Positions 1-40,717 of a stretch of 40,717 nucleotides of DNA are shown piece by piece. Made by a program: the position numbers and the translations under genes. Source of the DNA: a virus; the IMG/VR virus record IMGVR_UViG_3300009176_000048, positions 1 to 40,717 of that record. The stretch is one strand, 5' to 3'. How positions within the stretch are numbered: position 1 is the first letter of the stretch; every line of letters begins with the position of its first letter. Below the pieces are notes generated by a model, which saw only the letters and a list, made by a program, of their open reading frames with translations, had not been told where the DNA came from and ran no database searches.

Positions 1-807
1 GACGGAACGAATTTCGTTGCTTCAACCCCGACCTATCCCAATGCTTCCGCATCTACTGGGAAAATATTAATCAGCGATGGAACAAACTTCATTTCGTCTA
101 CTCCAACCTATCCAAACGCTGCTTCTACTGCGCTTAAGCATATCAAAAGCGATGGAACGAACTTTGTGACTACAACAGTTACATATCCAGACGCTTCCGT
201 TACCGCCGGAAAAGTTATTGTTTCTGACGGAACAAACTATATCGCATCTACACCAACATTTCCTAATGCCAGCGCAACTAGCGGAAAGATTATCAAGTCC
301 GATGGTACGAATTGGGTAGCATCTACTGAGACTTATGCAGCGCCTGGTACTAGTGGAAATATATTGACGTCCGATGGCACGAATTGGACATCCGCGGAAT
401 CTGTTGGAAATCCATATTTCATTCAAACGCTAGCCGGAAATCCTGCGGATGCAACCACGTATTTCCTACAACAATCTCTAAGTACTATAACGAATACTGC
501 TTCAGGAAATGCTAATACAAGATATTACATAACTAGGGCTGGAACGATTAAAAAAGTGTATGGGGTTGTAACCTGTACCGTAGGTTCTAGTAATGCAACG
601 ACAATCGCACTTAGATTAAATAATACGACCGATACCAACGTTACAACATCATTAAATTTAAGCGCGTCTCCTGCAACTTTCAACAATACGGCTTTAAGCA
701 TTACTGTAGCCGCAGGGGACTATATTGAATTTAAATTGATTTGTCCTACATGGAACCCTACAAACCCAACCAACGTACAAATTAGCATGACGGCATTAGT
801 ACAATAA
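1..807 (+). CDS. Repeat-containing tail fibre protein, C-terminal part (5' end outside window)
   Basis: The frame is open from base 1 to the stop at 805-807, so the gene is cut by the window edge; the GTG at 166 is only an internal codon. The first 130 or so residues are a tandem repeat: the motif DGTN(F/Y/W) recurs at bases 1, 76, 151, 226, 301 and 373, an exact 75-bp (25-residue) period with the last unit 3 bp shorter. Each unit reads roughly (T/S)x(T/E)YPxAxxTxGKxxxS followed by DGTN. The remaining 130 residues are a non-repetitive beta-rich tip rich in Thr and Asn. This is the style of phage fibre shafts. The open gene at the right end of the window (39927 onward) has the same repeat type and is almost certainly the 5' part of this gene. 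The tailspike gene follows 8 bp downstream. Confidence 0.8.
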   Translation, partial: DGTNFVASTPTYPNASASTGKILISDGTNFISSTPTYPNAASTALKHIKSDGTNFVTTTVTYPDASVTAGKVIVSDGTNYIASTPTFPNASATSGKIIKSDGTNWVASTETYAAPGTSGNILTSDGTNWTSAESVGNPYFIQTLAGNPADATTYFLQQSLSTITNTASGNANTRYYITRAGTIKKVYGVVTCTVGSSNATTIALRLNNTTDTNVTTSLNLSASPATFNNTALSITVAAGDYIEFKLICPTWNPTNPTNVQISMTALVQ

Positions 808-815
808 GGATAAAT

Positions 816-2561
816 ATGACTTCAAATATGTCAAATGCTCCAGTCAATAACGCTCTTTACACGACTGCTAATGGTACAACGCAATCTGATGTTTTCTTTA
901 CTTTTTTCGCCGATAGAGACCCAACCACCAATGATATTAATTTTCCTGTAAATAAACGATGGATTAATACGACTAGCGGTGAAGAGTGGATATTGACAGG
1001 ATATGTTGGAAATTCTGGAATAAATACAGCTACGTGGCTTCAGATTTCTCAGGGATCTGCACAGGACATTATTTCTCTTTCAGATAATGACGGGAATCTA
1101 GCTTATCCATCTTTAGATACAGATGTTCCACCAAATAACATACAGATTGCTGGTGAAATCGGAGAGAAGAATGGAACGCCTTTCAGCACAACCACAGCTG
1201 GAACAAATAGCATTACAATTAATCCAATGGCAACAGCTAGGTTAATTGTTGATCAGAATGCAGGAAATGGGACAAATACTACGATCATGGGAGCAATGGC
1301 CCTTGCAAGATCTGGAGATACTATCTTCATTTTGCCGGGGACCTATACTGAAAACGTGGATATGCTTTCAGGTGTTGCCCTTGCTGCATATTCTAGTGAT
1401 GGGATTAATGGAAATGTAGTGATCTTGGGTAGGGTGCGATTAGCAGGAAATGGAACATGTTCTTTTGCGGGTCTCCAATTAAAGACCAATGGCAATTACG
1501 CGATTGAATTGACTGGAAACGCTACGATGAATTTTGTAGATTGCAATATCGTTGCAAACGATTTCACTGCAATTCATGTAAACAATGCAGTGGGTCAAAT
1601 AAACCTTGATCAATGTATTGGTGGTAATGCTGGAAATAATCCATTTTTCGCTGTCGATCTAGGAGTTTTAGAAGTCTCTGATTCTTTCATAGGCAACAGT
1701 TCTAGTTCAGCAACGGCGATTTGTACATGTGCCGGAACATTCAATTGCTTCACAACTCATTTCGATTATTCAGTCACTACGAGTGGAACGGGATCCGTTA
1801 ACTATTACTTCTCTCGGTTCCATACTGCAGGATTCAATGGAGTTGGCTTAACTCTTGTAGGAACTGGCGGCGCTACGATAGAAGAATGTGTATTCCAAAC
1901 GGGATCAGGAGTAGCGGTTACAGTGGGAGCAGGCTGCAACTGCAACTTCCAAAATAATGTTGTTGATAGTACGGCAGCAAATGCGATTACGGGTGCTGGT
2001 GCCATCAATTATGCCAATAATTCCTTTGTTAATAATTCTAACATTGCGACGACAACTCAATCTCCAAATACATTGAGATATGGTTATGCTAGAAGCACTC
2101 TTCAACCATCTTTTCTATATACAGCCGATAGTCAAATTAATGTCACAGGCAATGGAGTTACAGCGGTTGTTTCCTTTGCACATATGGTGTTTGATCAAGG
2201 AAACCCAGGCGGGTTTGTTTTCAATGGAACTGATTTTTCGGCGCCAGTTGATGGAAATTATCTTTTTAACGTGTGCATCACAGTTAGCAATTTGACTGAA
2301 GCTAATACAAGAATTATGGTCGATTTAGTAGCAGCGAGCGGAAGATATCAAATTTCAAATATTAATGCGGGCGTAGTATTTGAGACAAATACGGGTGACA
2401 AAAGATTGACTGTTACCGGATCTGTGATTGTTCCCATGACAAATGGAGGCACCACGGTTCATGTAGCAGTTACAGTATTTGGAGGCGCTCAAGATATCAG
2501 TGTATTTAATGAGATATTTGGTGCTTTAAATACTTTCATTTCGGGACATCTCGTTTCCTAA
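816..2561 (+). CDS. Tailspike-like protein: beta-helix plus C1q/TNF-like tip
   Basis: A 581-residue virion protein. Residues about 25-80 form a short N-terminal module with FPVNKRWIN and an EEWILTG strand that is also present in the fibre protein starting at 34471, suggesting a common anchor. Residues about 145-420 look like a right-handed parallel beta-helix: a GDTIFILPGTY entry motif typical of pectate-lyase-like folds is followed by many short strands with Asn and Cys ladders. Residues about 430-581 resemble a C1q/TNF-like jelly roll (a DGNYLFNVCITV strand and a later TVFGG strand), a common receptor-binding or trimerising tip. I infer host-surface recognition, possibly with glycan cleavage. 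It is last in the fibre cassette and converges on the minus-strand early operon. Confidence 0.75.
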   Translation: MTSNMSNAPVNNALYTTANGTTQSDVFFTFFADRDPTTNDINFPVNKRWINTTSGEEWILTGYVGNSGINTATWLQISQGSAQDIISLSDNDGNLAYPSLDTDVPPNNIQIAGEIGEKNGTPFSTTTAGTNSITINPMATARLIVDQNAGNGTNTTIMGAMALARSGDTIFILPGTYTENVDMLSGVALAAYSSDGINGNVVILGRVRLAGNGTCSFAGLQLKTNGNYAIELTGNATMNFVDCNIVANDFTAIHVNNAVGQINLDQCIGGNAGNNPFFAVDLGVLEVSDSFIGNSSSSATAICTCAGTFNCFTTHFDYSVTTSGTGSVNYYFSRFHTAGFNGVGLTLVGTGGATIEECVFQTGSGVAVTVGAGCNCNFQNNVVDSTAANAITGAGAINYANNSFVNNSNIATTTQSPNTLRYGYARSTLQPSFLYTADSQINVTGNGVTAVVSFAHMVFDQGNPGGFVFNGTDFSAPVDGNYLFNVCITVSNLTEANTRIMVDLVAASGRYQISNINAGVVFETNTGDKRLTVTGSVIVPMTNGGTTVHVAVTVFGGAQDISVFNEIFGALNTFISGHLVS

Positions 2562-2573
2562 TGTAAATCCGCT

Positions 2574-2774
2574 TTACTTCACATCATCATCAATGTAATT
2601 GATCAGACCCTCATAAGCCTCGTGTGCACCTAATGCTCTATAGAAATTAGACATATGTTGAGTCTCAATCATCACTCTTTCGCAGTTTCTCATTCCTAAT
2701 ACACAATATTCTCTTATGTCATCTTCCGCTGCAGCAAAGCAAATCATTGGCATCAAAAGCATTAAATATTTCAT
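2574..2774 (-). CDS. Small exported protein with signal peptide
   Basis: 66 residues. The first 16 or so residues (MKYLMLLMPMICFAAA) are a classic short signal peptide with an AxA-type cleavage site, and the mature part is about 50 residues with two Cys (EYC and NCE) that could pair. It is the last gene of the minus-strand recombination operon, its ATG overlapping the stop of the gene before it (ATGA), so it is translationally coupled. Function unknown; an envelope-targeted phage factor such as a superinfection-exclusion or lysis-related peptide is possible but not shown. Confidence 0.6.
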   Translation of the reverse strand: MKYLMLLMPMICFAAAEDDIREYCVLGMRNCERVMIETQHMSNFYRALGAHEAYEGLINYIDDDVK

Positions 2775-2962
2775 ATAGGTAACCGTCCTTTGCAGATATT
2801 AAGTTTAAGTATCATATGCTCATGAGCAAGTTCTTGGTATTGCTTCTTACAGATCGAAAGTTCCATGAATAAAGCCTTACGAACTTTAGACCATTCATTA
2901 CGAATATCTTCCAGCTCATTTTTTTCATTTGAAAGCTCAGGAAATAGTTCTAACTGTTTCAT
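2771..2962 (-). CDS. Hypothetical small helical protein
   Basis: 63 residues from the ATG at 2962 (MKQLELFPEL...), which has AAGGAT 5-6 bases upstream and lies directly behind the YqaJ stop; an upstream in-frame start would overlap the YqaJ gene and has no ribosome site. The protein is charged and mostly helical, and ends with the stop overlapping the next start. Its position right behind an exonuclease gene suggests a recombination accessory role, but no family is recognised. Confidence 0.6.
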   Translation of the reverse strand: MKQLELFPELSNEKNELEDIRNEWSKVRKALFMELSICKKQYQELAHEHMILKLNICKGRLPI

Positions 2963-2964
2963 AA

Positions 2965-3549
2965 TTAATCCTTGGGTTGTGTAAAAGATTGAATACAATC
3001 CCAGAATTTTATTTCCTCTTCAAGCATTTTTTCTTCGAATTCTCTATCTCGCATTACCTCTAGTAGAATGCCAGTCTCTCCATCATAGGCATAGTAGTAG
3101 GCGGATGAGCCATCTGCTACCATTAATTGGTGGGCAATTTGGCACAAGTAATAGGGTGGTATTACCCCATTTATAGCCATTTCGCATGCTTTCTTACCGC
3201 ATTTAATCTCCAATACCACTTGACGATCTTCGCTAATTCCATCAAAGGAAGCAGAAAGAAACTCATGTATGGAATGAACTCCAATCATTGGCTCTAGGAT
3301 AATTCCTGTATGCTTAGTGAACTCTTGCCTTGCAATAGGTTCCATTCGCGTTCCTTCGGCCATTCTAGCGAGTTCTTTATCGGTAAAAGCCTTTTCCCAG
3401 CCTAGGGTCTTTTCTTGCCACAGCTGCTTTCTTTTCTTGAAAGGGTTCAAGTTCATTATCACTGAGCTGTCTGTAGCTCCCAAATGGCATTGGCGAAACG
3501 CTAACCATTCCGCAGAACCTTGAATCATCCCCCCTATAATCTTCATCAT
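2965..3549 (-). CDS. YqaJ-family viral recombinase / exonuclease
   Basis: 194 residues with the lambda-exonuclease/YqaJ pattern in order: an N-terminal GSAEWLAFRQCHLGATDSS block (residues about 10-30), AEGTRMEPIARQEF (about 64-77), SASFDGI (about 102-108) supplying a metal-binding Asp, VLEIKCGK (about 115-122) supplying the Glu-x-Lys catalytic pair, and the downstream YLCQIAHQL helix. This family makes processive 5'-3' exonucleases that resect double-stranded ends and hand the strand to an annealing protein. The ERF gene lies immediately upstream in the same operon, the usual pairing. Length is normal for a compact YqaJ protein; all catalytic positions appear intact. Confidence 0.88.
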   Translation of the reverse strand: MMKIIGGMIQGSAEWLAFRQCHLGATDSSVIMNLNPFKKRKQLWQEKTLGWEKAFTDKELARMAEGTRMEPIARQEFTKHTGIILEPMIGVHSIHEFLSASFDGISEDRQVVLEIKCGKKACEMAINGVIPPYYLCQIAHQLMVADGSSAYYYAYDGETGILLEVMRDREFEEKMLEEEIKFWDCIQSFTQPKD

Positions 3550-3569
3550 CGTGTTCCCAAAAATAAGTT

Positions 3570-4226
3570 TTAAACATTTTCCTTTCTCCGTTTCTCTACT
3601 AACTCAATATTTTTATTAATCCCAGTTAGAATCTGGGAATACATATCCACAGGAATCTGGGCATATGTTGGATATCCTAGATCTAACAAGTGCTTACTTA
3701 ATTTAGAAACATACCCATCATCACATTTATTTATAAGATCAGAGATAGTTCTAACCTGATCGGGTGAAATGCATGTTGCTTGGTGGGTAACAGGTTCTTT
3801 AGGAGTTTCTACCGCTTTAGTTTTATTGACATTATTCTTAGGCATAGACTCTTGGCCATCGTCATCATCTTGAACACATCCAACTAAAGCCGCTAATGCG
3901 TAGCGCCTAGCATAAGTAAGACCTGAACCTTGACCCTGGCTTGTGTTATTGGCATTGATCACAGGAATGGTGGACTTAATCCACTGGCCTGAAGCATGCA
4001 TAAGCATAGAGATAAGAATAGGCTTACCATCTGCTATGTCAACAATCTGAGTAACTGATAGTCCGTGCTTACTAAGAGGTTCACGGATAGCATCCCAAAC
4101 AGCACTTAGGTCCGCGTAGCGCGATTTAAAGTGTGGGTTGAGTGAATCCTTGGATGCAAAGGACATTTCGCCCTGGCACAAAGCCAGAGCCTTAGCAATT
4201 TCATTTATATTTTCAGAGTGACTCAT
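3570..4226 (-). CDS. erf: ERF-family single-strand annealing protein
   Basis: 218 residues from the ATG at 4226. The N-terminal half is a clear ERF domain: INEIAKALALCQGE, then NPHFKSRYADLSAVWDAIREPLSKHGLSV, then GSGLTYARRYALAALVGC and the acidic DDDDGQ stretch that ends the ERF core. The C-terminal 90 residues are a less conserved linker and helical tail. ERF proteins anneal complementary single strands in phage recombination and genome circularisation, here probably with the YqaJ exonuclease encoded next. The 4226 start is preferred over a longer TTG start at 4274 because it has AAGAGG upstream and overlaps the end of the small gene 4213-4392, giving translational coupling. Confidence 0.9.
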   Translation of the reverse strand: MSHSENINEIAKALALCQGEMSFASKDSLNPHFKSRYADLSAVWDAIREPLSKHGLSVTQIVDIADGKPILISMLMHASGQWIKSTIPVINANNTSQGQGSGLTYARRYALAALVGCVQDDDDGQESMPKNNVNKTKAVETPKEPVTHQATCISPDQVRTISDLINKCDDGYVSKLSKHLLDLGYPTYAQIPVDMYSQILTGINKNIELVEKRRKENV

Positions 4227-4392
4227 ATTGGGCCTCTTGTTGTTCTTTGTGCCATTGATATTTAAAATCGTCAAAATCCTGGAAAATAGCGGCCCTTTCG
4301 AGCCGTGTCATCTTTTCTAGTAAGTCATCGCGCATGTCATCCATGTAAGTGTATAACATGGAGTCTTCAGCTGTTTGTTCGTATGGGTTCAT
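4213..4392 (-). CDS. Hypothetical small protein in recombination operon
   Basis: A 59-residue reading frame (MNPYEQTAEDSM...EAQYESL) that is easily missed. It has a strong GGAGGT ribosome site 5-6 bases before its ATG, and that ATG overlaps the stop of the upstream gene (ATGA). Its own end overlaps the ERF start by 14 bases. The product is acidic and helical. Coupling on both sides argues that it is translated with erf and may assist it, but it has no recognisable domain. Confidence 0.65.
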   Translation of the reverse strand: MNPYEQTAEDSMLYTYMDDMRDDLLEKMTRLERAAIFQDFDDFKYQWHKEQQEAQYESL

Positions 4393-4577
4393 GCAACACC
4401 TCCGACTAGTTGTGATCTAATGCTTTTCAAATCATCTGCAATCTTAAGTGATTCCCAGCTGAGATATTCTAGTTGTCTGCCAAGTTCGTGGCCGAATCTT
4501 GTTTCATTGTCGGCCATAATGCTTAGTGTGTTGCTAAGTCTATAGCCTGTTTCTATAAGTTGTTCTAGGTCTGTCAT
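4389..4577 (-). CDS. Hypothetical helical protein, first gene of the minus-strand early operon
   Basis: 62 residues from the ATG at 4577 (MTDLEQLIETGYRL...), chosen because AAGGAGA sits 4-5 bases upstream; an upstream in-frame start at 4613 lacks such a site. The product is one or two amphipathic helices ending in SQLVGGVA. It is the promoter-proximal gene of the YqaJ/ERF operon, about 90 bases downstream of the putative promoter at 4664-4692. No family recognised. Confidence 0.6.
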   Translation of the reverse strand: MTDLEQLIETGYRLSNTLSIMADNETRFGHELGRQLEYLSWESLKIADDLKSIRSQLVGGVA

Positions 4578-4663
4578 ATTGTCTCCTTGTGTTTGAGTAT
4601 CTCTGCTGCTCAAGCTGCTAGGCTTGGTGACCTAGTCGACAGCGAGCTTGCTTTGATGACTTT

Positions 4664-4692
4664 ATCTTATCACAAGACAACATTCAATACAA
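4664..4692 (-). promoter_or_regulatory. Putative sigma70-type promoter for the YqaJ/ERF operon
   Basis: Read on the minus strand: TTGTAT, 17-base spacer, TAAGAT. Both boxes are close to consensus and lie about 90 bases upstream of the first minus-strand start, in the divergent gap between the recombination operon and the Cro-like regulator gene. Confidence 0.5.
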
Positions 4693-4707
4693 CACAAAAG
4701 TTATCAG

Positions 4708-4734
4708 TTGCATATAAATGATTGATGATATAAA
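4708..4734 (+). promoter_or_regulatory. Putative promoter for the regulator/replication operon
   Basis: TTGCAT at 4708-4713, a 15-base spacer and TATAAA at 4729-4734 preceded by TGA, which fits an extended -10 box. The spacing is short of optimal, so the extended -10 is the main argument. It lies 28 bases upstream of the Cro-like gene, which could autoregulate both divergent promoters. Confidence 0.35.
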
Positions 4735-4761
4735 GTAAGATCATTCAATAAAGGAGGAGAT

Positions 4762-4947
4762 ATGACGCTAAGAGAATATTTGTTTAAGAATCGCCTAACA
4801 GCCACAGAAATGTCGGAGAAGTTAGGGGTGAGTAGAAACTATTTAACCCTGATAAAAAATGGTCGTGTGCGACCTGGGTTTGAGCTTGCAACTAAGATTG
4901 AGTTATTAACGGGTGGAGAAGTATCAATGAAGGAGCTAAGACCATGA
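4762..4947 (+). CDS. Small Cro/C1-type helix-turn-helix regulator
   Basis: 61 residues forming a minimal XRE-family DNA-binding domain: LREYLFKNRLTATEMSEKLG, then VSRNYLTLIKNGR (recognition helix) and the closing helices FELATKIELLTGG. There is no C-terminal dimerisation domain, as in Cro-like proteins. A very strong AAGGAGGAG ribosome site precedes the ATG. It is transcribed divergently from the recombination operon, as expected of an early regulatory switch. The stop overlaps the start of the next gene. Confidence 0.85.
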   Translation: MTLREYLFKNRLTATEMSEKLGVSRNYLTLIKNGRVRPGFELATKIELLTGGEVSMKELRP

Positions 4948-5123
4948 ACGAAAATGATCCACATATTAAGGCAAAGATTTTAAGAGAAGCTGGTATGCGA
5001 AGGGATAAAAGACTTCGTGTGGCTTTGACGCAAGATGAATACGCAAAATTATTGAATATGGCATTCCAGGAAGACCTAACTATGGCGGATATTATTCGAA
5101 AGAAAGTGTTTAAGGACGTGTGA
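4944..5123 (+). CDS. Small ribbon-helix-helix-like protein
   Basis: 59 residues (MNENDPHIKAK...), with its ATG overlapping the stop of the Cro-like gene (ATGA). Residues about 24-56 match a ribbon-helix-helix layout: a basic strand RLRVALTQDEYAKLL followed by MAFQEDLTMADIIRKKV, like MetJ/Arc antitoxins and MobC-type proteins. I infer a second small DNA-binding regulator co-expressed with the first. The fold assignment rests on pattern only. Confidence 0.6.
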   Translation: MNENDPHIKAKILREAGMRRDKRLRVALTQDEYAKLLNMAFQEDLTMADIIRKKVFKDV

Positions 5124-5193
5124 GATGCGCTAATATTATAGATTTTTCTGGAAAGATATCTGTTTCTGGAATAATGTGGCTCATTCAAACAAA

Positions 5194-5279
5194 AGGCCCC
5201 GTTGTTGCGGGGCCTCTCAAGGCTTAAGCCTCAATATAACGTGGACTGTAGTTAGCCAAATGTTATATCAAGCCTTGAG
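5194..5279. promoter_or_regulatory. GC-rich hairpin followed by a long inverted repeat
   Basis: In the 185-base gap before the replication gene. First, a perfect 8-bp stem (AGGCCCCG 5194-5201 with CGGGGCCT 5208-5215, 6-base loop). Its T-rich side (TTTGTTTG) is on the minus strand, so as an intrinsic terminator it would act on minus-strand transcripts. Directly next is a nested inverted repeat: CTCAAGGCTT 5216-5225 with AAGCCTTGAG 5270-5279, enclosing ATATAAC 5234-5240 with GTTATAT 5262-5268. This could fold in a plus-strand leader of the replication gene or serve as a protein site. Confidence 0.5.
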
Positions 5280-5308
5280 TTTAAATCAACATATACTCAA
5301 GTACTTGT

Positions 5309-6322
5309 ATGTCCGATTCTATTTCAGATACTTACAATAAGATTCCTTATCAATTTTGCGCCATTCCATATGAATTTTTTCGAAAAGAATTCATTGAAGA
5401 TCCCCCTATGATGACTTTGATTTTCTTTATTTTTAAGCGTATTCGTTTTACTCCTCATTCAATCAGGATAAAAAGCAACGGATGGCATGAGGTATCACTT
5501 CAATGTTTTGAATTCATTTTTGGTCGGCATGCCTGCTCCCAGGAAACCGGATTAACAGAGCGACAAATACGCACTCGCCTCGAGAGACTTATTGTTCTAG
5601 GATATCTGACAAGGCAAACGACCAGCAGTTCGACCAGCAGTTCGACCAGCAGTTGTTCACAACTTTCGACCAGCAGTTTTTCAGTCTACAGATTAGCCAC
5701 AGAGGCTTTTGGTAAAAAAAACGTCCAGCAGTTTAAGGGGGTCAACGACCAGCAGTTCGACCAGCAGTTCGACCACAAACAAGATGTTCTAGAAAATCAA
5801 GATATTTCTGTTTTTAAAAAAGAAACAAACAAAGAAAAAGATGTTCATAAGTTTGACACCCCCCTACCCCCTGAAGGGGGAGTTGTTGTTCCATTGTCTT
5901 TGTTTCAAGGAGAGAAAAAAAAAGAACAAGCTTCTCATGAAGATATTCTGATTATAGAAGCTGTGCTTGATGACACTCTAGGAATAACGAATGCGAGCAC
6001 CAAAACTTTGCGTATCTGGATTGAAAAATATTCTAAAGAGAGATTGATTGATTCAATTCTACTTCTCAAAAGAAAGCCAACTAAAGTAGAAAATAAAATG
6101 GGATGGCTAAACAATTGCCTAAAAAACAATTGGGATATTGCTGATAAAAATAAAACGGCAAACAGAGAATTTTTCATGAATTTTAAGAATGAAAATGGTT
6201 TATCTTCTCTAAAAATTTACGGGACTATGGCTAAAGATAAATCTAATGACTTTGAATTTGATTTTACAAGAAACCCTGCTGATTTGCAGGATTATGCAAG
6301 GAGAAAATATGGAACGATTTGA
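5309..6322 (+). CDS. Phage replication initiator (O-like), carries intragenic iterons
   Basis: 337 residues. The N-terminal 110 residues look like a winged-helix replication-initiation domain (PYEFFRK, then SLQCFEFIFGRHACSQETGLTERQIRTRLERLIVLGYL), similar in layout to phage O/DnaD-type initiators. The centre (residues about 104-155) is low complexity because the DNA holds 12-bp iterons, and the C-terminal part (about 210-300, with TLRIWIEKYSKERLIDSILL and MGWLNNCLKNNW) is helical and may contact a helicase or loader. The ATG has only a weak ribosome site. The last 14 bases overlap the next gene. No helicase or polymerase gene is visible, so the phage probably recruits host replication proteins. 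Confidence 0.7.
   Translation: MSDSISDTYNKIPYQFCAIPYEFFRKEFIEDPPMMTLIFFIFKRIRFTPHSIRIKSNGWHEVSLQCFEFIFGRHACSQETGLTERQIRTRLERLIVLGYLTRQTTSSSTSSSTSSCSQLSTSSFSVYRLATEAFGKKNVQQFKGVNDQQFDQQFDHKQDVLENQDISVFKKETNKEKDVHKFDTPLPPEGGVVVPLSLFQGEKKKEQASHEDILIIEAVLDDTLGITNASTKTLRIWIEKYSKERLIDSILLLKRKPTKVENKMGWLNNCLKNNWDIADKNKTANREFFMNFKNENGLSSLKIYGTMAKDKSNDFEFDFTRNPADLQDYARRKYGTI
5619..5769. repeat. Iterons: seven copies of CGACCAGCAGTT, putative replication origin
   Basis: CGACCAGCAGTT occurs at 5619, 5631, 5643, 5667, 5722 (one mismatch), 5746 and 5758, with a partial eighth copy at 5770. Within each of the two clusters all start-to-start distances are 12 or 24 bases; the clusters are 55 bases apart, so they are translated in different frames (TSSS-type peptide first, DQQF-type peptide second). 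Keeping the DNA but not the peptide implies selection on DNA. An A/T-rich tract follows at about 5778-5855, a likely unwinding element, as in the lambda O gene origin. Confidence 0.75.
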
Positions 6323-6536
6323 AATTAACACGATGAGAATATTTAGAGATATTTGTGACGGAAAAAAATTATCTCTGGGAGCTATAGGAGTATTGGCTTA
6401 CATGTTATTTAATTCTTCAGAATATGAAGGTTTCAATATCGATGAAGTTGAAGCGCACTCCAATAACACAAGAGAGGAATGCTTGCGATTTATTGAAGAA
6501 TTGAAATTACATGAATACATCATTGAAGAAAAATAG
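6309..6536 (+). CDS. Hypothetical winged-helix-like small protein
   Basis: 75 residues starting at the ATG at 6309 (MERFEINTMRIF...), chosen for the AAGGAGA site 5 bases upstream; it overlaps the initiator gene by 14 bases and so is coupled to it. The sequence (LSLGAIGVLAYMLFN, then NIDEVEAHSNNTREECLRFIEELKLHEYI) has the helix-turn-helix-wing rhythm seen in phage replication accessory and DnaD-like domains. It is probably a replication partner or regulator; the family is not certain. Confidence 0.6.
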   Translation: MERFEINTMRIFRDICDGKKLSLGAIGVLAYMLFNSSEYEGFNIDEVEAHSNNTREECLRFIEELKLHEYIIEEK

Positions 6537-6538
6537 TT

Positions 6539-6685
6539 TTTAGGGGACAGGCAACGCTTGTGTTTGCTTGGCGTTTTCAATATTTACTTGCACGAGTGAA
6601 AGTTTTACGCCTAACCCTTTTTATTTAGGGGACAGGTGCCAATGTGGCGCTTGGGGGTTTTGGGTTTATTCCCCCTAACCCTTTT
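6539..6685. repeat. Two tandem non-coding elements with conserved ends
   Basis: Element 1 (6539-6621, 83 bp) and element 2 (6624-6685, 62 bp) each begin with TTTAGGGGACAGG and end with CCTAACCCTTTT; the middles differ. The ends of each element are inverted to one another (TTAGG...CCTAA; in element 2 seven pairs, TTAGGGG with CCCCTAA). Each also holds a possible inner hairpin (GGTGCCA...TGGCGC in element 2). This looks like a duplicated structured RNA or protein-binding element between two plus-strand genes; no known class is recognised. Confidence 0.55.
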
Positions 6686-6736
6686 GTTGCAAGGAAGGCC
6701 TGTTATAAGAAGAATTAGAGCTATTGGAGGATGTGA

Positions 6737-6826
6737 ATGCAAATAGGGAATATGGAATACATGGTTATGTTATTAGAAATGTTTTTAGAAAATTTGAGGA
6801 AAAATGATAGAGATTCAAAAGTTTGA
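6737..6826 (+). CDS. Possible 29-residue leader peptide or small protein
   Basis: ATG at 6737 with a GGAGG ribosome site 6 bases upstream; the frame (MQIGNMEYMVMLLEMFLENL...) ends at 6826, 23 bases inside the next gene. Short and Met/Leu-rich, perhaps a coupling peptide for the downstream SSB/SpoVG-like gene. Support is the ribosome site and position only. Confidence 0.35.
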   Translation: MQIGNMEYMVMLLEMFLENLRKNDRDSKV

Positions 6827-7127
6827 GCTAATCAATAAGAACGCATTGATCGCTAAGTTCAATTGTAAAATGCTGAAGTGGGGTGGTTTGGTTATTCGCG
6901 AATGCACTTATTTTGAATCAGGTGCAAAGAAATGGATTAACTTGCCATCAAGACAATATGAGGTTGAAGGCAAGAAGAAGTTCTTCCCGTTCCTGGCTTA
7001 TGAGGATAGAACCATCAATGACAAGTTTCAAGAGACGATCTTGAATGCTGTGACTGCTTACATGGAGAAGAATTGTGTAGCTCGTGAGCCTGAGAAGAGC
7101 TATGTGGATGAAGAAGTGCCATTTTAA
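6804..7127 (+). CDS. SpoVG/SSB-like nucleic-acid-binding protein
   Basis: 107 residues with a GAGGAAAA ribosome site. The order of strands (IQKFELINKNALIAKFNCKM, VIRECTYFES, then the WINLPSRQYEV segment and a C-terminal helix ETILNAVTAYM) resembles the SpoVG fold, in which a VIRD-type strand is followed by xxxPSR. The C-terminus DEEVPF is the acidic, Phe-ending tip typical of single-stranded DNA-binding proteins that recruit partners. I infer a single-strand or nucleic-acid-binding factor serving replication and ERF/YqaJ recombination. No canonical OB-fold SSB was found elsewhere, so this may be its replacement. Confidence 0.55.
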   Translation: MIEIQKFELINKNALIAKFNCKMLKWGGLVIRECTYFESGAKKWINLPSRQYEVEGKKKFFPFLAYEDRTINDKFQETILNAVTAYMEKNCVAREPEKSYVDEEVPF

Positions 7128-7135
7128 ATAAAAAA

Positions 7136-7261
7136 CCCCCGCTAACACAACGGGGGAAACTGCAAACAAACGTTTCAAGGAGTTCATAAATATGAACAAC
7201 TAAGATGTAAATTAATTTGGAATTTGGGTCAAGAAGAAAGGCCGGATATGCGAGCCGGCCT
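7136..7261. promoter_or_regulatory. Intergenic region with two GC hairpins and mini reading frames
   Basis: The 212-base gap 7128-7339 holds two hairpins: CCCCCG 7136-7141 with CGGGGG 7151-7156, and AGGCCGG 7239-7245 with CCGGCCT 7255-7261. Both have A-rich sequence on the 5' side and none of the T-tract needed on the plus strand, so the terminator orientation is minus-strand (TTTTTTATTT for the first). Each is followed by an AAGGA-type site and a tiny reading frame (3 codons at 7192, 5 codons after the second). The second hairpin shares the AAAGGCC...GGCCTCTC layout with the hairpin at 5194-5215. Confidence 0.45.
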
Positions 7262-7339
7262 CTCCCAAGGAAATATGAAAAAGCGATTATGAGGACAATT
7301 TTATTTTATTATATTACCACATTCTGGTAAAGGTGTTTC

Positions 7340-7654
7340 ATGAAAATTTTACGACATAAATACCACGCTGTTAGCACTAAGAAGGATGGTAAAAACTTCG
7401 ATTCCAAAATGGAAGGAAGATACTATGAGCAACTCAAATTAAGACAGCTGGCTGGCGAAGTGATATTTTTTTTAAGGCAAGTTCCTTTCGATCTTCCAGG
7501 CATGAAATATGTAGCCGACTTCCAGGTGTTTCTGTCGGATGGAACGGTGGAATTTATTGACGTGAAGGGGATGGATACTCCCATGAGCAAAGCTAAAAGA
7601 AAGGCGGTAGAAGAGATCTACCCCGTGACCATAAAGATAGTAACTAAGGTTTAG
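7340..7654 (+). CDS. DUF1064-type PD-(D/E)XK nuclease-like phage protein
   Basis: 104 residues. The layout matches the DUF1064 family of restriction-endonuclease-like phage proteins: FDSKMEGRYYEQL (residues about 20-32, with the helix-1 Glu), a QVPFDLPG strand, YVADFQVFLSDGTVEFIDVKG (about 56-76) giving the central Asp and the D-V-K of the core, and the terminal strand TIKIVTKV. All putative catalytic residues are present. The family is thought to act in phage DNA replication or recombination, possibly as a structure-specific endonuclease. It lies in the early block behind the SSB-like gene, with an AAAGGTG site before the ATG. Confidence 0.8.
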   Translation: MKILRHKYHAVSTKKDGKNFDSKMEGRYYEQLKLRQLAGEVIFFLRQVPFDLPGMKYVADFQVFLSDGTVEFIDVKGMDTPMSKAKRKAVEEIYPVTIKIVTKV

Positions 7655-7655
7655 C

Positions 7656-7874
7656 ATGATCAGCAAAGATGATAAAATATCAATTGATTTGATTGAAACT
7701 AAGTGGACGGATTTTTCTTATTGCCGTCGCAAGAAAGAATTTGAGTATACTGACAATCATCCCTGTTGGTTATCGATGATTGAAAGAGAGGACATGTTGA
7801 CCACGTTGCTAAGGATTTTAAACAAGTACCAAAAAAAGCGAACAAAAACCACTTATGAATACGAAATCGATTAA
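7656..7874 (+). CDS. Hypothetical protein
   Basis: 72 residues, starting just after the nuclease stop and ending inside the start of the next gene (20-base overlap). Basic C-terminus (KYQKKRTKTTYEYEID) and aromatic/charged centre (TKWTDFSYCRRKKEFEY). No family recognised. Tight packing with neighbours supports it being real. Confidence 0.6.
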   Translation: MISKDDKISIDLIETKWTDFSYCRRKKEFEYTDNHPCWLSMIEREDMLTTLLRILNKYQKKRTKTTYEYEID

Positions 7875-8127
7875 ATTGACAGACGAACAGATCATTGACT
7901 TAATATTTGAGCGTCAAATTGTTATTGACAATATCGCTATATCTTCTAAACATAGTCTTTTGACCATCTTATCACGACTAGACGCGGAGTTAAGCAATGG
8001 AAAGATCTTTGGAAGTGAAGATTCAGTTTTTTGCAGGTCAGATAACATCGAGGATAATAGAGCTCGAGGCCGGATTGCTTATAGGACAAAACATACTCGA
8101 AGAAAGAAAGCTTATGGCCCAATCTGA
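7855..8127 (+). CDS. Hypothetical protein, probably frameshifted at its 3' half
   Basis: 90 residues as read. The first 55 or so (KLTDEQIIDLIFERQIVIDNIAISS...) look like a normal helical protein; the last 35 (from CRSDN on) are basic and out of character. The overlapping frame 7997-8191, by contrast, stays protein-like there. A run of six T (8027-8032) sits at the point of change: removing one T would fuse the two into one 111-residue protein ending at 8191. Either this is a sequencing or true frameshift, or the genes overlap by 131 bases. Confidence 0.5.
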   Translation: MNTKSIKLTDEQIIDLIFERQIVIDNIAISSKHSLLTILSRLDAELSNGKIFGSEDSVFCRSDNIEDNRARGRIAYRTKHTRRKKAYGPI

Positions 8128-8191
8128 AATACTGCAAGAAATGTTAGATCGCTATGAAGATATTTTTGCAAACGTGCTTCATGAAGATTGA
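7997..8191 (+). CDS. Hypothetical helical protein overlapping the preceding gene
   Basis: 64 residues (MERSLEVKIQFFAGQITSRIIELEAG...), helical and acidic, with GGAG 7 bases before the ATG. It could be a separate gene with its own ribosome site or the C-terminal half of the preceding protein after a one-base frameshift at 8027-8032. From about 8033 to its stop its composition is better than that of the overlapping frame. Confidence 0.5.
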   Translation: MERSLEVKIQFFAGQITSRIIELEAGLLIGQNILEERKLMAQSEILQEMLDRYEDIFANVLHED

Positions 8192-8262
8192 GTTAAAAAG
8201 AATATTTTGATACTCTTAATCTAATGCACAAATGGCCCTAAACATAATTATGAGTGGGTTTT

Positions 8263-8358
8263 ATGGATTGTACTTATGTGTTTATTTTTTTTGGTGGGTT
8301 TATGGTGGGGCTACTTGCCTCTTACCTCAGGAACTCATACAGCAATCGTGCAAGATGA
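8263..8358 (+). CDS. Putative 31-residue single-span membrane protein
   Basis: MDCTYVFIFFGGFMVGLLASYLRNSYSNRAR: one hydrophobic span followed by a basic tail, a positive-inside topology. GTGGG lies 4 bases upstream. It fills the gap before the outer-membrane protein gene. Small membrane peptides of this type are common in phage early regions; the function is unknown. Confidence 0.4.
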   Translation: MDCTYVFIFFGGFMVGLLASYLRNSYSNRAR

Positions 8359-8387
8359 AGATTAAATTCTAAATTTAAGGAAAGTTT

Positions 8388-8957
8388 ATGAAGAAGTTAA
8401 TTACGTTAGGAATGCTATTTTTTATGCCTGTTTTATCAGCTGGGCAATATGTTGGTGTGAATTTGGGTATGAACAATGGAGTTCTTACTAACCAATCGCA
8501 TAATGATAAAGTTGGATTTAAGCTCGGTGGAAATTATGGCTGGAAGTTTGATTCCAATTTCCGTGCTGAAGCTGAAATCAACTATAGAGAAAACCACCAG
8601 AAAGCTGATAAATCTTCAGAAAACGGAGCGGTAGCAAAGAAATCAACTGAAAAGTATAGCCTAACTTACATGGCTAATGTTCTATATGACGTACAAAACC
8701 TACAAACTTACGGTATCGTTCCTTATTTCGGTGTAGGTATTGGTTATGCTCAGAATACAGAGAAATCAAAAGTAAAAGGCGTTGCTGCTACAAAACAAGA
8801 CAAGGTAAGAGATAACCGCTTAGCTTATCAAGGAATTGTAGGAGTGAAGATGCCAATCAATGAAACTCTAAGCGTTGGTGCAGAATATCACTATCATGCT
8901 GGTAAAGCGCATACAAAAGATCATAGCTTAGCAATGACAGTAGTTAGAAGTTTCTAA
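8388..8957 (+). CDS. Outer-membrane beta-barrel protein
   Basis: 189 residues. Residues 1-19 are a signal peptide (lysines, hydrophobic core, SAG cleavage region). The mature protein is a run of alternating amphipathic strands (YVGVNLGMNNG, FKLGGNYGWKF, FRAEAEINYREN, YSLTYMANVLYDV, IVPYFGVGIGYAQ, LAYQGIVGVKM, LSVGAEYHYHAG, HSLAMTVVRSF), about eight in all, as in OmpA/OmpX-type barrels. It ends in Phe, the usual outer-membrane assembly signal. This implies a Gram-negative host. A barrel expressed from the phage could alter receptors, block superinfection or aid virulence of a lysogen; the role is inference. An AAGGAAAG site precedes the ATG. Confidence 0.8.
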   Translation: MKKLITLGMLFFMPVLSAGQYVGVNLGMNNGVLTNQSHNDKVGFKLGGNYGWKFDSNFRAEAEINYRENHQKADKSSENGAVAKKSTEKYSLTYMANVLYDVQNLQTYGIVPYFGVGIGYAQNTEKSKVKGVAATKQDKVRDNRLAYQGIVGVKMPINETLSVGAEYHYHAGKAHTKDHSLAMTVVRSF

Positions 8958-8969
8958 AAAAGCGGTAGC

Positions 8970-9006
8970 GCGGGACTACGCGCAAGCCCCTAAAAAGGCA
9001 TCCCGC
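8970..9006 (+). terminator. Possible terminator after the outer-membrane protein gene
   Basis: GCGGGA 8970-8975 pairs with TCCCGC 9001-9006, with an inner GCC/GGC pairing at 8986-8988 and 8997-8999, followed by ATTTAATTT. The alternative GCGC/GCGC pairing overlaps it. The T-tract is weak, so partial termination is more likely than complete. Confidence 0.4.
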
Positions 9007-9054
9007 ATTTAATTTATGATGGAAGATTACTTGCCAGAATTTCAAGAGGATTAC

Positions 9055-9189
9055 ATGGACAAGAAAATTAAGAAGCTCCAAACAGCAACAGGCAAATTAG
9101 TGAAGCAAGAAGCTAGTCTTCTCAAAGAAGATAAAAAGCATGATAAAGTGATAGATAAGGCTAAAGCTAAGATGAAAGGTAAATGCTAA
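9055..9189 (+). CDS. Lysine-rich small protein
   Basis: 44 residues (MDKKIKKLQTATGKL...) from the ATG at 9055 with AGAGGAT upstream; an in-frame ATG at 9016 would add 13 residues but lacks a ribosome site. About one third of the residues are Lys, and a helix is likely. It resembles in composition the Lys-rich peptides at 20963 and 21115. Its stop overlaps the next start (TAATG). Confidence 0.55.
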   Translation: MDKKIKKLQTATGKLVKQEASLLKEDKKHDKVIDKAKAKMKGKC

Positions 9190-9296
9190 TGAATGGGGAG
9201 ACGGTAAGTCTCATATTCCTATGCCTGGTTGTGATTATCGCTACCTCATTTGTGGTTTGTACATTCATTGATATACTCAAAGGAAATCTCAAATGA
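9189..9296 (+). CDS. Small single-span membrane protein
   Basis: 35 residues: MNGETV, then a hydrophobic span (SLIFLCLVVIIATSFVVCTF) and a short charged tail. The start overlaps the previous stop (TAATG) and the end overlaps the next start (ATGA), so it is embedded in a coupled string of tiny genes. Function unknown. Confidence 0.55.
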   Translation: MNGETVSLIFLCLVVIIATSFVVCTFIDILKGNLK

Positions 9297-9490
9297 AAGA
9301 AACAGCTAGCGAAATCACTGTCACTATCAAAGACGACGAAAGAACTTACAAATCAAAACATTTGATCTATACCACATACACCATAAGCGAAGATGACCCA
9401 CTCATAAAAGAGCTAATAGCTAAGGCCCTGCAAGAATTTAATGGAGAGCCAACGGATGTTAGAATACGTATCAACCTAACTATTCTTTAG
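9293..9490 (+). CDS. Hypothetical protein
   Basis: 65 residues with alternating beta segments (ITVTIKDDERTYKSKHLIYTTYTI) and a C-terminal RIRINLTIL strand. AAAGGA lies upstream, and the ATG overlaps the membrane peptide's stop. It converges on the minus-strand gene ending at 9476, with a 15-base overlap. Family unknown. Confidence 0.6.
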   Translation: MKETASEITVTIKDDERTYKSKHLIYTTYTISEDDPLIKELIAKALQEFNGEPTDVRIRINLTIL

Positions 9491-9778
9491 TATCTGAGCT
9501 ATCAAGAGCATTGCAGCATTAAGATCGCATTGAGTCACAAATCCATATTGTACATGACGAGGTAAGTCATCAAACCCTTTATTCATCTCATCAAGCATAT
9601 CAATGAGTTCCTTTCTACTTGGTTTCCCTTCATTGATTGGTTTGTCTTCTTCATAGTGCTTATCAACTTCTCTATCTTCTTGCTTTACTACTGGCTTGTC
9701 TACAATGCTACCGCATAACTCACACTTATGCTTGTTTTTCTCAAGATATTTGGCTATTTCAAGTTGATTGCTCATCAT
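9476..9778 (-). CDS. Hypothetical protein with CxxC motif
   Basis: 100 residues from the first of two adjacent ATG codons, with AAGGAT upstream. An N-terminal CELCGS motif suggests half a zinc knuckle, the centre is highly charged (KQEDREVDKHYEEDK), and the last 40 residues are helical (QYGFVTQCDLNAAMLLIAQIL). A lone minus-strand gene between early and terminase genes. No function recognised. Confidence 0.65.
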   Translation of the reverse strand: MMSNQLEIAKYLEKNKHKCELCGSIVDKPVVKQEDREVDKHYEEDKPINEGKPSRKELIDMLDEMNKGFDDLPRHVQYGFVTQCDLNAAMLLIAQILKNS

Positions 9779-9871
9779 TTATCCTTGTAAAGTAAATATT
9801 TGACTCACTCGTAAAAATAAGGTTTTCCCATCGCAAAAACATAAAGTTTATCTTGTTTGATGAAAAAAATC

Positions 9872-9883
9872 ACGTCATGACGT
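9872..9883. promoter_or_regulatory. 12-bp perfect palindrome, possible operator
   Basis: ACGTCATGACGT is a perfect palindrome, flanked by outer TCAC/GTGA half-sites (ATCACGTCATGACGTAAAGTGAT). It lies 44 bases upstream of the terminase small subunit start, where the late promoter should be; a TATATA box follows at 9892-9897. Confidence 0.4.
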
Positions 9884-9927
9884 AAAGTGATTATATACAT
9901 AGTTTTATGTTTAAAAAGAGAATGAAT

Positions 9928-10323
9928 ATGTCTAGGCCAGAACTTCCTATTGATTGGGACAAAGTAGATTATATGCTTAAATGCGGATGTACTGGAACTG
10001 AATTAGCAGCAGTTTTTAGTATTCATCCTAATACTTTTTATAGGCGTGTAGAAGAAAAGTATAATGTCAGTTTTAGTGAATATTCACAGCAAAGGCGAAT
10101 GGTTGGTGATTATAACTTAAGGCAGAAGCAATATGAAAAGGCCATGGGACTCACAGAAACTGGTGATAACACATTGCTAATCTGGCTCGGAAAGAATCGA
10201 CTTGGCCAACGCAATGAAGACAAAATGACGATTGTTACACAAGAACAGCAAGCAACACTCGATAAGACCATGGACATGGTAGACTATCTCCAATCTAAGA
10301 AAGAGCAAGACTCTGAAGAATGA
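9928..10323 (+). CDS. terS: Terminase small subunit-like protein
   Basis: 131 residues from the ATG at 9928, chosen because AGAGA is correctly spaced; in-frame ATGs at 9907 and 9922 would add 7 or 2 residues. The N-terminal half has a helix-turn-helix of the small-terminase type (VDYMLKCGCTGTELAAVFSIHPNTFYRRVEEKY), followed by QKQYEKAMGLTETGDNTLLIWLGKNRLG, which is the conserved end of many phage small terminases. It binds the packaging start site and regulates the large subunit encoded next, which overlaps it by 4 bases. The C-terminal tail is charged and helical. Confidence 0.82.
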   Translation: MSRPELPIDWDKVDYMLKCGCTGTELAAVFSIHPNTFYRRVEEKYNVSFSEYSQQRRMVGDYNLRQKQYEKAMGLTETGDNTLLIWLGKNRLGQRNEDKMTIVTQEQQATLDKTMDMVDYLQSKKEQDSEE

Positions 10324-11633
10324 AAGAACCTCTTTCGCCAAAACAGCTCGAATTCATAATCAATTCAAAAGCTAAATGGAATTTGGCACATGGGTCGGTT
10401 AGAACTGGAAAGACTGTCGGAACAACTTTCGCATTTATGCACAAGGTTGACAGATGTCCAGATTCGAAGATCTATATTGTTGGCCACACTTTCGATACAG
10501 CCTATAGAAACGTCGTTAGATTGCTCATGGAATCAAGCGAGCTTGCAATCTTTAGGCCATTCTGTTCCTGGAGTGGTAAGAAGCTATTATACAAAGATAA
10601 AGTCATTAGTGTGCTTGGCGCGAAGGACGAGGGCGCGATCGGTAATTTTCAAGGGCTAACAATGTCCCTTTGTTATTGCGATGAGATGACACTATATCCT
10701 GAGTCTATAGTTGATATGATCGATACGCGTTTATCTGAGCCTTGGTCACAAGGATTCGCTGCCATGAACCCTTCCCATCCGAATCATAAGATTAAGAAGT
10801 GGATTGATATGGCGGAAGAGGGTAACAAAGACTACTATGCATTGCATTACACGCTTGAAGATAATCCTTACTTGGAACAATCTTACAAAGATCGCTTGAA
10901 GAACTCACTTAGTGGGATATTCTACAAGAGAAACTATCTTGGTTTATGGTGTTTAGCAGAGGGGAGTATCTTTGATTTCTTTGATCCGAAGTTTCATGTT
11001 GTGCCTAAGCCTCCGCGTGCTGCTGAATATTGGATCGCTGCTATTGACTATGGCGCAGTCAATCCATTTGCTTGCTTGCTCATTGGCGTCTCAACTGGAC
11101 GATATACGCAATCAGGGAAAATGATGTGGGTAGAGAAAGAGTATTATTGGGATCCGGTGAAGAAGGAGAGGCAACAGACCAATAGTGAGTTTGCGAACGA
11201 TGTGCAAACCTTTTTGCAAGACTATGACGTTAAACAGATTTACATAGACCCGTCAGCAGCAGCATTCAAGACAGAATTGCGTAGGCGTGGTTTGCACCCT
11301 GTGGATGCCAACAATGAAGTTCTCGATGGCATAACTATGATGACAACCGAAATGAAGCGTGGAACGCTCGTAGTTTGTTCAGAATGCACCAATACCATTC
11401 GAGAGATAGAAAGCTATGTGTGGGACAATAAAGCTGCAGAGAAAGGCTGGGATGAGCCATTAAAGAAGAATGATCACGCAATCGATGCTCTACGCTATGC
11501 AATAGCCACCCACAAGGTTAACGTATATGAGCCATACAAAGACCCTAGGCAGAATGAAAAGTGGTCTATGCAAGGAATAAACACGTTTGAAGCCAATCGA
11601 GACCCTAGGCGGGGGAATCAACGCTCTTTTTAG
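10320..11633 (+). CDS. terL: Terminase large subunit (PBSX-type)
   Basis: 437 residues. ATPase domain: Walker A GSVRTGKT at residues 25-32, Walker B SLCYCDE at about 116-122 with the catalytic Glu at 122. Nuclease domain of RNase H fold: first acidic residue in AAIDYG (about 243), second in IYIDPS (about 308), third in DHAIDALRY (about 384). All motifs are intact and the length is normal. The enzyme cuts concatemers and pumps DNA through the portal encoded downstream at 13727. The start overlaps the small-subunit stop (ATGA). Its last 29 bases are overlapped on the other strand by a small Cys-rich frame. Confidence 0.93.
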   Translation: MKEPLSPKQLEFIINSKAKWNLAHGSVRTGKTVGTTFAFMHKVDRCPDSKIYIVGHTFDTAYRNVVRLLMESSELAIFRPFCSWSGKKLLYKDKVISVLGAKDEGAIGNFQGLTMSLCYCDEMTLYPESIVDMIDTRLSEPWSQGFAAMNPSHPNHKIKKWIDMAEEGNKDYYALHYTLEDNPYLEQSYKDRLKNSLSGIFYKRNYLGLWCLAEGSIFDFFDPKFHVVPKPPRAAEYWIAAIDYGAVNPFACLLIGVSTGRYTQSGKMMWVEKEYYWDPVKKERQQTNSEFANDVQTFLQDYDVKQIYIDPSAAAFKTELRRRGLHPVDANNEVLDGITMMTTEMKRGTLVVCSECTNTIREIESYVWDNKAAEKGWDEPLKKNDHAIDALRYAIATHKVNVYEPYKDPRQNEKWSMQGINTFEANRDPRRGNQRSF

Positions 11634-11772
11634 GCCTTTCTGGTCTATCTTTGCAATAATAACATAAAGGGTCGCTGCAAGCTTTTTCCATCCATTCATT
11701 GCATTTTTTGCAATAATAGCAGTCATACCGTTCATTATAATCTAGTGGCCAGCCACAATCACACGTGCTCAT
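11605..11772 (-). CDS. Putative small zinc-ribbon protein
   Basis: 55 residues with eight Cys in paired spacing: CDC near the N-terminus, CYYCKKC in the middle and ACSDPLCYYC later, then a basic tail. The pattern suggests one or two zinc knuckles. It starts inside the last codons of the 11759-12181 gene (reading the same strand) and ends opposite the terL 3' end. Only a weak AGAGAA site is seen, so the case rests on the Cys pattern and operon position. Confidence 0.5.
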   Translation of the reverse strand: MSTCDCGWPLDYNERYDCYYCKKCNEWMEKACSDPLCYYCKDRPERPKKSVDSPA

Positions 11773-12181
11773 GGATATTTTCTCTTAACCATTCATAGAT
11801 TTTATGCTTTAAGTCTGATTTTAGCTTTGAGGTTACCAAGTCTTTTTCTCCAAAGAAAGTTAAGTGAACAAAGCGTATGGAATTCATATAAATATCCCTA
11901 TCGATGCCCTTTTGATTTATCGTTATGAAGTAGCCATGCTTGGACACTTTCAATGCTTTTATTCTACATTTCTCAACTTCACTAGAGGTGACAGGTCCTT
12001 CAAGTCTTAAGATAATTCTCTTAATCTTTTCGAGGTTGATATCGTCATCAAGAAATGATTTAATTTCTTCAGTAATATCAAGTTTTTTCTCTTTTTTACG
12101 TAGAGGACCTATGGCCTTTCCATTGATTTCGCTATCGACATTAACTTTCTTTTTCTTTGTTTTGTTTTTATCTTTTTTCAT
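11759..12181 (-). CDS. Hypothetical protein with Lys-rich N-terminus
   Basis: 140 residues: a strongly basic first 40 residues (KKDKNKTKKKKVN), then an alpha/beta domain (INLEKIKRIILRLEGPVTSSEVEKCRI... YFITINQ... FVHLTFFG) ending in a helical tail. Family unknown. It is preceded by pentamer array A (12194-12328) and lacks a clear ribosome site, so expression may depend on the unusual leader. Confidence 0.7.
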   Translation of the reverse strand: MKKDKNKTKKKKVNVDSEINGKAIGPLRKKEKKLDITEEIKSFLDDDINLEKIKRIILRLEGPVTSSEVEKCRIKALKVSKHGYFITINQKGIDRDIYMNSIRFVHLTFFGEKDLVTSKLKSDLKHKIYEWLRENIHEHV

Positions 12182-12193
12182 AGCAAAGGACTC

Positions 12194-12328
12194 TTAACTT
12201 AACGGAACGAAACCAAACAAATCATAACGTATCATAACCAAACCAAACGTAACAAAACGTAACACAACTTAACTTAACTTAAATAAACCCACCCTAACTT
12301 AACCAAACTGACAGGAACTTAACTGAAT
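12194..12328. repeat. Phase-locked NNAAC pentamer array A
   Basis: 27 consecutive pentamers. AAC occurs at 12196 and every 5 bases to 12326 without a single phase slip; 21 of 27 are exact AAC and the other six carry one or two changes (ATC twice, AAA, ACC, ACA, AAT). The two bases between are variable. It fills the whole gap between the stop of the 12747 gene and the start of the 12181 gene. In the minus-strand transcript it would be a GUUNN leader. Confidence 0.9.
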
Positions 12329-12747
12329 TAAATCTCTTTTAACTTGTCCCTAATACTGTACAGAATGCTTTGCAACTTATTATTCTCGTGTAGATGCTTC
12401 TTCATTTCGGGATAATCTAAATTTTCCATTTTCGTATTTATCATGCATTTTTGAGCGCGTCTAAGTCTTTTGAATGAGTTCACGACAATTCGGTTAACCT
12501 GAATCGATATTTCATCAGCATCGTATATTTTAAGATCGCCTGGGTTTTGATTTTCATTTGTGCACATGTAGCCTTCTTCTTCTAGGTACATTTTCATAGC
12601 TAAGAAAGGCGTAAGGAAATCCCAACCGTCATCTAACTTTGCGCGGAATAAGGTTTCAAGAACGTTTCTAGGTATTACAACGCCATAATCCAAGTAGTTG
12701 TTTTCTTGCAGCCAATTAAATACTTTTATTTTTTCTTCTAATTTCAT
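12328..12747 (-). CDS. Hypothetical protein
   Basis: 139 residues from the ATG at 12747 (MKLEEKIKVFNWL...), selected because AAGGAGA lies 4-5 bases upstream; a longer reading would run into array B. Helical, with a WDFLTPFLAMKMYLEEEGYMC segment and a basic helix (VNSFKRLRRAQKCM) that might bind nucleic acid. Its stop lies at the edge of array A and its start at the edge of array B. No family recognised. Confidence 0.7.
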   Translation of the reverse strand: MKLEEKIKVFNWLQENNYLDYGVVIPRNVLETLFRAKLDDGWDFLTPFLAMKMYLEEEGYMCTNENQNPGDLKIYDADEISIQVNRIVVNSFKRLRRAQKCMINTKMENLDYPEMKKHLHENNKLQSILYSIRDKLKEI

Positions 12748-12758
12748 ATCTCTCCTTA

Positions 12759-12873
12759 AAAACTTATCGAAACGGAACACAACGCAACACAACTCATCTT
12801 AACAAAACCCAACATAACACAACTCAGCGGAACGAAATGCAACTAAACCTATCGCACCGGAACGTATCAAAAC
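12759..12873. repeat. Phase-locked NNAAC pentamer array B
   Basis: 23 consecutive pentamers with AAC or a near variant at 12761 and every 5 bases to 12871; 16 are exact, the rest mostly ATC (12766, 12796, 12851, 12866) plus AGC, AAT and ACC. It fills the gap between the stop of the 13494 gene and the ribosome site of the 12747 gene. The phase (position modulo 5) is the same as in array A. Confidence 0.88.
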
Positions 12874-13494
12874 TTAAATTTCTTTCATTTCTTCAAGTGT
12901 AAATCTTCCACATATTCCAGTGGCTAACTGTGGTCTAAGTTCACCTATGCCGTACTCAAAGCCAGCTCTTTCGATGATTCTTTTCAGTTCTTCTTCGCTT
13001 AATATTTCTGTATTCAACATGATGTTGAACTTGACTTCCCATGTTGGGAATATTGGTCTAGTTCTCATTGTTTTACTTCTCTGGACGTTGACGGCTTCAG
13101 TGAATACGTAAGTTTGTTCACCTTTCTTATTTGTGACAGCCCAAAGCTTTTCAGGTGTCATTTTCTGATATCCAATCAAAGGAGTGCCTGGAATGCAGTC
13201 AACGATTACCGCTTTCATTTGCAGGCCTTTCTTTTCTTTACGTGCACTTGCTCGTAAGCATCCGATAATCATTTTTGAGCTTAGGTATACGCCTATGTCT
13301 TCATCATAGTACAAGCTTGCTGTCCATTCTATTTTGGCCATAGCCATATAATGTTCATCTTGCTTGGTTTTGATTGAAGTAAGTTCCTTCATACGCTTCT
13401 TGAGCGGGTGTAGGGGATTGGCTAATGTATCACAATTCATAACGAATGGTGAAAGTGACTTCAAATGGATACTGTAATTTTTTAATTCCTGCAT
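12874..13494 (-). CDS. Phage protein with RAMP-like C-terminal motif
   Basis: 206 residues; GAGGAAAT precedes the ATG at 13494. The N-terminal half contains a conserved-looking LANPLHPLKKRMKELTSIKTKQDEHYMAMAKIEW block and a YYDEDIGVYLSSKMIIGCLRASARKEKKG block, the C-terminal part ends YGIGELRPQ...GICGRF. The Gly-rich GxGxxRPxxxxGxxGRF resembles the G-loop of RAMP/Cas5-7-type RNA-binding folds, and I recall similar unannotated proteins in other phages. Function unproven. It is the first gene of a three-gene minus-strand set and is flanked on both sides by pentamer arrays (B and C). Confidence 0.7.
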   Translation of the reverse strand: MQELKNYSIHLKSLSPFVMNCDTLANPLHPLKKRMKELTSIKTKQDEHYMAMAKIEWTASLYYDEDIGVYLSSKMIIGCLRASARKEKKGLQMKAVIVDCIPGTPLIGYQKMTPEKLWAVTNKKGEQTYVFTEAVNVQRSKTMRTRPIFPTWEVKFNIMLNTEILSEEELKRIIERAGFEYGIGELRPQLATGICGRFTLEEMKEI

Positions 13495-13509
13495 ATTTCC
13501 TCATAAAAT

Positions 13510-13609
13510 TAAACTTAACTTAACTAACCACAACTTAACAGGACGCAGCTGAACGAAACGTACCGGAAAATAACGGAACGAAACTCATCTCAACGCAACA
13601 TATCTGAAA
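13510..13609. repeat. Phase-locked NNAAC pentamer array C
   Basis: 20 consecutive pentamers, AAC or variant at 13512 and every 5 bases to 13607; 12 exact, variants ACC, GAC, AGC, ACC, AAA, ATC, ATC, AAA. It lies immediately upstream of the 13494 gene. The phase differs from arrays A and B by one base. Confidence 0.82.
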
Positions 13610-13625
13610 TTATGTGTGCCCTAAA

Positions 13626-13654
13626 CGTATATCATTCTGATGAGATTCTGTGAA
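13626..13654 (-). promoter_or_regulatory. Possible minus-strand promoter upstream of array C
   Basis: Read on the minus strand: TTCACA, 17-base spacer, TATACG. If used, the transcript would begin near the outer end of array C and run through all three arrays and the three genes. The -10 box is imperfect. Confidence 0.3.
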
Positions 13655-13726
13655 TCACTTTCTTGTGCTATTAATTTCTTTGTTGTATCGTCTTTAATTT
13701 AAGTCACATATGATAAAGGCCAATTC

Positions 13727-15847
13727 ATGACCTTCTTTTTTCCGCCTTGGAATAATGCGCTTGAGCCTTCACAAGGCAATGTGCGTCAATGGTTAGATAA
13801 TCTTTATAGCAAATTTCAGCCCATCGAGCAATCACGCTGGAATCAGTCGAACATCGACACGATGTTTTACGCTGGCGCTCAAGACTATGTGAACCGATAT
13901 TTTAATTTCACTCCTAGGGGCGGCTCTCAGTTCTATTTCAACGTATCTCAACAGCCAATTAACATGGTGACGGGATATGAGAGACAGCATAGAAAGAACT
14001 TTTCCTACGTTCCGACTGAGGGCGCCGATGCTAAAACTACCGACCAATACACTAAATTAATAACCACCGTTGCGAATAAAGGCGATATACACGAGCAAAA
14101 GAGCAAAGCTAAGGAATTAGCAGCGGTTGCTGGTATGTGTCTCATGCAACCTTACCTTGATTATACTAGTGAAGATCAGGCTCAAGGGGAATTGAAGGTT
14201 AAAATATGGGAATACAACTCATTCTTAGTCGACCCTTATTTTAGATCACCCGACATGTCCGATGCTCAATTTGTTTGGTGTCAAGAGTATATATCCAAAC
14301 GAGAAGCTGAAGACAGATTCCCCGACAAAGTTAGTCAAATCCAACCCATGGCGGGCACGCCGCAAAGATATGGTAGCTTTTATTTTTTGCCAGAAAACTA
14401 CAACATGGCTAGAAACGACCTCATGGTCTTATCTTATGTGTGGTATAAATGGAAAGGTAAGAAGAAACGACTATATAGCCGCAAGCGGAACCAGTTTTTT
14501 GATTTCGCTCAAGGAATGGAAAACTTAGAGCAAGTGCTTTATAACATACCCGATCTAGAGCTTGTAACTGTTGATGTCCCTATCTGGAAATTAGCTGTTG
14601 TTTTAAACGATCAGCTCATGTTTCAAGGGGAGAATCCACTAGGTTTTAATGGTTGTCCATTTATTCCATACTTTTGGAACTATGAGCCTCATATCAATCA
14701 TTATGACCTACGCGTAAGATCCCTCATGCGCACCATGCGTGATAGCCAATTCCTATTTAACCATAAGGTAAGAACTAACAACGATATTACTGAAGCTACA
14801 ATCAATTCTGGATGGAAGAGAAAGATTGGAGCGGTCGCCAACGAGGATAACCTAAAGAAAACAGGCCAAGGCTGGGATGTCATTGTCAATGATGGCTATG
14901 AAATGACTGATGTTGAGAAGATTATCCCTTCCGGCGTTCCAGAAAGCGATCTTGCATTAGCTGAGCAATTATCTAGCCTAATCTTTAAAACAAGTGGCAT
15001 AGACCTAGAAAACTGGTCTGGCCAGCAAGACAAACAAACATCTAGCCTTACAGCTCTCATTAAGCAAGCTGCAAACTTGATGGTTCTACAAAAGTACTTC
15101 GATCAATGGGACTATTCAGACAAGCTTTTAGGCGATAGATTGCTACAAATTGCCCTCAATAACTGGAATGCTCCTAAGGTTGAACTATACATAGGCGAAG
15201 AACCTACTCCTTTCTTCCATAGCAAGATCTTTAGTAAATATCAAGTGGTTGTCGAAGAAGCTGATCTAACACCAACTCAGCAGAATTTACAAGCTCAACA
15301 AATGCTTGATATTAATCAGATGTTTGGTCGTGAAGTGTTCCCAGCTTCCATGATTATTCCTAAGCTAAATATCACTGGGAAAGGCGAGATCATTCCGTTC
15401 CTACAACAACAAGAGCAGCAGCAAGCAGCGGTTCAAGCGGAAGCGACAAATCTTCAGCATACCGTCGAAGAAATGAAGCTCAAGGAATTGATGGCTAAGA
15501 TTCATAATCAGCTTTCACAAGCTCGTGAGAGAGATTCTAGAAGCGAGTCCAATGTGGGCTTATTCGAAGAAAGAATGAGCATGATCAGTAAGAACCATGC
15601 TTTAGCTTCTAAAGAGAAAATGGCGGCATTGGCGCAACTATTAGAGACTATTCAGAAATTCGGAGAAGTAGAGACATTCCTTCAATCCAACAATCTCGAG
15701 TCGATTAAGATGGATGAAGAAGATCAAGAGAAAGAACAGAGACAAGCAGTTGAAAGGCAAGAAGCTTCTAAGCGATTTATTGAGCAGATTATGGGAAGCC
15801 AGCCAAGTCAACAAAACTCTGGCCAAAATCAGATGAGCATGGTATAA
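13727..15847 (+). CDS. Portal protein (P22-like)
   Basis: 706 residues, the length expected of P22-type portals. The N-terminal region (RWLDNLYSKFQPIEQSRWNQSNIDTMFYAG) and the block FYFNVSQQPINMVTGYERQHRKNFSYVP are typical of this family, followed by the KELAAVAGMCLMQPYLDYT region. The C-terminal 200 residues are Gln-rich and helical (LQQQEQQQAAVQAEATNL...), corresponding to the barrel domain that projects into the head. The protein forms the dodecameric DNA channel at one vertex and docks the terminase encoded at 10320. It begins the head module, after an inserted minus-strand segment separating it from terL. Confidence 0.9.
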   Translation: MTFFFPPWNNALEPSQGNVRQWLDNLYSKFQPIEQSRWNQSNIDTMFYAGAQDYVNRYFNFTPRGGSQFYFNVSQQPINMVTGYERQHRKNFSYVPTEGADAKTTDQYTKLITTVANKGDIHEQKSKAKELAAVAGMCLMQPYLDYTSEDQAQGELKVKIWEYNSFLVDPYFRSPDMSDAQFVWCQEYISKREAEDRFPDKVSQIQPMAGTPQRYGSFYFLPENYNMARNDLMVLSYVWYKWKGKKKRLYSRKRNQFFDFAQGMENLEQVLYNIPDLELVTVDVPIWKLAVVLNDQLMFQGENPLGFNGCPFIPYFWNYEPHINHYDLRVRSLMRTMRDSQFLFNHKVRTNNDITEATINSGWKRKIGAVANEDNLKKTGQGWDVIVNDGYEMTDVEKIIPSGVPESDLALAEQLSSLIFKTSGIDLENWSGQQDKQTSSLTALIKQAANLMVLQKYFDQWDYSDKLLGDRLLQIALNNWNAPKVELYIGEEPTPFFHSKIFSKYQVVVEEADLTPTQQNLQAQQMLDINQMFGREVFPASMIIPKLNITGKGEIIPFLQQQEQQQAAVQAEATNLQHTVEEMKLKELMAKIHNQLSQARERDSRSESNVGLFEERMSMISKNHALASKEKMAALAQLLETIQKFGEVETFLQSNNLESIKMDEEDQEKEQRQAVERQEASKRFIEQIMGSQPSQQNSGQNQMSMV

Positions 15848-15884
15848 ACAAAGTTCAACCTAAATAGGTAAAATAGAGGTAGTT

Positions 15885-16109
15885 ATGGCAGGCGGACAAA
15901 GAATTGATGATCATTCCTTTTGGGCAGGTTCCAAGGGAAAAGATTCAGTATTTCCTGATGGACCACACAAGACAAAAGACTATTCTTCAGCTGAAGGATC
16001 AGGCCACGTAGCTTATTATGAAGATACCACTGAGGCTATCAAGAAAGTCCAGATGGATTCTAATAAGAAAGTGAAGAGCCATCCAATGAAGACGAGTCAT
16101 TTTCATTAA
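15885..16109 (+). CDS. Small hydrophilic protein of the head module
   Basis: 74 residues (MAGGQRIDDHSFWAGSKGKDSVFPDGPHKTKDY...), with AGAGGT upstream. Gly, Asp and Lys-rich with little predicted fold, ending in KTSHFH. It sits directly behind the portal; proteins of this kind commonly accompany portal genes in related phages, perhaps as minor virion parts. No function recognised. Confidence 0.65.
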   Translation: MAGGQRIDDHSFWAGSKGKDSVFPDGPHKTKDYSSAEGSGHVAYYEDTTEAIKKVQMDSNKKVKSHPMKTSHFH

Positions 16110-16114
16110 TATAT

Positions 16115-16152
16115 TGTAGATCATGTCGAGGGTATTCTCGTTATGGTCTACA
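16115..16152 (+). other. Long RNA hairpin between two head-module genes
   Basis: TGTAGATCAT 16115-16124 pairs with ATGGTCTACA 16143-16152 (one T.G wobble), a 2-base internal mismatch, then CGAG 16127-16130 pairs with CTCG 16137-16140 around a GGTATT loop. No T-tract follows, so a processing or stability element is more likely than a terminator. Confidence 0.5.
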
Positions 16153-16168
16153 TATCATTTGAGGTCAC

Positions 16169-16495
16169 ATGAAGAGCACCAAGACTGTACAGTCGTATAA
16201 AAATACAGCTGCAGAGAAGAATCGATCTACCCTTAAGAATACTAAGGATGGCTTCGAAGATCCCGCACGTATTAAATTCCAAAATAAAGAATGTCAGCCA
16301 GAAGATGGTGTTAAATCTCCATGGGACTTTCGGTGCCCTCAATATGATCAACGCTCATCCAACTTCATCAATGCTGGCACACATTATGGTGTAGGCATTA
16401 ATCAGCCGATTGGTCACGAAGGCAATCCTAAATCTGAAGTGCCTGCCTTACCTAGAACTAGAAGAAACACACTTCAAGATGATGATCTAGGATGA
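16169..16495 (+). CDS. Hypothetical head-module protein
   Basis: 108 residues, basic at both ends, with DGVKSPWDFRCPQYDQRSSNFINAGTHYGVGINQPIGH in the centre; the GxNxPIGH segment resembles the GTGLNAKIG element of the next small protein. GAGGTCAC lies upstream. Probably a minor structural protein; the family is unknown. Its stop overlaps the next start (ATGA). Confidence 0.65.
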   Translation: MKSTKTVQSYKNTAAEKNRSTLKNTKDGFEDPARIKFQNKECQPEDGVKSPWDFRCPQYDQRSSNFINAGTHYGVGINQPIGHEGNPKSEVPALPRTRRNTLQDDDLG

Positions 16496-16665
16496 AAATC
16501 CCCAAGACTAAGCACAAACAAGCCCATACTGACAATGTTAAGATGGGCATGGGTGATTATTATGGAACGGGTCTTAATGCTAAGATTGGCAAGATTCGTG
16601 ATGTCACAGGCTATAATGAGATTTCTAAAGCAAAACTTAAGAAGCCTCCAAAGTCTCTAGCTTAA
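16492..16665 (+). CDS. Lysine-rich small protein
   Basis: 57 residues (MKIPKTKHKQAHTDNVKMGMGDYYGTGLNAKIG...), with its ATG overlapping the previous stop. Basic throughout, with a Gly-rich centre. The final 29 bases overlap the convergent minus-strand gene. It probably belongs with the two preceding small head-module genes. Confidence 0.6.
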   Translation: MKIPKTKHKQAHTDNVKMGMGDYYGTGLNAKIGKIRDVTGYNEISKAKLKKPPKSLA

Positions 16666-17149
16666 ATAGCTTTCTATTCATTCTCTTAAACTGAATCAAT
16701 TCCTCTAGAATTCGCTTACATTTCTCTTCAGGCAAATCCTCAGGGTCTTTAAACTCTAGATTCTTTCGGTTATTAAGATATTGATCAATGCACCAATTGA
16801 CTATCTCATGCTCTACAACGTTTCCTTCTTTGTATTGACCCCAGAACTCAGTTGCGGGAATAATCCATATGGTCTCAAGTATATCTGTATGGGAATGCGC
16901 TCTGAAAAGATAGGAGTTAGTTTCCGCCTTTGGTTTTTCTAACCTCGGTTGCCAGTATAATACTTTGTCAACGCCATTGTCAGCAGTACGAGCATGACCA
17001 AAAATATATACATAGGGGCTCCTATCTTGATAGAAAAGAGAATCAAAGTTCTTTTTTAGACAATCTTCAGCGCCTTGATTAACATTAGCCTCTTGGTCTT
17101 TCTTAAAATGTAATAGCCTGTCATGTGCTTCAAGTATATTAACTTTCAT
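16637..17149 (-). CDS. Hypothetical protein
   Basis: 170 residues from the ATG at 17149 (MKVNILEAHDRLLHF...), preceded by a strong TAGGAGGT site; a longer in-frame start at 17209 lacks one. The centre (YVYIFGHARTADNGVDKVLYWQPRLEKPKAETNSYLFRA...) looks well conserved, with several Trp and His residues (WIIPATEFWGQY), and the C-terminus is helical. A perfect TATAAT box lies about 25 bases upstream on the minus strand. A single gene reversed within the head module; function not recognised. Confidence 0.7.
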   Translation of the reverse strand: MKVNILEAHDRLLHFKKDQEANVNQGAEDCLKKNFDSLFYQDRSPYVYIFGHARTADNGVDKVLYWQPRLEKPKAETNSYLFRAHSHTDILETIWIIPATEFWGQYKEGNVVEHEIVNWCIDQYLNNRKNLEFKDPEDLPEEKCKRILEELIQFKRMNRKLFKLETLEAS

Positions 17150-17262
17150 GTAACCTCCTACTGCTAAATACATTATATAATTTATTTCAAGAAAAAAAGC
17201 GATAGACAAATGGAAATATTAAGAATAGATTTCAGGAGACCCTAATCCATAGGAGGGTGTGT

Positions 17263-17958
17263 ATGTGTAAAGATAATAATAGTGAATATCATAGGGATTG
17301 CCCTTGCTGCTGTGAGCAAGGACCTCAAGGTGTCCCAGGTCTACAAGGGCCTCAAGGTGTTCAAGGTGTGCCTGGTGTTCAAGGGATTCCTGGTCAAACG
17401 GGTGCTCAAGGCCCACAAGGTACTCAAGGTCCTAAAGGCGATCCAGGAAAAGACTGCGATTGTTCTGAAGGCGTTCTTCCATATGCTAACGTATATGCAT
17501 CTATTGCTCAGGTAGTACAGGCATTCAACGTGCCCGCACTATCCGACCAAGTTCTCTTTGATAAGCAAAATGCTGTGTCAGCAGGCGATTTTGACTTAAC
17601 AATGATGAACGCAAATGGAGATATTAAGTTCCTCAAGCATGGTATCTACCATGTTCAATGGCAGCTGCAAGCTCGTATTTTGCCTCCAGTACCAAGCCCA
17701 GTACCATCCTGGTCATTTGGTTTCTGGTTGAACGGTATCTTGGTTCCAGGTTCTATTTATTCTGGATTTACCCAAGCACCAGGCGATGATGCATGTCACT
17801 CTACAGGTGATATTATCATCGAAGTTCAAGCAAATGATGTACTAAGATTAAGAAATACCAGCGTTTCTGCTGTAAATCTTAATCCAAGTGTGACAGGTAG
17901 CGTATTTCCTATCACGATCGCTTCTGTGAATATTGAGGGTTTAAAGTCTCTCCCATAA
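17263..17958 (+). CDS. Collagen-like virion protein with C-terminal jelly-roll-like domain
   Basis: 231 residues from the ATG at 17263, six bases after AGGAGG. Residues 20-64 are 15 uninterrupted Gly-X-Y triplets ([10 protein letters not shown]...), bracketed by Cys at 13, 15, 16, 17 and at 65, 67, which could cross-link the three chains. Residues about 75-231 are a beta-rich domain ([53 protein letters not shown]) resembling C1q/BclA-type trimeric tips. Such proteins form thin trimeric head or tail fibres in phages. Its position between portal and scaffold favours a capsid fibre. Strand neighbours on both sides are opposite, suggesting a late insertion. Confidence 0.8.
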
Positions 17959-17977
17959 TAGTAATATAATAGGTTTT

Positions 17978-17995
17978 CCGGCACCTCTAAGCCGG
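17978..17995. terminator. Possible terminator between convergent genes
   Basis: CCGGC 17978-17982 pairs with GCCGG 17991-17995 around an 8-base loop, directly between the collagen-like gene stop and the convergent gene stop at 17997. The T-tract is poor on both strands; position is the main support. Confidence 0.35.
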
Positions 17996-17996
17996 G

Positions 17997-18224
17997 TTAC
18001 TCTTCATCGCCTCTAGCAAGATAATAGATCTCTCTTAATTTTTCACCTTTCCATCTAAACCAGTCATGAAGATCGCATAGTTTCTCTTCGTCTTTGTAGA
18101 CTTCAAGGAATTTTTCTAATGTATGTTTTGAATTCCAAATCTCATAAGGGCATTCATCATCATCTAAGATCGCTTCCATCATTACAAATATTCTTCCCAG
18201 GTCTTCAAGGCGTTCTCGCTTCAT
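17997..18224 (-). CDS. Hypothetical acidic helical protein
   Basis: 75 residues (MKRERLEDLGRIFVMMEAIL...), helical with several Trp, Cys and acidic residues. GGGGAAG precedes the ATG, which overlaps the stop of the upstream gene (ATGA). Last gene of a minus-strand pair. No family recognised. Confidence 0.6.
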   Translation of the reverse strand: MKRERLEDLGRIFVMMEAILDDDECPYEIWNSKHTLEKFLEVYKDEEKLCDLHDWFRWKGEKLREIYYLARGDEE

Positions 18225-18505
18225 TTCTTCCCCTGGGGCGTTCCAAGCACATTCTTAAACAATTTAGCTCGATATGCTTCAACCATAGCTTTCTCTTTTT
18301 CTTTAGCAAGCCTCTCATCATATTCTATTTGAGCTTGAATGATATCTTCATCGTCTTCTTTCATTTCCCTTGGAGGCCTATCATAACATTCACACCATTC
18401 AGCGTCCTGCTCACCTACTAATGTATTAAAGTTAAGATGAGGGGAACGAGGTATGGGAGCGTGAAAGGTTTGAGGTGTGCGAAGGTCGTTGTTTGGTGCG
18501 CTCAT
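18221..18505 (-). CDS. Hypothetical protein
   Basis: 94 residues: a Pro/Asn-rich N-terminus (NNDLRTPQTFHAPIPRSPHLN), a WCECYDRPP segment, then a long charged helix (DEDIIQAQIEYDERLAKEKEKAMVEAYRA). AGAGGG lies upstream of the ATG. A promoter candidate lies at 18525-18553. Function unknown. Confidence 0.6.
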   Translation of the reverse strand: MSAPNNDLRTPQTFHAPIPRSPHLNFNTLVGEQDAEWCECYDRPPREMKEDDEDIIQAQIEYDERLAKEKEKAMVEAYRAKLFKNVLGTPQGKK

Positions 18506-18524
18506 TTATAACCCTCTATAACTT

Positions 18525-18553
18525 GCTATAAGTTTGTGTCTAAACATGATCAA
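18525..18553 (-). promoter_or_regulatory. Putative promoter for the 18505/18224 gene pair
   Basis: Read on the minus strand: TTGATC, 17-base spacer, TATAGC, ending 20 bases before the ATG at 18505. The spacer contains GTTTAGAC, related to the ACTTAGAC motif seen upstream of other minus-strand genes. Confidence 0.4.
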
Positions 18554-18654
18554 CTCTAAATTTCTTGCATCTCCTGCATCCCCTGATCACTTTTCCTGAA
18601 TATCCATTAAAAACATGTGAAATTATCATCCATCTATGACCAAAGACAAAGCAT

Positions 18655-18816
18655 TTAATCCATGGAATCATCTAAATGCATGCCTCGTTTCTTTCCAAGC
18701 CATCGTCTATAATTTCTAGTCCGGCAATCACACCAAAACTTACCTTCAAAATGACCTTGATCTGAATTAGGTTTTTTCTTTGAGTAATCTCTTTTCGATA
18801 ACTGTTTTGATCGCAC
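18655..18816 (-). CDS. Putative small basic protein with CxC motif
   Basis: 53 residues from a GTG at 18816 with AGGAA upstream. The sequence (SKKKPNSDQGHFEGKFWCDCRTRNYRRWLG...) is basic and aromatic with a WCDC motif, which looks protein-like rather than random. It overlaps, in another frame, the end of the small frame 18767-18874. Start codon and expression are uncertain. Confidence 0.4.
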   Translation of the reverse strand: MRSKQLSKRDYSKKKPNSDQGHFEGKFWCDCRTRNYRRWLGKKRGMHLDDSMD

Positions 18817-18874
18817 GCCTAAGTTCCTTTAGTGGGATCGTTCCCTTAAGTTTGGCAGATCTTATCTTTCTCAT
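18767..18874 (-). CDS. Possible 35-residue basic peptide
   Basis: MRKIRSAKLKGTIPLKELRR... from an ATG with GGAG 8 bases upstream; a single basic amphipathic helix. It overlaps the frame 18655-18816 by 50 bases, so one of the two may not be expressed, or they are coupled. Confidence 0.3.
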   Translation of the reverse strand: MRKIRSAKLKGTIPLKELRRAIKTVIEKRLLKEKT

Positions 18875-19033
18875 GTCTATCGCTCCAAAAGGGGTATCAA
18901 CGTCTGATAACTATGCTTCTGTTAACTCCAAGACTAAATTCCCATAAACCTATTATTTTAATTAGACACTTCATTCAACTTTGTCTAAGTTTTCATAATT
19001 TGTAAACGCTTTGACAGATTTTACCCCATTTTT

Positions 19034-19210
19034 TCACGATTCTGATTCGCTTTCATCACAAATCATAACCGCTTTCCAAAAACCATCAACAAAAGACGCA
19101 CCTACTTCTTCATCATTTATGTAAAGATCTAGAATCCCATGACTGATGTCATAATAATCCGCCATAACATAATAATCTGAAGTCAACGTGATCACTTTAT
19201 AACGGTTCAT
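19034..19210 (-). CDS. Hypothetical small acidic protein
   Basis: 58 residues (MNRYKVITLTSDYYVMADYYDI...) with GAGGAT upstream; its ATG directly follows the stop of the 19456 gene. A short beta strand start, then an LDLYINDEEVGASFVDGFWKAV segment, and a C-terminus of alternating Glu/Ser. Belongs to the coupled chain that starts at 20204. Confidence 0.6.
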   Translation of the reverse strand: MNRYKVITLTSDYYVMADYYDISHGILDLYINDEEVGASFVDGFWKAVMICDESESES

Positions 19211-19456
19211 TTAATCCTCGCCCATTTCTTCTTCACAAGGTTTCCAAAACACGACCCTCAGATCATAGTCAAGAGATTCGTCGCAATCATAACTCTCACG
19301 ATCGTTGTAGTCATGGAATGAGCATTTCCTAAGTTTCTGAAATCCGATTAGCATCCCTTTATATCGGAATCCATCGCCTGTCATGAAATAGATATCTTTG
19401 TATCTAGGGGGTTCTTCTTCCCAAATATCTATCCAACCCTCAGGTTTATCTATCAT
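19211..19456 (-). CDS. Hypothetical acidic protein
   Basis: 81 residues (MIDKPEGWIDIWEEEPP...), rich in Asp, Glu and Trp, with a predicted small beta fold (DIYFMTGDGFRYKGMLIGFQ... LRVVFWKPCEEE). This resembles small phage proteins beginning GWI.I.EEPP that are found scattered in accessory regions. AGGAT precedes the ATG, which overlaps the upstream stop (ATGA). Confidence 0.65.
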   Translation of the reverse strand: MIDKPEGWIDIWEEEPPRYKDIYFMTGDGFRYKGMLIGFQKLRKCSFHDYNDRESYDCDESLDYDLRVVFWKPCEEEMGED

Positions 19457-19626
19457 TTAATCCTAGCCCATTTCTTTCGATTAATCCCTTGCTCATCCCT
19501 TAACTTATTGATCTCTTTGCAAATCTCCACGCAAGCATCGTACGTTTGCTTAGTCCTGCGCATGATCAATAATGGACTTATCTTTGGGAATATTTTTAAG
19601 CTTTCATGCAACTCTTGGATGGTCAT
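19453..19626 (-). CDS. Hypothetical small protein
   Basis: 57 residues from the ATG at 19626, which overlaps the stop of the 19892 gene (ATGA); in-frame TTG/GTG codons upstream lie inside that gene. Basic and helical (MRRTKQTYDACVEICKEINKLRDEQG...). Coupled at both ends; no family recognised. Confidence 0.6.
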   Translation of the reverse strand: MTIQELHESLKIFPKISPLLIMRRTKQTYDACVEICKEINKLRDEQGINRKKWARIK

Positions 19627-19892
19627 TCTTTGCACCAAATCAAAACTTTAATAGGTATACCATTATCCGTTATCCAAATCTTGCGCTCATAATTGTAAAG
19701 CACCTTACAAACTGATCTTCCAGTCCATCCAGTGACATATATACCAGATTCTGGTTTATGAAACTTAGCATCGCTCCAACCAGGTAATACATGCGTTGTC
19801 GGCGATGGTGTGGGCGCTCCTCCAGCACTTGGAGTGCCATACATTTCTCCTGGATGGAAAGCGCTTATTTCTTTAATTGGTGGACTGCTCAT
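19623..19892 (-). CDS. Hypothetical protein
   Basis: 89 residues: a Pro/Ser/Thr/Gly-rich N-terminal half (GTPSAGGAPTPSPTTHVLPGW) and a C-terminal beta domain (GIYVTGWTGRSVCKVLYNYERKIWITDNG). AAAGGAT precedes the ATG, which overlaps the stop of the preceding small gene. Function unknown. Confidence 0.6.
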   Translation of the reverse strand: MSSPPIKEISAFHPGEMYGTPSAGGAPTPSPTTHVLPGWSDAKFHKPESGIYVTGWTGRSVCKVLYNYERKIWITDNGIPIKVLIWCKE

Positions 19893-20038
19893 TTAAATCT
19901 ATCCTTTGCTACTATTACAACCTTTCCTCTGGTAACATATTCAATAGATACCACTTCGTATCCTTGCTTTCTAAGATTTCGTACAAAAGCACGCTTTTCC
20001 CATGCGAGTATGTAGAATGTCGTGTAGTTAATGTTCAA
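19889..20038 (-). CDS. Hypothetical small alpha/beta protein, TTG start
   Basis: 49 residues starting at a TTG at 20038 inside the end of the helix-turn-helix gene, with AGAGA upstream; no ATG is available and an in-frame stop lies two codons before. FYILAWEKRAFVRNLRKQGYEVVSIEYVTRGKVVIVAKD reads as a beta-alpha-beta-beta unit, similar in feel to small phage regulators. It ends overlapping the next ATG. Confidence 0.5.
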   Translation of the reverse strand: MNINYTTFYILAWEKRAFVRNLRKQGYEVVSIEYVTRGKVVIVAKDRFK

Positions 20039-20204
20039 TTTTTAATCTCTCTAAATACCTTTTAATCGCATTGGATACAGTACTGGGACCAATACCAAAT
20101 CTTTCACCGATCTCTTTTAAAGTCCTTCCTTCTTGTCTCAACTTATGGAATATTTTACAATGCTCATCCGTTAATCGCCTAACACATGCGCCACGCCTAC
20201 CCAT
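20028..20204 (-). CDS. Small helix-turn-helix regulator
   Basis: 58 residues (MGRRGACVRRLTDEHCKIFHKL...). Residues about 25-50 form a clear helix-turn-helix of the resolvase/Hin or sigma-region-4 type: GRTLKEIGERFGIGPSTVSNAIKRYLERL. It is the first gene of the coupled minus-strand chain 20204 to 19034 and is divergent from the scaffold gene, so it may control its own chain and perhaps the structural operon. The ribosome site is weak. Confidence 0.7.
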   Translation of the reverse strand: MGRRGACVRRLTDEHCKIFHKLRQEGRTLKEIGERFGIGPSTVSNAIKRYLERLKIEH

Positions 20205-20307
20205 AATTTCACTGCTTTTAAAACAAATACTTGCTCTAATCTAAGTCTTTTAGTTTAATAAACTTACATCCAACCGCAGGCCAGCGTTAAGGGCTAAAGG
20301 ATATAGT

Positions 20308-20961
20308 ATGTCAATACCTCAAGATAATCAAGTTCAACAAAATACTCCACAACAAGTTAGCGACAAAGAACTTAACTTCAGAGCATTGCAACAAAAATAT
20401 GAAAAGCAACTAGCTGAGGAGAGAACAGCACGCTTAGAGGCTGAAAGGCAAATACAGGAGCGTTCTAAGTCCCAAAACGATGATGATGACGGAGATGAAC
20501 CTTATGTCGATCATAAAAGGCTTAACAAAAAACTTCAAAAGTTTGGTGAGCAAACTAAGCAAGAAACTCAATCTGAAATCAAGCAAGCCGTCTCCCAAGC
20601 GCTCTACGAAGAAAGAAAGCAAAACTGGCTCAAAAATAACCAAGACTTCTACGATGTGATGCAGCATGCCCAAAAGTTCGCTGAAAAAGATCCAGAACTT
20701 GCAGAAACCATTTTGGAAATGCCAGACACATTTGAAAGGCAGAAATTGGTCTATAAAAATATTAAAGCCATGGGCATACACAAGCCGCAGACTCCAGAAC
20801 CTAGCATTCAGCAGAAGATTGATGCAAATAGAAGAAGTCCATATTACCAGCCTTCGGGCGTTGGAACGGCTCCATATGCATCACAAGGAGACTTTAGTCC
20901 TTCTGGGCAAAAGCAGGCTTATGATAAATTACAGGAATTGAAACGTAACTTAAGGATATGA
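20308..20961 (+). CDS. Scaffolding-type capsid assembly protein
   Basis: 217 residues, hydrophilic and mostly coiled coil: Gln-rich start, a charged helix (LQQKYEKQLAEERTARLEAERQIQER at about 28-53), an acidic DDDDGDE turn, another long helix, and a basic C-terminus (GQKQAYDKLQELKRNLRI) of the kind that binds coat protein. Position just before the major capsid gene and the length fit a scaffold protein that templates procapsid assembly. No protease domain is visible. AAAGGAT precedes the ATG. Confidence 0.72.
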   Translation: MSIPQDNQVQQNTPQQVSDKELNFRALQQKYEKQLAEERTARLEAERQIQERSKSQNDDDDGDEPYVDHKRLNKKLQKFGEQTKQETQSEIKQAVSQALYEERKQNWLKNNQDFYDVMQHAQKFAEKDPELAETILEMPDTFERQKLVYKNIKAMGIHKPQTPEPSIQQKIDANRRSPYYQPSGVGTAPYASQGDFSPSGQKQAYDKLQELKRNLRI

Positions 20962-20962
20962 T

Positions 20963-21112
20963 ATGCCACTTATTAAAGGTGAAGCAGCCAAGACAAAAAA
21001 AGGGTTCTCAACTAATGTTAAAAGAGAAATGGAAGCTGGAAAGCCGCAAAAGCAAGCAGTAGCGATTGCCTATTCCGAAGCTGGTGAAAAAAAGAAAAAA
21101 AAAGGTAAATAA
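20963..21112 (+). CDS. Lysine-rich small protein (DUF6496-like)
   Basis: 49 residues. IKGEAAKTKKGFSTNVKREM followed by AGKPQKQAVAIAYSEAG is a widespread small phage motif (DUF6496-like: KQA.AIA.SEA), ending in a Lys tail. TAAGGAT lies upstream. It sits between scaffold and capsid genes in a late operon, so a minor virion or DNA-binding role is likely. Confidence 0.65.
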   Translation: MPLIKGEAAKTKKGFSTNVKREMEAGKPQKQAVAIAYSEAGEKKKKKGK

Positions 21113-21114
21113 TC

Positions 21115-21219
21115 ATGAAGATCAAGAAGAAAGAAGAAAAGAAAGAAGTTAAGATGCCTGCTAAAGGAAAGATGGCTGATTCTGAAAAAGAAGCTCATCT
21201 CAATAAGAAGAAGAAGTAA
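21115..21219 (+). CDS. Possible 34-residue lysine-rich peptide
   Basis: MKIKKKEEKKEVKMPAKGKM... with about half of residues Lys, two bases after the previous stop. It resembles the Lys-rich peptide at 9055. It could be a charge-neutralising minor virion peptide; evidence is limited to position and composition. Confidence 0.4.
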   Translation: MKIKKKEEKKEVKMPAKGKMADSEKEAHLNKKKK

Positions 21220-21234
21220 ATCTGGCTTTACATA

Positions 21235-21400
21235 AATATAACCCATTTTATATAAGTGGGTTATATTAGCGTAGGAGAGTTCGCTACTCCAATCGCGTTA
21301 GATAGTTTCGCAACTATCATCAAGAAGTGATCGGGAATCCGCGTAGTTAGGCTCGCATGCCGACCATCATTTCATACTAACCTCAATTCAGAGGTTCTCA
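21235..21400 (+). promoter_or_regulatory. Structured leader of the major capsid gene
   Basis: The 181-base gap before the capsid gene holds a run of hairpins: an 11-bp stem AATATAACCCA 21235-21245 with TGGGTTATATT 21257-21267; GGAG...CTCC near 21274-21290; GATAGTT 21301-21307 with AACTATC 21312-21318 closed by a TCGC tetraloop; and AACCTC 21379-21384 with GAGGTT 21391-21396, which hides the GAGG ribosome site of the capsid ATG at 21401. This looks like a folded 5' untranslated region controlling capsid expression. Confidence 0.6.
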
Positions 21401-22369
21401 ATGTCGATTACGACAACAGGGAATCTTGGCCCTATGATTTTGCAGTCGCTCGCGCCTGCGATGCTTTATGTGCCAACTCCCACAATGAACTACATTACAG
21501 TCTGCGATAAAGTAAGTATGCCGACACATGGCGGAACTACTTGCAGATTCATGCGCCCACGCGCATTACAACCACCAACTATCCAGTTGGGAAATTCCGG
21601 TATTGATCCCCCAGCACAAGTTCCACAACGTGACATCATAGATGCACAGATGGCATTTTTTGGTACTGGTTGTATCATTAACGAACAAGTTATTTTGCAA
21701 GACCAAGAAGGCGTTTTGGCATGGGTGTCTGAGCGTTTAGCAGTAGCTATGCGCCAAGCAGAAGATTTAATCCTGCGCGATTACATCGTATCTGCAGCAT
21801 CTACCATTAATGCTGGTGGTGGTTCCAACGCAGACAACCCAACTAACCTCGGTGTTTCCGATTTTAGCTTGGTTGCAACTACTTTGGATACTAACAATGC
21901 TTATAAGTTCATGTCTGGTATTGAAGGCATGGATCGTTTTGGAACAGGCCCAGTGCGTTCAGCATATTTTATGTTGTCCTCAACTGAACTCCAATCCGAT
22001 TTTGATGGTTTAACTGGTTCTGGTTTCCTTTCCCAGTGGAACTATCCTACCAATGCATCAGCGCTTCCTGCTGAATATGGATCTGTTTATAACATCCGTA
22101 TTTTGACTAGCTCTGAGGCTCCTGTTGCTCGTGGTGTTTCTGCTAACGGCCAAGACGTGTATTATAATACCGTCGTTGGTAAGCAAGCAGTAACTCACAT
22201 CAATCAGGATGGATATTCCATGAATTTGATTTATCGTGACCCATACTACAGTGGTATGTTGGCCCAAAATGCTACTCTTGCTGTTAAGTTTGCGCAAGCG
22301 CAAGCGATTACACAGGATACAGCTATCAGAAACCTGCTGAGCACGCGTTTAGCGTCTCTAGTGATATAA
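21401..22369 (+). CDS. Major capsid protein (HK97 fold, N4-gp56-like)
   Basis: 322 residues. The length, the position after the scaffold and the pattern (ERLAVAMRQAEDLILRDYIV helix, SAYFMLSSTELQSDF, then the C-terminal ILTSSEAPVARG... VVGKQAVTHINQDGYSMNLIYRDPYYSGMLAQNATLAVKFAQAQAI) fit the N4-gp56 family of HK97-fold capsid proteins. The final YSGMLAQNATLAVKF resembles the conserved P-domain end of these proteins. It forms the icosahedral shell. A structured leader with a masked ribosome site precedes it, suggesting translational control of the most abundant product. Confidence 0.78.
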   Translation: MSITTTGNLGPMILQSLAPAMLYVPTPTMNYITVCDKVSMPTHGGTTCRFMRPRALQPPTIQLGNSGIDPPAQVPQRDIIDAQMAFFGTGCIINEQVILQDQEGVLAWVSERLAVAMRQAEDLILRDYIVSAASTINAGGGSNADNPTNLGVSDFSLVATTLDTNNAYKFMSGIEGMDRFGTGPVRSAYFMLSSTELQSDFDGLTGSGFLSQWNYPTNASALPAEYGSVYNIRILTSSEAPVARGVSANGQDVYYNTVVGKQAVTHINQDGYSMNLIYRDPYYSGMLAQNATLAVKFAQAQAITQDTAIRNLLSTRLASLVI

Positions 22370-22379
22370 GGAGGTTTTT

Positions 22380-23543
22380 ATGGCTGAATATTCTAGATTA
22401 GCAAGTGGACAAACAGTCGCTCGTGGTGTTGATGGACAAGCAGCTGGTCAAACAGCGGTCGTTATTCCATTTCTTCCTGACTTTATCGAGATCTATAACC
22501 GTACACGTGCAGTTGCAGGTGCAGGCGTTACTAGAGCTTGGTGGGTTAAAGATATGGGACAAGGCTCTGCGTTTTTGGATACTTTTGGAACAGGTGAACA
22601 ATTCATTGCTCCAGTTGGTGGAACAAGTTCTGGTGCTTTAGTTAGCGGAACTGGTTTTTCAACTATCCAAGCTGGTTTGTCTCTTCAATATGGTCCAACA
22701 TTTTTGCTCGGTGGTGCTGGGGGTATTGCTAAAACTTCAGCAACTCAGTTGACAGTTACCACAACAGCTAACCATAATTTGACAACTGGTGATTGGGTTA
22801 CTTTCCAAAACCTATATCAAACATCAACAACTGGTATGCAGCAAATTGCTGGTATTCCTTTCTTAGTAACTGTGACTGGTGCTACCACCTTCACAATCTC
22901 TTGGGTTGGAAACAGTTCCAATTTGACAGCCATCACAACTGGTGGTTTGAATGGTTTGGCATCTTTCAAGAAGATTCTATATCCCGTGCTTTATGCTCCG
23001 CATGTAGCGTATCCTTGGAAGATTGATATTGGTACTACTACCACAATTCATACAACTGCTCCACACAACTACGTTGTTGGTCAGCAAGTTGGTTTCAGAA
23101 TTCCAGCTCCTTATGGAATGACGAATTTGAATGAATTGCCAAATACCACATTGCCAGGGTTCCCAATTTACTATTATGTAACAGCTGTTACTGATAGTAC
23201 GACCTTTGTAATTAATGTTGACAGCACTCTATTTACACCATTTACCGTAAACAATACATTCTTGAGCTTCCCAGGCCTGAAGTTTGCAGAAGTTGTAGCG
23301 GCAGGTGATGTAAATACAGGTGGATGGCCTTATAATGGCGGAGATCTCTACCCATCTCCAAGGTTCTTCAATGGCTTTACTTCCAGCACGACAGTTGGAG
23401 TATCTACCATCAATGGACCAGCTATTTACGGTGCTTTCTCCAATGCGACCTTTATGGGCTTTATCATTGGTTCTGGTGTCGGCGGAACTACTGGTGATGT
23501 CATTTACTGGCGCGCTTATATGCACGACATTAATTACCCCTGA
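22380..23543 (+). CDS. Virion structural protein, Thr/Gly-rich, with repeated beta modules
   Basis: 387 residues following the capsid gene by 10 bases, with AAGGAGG upstream. Two copies of a beta module are visible: THE pattern VTTTANHNLTTGDWVTF...FLVTVTGATTFTISW (residues about 123-178) and IHTTAPHNYVVGQQVGF...YYVTAVTDSTTFVIN (about 223-280). The same H-N-x(3)-G-x-x-V module occurs in the next gene and in the 925-residue protein. The C-terminus returns to a compact domain (GAFSNATFMGFIIGSG... VIYWRAYM). Likely a head decoration, vertex or tail-associated protein; exact role unknown. Confidence 0.65.
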   Translation: MAEYSRLASGQTVARGVDGQAAGQTAVVIPFLPDFIEIYNRTRAVAGAGVTRAWWVKDMGQGSAFLDTFGTGEQFIAPVGGTSSGALVSGTGFSTIQAGLSLQYGPTFLLGGAGGIAKTSATQLTVTTTANHNLTTGDWVTFQNLYQTSTTGMQQIAGIPFLVTVTGATTFTISWVGNSSNLTAITTGGLNGLASFKKILYPVLYAPHVAYPWKIDIGTTTTIHTTAPHNYVVGQQVGFRIPAPYGMTNLNELPNTTLPGFPIYYYVTAVTDSTTFVINVDSTLFTPFTVNNTFLSFPGLKFAEVVAAGDVNTGGWPYNGGDLYPSPRFFNGFTSSTTVGVSTINGPAIYGAFSNATFMGFIIGSGVGGTTGDVIYWRAYMHDINYP

Positions 23544-23613
23544 TTAAGGTTGTAATTTTTAGTTGATTATTGCATCGTGGAAGAGGACGCAAGTTCTCTT
23601 CCATTAGGTGTTT

Positions 23614-24039
23614 ATGTCATACCCACCCTTAATCACTGGGCCAATTCCTCCTTATGCAAACATACCCATTCGTCCAGACTATTTTAAACCGCGTTTCTTC
23701 TTTATTTCTGGTATTGCACTTGGCGTTACAACTGTAATTACAACGACTGTAGACCATGATTACGTGATAGGGCAGCTCGTAAGACTAATCATCCCTCAAT
23801 GGAGCGGCACAAGAGAGTTAAATGAGCAGGAAGCCTATGTGATTGATATCCCAGCTTCAAACCAAGTTACCTTAGACTTCGATTCTAATGGATTTACAGC
23901 ATTTACCTCTTCGTCACAACCAACTCAACCTCAGATTCTTGGTATAGGGGATATATCTTTTGGAAATATCAACGCTTCTGGTAATTTGAATACAAGCATA
24001 TCAGTACCAGGTGCTTACATAAATATTTCACCCCAATAG
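23614..24039 (+). CDS. Virion structural protein related to the preceding one
   Basis: 141 residues from the ATG at 23614 (MSYPPLITGPIPPYANIPI...), with AGGTG upstream. It carries one copy of the beta module (VITTTVDHDYVIGQLVRLIIPQ...EAYVIDIPASNQVTLDF) found twice in the previous protein. The Pro-rich N-terminus and the short C-terminal strand are unlike it. Probably part of the same virion substructure. Confidence 0.62.
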   Translation: MSYPPLITGPIPPYANIPIRPDYFKPRFFFISGIALGVTTVITTTVDHDYVIGQLVRLIIPQWSGTRELNEQEAYVIDIPASNQVTLDFDSNGFTAFTSSSQPTQPQILGIGDISFGNINASGNLNTSISVPGAYINISPQ

Positions 24040-24046
24040 GTATATC

Positions 24047-24622
24047 ATGGTAGAAAAAGCAAAACCAAAAGTTCAAGAATCCGAAATGGATAAATTAGAA
24101 AAGCAATTTGATGCTTTTGATTCGCAAGTCAAAGAATTAACTCAAGATCGCATGAATCAAGCACCAAAATTGGAAATGGAGCCTCAAACAAGGCTTTCTT
24201 CTTCAGAAATTGAGAAATCCAAGGAAATTAGACTTAAACCTTCAAGATCTATCGGATCTGGTCAAAAGTTTAACGAGAAATTCAGAGAAGCTTGGAACTA
24301 CGACAAAGAATATGTCCAATTCATTGCAGAAAACAATGAAGCCAAAGGCGACATGATTGAGATATGGACTCGCCCTTATGGCGGACTTCCGGCAGAATTT
24401 TGGCAAGTACCAGTTGGTAAACCTATATGGGGTCCAAGACACCTTGCAGAGCAAATTAAGAAATGTTCTTACCATCGTTTGACGATGCAGCAATCTGTGA
24501 CAAATTCAGATGGTGTCGGTCAATATTTTGGTAATTTAGCTGTTGATACAACTGTACAAAGGCTAGATGCAAGACCTGTATCTTCAAGAAAATCCGTTTT
24601 TATGGGGGCGGCTAATTTCTAA
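24047..24622 (+). CDS. Virion-associated protein of the head-tail region
   Basis: 191 residues: a charged helical N-terminal half (MDKLEKQFDAFDSQVKELTQ) and a compact C-terminal half (IEIWTRPYGGLPAEFWQVPVGKPIWGPRHLAEQIKKCSYHRLTMQQS) that looks conserved. The final stop overlaps the next start (TAATG). Similar proteins sit just before connector genes in P22-like phages; precise role unproven. Confidence 0.55.
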   Translation: MVEKAKPKVQESEMDKLEKQFDAFDSQVKELTQDRMNQAPKLEMEPQTRLSSSEIEKSKEIRLKPSRSIGSGQKFNEKFREAWNYDKEYVQFIAENNEAKGDMIEIWTRPYGGLPAEFWQVPVGKPIWGPRHLAEQIKKCSYHRLTMQQSVTNSDGVGQYFGNLAVDTTVQRLDARPVSSRKSVFMGAANF

Positions 24623-26166
24623 TGAATCTATTAAAAGATATCATCACCTATGTCCGGCGCATAATAAAGAGCCCTTCCAATGCTGTCATAACTGATTCTT
24701 TGATCATAGACTATATCAATCGCTTTTGGTTGATGGATGTGGATGCGCGCATCCAAGTCTTTGATCTTAAAACTAAATATCAGTTTCTAACGACACCTGG
24801 GGTCGATAGATATAATATGCCTCTATATGATACTCAGACAGAAGTTTTACAGCAAACAGAGACTCAAATCGTTTTGGCAACAGAGCCATTTGCAGACGGA
24901 ACGGCTCTCTATTTTGAAGACTTATTAGCTCAGTTTAAACAGACTAATCCAGATCTTACCTTAAAACCTGGTACTATTAGTGTTTACATTGATAAGGGAA
25001 CGGCTAATCAGACAGTCTATGTAGATGATGGTGTAGGTAATATAACATTGCTTTCAGGAACTTACACGATAAGTTCTGGGACAATTGATTATAATTCTGG
25101 CGATTTAATTCTTAATTTTACTGTAAATCCAGCAGCAGGTGTTCCTGTTCAGGCATCTTTTGTCTATATCAGTACACAATTCGGTGAATCTGTTGCAATG
25201 TTCCCAGTTTATCAAGGATTCTTGGGACCAGCCTACATCAATGGTTATGAAATCAATTTTGAGACTCAAAAGCAATATTTTAAGAATAATTGGGGTGGAT
25301 ATTCTCAATCTCCCATACAAGTGGGAACAGGTAACGGAACCACAGGCCCTTACACACTTACTATTCCTATTGTTTCTCCAGTTCCAAATCCTCCGAATTT
25401 TCCAATATCTTCAGCTCTTATGCGAGGTCATGTTGACATCACAGGTATTATTGCGACTGGAAATAATATTGACCCTCCCTTAGTCACTAGCACGTCGAAT
25501 TATATTACGACAATTCCAACAACAAGTGTTAACTCGCAGGTTTTCTTTACGTCCCAAGCGGCTGATGGCACTAATATCATCATCCAAGATAGCGGTGAAT
25601 TCTTAGATGGCAATGCCAATTATGGACTGCTTATGGAGCCAGGAAAGGCTCCTTATGGCAATAGAGAATTAGTCAATGGTCCATTGCCAAATTACAGTAC
25701 GACTCAGAATACGATTAATTATTTCACTGGGGTTGCTACCAATGTTTACTTTCCACAAGCAATTCCAGCGGGAATGCCTATTAATGCTCAATGTAGCTAT
25801 TATCAGCTTGGAAGACCATTATCCGTTCTTTATTACAATAATGTTCTACAATTCAGAGCACCCCCAAATACCCAATATGTCGTAGATGTCACAGCTTATT
25901 TAACACCAGCTGCATTCTTCAATACAGAAGCTGCCATTCCTTTTGCTTACATGGCAGAATATTTAGCTAGAGGAGCAGCTAGGAAGATATTATCAGACGT
26001 AGGAGATGTAGAACAGTTTCAGTTTTATGAGCCATTATTTCAAGAGCAAGAAAGCTTAGTACATATCAGAAGCCAAAGACAATGGACAGCCACTCGTAGC
26101 CACACCATCTGGTCTGTAGGAAATACAAATGGATATACTAACAATTATAATTCACTAGGATTGTAG
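24622..26166 (+). CDS. Putative head-tail connector / tail protein
   Basis: 514 residues. The N-terminus (LLKDIITYVRRIIKSPSNAVITDSLIIDYINRFWLMD) resembles connector or adaptor proteins (gp4/gp6-like), with helical bundles that sit below the portal. Then come long beta-rich stretches with DGVGNITLLSGTYTIS-type strands, and the C-terminus (IPFAYMAEYLARGAARKILSDVGDVEQFQFYEPLFQEQESLVHIRS) is helical again. It is coupled to the preceding gene. I infer an oversized connector with a fused tail-tube-like domain; the domain joins are approximate. Confidence 0.55.
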   Translation: MNLLKDIITYVRRIIKSPSNAVITDSLIIDYINRFWLMDVDARIQVFDLKTKYQFLTTPGVDRYNMPLYDTQTEVLQQTETQIVLATEPFADGTALYFEDLLAQFKQTNPDLTLKPGTISVYIDKGTANQTVYVDDGVGNITLLSGTYTISSGTIDYNSGDLILNFTVNPAAGVPVQASFVYISTQFGESVAMFPVYQGFLGPAYINGYEINFETQKQYFKNNWGGYSQSPIQVGTGNGTTGPYTLTIPIVSPVPNPPNFPISSALMRGHVDITGIIATGNNIDPPLVTSTSNYITTIPTTSVNSQVFFTSQAADGTNIIIQDSGEFLDGNANYGLLMEPGKAPYGNRELVNGPLPNYSTTQNTINYFTGVATNVYFPQAIPAGMPINAQCSYYQLGRPLSVLYYNNVLQFRAPPNTQYVVDVTAYLTPAAFFNTEAAIPFAYMAEYLARGAARKILSDVGDVEQFQFYEPLFQEQESLVHIRSQRQWTATRSHTIWSVGNTNGYTNNYNSLGL

Positions 26167-26167
26167 C

Positions 26168-26815
26168 ATGCCAACAAATTTCAATTATAATAGAGATATC
26201 CCTTTTGCCACGAATGATCCGGCTGTTGATCAACCGGATATGCAGACCAATACCAACTCAATCGACACGCTAATCAACGTGGATCACTTATCTTTCAATA
26301 CTGCTACCGGTAATCAATCAGATGGCTATCATAAAGTTATCCATCAGGTTCCTTTTTCCACTACGACTTCCAATCCCCCAAAAAACAATCCACCGACTCT
26401 ACCAGCTCCAGTTTCAGGAGTTGGTGAAATAATTTCTGTTCAAATGAATCCTACAACAGGTGTTGGTGGAAATGCTGATGAAGTGTTGTTTTATCAGAGT
26501 GGAGGAGGCAGATATTTACAACTTACGAACGTTCTTGTGGGAGCTGGTAATCAGGCATTAGCTGCTACAAGCGGCTATACTGTTCTTCCTGGAGGAATTG
26601 TAATGCAATGGGCACAATTAACCGCTCCCGTTGGTACTGTAAATTTTCCTACTCCATTTCCTAACATTTGTTTGAATGTGCAATTAACATTATTTACCGT
26701 TGCTGGACCTGGACTCGGATTTTATCGCGCTGACACGCTTGGTAAAACTTCATTTGAATTTCATAGTTCAGGATTTTCTGGAAGTGTATTTCAGTATTTA
26801 GCTATAGGTTTCTAA
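26168..26815 (+). CDS. Tail protein with gp53-like C-terminal domain
   Basis: 215 residues. The N-terminus (PFATNDPAVDQPDMQTNTNSIDTLINVDHLSF) looks like a virion anchor; the C-terminal 80 residues (GGIVMQWAQLTAPVGTVNFPTPFPNICLNVQLTLF...YLAIGF) match the gp53-like C-terminal domain found at many tail-fibre tips (typically W...G...VTFP..F...). So it is probably a short fibre or tail-tip protein. The stop overlaps the next start (TAATG). Confidence 0.62.
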   Translation: MPTNFNYNRDIPFATNDPAVDQPDMQTNTNSIDTLINVDHLSFNTATGNQSDGYHKVIHQVPFSTTTSNPPKNNPPTLPAPVSGVGEIISVQMNPTTGVGGNADEVLFYQSGGGRYLQLTNVLVGAGNQALAATSGYTVLPGGIVMQWAQLTAPVGTVNFPTPFPNICLNVQLTLFTVAGPGLGFYRADTLGKTSFEFHSSGFSGSVFQYLAIGF

Positions 26816-29592
26816 TGGCAAAACTAGCTGTTGGGCCTATCAATAAAGGCCTAAAGACAGACCGCACGGCCTTCAATATCGATAACGATAGCTTTCCTAT
26901 GCTTGTTAACGCCTATCAATGGCGTGGAAGAATCAAGAGAAAGAGGGGAACAACGCTACTCGGAAGACTTCAACGATATATTGGTACAACTGATGTAACA
27001 GGTGGACAAGTCATTACAATTCGTCCAGCTCCTATCGCATCCGGTATTGCTACATTCGTTGTAGGAACTCAAGTTTTCGTAGATCCAGGAGGAGCAAGCC
27101 CTGTTGCACTTCTAACTAACGGTCCAGGAACAGCAACTCTAGATAGAGCAACTGGTATATTGACCATTGCTGCCTCTATTCCTCTAACTCCTGTGATATA
27201 TTTTCCAAGACTTCCTGTCATGGGAATTGAAGAGTTTAATATCAATGCTAACAATATTCCTGGAACAATAGCTTTTGATACCATCTATGCTTATAATATT
27301 AGTGGCACCTTTCCGTATCCCATCATAGATATAAGTTTTTACAAGAATCCACCTAGTGGAACTCCAGCAAGTTATGTTCAAAAAGGTGGAGGAACTCCAT
27401 TTTTAACACCTCTTTGGTGGAATGGAGCCAATTACCAGCAATTTTGGACTGTAAATTATCAAGGTGCTTTGTGGGCGACTAATGGAGTAACCGTTCCTTT
27501 TGCTCCTGGGAGTATTACTTCTATAGGAATGCAATTTGCTCCTGCTGCAGACATCACATATGTAGGAAATACAGCTACTACTCTTACAGTAACAATACTT
27601 AATACGCCCTTGGTAGAAGGAGATTTTGTATTTGCGAATGAATGGAATGTAGGATCAGGATTAAATTTTCAAACCGGATATGTGACAACTGCCGTTCCAA
27701 ATACTCCGGCTCCTGCTAATAAAACTATAACTATAACGTTTCCTTTTGCAACATTAACTGTAGCCCCAAATACCCCTGGAATACTTCAATATTTAACTAA
27801 CCGATCAGATACTACTAAAGACTGTATTCGTTGGTATGATGGACAATCCACTAACTCAATAATTCCGCCCACTGTGGTTCCTGGAAATGGCTGGGTGAAT
27901 TTCATGCCGCCATTGTCTCAATTTGCTTTTTCGGTGGCTGAACTTCCTCAAAAAATCTATTATCTTGTAGGAGCAAAGCTCATATTCCCATTCAAGGATA
28001 GATTGCTATTTTTGGGTCCTGTTGTTCAAGCTTCTACAGGATCTCCAATTTATCTACGAGATACAGTTATCTATAGTCAGAATGGAACTCCATATTACAC
28101 AGCTTCTTATACAGATAATCCTGGTATTGCTGGGGAAGATACACCAACATCTGTCTTGAATGTTTTCACTCCAATTCTCGTTCCAGCTAATCAGACAGCA
28201 ACACCAGCGGCCTGGTTTGAAGATCAAGTTGGCTTTGGTGGATTTATTTCCGCAGGTGTTGCGGATGCAATCACCTCTGTTTCTTCCAATGAAGATGTAT
28301 TGATCGTTGGATTTACAGGCATTCAAACAAGACTCGTGGCCTCTGGAGAAGATATTACTCCATTTAATTTCTATCTGATTAACTCCGAGTTGGGAACTGG
28401 AAGTACATTCTCAGCGATAAATCTAGATGAGGGAGTTATAAGCCGAGGAGCTAGAGGATATGTTATTACAAGGCAAGTTGGAACTCAGAGAATCGATTTA
28501 GAAATACCCGATGAAGTATTTGAGATCAGCCTTATAAGTAACGGAGCTGAAAGGATGACCGCTCAAAGGGATTTTGAGAATGAATGGATTTATTTCACCT
28601 ATCGAGGAAATGAAAATAGCGCATCAAAATACATTTATCCAACCGAGACTCTTCAATATAATTACCGAGATAATAGTTACGCCATTTTTAAAGAAGCTTA
28701 TACAACATATGGTCCTTTCAAAAGACAGACAGGGTTTACTTGGGCTACCATTCCATATCGCACGTGGAACAGTTGGCGCACACCTTGGAATGCTGGGAAT
28801 TCTAATGTTCTTCAGGTGGATATTTTAGCAGGAAATCAACAGGGATTTATATTGTTTAGGGATGAAGGGACTAATGAAGGCGATTCTCTTTATATTCAAA
28901 ACATAGTTGGTAGCATCGCAACTTCTCCAGATCACTGCCTAAATGAAAATGATTATATTGTAATCAATGGAGTATTAGGAACATTGGGATTGCAGGTGAA
29001 TGGACAAATATTCTCTGTTGCAAATGTTACTAAAGATACTTTCAGACTCAATCCTAATATCGTTGGTGGAACCTATACGGGTGGCGGAACAATTAAGAGA
29101 ATGTATCAACCATTTATTCAGACCAAGCAGTTTCCTCAAAGCTGGGCTATGGGAAGAAAGACTCGGATCGGTCCTCAACAATATCTATTGAGCAAAACGG
29201 AAGGCGGACAGATCACAGTACAGATTTTCCTTAGCCAAAACTCTGCAAATAGTTTTAACGACGGAAATATTGTACCAGCTCCTGGAAGCGTAAATAATTC
29301 ATTGGTCTATAGCCAGATAGTCTACACTTGTCCTGAAAGCACTAATATGGGACTTACCCCATTTAATACTAATCTTCTTCAGTTAAGTTCGCCTGGAACT
29401 AATTCAGGGTCAATAAATAATCAAGAGCAAATCTGGCATCGTATGAACACCGCTTTGCTTGGTGATACTGTTCAACTTGGATTTACTATGAATGACCAGC
29501 AAATGAGAGACCCAGACTTTAGCAATCAGTTTGCAGAGATTGAAATTCACGGTTTCATCATGGAAGTGTCAAGTGCGGGATTAATTGCGTGA
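26815..29592 (+). CDS. Large tail protein (P22 gp10-like stabilisation protein candidate)
   Basis: 925 residues, the largest product here. The start (AKLAVGPINKGLKTDRTAFNIDNDSFPMLVNAYQWRGRIKRKRGTTLLGRL) is characteristic of phage proteins annotated as packaged-DNA stabilisation or tail-hub proteins. Central regions are beta-propeller-like (KDRLLFLGPVVQ, RMTAQRDFENEWIYFTYRGNENSASKYIYPTETLQYNYRDN). One copy of the H-x-L-x-x-N/G-D module is at about residues 703-740. It likely seals the head-tail junction or forms the tail nozzle. It overlaps the next gene by 4 bases. Confidence 0.65.
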   Translation: MAKLAVGPINKGLKTDRTAFNIDNDSFPMLVNAYQWRGRIKRKRGTTLLGRLQRYIGTTDVTGGQVITIRPAPIASGIATFVVGTQVFVDPGGASPVALLTNGPGTATLDRATGILTIAASIPLTPVIYFPRLPVMGIEEFNINANNIPGTIAFDTIYAYNISGTFPYPIIDISFYKNPPSGTPASYVQKGGGTPFLTPLWWNGANYQQFWTVNYQGALWATNGVTVPFAPGSITSIGMQFAPAADITYVGNTATTLTVTILNTPLVEGDFVFANEWNVGSGLNFQTGYVTTAVPNTPAPANKTITITFPFATLTVAPNTPGILQYLTNRSDTTKDCIRWYDGQSTNSIIPPTVVPGNGWVNFMPPLSQFAFSVAELPQKIYYLVGAKLIFPFKDRLLFLGPVVQASTGSPIYLRDTVIYSQNGTPYYTASYTDNPGIAGEDTPTSVLNVFTPILVPANQTATPAAWFEDQVGFGGFISAGVADAITSVSSNEDVLIVGFTGIQTRLVASGEDITPFNFYLINSELGTGSTFSAINLDEGVISRGARGYVITRQVGTQRIDLEIPDEVFEISLISNGAERMTAQRDFENEWIYFTYRGNENSASKYIYPTETLQYNYRDNSYAIFKEAYTTYGPFKRQTGFTWATIPYRTWNSWRTPWNAGNSNVLQVDILAGNQQGFILFRDEGTNEGDSLYIQNIVGSIATSPDHCLNENDYIVINGVLGTLGLQVNGQIFSVANVTKDTFRLNPNIVGGTYTGGGTIKRMYQPFIQTKQFPQSWAMGRKTRIGPQQYLLSKTEGGQITVQIFLSQNSANSFNDGNIVPAPGSVNNSLVYSQIVYTCPESTNMGLTPFNTNLLQLSSPGTNSGSINNQEQIWHRMNTALLGDTVQLGFTMNDQQMRDPDFSNQFAEIEIHGFIMEVSSAGLIA

Positions 29593-30095
29593 TAAATGTT
29601 ATCAATCAAACATCCTTTTTAAGAACTTCTAGGAATTTTCCAGCTGATCTAAAACTTTTGTCAATTGAAGCAGATAGAAGTTACATCGACATCGCACGCA
29701 GTGTTAATACCAGAGTTATTGGATTGTTTACTTTAAATCGATCCACAGCTACGGGCGAGAATTGGTTTATCACTCAGGCAAGAAGGCAACAGGGACTAAG
29801 AGAAGTTTATAGATTTGAAGAGGCAGATTTCACAGGAGGGGTGGCAACAATTGCGCATGGGATACAATTCTTAAGCCTTACAAACTTCGTGAGGATTTGG
29901 GGAACTTTCTTCGATGCAGGTGCGATTACTGGGACTCCTGCCTGGTATCCATTGCCTTATGTTGATACAGTACTGATTACTAATCAGATTAGTGTATGGG
30001 TTGATGCTACCAATATTGTCATAACGAAGGGGACTACATGTCCTTTTACCATTGAAAATGGGTTGGTAGTTTTGGAATGGTTGGCAAACCCTTGA
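29589..30095 (+). CDS. Tail-associated structural protein
   Basis: 168 residues, with its ATG overlapping the 925-residue gene's stop (ATGA-type overlap GTGATAAATG region). A basic N-terminus (FLRTSRNFPADLKLLSIEADRSYIDIARSVNTRVIGLF) leads into beta segments (TNFVRIWGTFFDAG, NQISVWVDATNIVITKG, NGLVVLEWLANP). The SRNFP...YIDIARSVN motif looks conserved. Probably a small tail component. Confidence 0.58.
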   Translation: MINVINQTSFLRTSRNFPADLKLLSIEADRSYIDIARSVNTRVIGLFTLNRSTATGENWFITQARRQQGLREVYRFEEADFTGGVATIAHGIQFLSLTNFVRIWGTFFDAGAITGTPAWYPLPYVDTVLITNQISVWVDATNIVITKGTTCPFTIENGLVVLEWLANP

Positions 30096-30126
30096 TATGA
30101 TATAAGTGAATAAAAAGGAGTATGTT

Positions 30127-30789
30127 ATGGCTTTTATGGGCGGCAAAGCTAACGATTTTGCTTCGGCACTTGCTGGTGGCAGTAGCAATCCATCAAGAAC
30201 TGGTGGGATGGGCAGCAGGCGAGGCAATATGGGTGGCGATATAATTCCAGAGGGTTATGATGTCGGCCAATTACAGAATTTCGATAAAAGACAAATGGGT
30301 CTCTATAAGAGTCTTTTCCCTCACCTAGGACCTGATAGCTATCTTTCTAGACTTGCTGGTGGAGACCAAAACTTATTCAACGAAATTGAATCTCCAGCCC
30401 TTCAGCAATTCCAAGGCACTCTTGGTGGAATCGCTTCTAAGTTTAGTGGACAAGGTATGGGATCTCGCAGAAGCAGTGGTTTTCAGAATACAACGACCGC
30501 TGCGGCATCTAACTTCGCACAGCAATTACAATCTCAAAGACAAGGTTTACAGCGTCAAGCAATCAATGATCTTATGGGATTGAGCAATACTCTGCTTAAC
30601 CAAAGACCTGTCGAAAGAGATTTATTCCAAAGACCTCAGGAAGGACCTTCTCGATTTGATAGTTTCCTAGGAGGCGCTTTACCAATTGCAGGTATGGCAG
30701 CTGGAGGATTTTTTGGTGGATTGCCAGGAGCTAAGATAGGGTTGAGTGCAGGATCAGCAGCTAGTCAAGGATTTTTCGGTCAGGGGTAA
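30127..30789 (+). CDS. Putative ejection (internal virion) protein, small
   Basis: 220 residues from the ATG at 30127 (MAFMGGKANDF...), with AAAGGAG upstream; a longer start at 30106 would overlap the ribosome site. Gly/Ser/Arg/Gln-rich centre (SNPSRTGGMGSRRGNMGG, then a helical Gln-rich stretch SNFAQQLQSQRQGLQRQAI) and a glycine-zipper C-terminus (GGALPIAGMAAGGFFGGLPGAKIGLSAGSAASQG) that could insert in a membrane. It starts a block of three genes before the fibre cassette, the place of P22 ejection proteins gp7, gp20 and gp16. Confidence 0.55.
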   Translation: MAFMGGKANDFASALAGGSSNPSRTGGMGSRRGNMGGDIIPEGYDVGQLQNFDKRQMGLYKSLFPHLGPDSYLSRLAGGDQNLFNEIESPALQQFQGTLGGIASKFSGQGMGSRRSSGFQNTTTAAASNFAQQLQSQRQGLQRQAINDLMGLSNTLLNQRPVERDLFQRPQEGPSRFDSFLGGALPIAGMAAGGFFGGLPGAKIGLSAGSAASQGFFGQG

Positions 30790-30791
30790 TT

Positions 30792-32066
30792 ATGGCAATA
30801 ACAGTACATTCAGCGGGTCCTAGAAAAGTATCTACAGGCGAGAGATTTGCTAGAGCAGTTGGTCCTGGATTGCAAGCGGGTATGAGTAAGTATGAGGAAT
30901 TGCAGAAGCAGGAACAAGCTAATCAACAAAGAACTGCTACAGGCTCTTATCTTGAATCGCTTGGTTTTAAAGGAGCTTCGCAATGGCCAGCTGATTTCCA
31001 GAAAAAGGCACTAGAGGAATTTGGAGCCGCTGATCGAGAAAGGATTAAAGGGGCATATGCATCCGAAAAACAAAAAACAGCTAATCAATTATCTCCTGAA
31101 GAATTAAAACAGGAAGAAGATAACTATAATCAAGTGTCTTCTGTTTTTGGAGAAAAGTTTGCAAATCTATGGAAGGCTTCACCTGTTGGAGGAAGAACTG
31201 AATTATTAAGACACGGTATTGATGCATTGTCTAGAGGGCATGATATTAATGAGTTGCTGAGCGGAGTGAATCCAACCGCTAAAAATGAAACTGACTTAAT
31301 TGGTGAAGTTCCACAATTGCAGAATGGGAAAGTTCCTAAAGATTTTAAATGGCCAGATTTTGTAAAACGACCTGAAGGATATACTGCTAAAGAATGGAAT
31401 GAAGAGAAGAAAAATTGGAGAAAAGAGAATTCAGATATTTTTACAGAAAATAAGAAAAAATTAAAAAATAATGACACAGATGCGAGAGATGTAAAAAAAT
31501 TAGGAATTCTTAATAAATCGGGAAAACTTCCAAAGGGATTAGGCAGAATATTAATAGATCCTGAAACAGGTGAAATCCGTCCATTAGCCCAGCTTGCAGA
31601 ATTAGCAACTCCAGAAACTCAAGAATATGTAAAAATATTTTCTAGGTTCCAAAATAGAGCAAAAGATACCTTTGGTTCACGCGTAACTAATTTTGACCTA
31701 CAATCTTATATGAAACAATTTCCAGGATTACTAAATACAGAAGAAGGGCGCGAAAGAATTCTTGAAATGATGGATATAAATTTACAGATGGACCAACTGT
31801 ATGATAATGCATTAGATCAAGTCTATAAAAAGTATGGACTTAATGGCGTGCCTCAAGAAAAAGCCGATGAATTAGCCAAAGCAATGATCAGAGATGAAAC
31901 TGAAAAATTAGAGAAAAGATATTTAGGAATAGAAGAAAAAATACCTGAATTATCTCAACAAGGTAATCTGACAGGAAAAATGGTAGATGTGATAGGCCCT
32001 GATGGTCAGGCTTATGAAATTGATGAAGGTGAAATTGAATTACTTCCACCAGGATTTAGACTGTAA
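30792..32066 (+). CDS. Putative ejection (internal virion) protein, medium
   Basis: 424 residues, almost entirely charged helices (YEELQKQEQANQQRT..., EELKQEEDNYNQVSSVFGEKFANLW...). A short N-terminus (TGERFARAVGPGLQAGMSKYEEL) may target it. The gene lies between two other candidates for internal virion proteins and overlaps the next one by one base. Family unknown; role assigned by position and composition. Confidence 0.5.
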   Translation: MAITVHSAGPRKVSTGERFARAVGPGLQAGMSKYEELQKQEQANQQRTATGSYLESLGFKGASQWPADFQKKALEEFGAADRERIKGAYASEKQKTANQLSPEELKQEEDNYNQVSSVFGEKFANLWKASPVGGRTELLRHGIDALSRGHDINELLSGVNPTAKNETDLIGEVPQLQNGKVPKDFKWPDFVKRPEGYTAKEWNEEKKNWRKENSDIFTENKKKLKNNDTDARDVKKLGILNKSGKLPKGLGRILIDPETGEIRPLAQLAELATPETQEYVKIFSRFQNRAKDTFGSRVTNFDLQSYMKQFPGLLNTEEGRERILEMMDINLQMDQLYDNALDQVYKKYGLNGVPQEKADELAKAMIRDETEKLEKRYLGIEEKIPELSQQGNLTGKMVDVIGPDGQAYEIDEGEIELLPPGFRL

Positions 32067-33790
32067 TGTCACCATTAACTTTAAGACCTAAACAAAATAC
32101 AAATGAGCAAAGAAATCAACAGGCTCAATCTCAACCGATGACTTTGCGTCCTAAACAGAGGAAAGAACAGCTACCACAACAGCAAGAACAAGTTAAACCT
32201 GAACCAGAAGAAGAGAATATTTTCTTAAAATCATTGAAAGATATTCCAAAAAACTTGGCAGGTCAGATTGGTTTGGGTCTACTTCAAGGTCAAACAGCTC
32301 CTTTAGATTTACTGAAAACTTTCATGATGGGAGAGGCTTTAACAGGTCTTGAAGAAGCACAAGAAGCCTCTGAAAGAATGGGTGTACCATTCGATATGGA
32401 ATCGGAAAAACAAAAAATTTTCCAATCACTGGAAGCAATTCCAACTCAAACATTGGCTGAAAAACTCCTTGAAGAACATACAGGTGTTTCAACAGCTCCT
32501 CAGACAGGATTTCAAAAAGGCGCTAGAACTGTCGCAGAATTTGCAGGAATGACTCCAAAAGCTGAGAAAGCAGTTCCTAAAGCATTTTCTGCTGAAACAA
32601 AAGCCTTGAAAGAAACAGCTGAGGAGTTCGGACTTAAACAATTTGCAGGAATGGAAGCGGAAAAAGCACCAAGCGTTACGCCAGTTGTTTCTCCTAAAAA
32701 AGAGAAATCTTTAAGAACTGAACTTTCAGAAACCACGAAAAAAGCTGTCAGCGATGTTATAGATCAAAAAATACCCATAAAAAAAATGCGTGAAAAAGGA
32801 ATTGATCTCAAAGAGGCTTATACAGAAGCCTACGAACAAGCTTCAAATACAGCTAAAAAAATGAGTAAAAAAGAAATCAATGTAGATCCTTTGATAAAAT
32901 TTCTTGTTGATGAAAAAAGTAAAATAAAAGCATCTGCGCCTTCGTTATCTAGTACGGACAAGACAGTTCTATCAGAAATAAATACGCAGCTTAAACAATT
33001 TAGCAAGAGTATTAAGGGTTCTCAAGCTTTTGGACCTGAAGGTGAAATTATAAATATCCCAGGAAAAAAGATTCAGAAGACAGCTACAGCGGAACAATTA
33101 TTAGATCAATATAAAAACTTTAATCAAGAAGTGGAAGGAATTTATAGAAAAACGCAATTCACAGGTTCTGAAAATGCTGTTAAAAAATTGTATTCTGAAG
33201 CTAATGATAAGATCATTTCATCCATTGAAAAGGTTAACCCAGAATTAGCTAATGAGTTAAAATTTGCAAACCGAGTTTATCATGAAACTTCGAAATTAAA
33301 TCAGGTTGAAGATATCTTAAAAAAGTCATTTGTTGATGGATATAACCCAACTAAATTGACAAGAACTTTAGGAAATCGTAGAGAAAGAGCTTTTCTGGAG
33401 AGAAATTTAGGAAAAGATTCCGTAAAAGATTTAGAAAGAATTGCGAAATATGGTCATGAAGCAGAAAAACGCGTTTTTGATCAGCTCAAGAATCCTAAAA
33501 CGATGAAAGACTATATTGAGAATATTACACCAGGTCAATTAGCTTTGTTGGTTGGATTTAAATCACATGTAGGTATTGCTTTACCTATATCTAAAGCATT
33601 GATTAACAGAGCACAAGGACTTCTTTTTACCAGGGAGCCAACCAAACATGCTTTTGTAAACTTCTTAAAAGAAGCTGCACAATTAGGAAAAAGTCCAGCT
33701 CCTCTTTTCTATGCTTCAAAGAAATTGGAAAAAGCTATCAAAGATGAATACGGTTCTGAAGAAGAATTCCTATCCGATGTCAAAAAATAA
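32066..33790 (+). CDS. Putative ejection (internal virion) protein, large
   Basis: 574 residues. The N-terminus has two TLRPKQ repeats (SPLTLRPKQ and MTLRPKQRK) and is Gln/Glu/Pro-rich; the rest is helical and basic-acidic mixed, with one mildly hydrophobic stretch near residue 490 (ITPGQLALLVGFKSHVGIALPISKALI). Long helical proteins with one possible membrane span, placed after tail genes, are typical of proteins that enter the cell with the DNA. No lytic transglycosylase motif is evident. Confidence 0.5.
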   Translation: MSPLTLRPKQNTNEQRNQQAQSQPMTLRPKQRKEQLPQQQEQVKPEPEEENIFLKSLKDIPKNLAGQIGLGLLQGQTAPLDLLKTFMMGEALTGLEEAQEASERMGVPFDMESEKQKIFQSLEAIPTQTLAEKLLEEHTGVSTAPQTGFQKGARTVAEFAGMTPKAEKAVPKAFSAETKALKETAEEFGLKQFAGMEAEKAPSVTPVVSPKKEKSLRTELSETTKKAVSDVIDQKIPIKKMREKGIDLKEAYTEAYEQASNTAKKMSKKEINVDPLIKFLVDEKSKIKASAPSLSSTDKTVLSEINTQLKQFSKSIKGSQAFGPEGEIINIPGKKIQKTATAEQLLDQYKNFNQEVEGIYRKTQFTGSENAVKKLYSEANDKIISSIEKVNPELANELKFANRVYHETSKLNQVEDILKKSFVDGYNPTKLTRTLGNRRERAFLERNLGKDSVKDLERIAKYGHEAEKRVFDQLKNPKTMKDYIENITPGQLALLVGFKSHVGIALPISKALINRAQGLLFTREPTKHAFVNFLKEAAQLGKSPAPLFYASKKLEKAIKDEYGSEEEFLSDVKK

Positions 33791-33794
33791 AGTA

Positions 33795-33893
33795 TCAGAT
33801 ATTATCTTTTATCAGGCGCACAACACCTACAAGAAAATATATAATTCCGAACGGAAGCCCAAGTAAAACTAATCCAAGCCATATAGAAATCAT
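33795..33893 (-). CDS. Putative 32-residue membrane peptide
   Basis: MISIWLGLVLLGLPFGIIYF followed by a short basic tail: a single hydrophobic span. The ATG overlaps the stop of the preceding membrane gene (ATGA), so the two are coupled. With that neighbour it is a candidate for a lysis (holin/pinholin-like) pair, but no endolysin gene accompanies it. Confidence 0.5.
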   Translation of the reverse strand: MISIWLGLVLLGLPFGIIYFLVGVVRLIKDNI

Positions 33894-34102
33894 TTCTTAT
33901 TCCTCTCTTCTAAAGAGATTAATCTAGAATGAAAATCTCTAGACTCCTGGTAAATCAAAGCGATAGTTGTATCCATTCTTGTATTAGCAGCGTCTATTCT
34001 ACTATTGGCTGAAAGCCATAAAGTTAGCATTAGTGCTATAAGAGCAACGTTAACTCCTATAATTGCCAACGTATCAGAATGATTCTTAAATAAATTGTTC
34101 AC
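33890..34102 (-). CDS. Small membrane protein with C-terminal coiled coil
   Basis: 70 residues: a short N-terminus, one hydrophobic span (TLAIIGVNVALIALMLTLWL at about 11-30) and a heptad-like tail (RIDAANTRMDTTIALIYQ... FHSRLISLEERN). AAGGAGA precedes the ATG. The organisation resembles small holins or spanin-like proteins. It is the only gene group in the window with such features, so it is the best lysis candidate, unproven. Confidence 0.6.
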   Translation of the reverse strand: MNNLFKNHSDTLAIIGVNVALIALMLTLWLSANSRIDAANTRMDTTIALIYQESRDFHSRLISLEERNKK

Positions 34103-34125
34103 ATTGTCTCCTTACTCATATTCAC

Positions 34126-34302
34126 CTACCTTCCCTTTTTAGCATTTTTCATCTTCTTCAGGTTGTCTTCCTGTATTGTAACAAATTGCTCAATAAGTTG
34201 AGCCGTCTGCTTTGGCATGGATAAATCCATCTCTATGCATAAGATCTTGAATTTCGTATGCAATTCTTTCGGAATCTGTACTCTTAGTTCTTTGCTTTCC
34301 AT
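34126..34302 (-). CDS. Ribbon-helix-helix (Arc/CopG-type) regulator
   Basis: 58 residues from the ATG at 34302 (MESKELRVQIPKELHTKFKIL...). The LRVQIPKELHTKFKILCIEMDLSM segment is a classic ribbon-helix-helix: a beta strand, helix A, turn and helix B, then a Lys-rich tail. It lies divergent from the fibre cassette beginning at 34471. The inverted repeat at 34360-34376, between its start and the fibre gene, is a plausible operator for it. Confidence 0.75.
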   Translation of the reverse strand: MESKELRVQIPKELHTKFKILCIEMDLSMPKQTAQLIEQFVTIQEDNLKKMKNAKKGR

Positions 34303-34359
34303 GTACCCATTATTCCACAATTCCTATTTAAAATCAATAACATGACTGCGTTTTAATAT

Positions 34360-34376
34360 AGACTTTACCTAAGTCT
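34360..34376. promoter_or_regulatory. Inverted repeat, possible operator
   Basis: AGACTT 34360-34365 and AAGTCT 34371-34376 around a 5-base centre, between the ribbon-helix-helix gene and the divergent fibre gene. The right half-site is part of AAGTCTAAGT; the core ACTTAGAC (minus strand) recurs near other minus-strand gene starts. This is where an autoregulator would bind. Confidence 0.4.
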
Positions 34377-34470
34377 AAGTGTGTTAGTAATTTACAAAAA
34401 TACCTCTCTTTTTTTAATTCGTAATTGTTTAAAGTAGAATTTCATGTAAGTTTAACAACAGCAGGTATTT

Positions 34471-35637
34471 ATGTCCTTTCCTCCAGGATCAAACAATTAT
34501 TGTGTAGCTTTCGGTTCTAGCCCAGAGAATGTCGAGGTGCCAATCATTAGCTCTGTTGCACCAGATGTAACATCAGTTAACTGGCCCATAGGAAAAAGAT
34601 GGATTGTAACAGGTGTTGGTGAATACACGCTTGTTGGCTTAACAAGCGCTGGCGGAACTCTCACAGCAAATTGGGTTTTAGAAGGTGTAGTTGGAGGTGC
34701 TCTAAATACATTGACAGGTGGAAGTGGAGGTCCTCTTTCTCCTACTGCTAATAACATCAATATCCTAGGAACTGGTTCACAGATCACCTCAACAGGTGCT
34801 GGTAGTACAATCACTCTTTCTATCCCATCGGCATTTGTAGCTCCAGGTTCTATCGCATCCACCACATCGATCACTTCTGGTACAACCTTAGCTGTTGGTA
34901 CTAACGCAACCGTTGGTGGAACACTTGGAGTAACTGGAACCACAACACTTGCAGCGGTTGGAGCAACTAATGGAACATTCAGTGGAACCCTTGGCGTTAC
35001 CGGTACAACTACACTTGGAGCATTAAACCAAGTTGGTGTGACTAACATTAACACATCAGGGGCCGCTACTACGACAATAGGAACTGGTGGTACAGGAATT
35101 GTTGCAATAGGTAACGCTACAGGAAACGTAGCGGTGACAGGAAGACTAACAGCATCAAACGGTCTTACAGCTACTGCTGGTGGACTTGCCGCAACTGGAA
35201 CGACTACAATAAATACTTCAGGTGCCGCAGCTACAACGATTGGTACTGGTGGAACTGGAACTGTTGCAATAGGTAACGCAACTGGTAATACAGCAGTTAC
35301 TGGGTCATTGACAACCTCAACAACATTGACTGCAACATTAGGTGCAATTACTGCCGCTAATGGTAACTTAGTTCTTGGAACTGCAGGAAATAAAGTAGTC
35401 ATTGCCACCGGTGCGAATGCATCTGTAGGAACTTCTGCTGCAATGTCTGGAACGCCTGGTGCCGTAACAGTTGCAACGACTGCTTCATCTGCTACTGCTA
35501 AAATATTCTATTCAAGAGCAACAACTGGTGGAACTCCAGGACATGTAAGCATCACAGCTCAAGATGGAACTGGATTTACATTGACATCAACTGGCAATGA
35601 GACAAGCACCTTTAACTGGTGGATTATTAACGCGTAA
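34471..35637 (+). CDS. Tail fibre protein with Gly/Thr/Ala-rich repeats
   Basis: 388 residues. Residues about 30-70 share the N-terminal WPIGKRWIVTG module with the tailspike at 816. The shaft is a low-complexity Gly-Thr-Ala-Ser-Ile repeat; two nearly identical 31-residue units (NTSGAA...TTIGTGGTG...VAIGNATGN...AVTG) start at about 35049 and 35211, and shorter GTLGVTGTTTL repeats precede them. The C-terminus (KIFYSRATTGGTPGHVSITAQDGTGFTLTSTGNETSTFNWWIIN) is a tip domain found on many phage fibres. First gene of the fibre cassette. Confidence 0.75.
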   Translation: MSFPPGSNNYCVAFGSSPENVEVPIISSVAPDVTSVNWPIGKRWIVTGVGEYTLVGLTSAGGTLTANWVLEGVVGGALNTLTGGSGGPLSPTANNINILGTGSQITSTGAGSTITLSIPSAFVAPGSIASTTSITSGTTLAVGTNATVGGTLGVTGTTTLAAVGATNGTFSGTLGVTGTTTLGALNQVGVTNINTSGAATTTIGTGGTGIVAIGNATGNVAVTGRLTASNGLTATAGGLAATGTTTINTSGAAATTIGTGGTGTVAIGNATGNTAVTGSLTTSTTLTATLGAITAANGNLVLGTAGNKVVIATGANASVGTSAAMSGTPGAVTVATTASSATAKIFYSRATTGGTPGHVSITAQDGTGFTLTSTGNETSTFNWWIINA

Positions 35638-35649
35638 TAAGGGCTTAAA

Positions 35650-35982
35650 ATGGCTTATACACAAAGAATTGCGTGGGAAACATTACGCTCAATAAATTCC
35701 GCAACATTCGTTGGAAGTTATTTAGCAGTCGGTGGACCTCTTCTATTTCCTTCTTATATCCTAAAGATGGTTAATGATTCCAACGTTGGTGTGACTATTT
35801 CAATAGATGGCGCAACCGATATTGATGTTTGCCCAGCTGGTTCATTCTGGCTTTACGATGAAGGAAAAGTTGGACAATCTAGTTCTGCACCTGCCATGCC
35901 GGCCGGTACTCAGATCTATGTTAAGGGAGCTGTTGGAGCTGGCTTAGTTTATCTTGTAAGCCAATATGTAATCACAAACTAA
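35650..35982 (+). CDS. Small fibre-associated beta protein
   Basis: 110 residues (MAYTQRIAWETLRSINSATFVGSYLAVG...), predicted beta-sandwich with ILKMVNDSNVGVTISIDGATDIDVCPAGSFWLYDEGK and a terminal AGLVYLVSQYVITN strand. This is a common type in phage fibre cassettes. Its stop lies 8 bases before the next start. Probably an adaptor or a short fibre subunit. Confidence 0.6.
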   Translation: MAYTQRIAWETLRSINSATFVGSYLAVGGPLLFPSYILKMVNDSNVGVTISIDGATDIDVCPAGSFWLYDEGKVGQSSSAPAMPAGTQIYVKGAVGAGLVYLVSQYVITN

Positions 35983-35990
35983 GGTTCAAG

Positions 35991-36545
35991 ATGTCACAAG
36001 CTGGAAGTTTTGTACAAAACGGTGCAGGCCCAATTCCTCCACAAGTCCCAACAACTTTTGTTACAGATGTAAATTCGCCTGCAATTCCTGTATTGAATAT
36101 TCTGAATGTTTTTGGAGGTCAAAGTTCCGATAACACTGATTCAGGTATTCAAACTGATGGTTCTTCTGGTGGAGATGTACTTACTATCCAGAATACCAAT
36201 AGATTGACAGGAACAGTAACTACAGCTAATGCAACACCAACAACCATTATAACATTTCCTTTAGGGGCAACTCCAGGAACTTTTTATGTATGGGGTAATG
36301 TTCAGGCATTCGATGGTGCAACACCAGCTGGCGGTGCCTTTTCTTATTCCGGCGGTTATCGCACTGATGGGGCAGCTGCAGTAGAACTTGGCAAAGAATT
36401 TCACGACGATTTTAAGAGTGTAACCTTCACAAATGCGGATATCAACCTCGATGTAAGCGGTAATGATGTGATATTGCAAGTTGAGGGAGTTGCTGCAACG
36501 TCAATTAACTGGAATGCAATAATGGAATATAGGCAGGTAAACTAA
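35991..36545 (+). CDS. Fibre-cassette protein with SQAGS N-terminal tag
   Basis: 184 residues. The N-terminal 45 residues (MSQAGSFVQNGAGPIPPQ... TTFVTDVNSPAIPVLNILNVFGG) are similar to the N-terminus of the repeat fibre beginning at 39927 (SQAGS...TFTTDSGVATPAASNVNVLGG). The rest is a beta-rich domain (GTVTTANATPTTIITFPL, TFYVWGNVQAFDG, DVILQVEGVAATSINWNAIMEY). The stop overlaps the next start. Probably a fibre or tip subunit using the same docking site as the long fibre. Confidence 0.62.
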   Translation: MSQAGSFVQNGAGPIPPQVPTTFVTDVNSPAIPVLNILNVFGGQSSDNTDSGIQTDGSSGGDVLTIQNTNRLTGTVTTANATPTTIITFPLGATPGTFYVWGNVQAFDGATPAGGAFSYSGGYRTDGAAAVELGKEFHDDFKSVTFTNADINLDVSGNDVILQVEGVAATSINWNAIMEYRQVN

Positions 36546-38500
36546 TGGCTGGAAATTCAAGCATTCAGAACGATCAGACAGTCACTTTCACTGATAATAT
36601 GTCATTTGACGGGACGGACCGAGGCGGAGCAATGGTTTCCGATGGTCAGCTATGGATTGGCTCAACGTCATCTAATAGACCTAACAACGGCGGCCATGTA
36701 AGACTTGGTACACTATCTTCTACTGATGGTTCCATCAATATAGTTAATGGTCCAGGTTCGATTGATTTGAGTGCGTTATCAAATACTTTATGCCCAAATG
36801 AAAACATCTTTCTAATCGACGATTTTTTTCCTCAGAATGGAACGGATCCTTCTGCCCCTGGTCAATTAATGTGGGATATTCTTGGGGGTTCAACCTCTAA
36901 TGTTTCTACAAATCCAAACCATCCTGGTATCGTTGCAATTCCATCGGTTTCTGCATCAGATTCGGGAATAATGTTGTCGAGATCTTCTAACAATGGGCCT
37001 TTTATTACGATCGGTGGAGGAGAAATAACAGTCAATTTCACTTCCGATTTAGTAGCTTTATCGACAGTTGGTAATAGATATACTGCATATATTGGGTTCG
37101 GAGATGATACATTTAGCGCTAACCCAGCCAATGGAATATTTTTCTCCTATACTGATAATGTCAATTCAGGTAATTGGGTAATTAATTGTCGAGCAGCTGG
37201 AGTTACAACAGCGGTTAATACGACTGTTGCAGCAACGACAGGTTTTCACACCTATGGAATAATCATAAATTCTGATGCGACTAGCGTTTCCTTTTATATT
37301 GATGGAACAGTAGTTGGAACTGCAATTACTACAAATATCCCAACACTTCCAATATCTCCAGAGTTTGGTTTAACCTGGACATCTGGCAATACCCCACAGA
37401 TGCAAATTGATCTATTCTGGTTTTTTCAGACTTTGAATAATCCAAGACCTGGTGGATGTATTACTACACCAAGAGTAATTATTCCAACATTTTCGCCAAA
37501 CGCGATTTTGCAAGAATTCGATGATTTCATAGCATTTTCTAATAATACTGGTGGTTATAATAGTTCTCTTTCTTGGAATGGTTTAGGTCCTACCATAGTT
37601 CCAAGAGACGGAACAGCTGACCATCCTGGTATGATTCGTATACCATCAAGAGCAAGCGCAGGATCAACTGGTATTGTTTCAAACGAAATTGGTGATAATA
37701 CTCTTGAGCCTATAGTTCCAGGCGGCGGTGTTTTAAGCGTTTCTTGGGTCGCCAGAATAAACACATTATCAGTGGGTGGAAATACCTATAGACAAAATAT
37801 AGGACTTGCGGACGCGTTAACTCTATATAATTTCACAGACACATTTGTTAATGCGATTTTCTTCAGTTATACCGATACGGTTAATTCAGGTAATTGGGTA
37901 ATTAATTGTACAGCTGCTAGTGTTACTACCAGTGTCAATACTTCGGTTGCAGCAGATACGAATTTTCATACATTTACAGTAACAGTTAATGCAGGTGCTA
38001 CAAGCGTTAGTTTTTACATCGATAATGTCCTTGTAGGCAGTGCAATTACGACAACTATACCTACTGTGGCGCTCCTTCCTTTCATAAATCAAGTTAGAAC
38101 AGCAGGTACGACTTCAACGGTAGATATCGATCTCTTCTGGATCACAATAAACCTAACCAATCCAAGACCTGGACCCGCACCAATTACTGGAAGCAATGGC
38201 ACATTAATACAGGCTTATCGCGCAACTGCTATTAGCACGACGGTCACATCAGCTGATGCAATCATTGGCGTTACTGATACTTCAGCTGCACGCACTATTA
38301 CAATGCCTGCTTCGCCAGCTTTTATTGGTCAGACTTGGATAATTAAAGATGAGAGTGCTGGCGCATCAGTCAATAGCATTACAGTAGATGGTAATGGTCA
38401 TAATATTGTTGGCGGAACTTCGGCTGCAACCTATGACATCACAACCAATGGTGGCTCGATAAGTTTATATTGGAATGGAACAACCTTTCAAATAGTTTAG
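36545..38500 (+). CDS. Tail fibre with two tandem concanavalin-like domains
   Basis: 651 residues. Two related domains of roughly 220 residues follow one another (about 84-303 and 318-547): both contain IFFSYTD.VNSGNWVINC, a VTT.VNT.VAA..FHT stretch, SVSFYID..VVG.AITT and end in NPRPG. They look like laminin G/concanavalin-type lectin folds, suiting sugar binding. The C-terminus (TLIQAYRATAISTTVTSADAIIGV... GGSISLYWNGTTFQIV) is a known fibre-tip domain. The N-terminal 80 residues are a Gly/Ser-rich anchor. The duplication is clear at the DNA level as well (the same 28-base stretch at about 37149 and 37875). Confidence 0.7.
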   Translation: MAGNSSIQNDQTVTFTDNMSFDGTDRGGAMVSDGQLWIGSTSSNRPNNGGHVRLGTLSSTDGSINIVNGPGSIDLSALSNTLCPNENIFLIDDFFPQNGTDPSAPGQLMWDILGGSTSNVSTNPNHPGIVAIPSVSASDSGIMLSRSSNNGPFITIGGGEITVNFTSDLVALSTVGNRYTAYIGFGDDTFSANPANGIFFSYTDNVNSGNWVINCRAAGVTTAVNTTVAATTGFHTYGIIINSDATSVSFYIDGTVVGTAITTNIPTLPISPEFGLTWTSGNTPQMQIDLFWFFQTLNNPRPGGCITTPRVIIPTFSPNAILQEFDDFIAFSNNTGGYNSSLSWNGLGPTIVPRDGTADHPGMIRIPSRASAGSTGIVSNEIGDNTLEPIVPGGGVLSVSWVARINTLSVGGNTYRQNIGLADALTLYNFTDTFVNAIFFSYTDTVNSGNWVINCTAASVTTSVNTSVAADTNFHTFTVTVNAGATSVSFYIDNVLVGSAITTTIPTVALLPFINQVRTAGTTSTVDIDLFWITINLTNPRPGPAPITGSNGTLIQAYRATAISTTVTSADAIIGVTDTSAARTITMPASPAFIGQTWIIKDESAGASVNSITVDGNGHNIVGGTSAATYDITTNGGSISLYWNGTTFQIV

Positions 38501-38506
38501 GTAGAC

Positions 38507-39055
38507 ATGGCATTTAATCAGGGCGCAGCATCAGGTAATTTGGTTTTGATACAAGAGCAGACGGCTAGCAATAGTGCTAATCTAGAATTTAAGACAGGAA
38601 TTACAGGATATGATCAATATGTTTTAATGTTCTACGGTGTCTTAGGATCGGCCGCTAATGATCAGTTAATTATAAATTTCTCCACGGATGGTGGCGTTAG
38701 CTACGATACAGGAGCTAACTATGCATACACTGGATATGTTAATGGTACAAGCTTAGCACTGACCCAACAAGTTAATGGGGGGGCAACTTTCGGAGAATTG
38801 CTTTCACTTATTGGAATTGGAACAGCAGCGACACAATCAAGTGGACAGGCAAATTTTTATAATTTAGGTTCATCAGTATTTCATAAGCAATTTTTTTGCA
38901 ATAGTGTCGGATTTTCAGATGCCTACGGTTATATAAATGCCAATCTTGCAACTAATTATGTAAACACAGCAATCGTAAACGCTTTCAGGATTTCCCTTAA
39001 TAGCGGTGGAAATATCGTCACAGGCACGTTCAAACTCTATGGAGTGGCAAACTAA
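38507..39055 (+). CDS. Phage fibre-type beta protein
   Basis: 182 residues. The pattern LVLIQEQTASNSANLEFKTGITGYDQYVLMFYGVL, NFSTDGGVSYDTGANYAYTGYV and the terminal FRISLNSGGNIVTGTFKLYGV belongs to a common fibre and lectin-like domain of phages and prophages. It overlaps the next gene by one base. Probably a fibre subunit or a receptor-binding tip expressed separately. Confidence 0.62.
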   Translation: MAFNQGAASGNLVLIQEQTASNSANLEFKTGITGYDQYVLMFYGVLGSAANDQLIINFSTDGGVSYDTGANYAYTGYVNGTSLALTQQVNGGATFGELLSLIGIGTAATQSSGQANFYNLGSSVFHKQFFCNSVGFSDAYGYINANLATNYVNTAIVNAFRISLNSGGNIVTGTFKLYGVAN

Positions 39056-39930
39056 TGACACCAGATCAATATAAAGACAAATTTCTCTTCATAGACAAAA
39101 CTATAGAGACATTGAAGAATGATGCAGCTGCCTGCGCCAATTTCATTAAAACTGCTGAAGGCGAATTCTTAAAGATTAGCAGCATCTACGAGGGTTTGAG
39201 CAAAAACGATGCACTCTTAAAAACCTATGCGGAATGTTCCAAGAAAGAAAGCGATTCTAAGCAGACTTCGATTAATAATCTTCAGTCCGTAGCATCCGAA
39301 ATCAATAGAAATCTCGATCTGATTAGATCTAAGATTTCTGAACATGCAGAAAGAGATGATGTCCTAAATGCTTTGATCGAATATTCAAAGAAGCAAATCA
39401 CTGAAGTATGCTCTCAGCTTCTACATCACGAAAGAAATTTTCAAGATCTAAAAGATGAACTATCCAAGGCAAAAGCTGATATTTCTACTTTAACAAGCCA
39501 GTCTAATTCAAATTATAGAGAATGCAAAGATCTAATAGGTGCGAGTCGTAAAGCTATTGATAATTGCCAAGAGATGATATCAAAGATTGCCTCTAGCAAT
39601 GATGAACATATTGTGAAAACGGCAGCTTCTCTTGTAGACATTGGAAATGCAGTCACGGGCAACAAAAACCATGTAGCATCCCAATTGAAAAATCTGGAAG
39701 AAAAGATTCAAAAGATTGCTCAATCCAATTCTAGTGAAAGTCAAAGCTCAAACGATCTTTCTGCAATCATGGATTCTATAGCAGAATTTAAAAGAGCGAT
39801 GGAAGTTTCAAGACTGGATGTGCAGAACTCAACTATCCGTAGCTCTAATACAGCAACACAAGTTCAGATCCTAGAAAAAAAGATTGAGAACATTTATTTG
39901 CTTCTCAAGAAATTCGAGATTAATCAGTGA
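39055..39930 (+). CDS. Long coiled-coil protein between fibre genes
   Basis: 291 residues, almost entirely charged heptads (DKTIETLKNDAAACANFIKTAEGEF..., LKDELSKAKADISTLTSQ..., KNHVASQLKNLEEKIQKIAQ..., LEKKIENIYLLLKKFEINQ). Ends on a coil without a tip domain. It could be a trimeric stalk, a tail-fibre chaperone or an adaptor between fibre segments. Its stop overlaps the GTG start of the following fibre gene. Confidence 0.6.
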   Translation: MTPDQYKDKFLFIDKTIETLKNDAAACANFIKTAEGEFLKISSIYEGLSKNDALLKTYAECSKKESDSKQTSINNLQSVASEINRNLDLIRSKISEHAERDDVLNALIEYSKKQITEVCSQLLHHERNFQDLKDELSKAKADISTLTSQSNSNYRECKDLIGASRKAIDNCQEMISKIASSNDEHIVKTAASLVDIGNAVTGNKNHVASQLKNLEEKIQKIAQSNSSESQSSNDLSAIMDSIAEFKRAMEVSRLDVQNSTIRSSNTATQVQILEKKIENIYLLLKKFEINQ

Positions 39931-40717
39931 GTCAAGCTGGATCATTAGGTGGAGGGGGCTCAAGCAGTTCTCTTACATTTACAACCGATTCTGGCGTTGC
40001 AACGCCTGCTGCAAGTAATGTAAATGTTCTTGGTGGAACCGGCATTACAACTAGTGCTGTTGGCGATACCATTACCATTGACTCAACAGTTACTCCAGTA
40101 CCAACAGGTGCGACAGGAACCGTTCTTCAAGGCGCAGGAATTGGTGTCACTCCTGTTTATTCAACAGCCACTTATCCATCCACTGCTACTGGTACCGGCA
40201 CACTTCTTAGAGCTGATGGCACTAACTGGACTGTAACAACTAGCACCTATCCAGCAACTAATGCTGTAAACACATTATTATATGCTTCTGCTACTAATGT
40301 TATGAGCGCACTAGCGACAGGAAATAATGGCGTTCTTATTACTTCAGCATTGGGGGTTCCTTCAATATTAGCTGCTGGAACAACTGGTCAGGTGTTAACA
40401 GCTACGACGGGATCTCCTCCAACTTGGGCACCTCCCGCAACTAGTGGTACAGTGACGAGCGTAACTGGAACTGCTAACCAAGTGGCTGTTGCAAATGGAA
40501 CAACTACTCCAGTTATTTCTCTAGTCGGACCATATACTCCTTCGACATATACTGCTCATGGAGTTCTTATTGGCGAAGGTACAAGTTCTATTGCTGCATT
40601 AGCTGCTGGAAGTGCAGGCCAAGTTCTGCAATCAGGCGGTGCAGCAGCTGATCCTGCATATTCTACAGCCACTTATCCAAGCACTGCAGGAACTAGCGGA
40701 AAAGTATTGATTTCGAA
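39927..40717 (+). CDS. Repeat-containing tail fibre protein, N-terminal part (3' end outside window)
   Basis: Starts at a GTG at 39927 overlapping the preceding stop (GTGA), giving (M)SQAGSLGGGGSSSSLTF..., and is open to the last base (263 codons plus 2 bases). SQAGS...NVNVLGG is shared with the 35991 gene. The shaft has GTVTSVTGTANQVAVANGT and GQVLQSGGAAADPAY-type repeats known from phage fibres, then the same TYP...TSGK...DGTN pattern that fills the start of the window (DGTN also at about 40208). It is therefore most likely the 5' half of the gene at 1-807. The frames of the two ends differ by one missing base. Confidence 0.75.
   Translation, partial: MSQAGSLGGGGSSSSLTFTTDSGVATPAASNVNVLGGTGITTSAVGDTITIDSTVTPVPTGATGTVLQGAGIGVTPVYSTATYPSTATGTGTLLRADGTNWTVTTSTYPATNAVNTLLYASATNVMSALATGNNGVLITSALGVPSILAAGTTGQVLTATTGSPPTWAPPATSGTVTSVTGTANQVAVANGTTTPVISLVGPYTPSTYTAHGVLIGEGTSSIAALAAGSAGQVLQSGGAAADPAYSTATYPSTAGTSGKVLIS

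What the first reader, a model, noticed from the sequence alone, without database searches (positions are those of the whole stretch)
12194..13609. Three strictly phase-locked NNAAC pentamer arrays fill every gap of a minus-strand operon
Seen directly: AAC recurs every 5 bases without any phase slip over 27, 23 and 20 units (about 135, 115 and 100 bp). Exact units are 21/27, 16/23 and 12/20; variants are mostly ATC, ACC or AAA. The arrays take up essentially the complete intergenic space before three genes. The variable NN positions and the absence of long identical stretches argue against simple slippage. In the minus-strand transcript the leaders would be GUUNN repeats, which are not coding (period 5) and not self-complementary. 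Possible roles: binding track for a protein that contacts nucleic acid every 5 nt, a half-helical-turn curvature array, or an origin/partition site. I know no described phage element of this form.
Basis: seen in the sequence. Interest (0 to 1): 0.9.

Follow-up and report, generated by a model that had tools for sequence, protein, structure and literature searches.

The report
Guide-RNA arrays of a phage VIPR system
The every-five-bases repeats are almost certainly guide-RNA genes of a phage weapon called VIPR, a CRISPR relative first reported in 2026; here they use an unusual GUU spacer motif instead of the described GGY and sit in the gaps of the system's own operon.

Summary
In detail: three in-phase GTTNN arrays (minus strand) fill the gaps of a three-gene operon, with 12, 16 and 21 exact units in one phase against at most 7-9 in shuffles. 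The upstream gene (12874-13494) is a CRISPR-RAMP-fold protein (AlphaFold pLDDT 93.7; all 50 best PDB matches shown are CRISPR RAMPs). It belongs to phrog_4652, whose members include the Vipr protein of phage SUSP1. The second gene is a Vap1 relative. 91 of 93 loci found only through the protein carry a period-5 array above all controls, always in gene-sense orientation, with clade-specific cores GGY, GGA, AGY, GCA or GTT. A 2026 preprint (PMC13142463) describes exactly this kind: VIPR, whose vrRNAs alternate GGY with variable NN, the NN specifying a DNA target with one skipped base. The window is thus a VIPR system with GUU cores, unusually long uninterrupted arrays, no visible 3' tail and an extra gene. 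Using the same rule, an AGY-core guide matches rival vipr genes (23/24, in frame). No target was found for the window's own guides, so their guide function is inferred. New variant of a known kind.

The parts
13505..13609 (-). GTTNN (GUUNN in RNA) array 1, about 21 units, 12 exact, leader of the vipr gene
12874..13494 (-). vipr gene: RAMP-fold protein of 206 aa, phrog_4652
   Evidence: phrog_4652 E 1e-37; AF2 pLDDT 93.7; all 50 listed Foldseek PDB matches are CRISPR RAMPs; homologous to the SUSP1/SUSP2 protein
12749..12878 (-). GTTNN array 2, about 24 units, 16 exact; runs from the vipr stop codon to the Shine-Dalgarno of the next gene
12328..12747 (-). vap gene (Vap1 / phrog_5926 relative), 139 aa
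   Evidence: hhalign probability 91, E 1.1e-6 against Vap1-type alignment; phmmer E 5e-4 to L066 vap; same synteny
12189..12330 (-). GTTNN array 3, about 27 core units, 21 exact; contains GTTAA GTTAA both inside and at its end, so perhaps two head-to-tail guides
11759..12181 (-). third operon gene, 140 aa, no known family; 41% identical copy in L002 at the same place
   Evidence: AF2 model uninformative (pLDDT 40)

Best explanation
The operon is a VIPR system of the phage. The 12874-13494 product is a Vipr protein (shown: fold, family, synteny). Its subunits line up along GUUNN RNAs made from the three arrays, each subunit holding the constant GUU and leaving the NN pair exposed (inferred from VIPR and Cas7). 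The concatenated NN pairs, each separated by one ignored base, then find a matching double-stranded DNA in a competing phage, satellite or prophage and block its transcription, helped by the Vap protein (inferred from PMC13142463). This copy departs from the described type by a GUU core instead of GGY, by uninterrupted arrays of 20 or more units that run straight into ribosome-binding sites without a structured tail, and by a third gene.
For: Vipr: RAMP fold; same family as the SUSP protein. Arrays accompany the protein: 91/93 protein-selected loci exceed the maximum of 138 control measurements, and the core reads in the same sense relative to the gene in all 107 loci. A reverse test with (GTTNN)7 alone: 23 of 31 arrays with variable NN lie in stretches with a Vipr-like ORF. 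Cores follow the Vipr tree (11 changes against 29.2 when shuffled; window, L006, L002 and L169 are one GTT clade, 100/100). Vap homologue. The one-base-skip rule also works for a non-GGY core: AGY guides of L079/L082 match 23/24 bases of sister vipr genes, in frame, skip at the wobble base, while their own vipr differs there. SUSP1 vrRNAs were sequenced and tested by the authors of PMC13142463.
Against: No target for any window array: hits to four 8-unit patterns in IMG/VR extend at chance level, none in the own genome or 2.7 Mb of unselected loci. A SUSP1 control pattern also gave only chance hits, so this test is insensitive. No transcript data. No pseudoknot tail; arrays are longer than the 9-16 units reported. 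GUU is not named in the preprint's main text, and its supplement could not be read.
Confidence: 0.9

Rival explanations
1. The arrays are leader RNAs bound by the RAMP-fold protein only to regulate its own operon, as TRAP binds NN-spaced triplets; the NN carry no information.
For: All three arrays end at the Shine-Dalgarno of the next gene; no target found for the NN; no separate promoter or terminator seen.
Against: In relatives the arrays are often far downstream of the genes or in tandem with separators, and SUSP1 arrays are separate about 100-nt RNAs with tested guide function (PMC13142463); NN of the AGY relatives decode to rival vipr genes.
Confidence: 0.07
2. The arrays act as DNA: half-turn-phased binding or curvature tract, origin or partition site.
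For: 5-bp phasing and position between genes.
Against: Strand orientation is locked to the vipr gene in 107 loci, the core changes with the Vipr clade, and the cassette lies in many genome contexts.
Confidence: 0.02
3. Neutral microsatellite slippage.
For: L002 array 3 holds a tandemly repeated block of several units, so copying of units does occur.
Against: NN vary while core and phase are kept; the arrays are tied to one gene family across phages.
Confidence: 0.01

Closest known systems
VIPR (Vipr + Vap + vrRNA), phage SUSP1 / type II, PMC13142463
   Same: Homologous RAMP-fold Vipr and Vap proteins, period-5 arrays with a 3-base core and variable NN, sense strand, phage-borne cassette
   Different: Core GUU instead of GGY; 20 or more units without interruption instead of 9-16; no 3' pseudoknot tail; arrays abut ribosome-binding sites; extra third gene; between terminase and portal genes
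Class 1 CRISPR-Cas Cas7 / Csm3 backbone
   Same: Fold; presumed helical assembly on a guide RNA with periodic contacts
   Different: No repeat-spacer CRISPR array in the cassette and no other cas gene seen; period 5 rather than 6; variable bases every 5 nt instead of a contiguous spacer
TRAP with (G/U)AGNN RNA (from own knowledge)
   Same: Trinucleotides at 5-nt spacing in an mRNA leader
   Different: Best structural matches are RAMPs, not TRAP; many more units; guide function in relatives

Membership tests
VIPR | Vipr: compact RAMP (RRM core, G-loop), related to SUSP1 Vipr | tested here: met
VIPR | Adjacent vap gene | tested here: met
VIPR | Flanking arrays of period 5 with conserved 3-base core and variable NN, sense strand | tested here: met
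VIPR | Core GGY ('or a related consensus') | tested here: inconclusive
   core is GTT, with a few GGT units; fig. S17 of the preprint not readable
VIPR | 9-16 repeats per vrRNA | tested here: inconclusive
   uninterrupted arrays of 20 or more units; mature RNA ends unknown
VIPR | 3' tail (pseudoknot in the SUSP1 clade) | tested here: not met
   arrays end at the Shine-Dalgarno and fold no better than shuffles; the pseudoknot is stated only for one clade, so this excludes the SUSP1 subtype, not VIPR
VIPR | NN specify a DNA target by the one-base-skip rule | tested here: inconclusive
   no target for window arrays, control also negative; rule supported in AGY relatives
VIPR | Arrays transcribed and bound by Vipr | not testable with these tools
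   needs RNA sequencing and pull-down
Class 1 CRISPR-Cas | CRISPR repeat-spacer array and further cas genes | tested here: not met
   tandem-repeat search of the window showed no array of long repeats; PADLOC found no match for the three operon proteins; interspersed repeats were not searched for separately

The most novel reading that the evidence does not exclude
A distinct VIPR subtype in which GUU-core guide RNAs are long, tail-less and embedded in the leaders of the system's own mRNA, so that guide production and translation of Vipr, Vap and a new third protein are coupled; the three-base core changed several times (GGY, AGY, GCA, GTT) together with the Vipr protein, giving guide systems that may not cross-read.
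Probability: 0.35. Interest if true: 0.75.

Novelty: new variant of a known kind. Interest (0 to 1): 0.66.

Why it matters
VIPR is proposed as an ancestor of CRISPR RAMPs, with a noncontiguous guide code. A natural GUU-core branch shows which part of the code is fixed (3+2 period) and which can drift (the core letters), opens a direct test of how Vipr reads its core, and suggests mutually silent guide systems. The in-frame match of AGY guides to rival vipr genes supports the published rule for another core and points to VIPR-against-VIPR conflict.

Tried and rejected
Decoding of window targets with the one-base-skip rule: own genome and loci, four IMG/VR pattern scans, all at chance; the SUSP1 control scan also at chance. 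Self-targeting of the own vipr gene: none. Rfam: none. Fold of gene 3: unusable. Specificity residue: T145 (RTR instead of RYR) goes with GTT in 12/17 against 4/67 rows, but only 2 independent contrasts on supported branches, so a lead only. A skip-2 match of L037 to L370 (22/24) was set aside as A-rich. The sense/antisense array score is symmetric by construction; only the letter of the core shows orientation. The genome-contig scan with GTTNN gave no Vipr neighbour among the genome stretches.

Full report
Observation. The three arrays are real. On the minus strand the unit is GTTNN. In-phase GTT counts are 12 (13505-13609), 16 (12749-12873) and 21 (12189-12330), against shuffle maxima of 7, 8 and 9; lag-5 identity 0.55, 0.55 and 0.63 against shuffle maxima of 0.46, 0.44 and 0.47. 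Nowhere else in the 40.7-kb record are there 10-unit stretches with six or more in-phase GTT. Variant cores are mostly GAT, GGT, GCT and TTT. The arrays do not fold better than shuffles.

Surroundings. The record is a virus contig. The minus-strand operon sits between a terminase large subunit (10320-11633 +) and a P22-like portal gene (13727-15847 +). The first operon protein matches phrog_4652 (E 1e-37) and no Pfam family. Relatives at about 30% identity lie in Felix O1-like phages including SUSP1/SUSP2, in Pseudomonas, Gordonia, Mycobacterium and Vibrio phages, and on a few Azospirillum and Bradyrhizobium plasmid records. AlphaFold2 with 41 sequences gave pLDDT 93.7; all 50 listed Foldseek PDB matches are CRISPR RAMP proteins or complexes (Csm3, type VII Cas7, Cmr, Cas7-11).

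Arrays travel with this gene. Loci fetched only through the protein show period-5 arrays beside the gene. With a score that rewards three constant and two variable columns, 91 of 93 such loci exceed the maximum of 138 control measurements on random viral contigs (105 of 107 with the GTT-selected loci added; the two misses, L005 and L049, fall just below). Many of these loci are near-copies (70 distinct proteins). In the gene's sense strand the core reads GGY, GGA, AGY, GCA or GTT, never its complement. On a tree of 84 proteins the cores are clade-restricted: 11 changes against 29.2 in shuffles. The window, L006, L002 and L169 form one GTT clade with full support; GTT also occurs in other, distant lineages, though supported branches force only two changes.

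Identification. A literature search found PMC13142463 (bioRxiv 2026). It describes VIPR: phage-borne RAMP protein Vipr, accessory Vap, and vrRNAs of alternating GGY/NN whose NN pairs specify a dsDNA target with one skipped base. SUSP1, the model there, carries a homologue of the window's protein. The second operon gene here is a Vap1 relative by profile comparison (probability 91, E 1.1e-6) and synteny. The operon is therefore a VIPR system.

What differs. Core GUU. Arrays of 20 or more units in one phase, where other GTT clades have runs of roughly 9-17 units with separators. No tail: arrays end at the Shine-Dalgarno. A third gene shared only with L002 (41% identity). L002 array 3 contains a tandemly duplicated block of units, which suggests that guides can grow by copying units. 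The main text of the preprint mentions 'a related consensus' without naming GUU; the supplement was not readable, so GUU may already be listed there.

Decoding. Window arrays gave no target in the own genome, in fetched loci, or among exact 8-unit matches in IMG/VR. A control pattern from SUSP1 also failed, so this is weak evidence against. Across 268 arrays and 2.7 Mb of unselected DNA, two results stood out under the one-base skip: the first array behind vipr in L079 and L082 (AGY core) matches 23 of 24 bases over 12 units of sister vipr genes (L080, L076, L081, L083, L084), in frame, with the skipped base at the wobble position, while the guides' own vipr genes match only 17 of 26 there; and an L050 array matches 18 of 18 bases in the region of phage Medea1 annotated as tail assembly protein L. 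The best local score for shuffled guides under this skip was 17.4 against 21.4 for the first result and 18.0 for the second, so the second is modest. To my knowledge the first extends the rule to a non-GGY core.

Status of each step. Shown: arrays, fold, family, Vap, strand-locked association, core variation. Inferred: transcription of the arrays, binding of GUU by this Vipr, DNA targeting by its NN, repression of competitors.

Noticed in passing
L079:2128, L082:2000 against vipr of L080, L076, L081, L083, L084: AGY-core guides decode by the one-base-skip rule to rival vipr genes (23/24, in frame), while the carriers' own vipr differs at those codons.
   Followed up: yes
L050:5061 to L005:1203: GGY-core guide matches 18/18 bases in the Medea1 region annotated as tail assembly protein L; open frame.
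   Followed up: partly
window 8388-8957 (+): Phage-encoded outer-membrane beta-barrel protein (Pfam OMP_b-brl, E 3e-18), possibly a surface-changing gene.
   Followed up: no
window 17257-17958 (+): Collagen-like repeats with a weak BclA C-terminal match among structural genes.
   Followed up: no
L002:2977-3141: GTT array 3 holds a tandemly duplicated block of several units, a hint at how guides evolve.
   Followed up: partly
L171, L223, L236, L287, L260: GTTNN arrays with variable NN in stretches without a recognised Vipr ORF; may be truncated loci or more distant systems.
   Followed up: no
window 5619-5654 and 5746-5775: Two perfect 12-bp tandem repeats of the same unit (CGACCAGCAGTT) inside one ORF, about 90 bp apart.
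   Followed up: no
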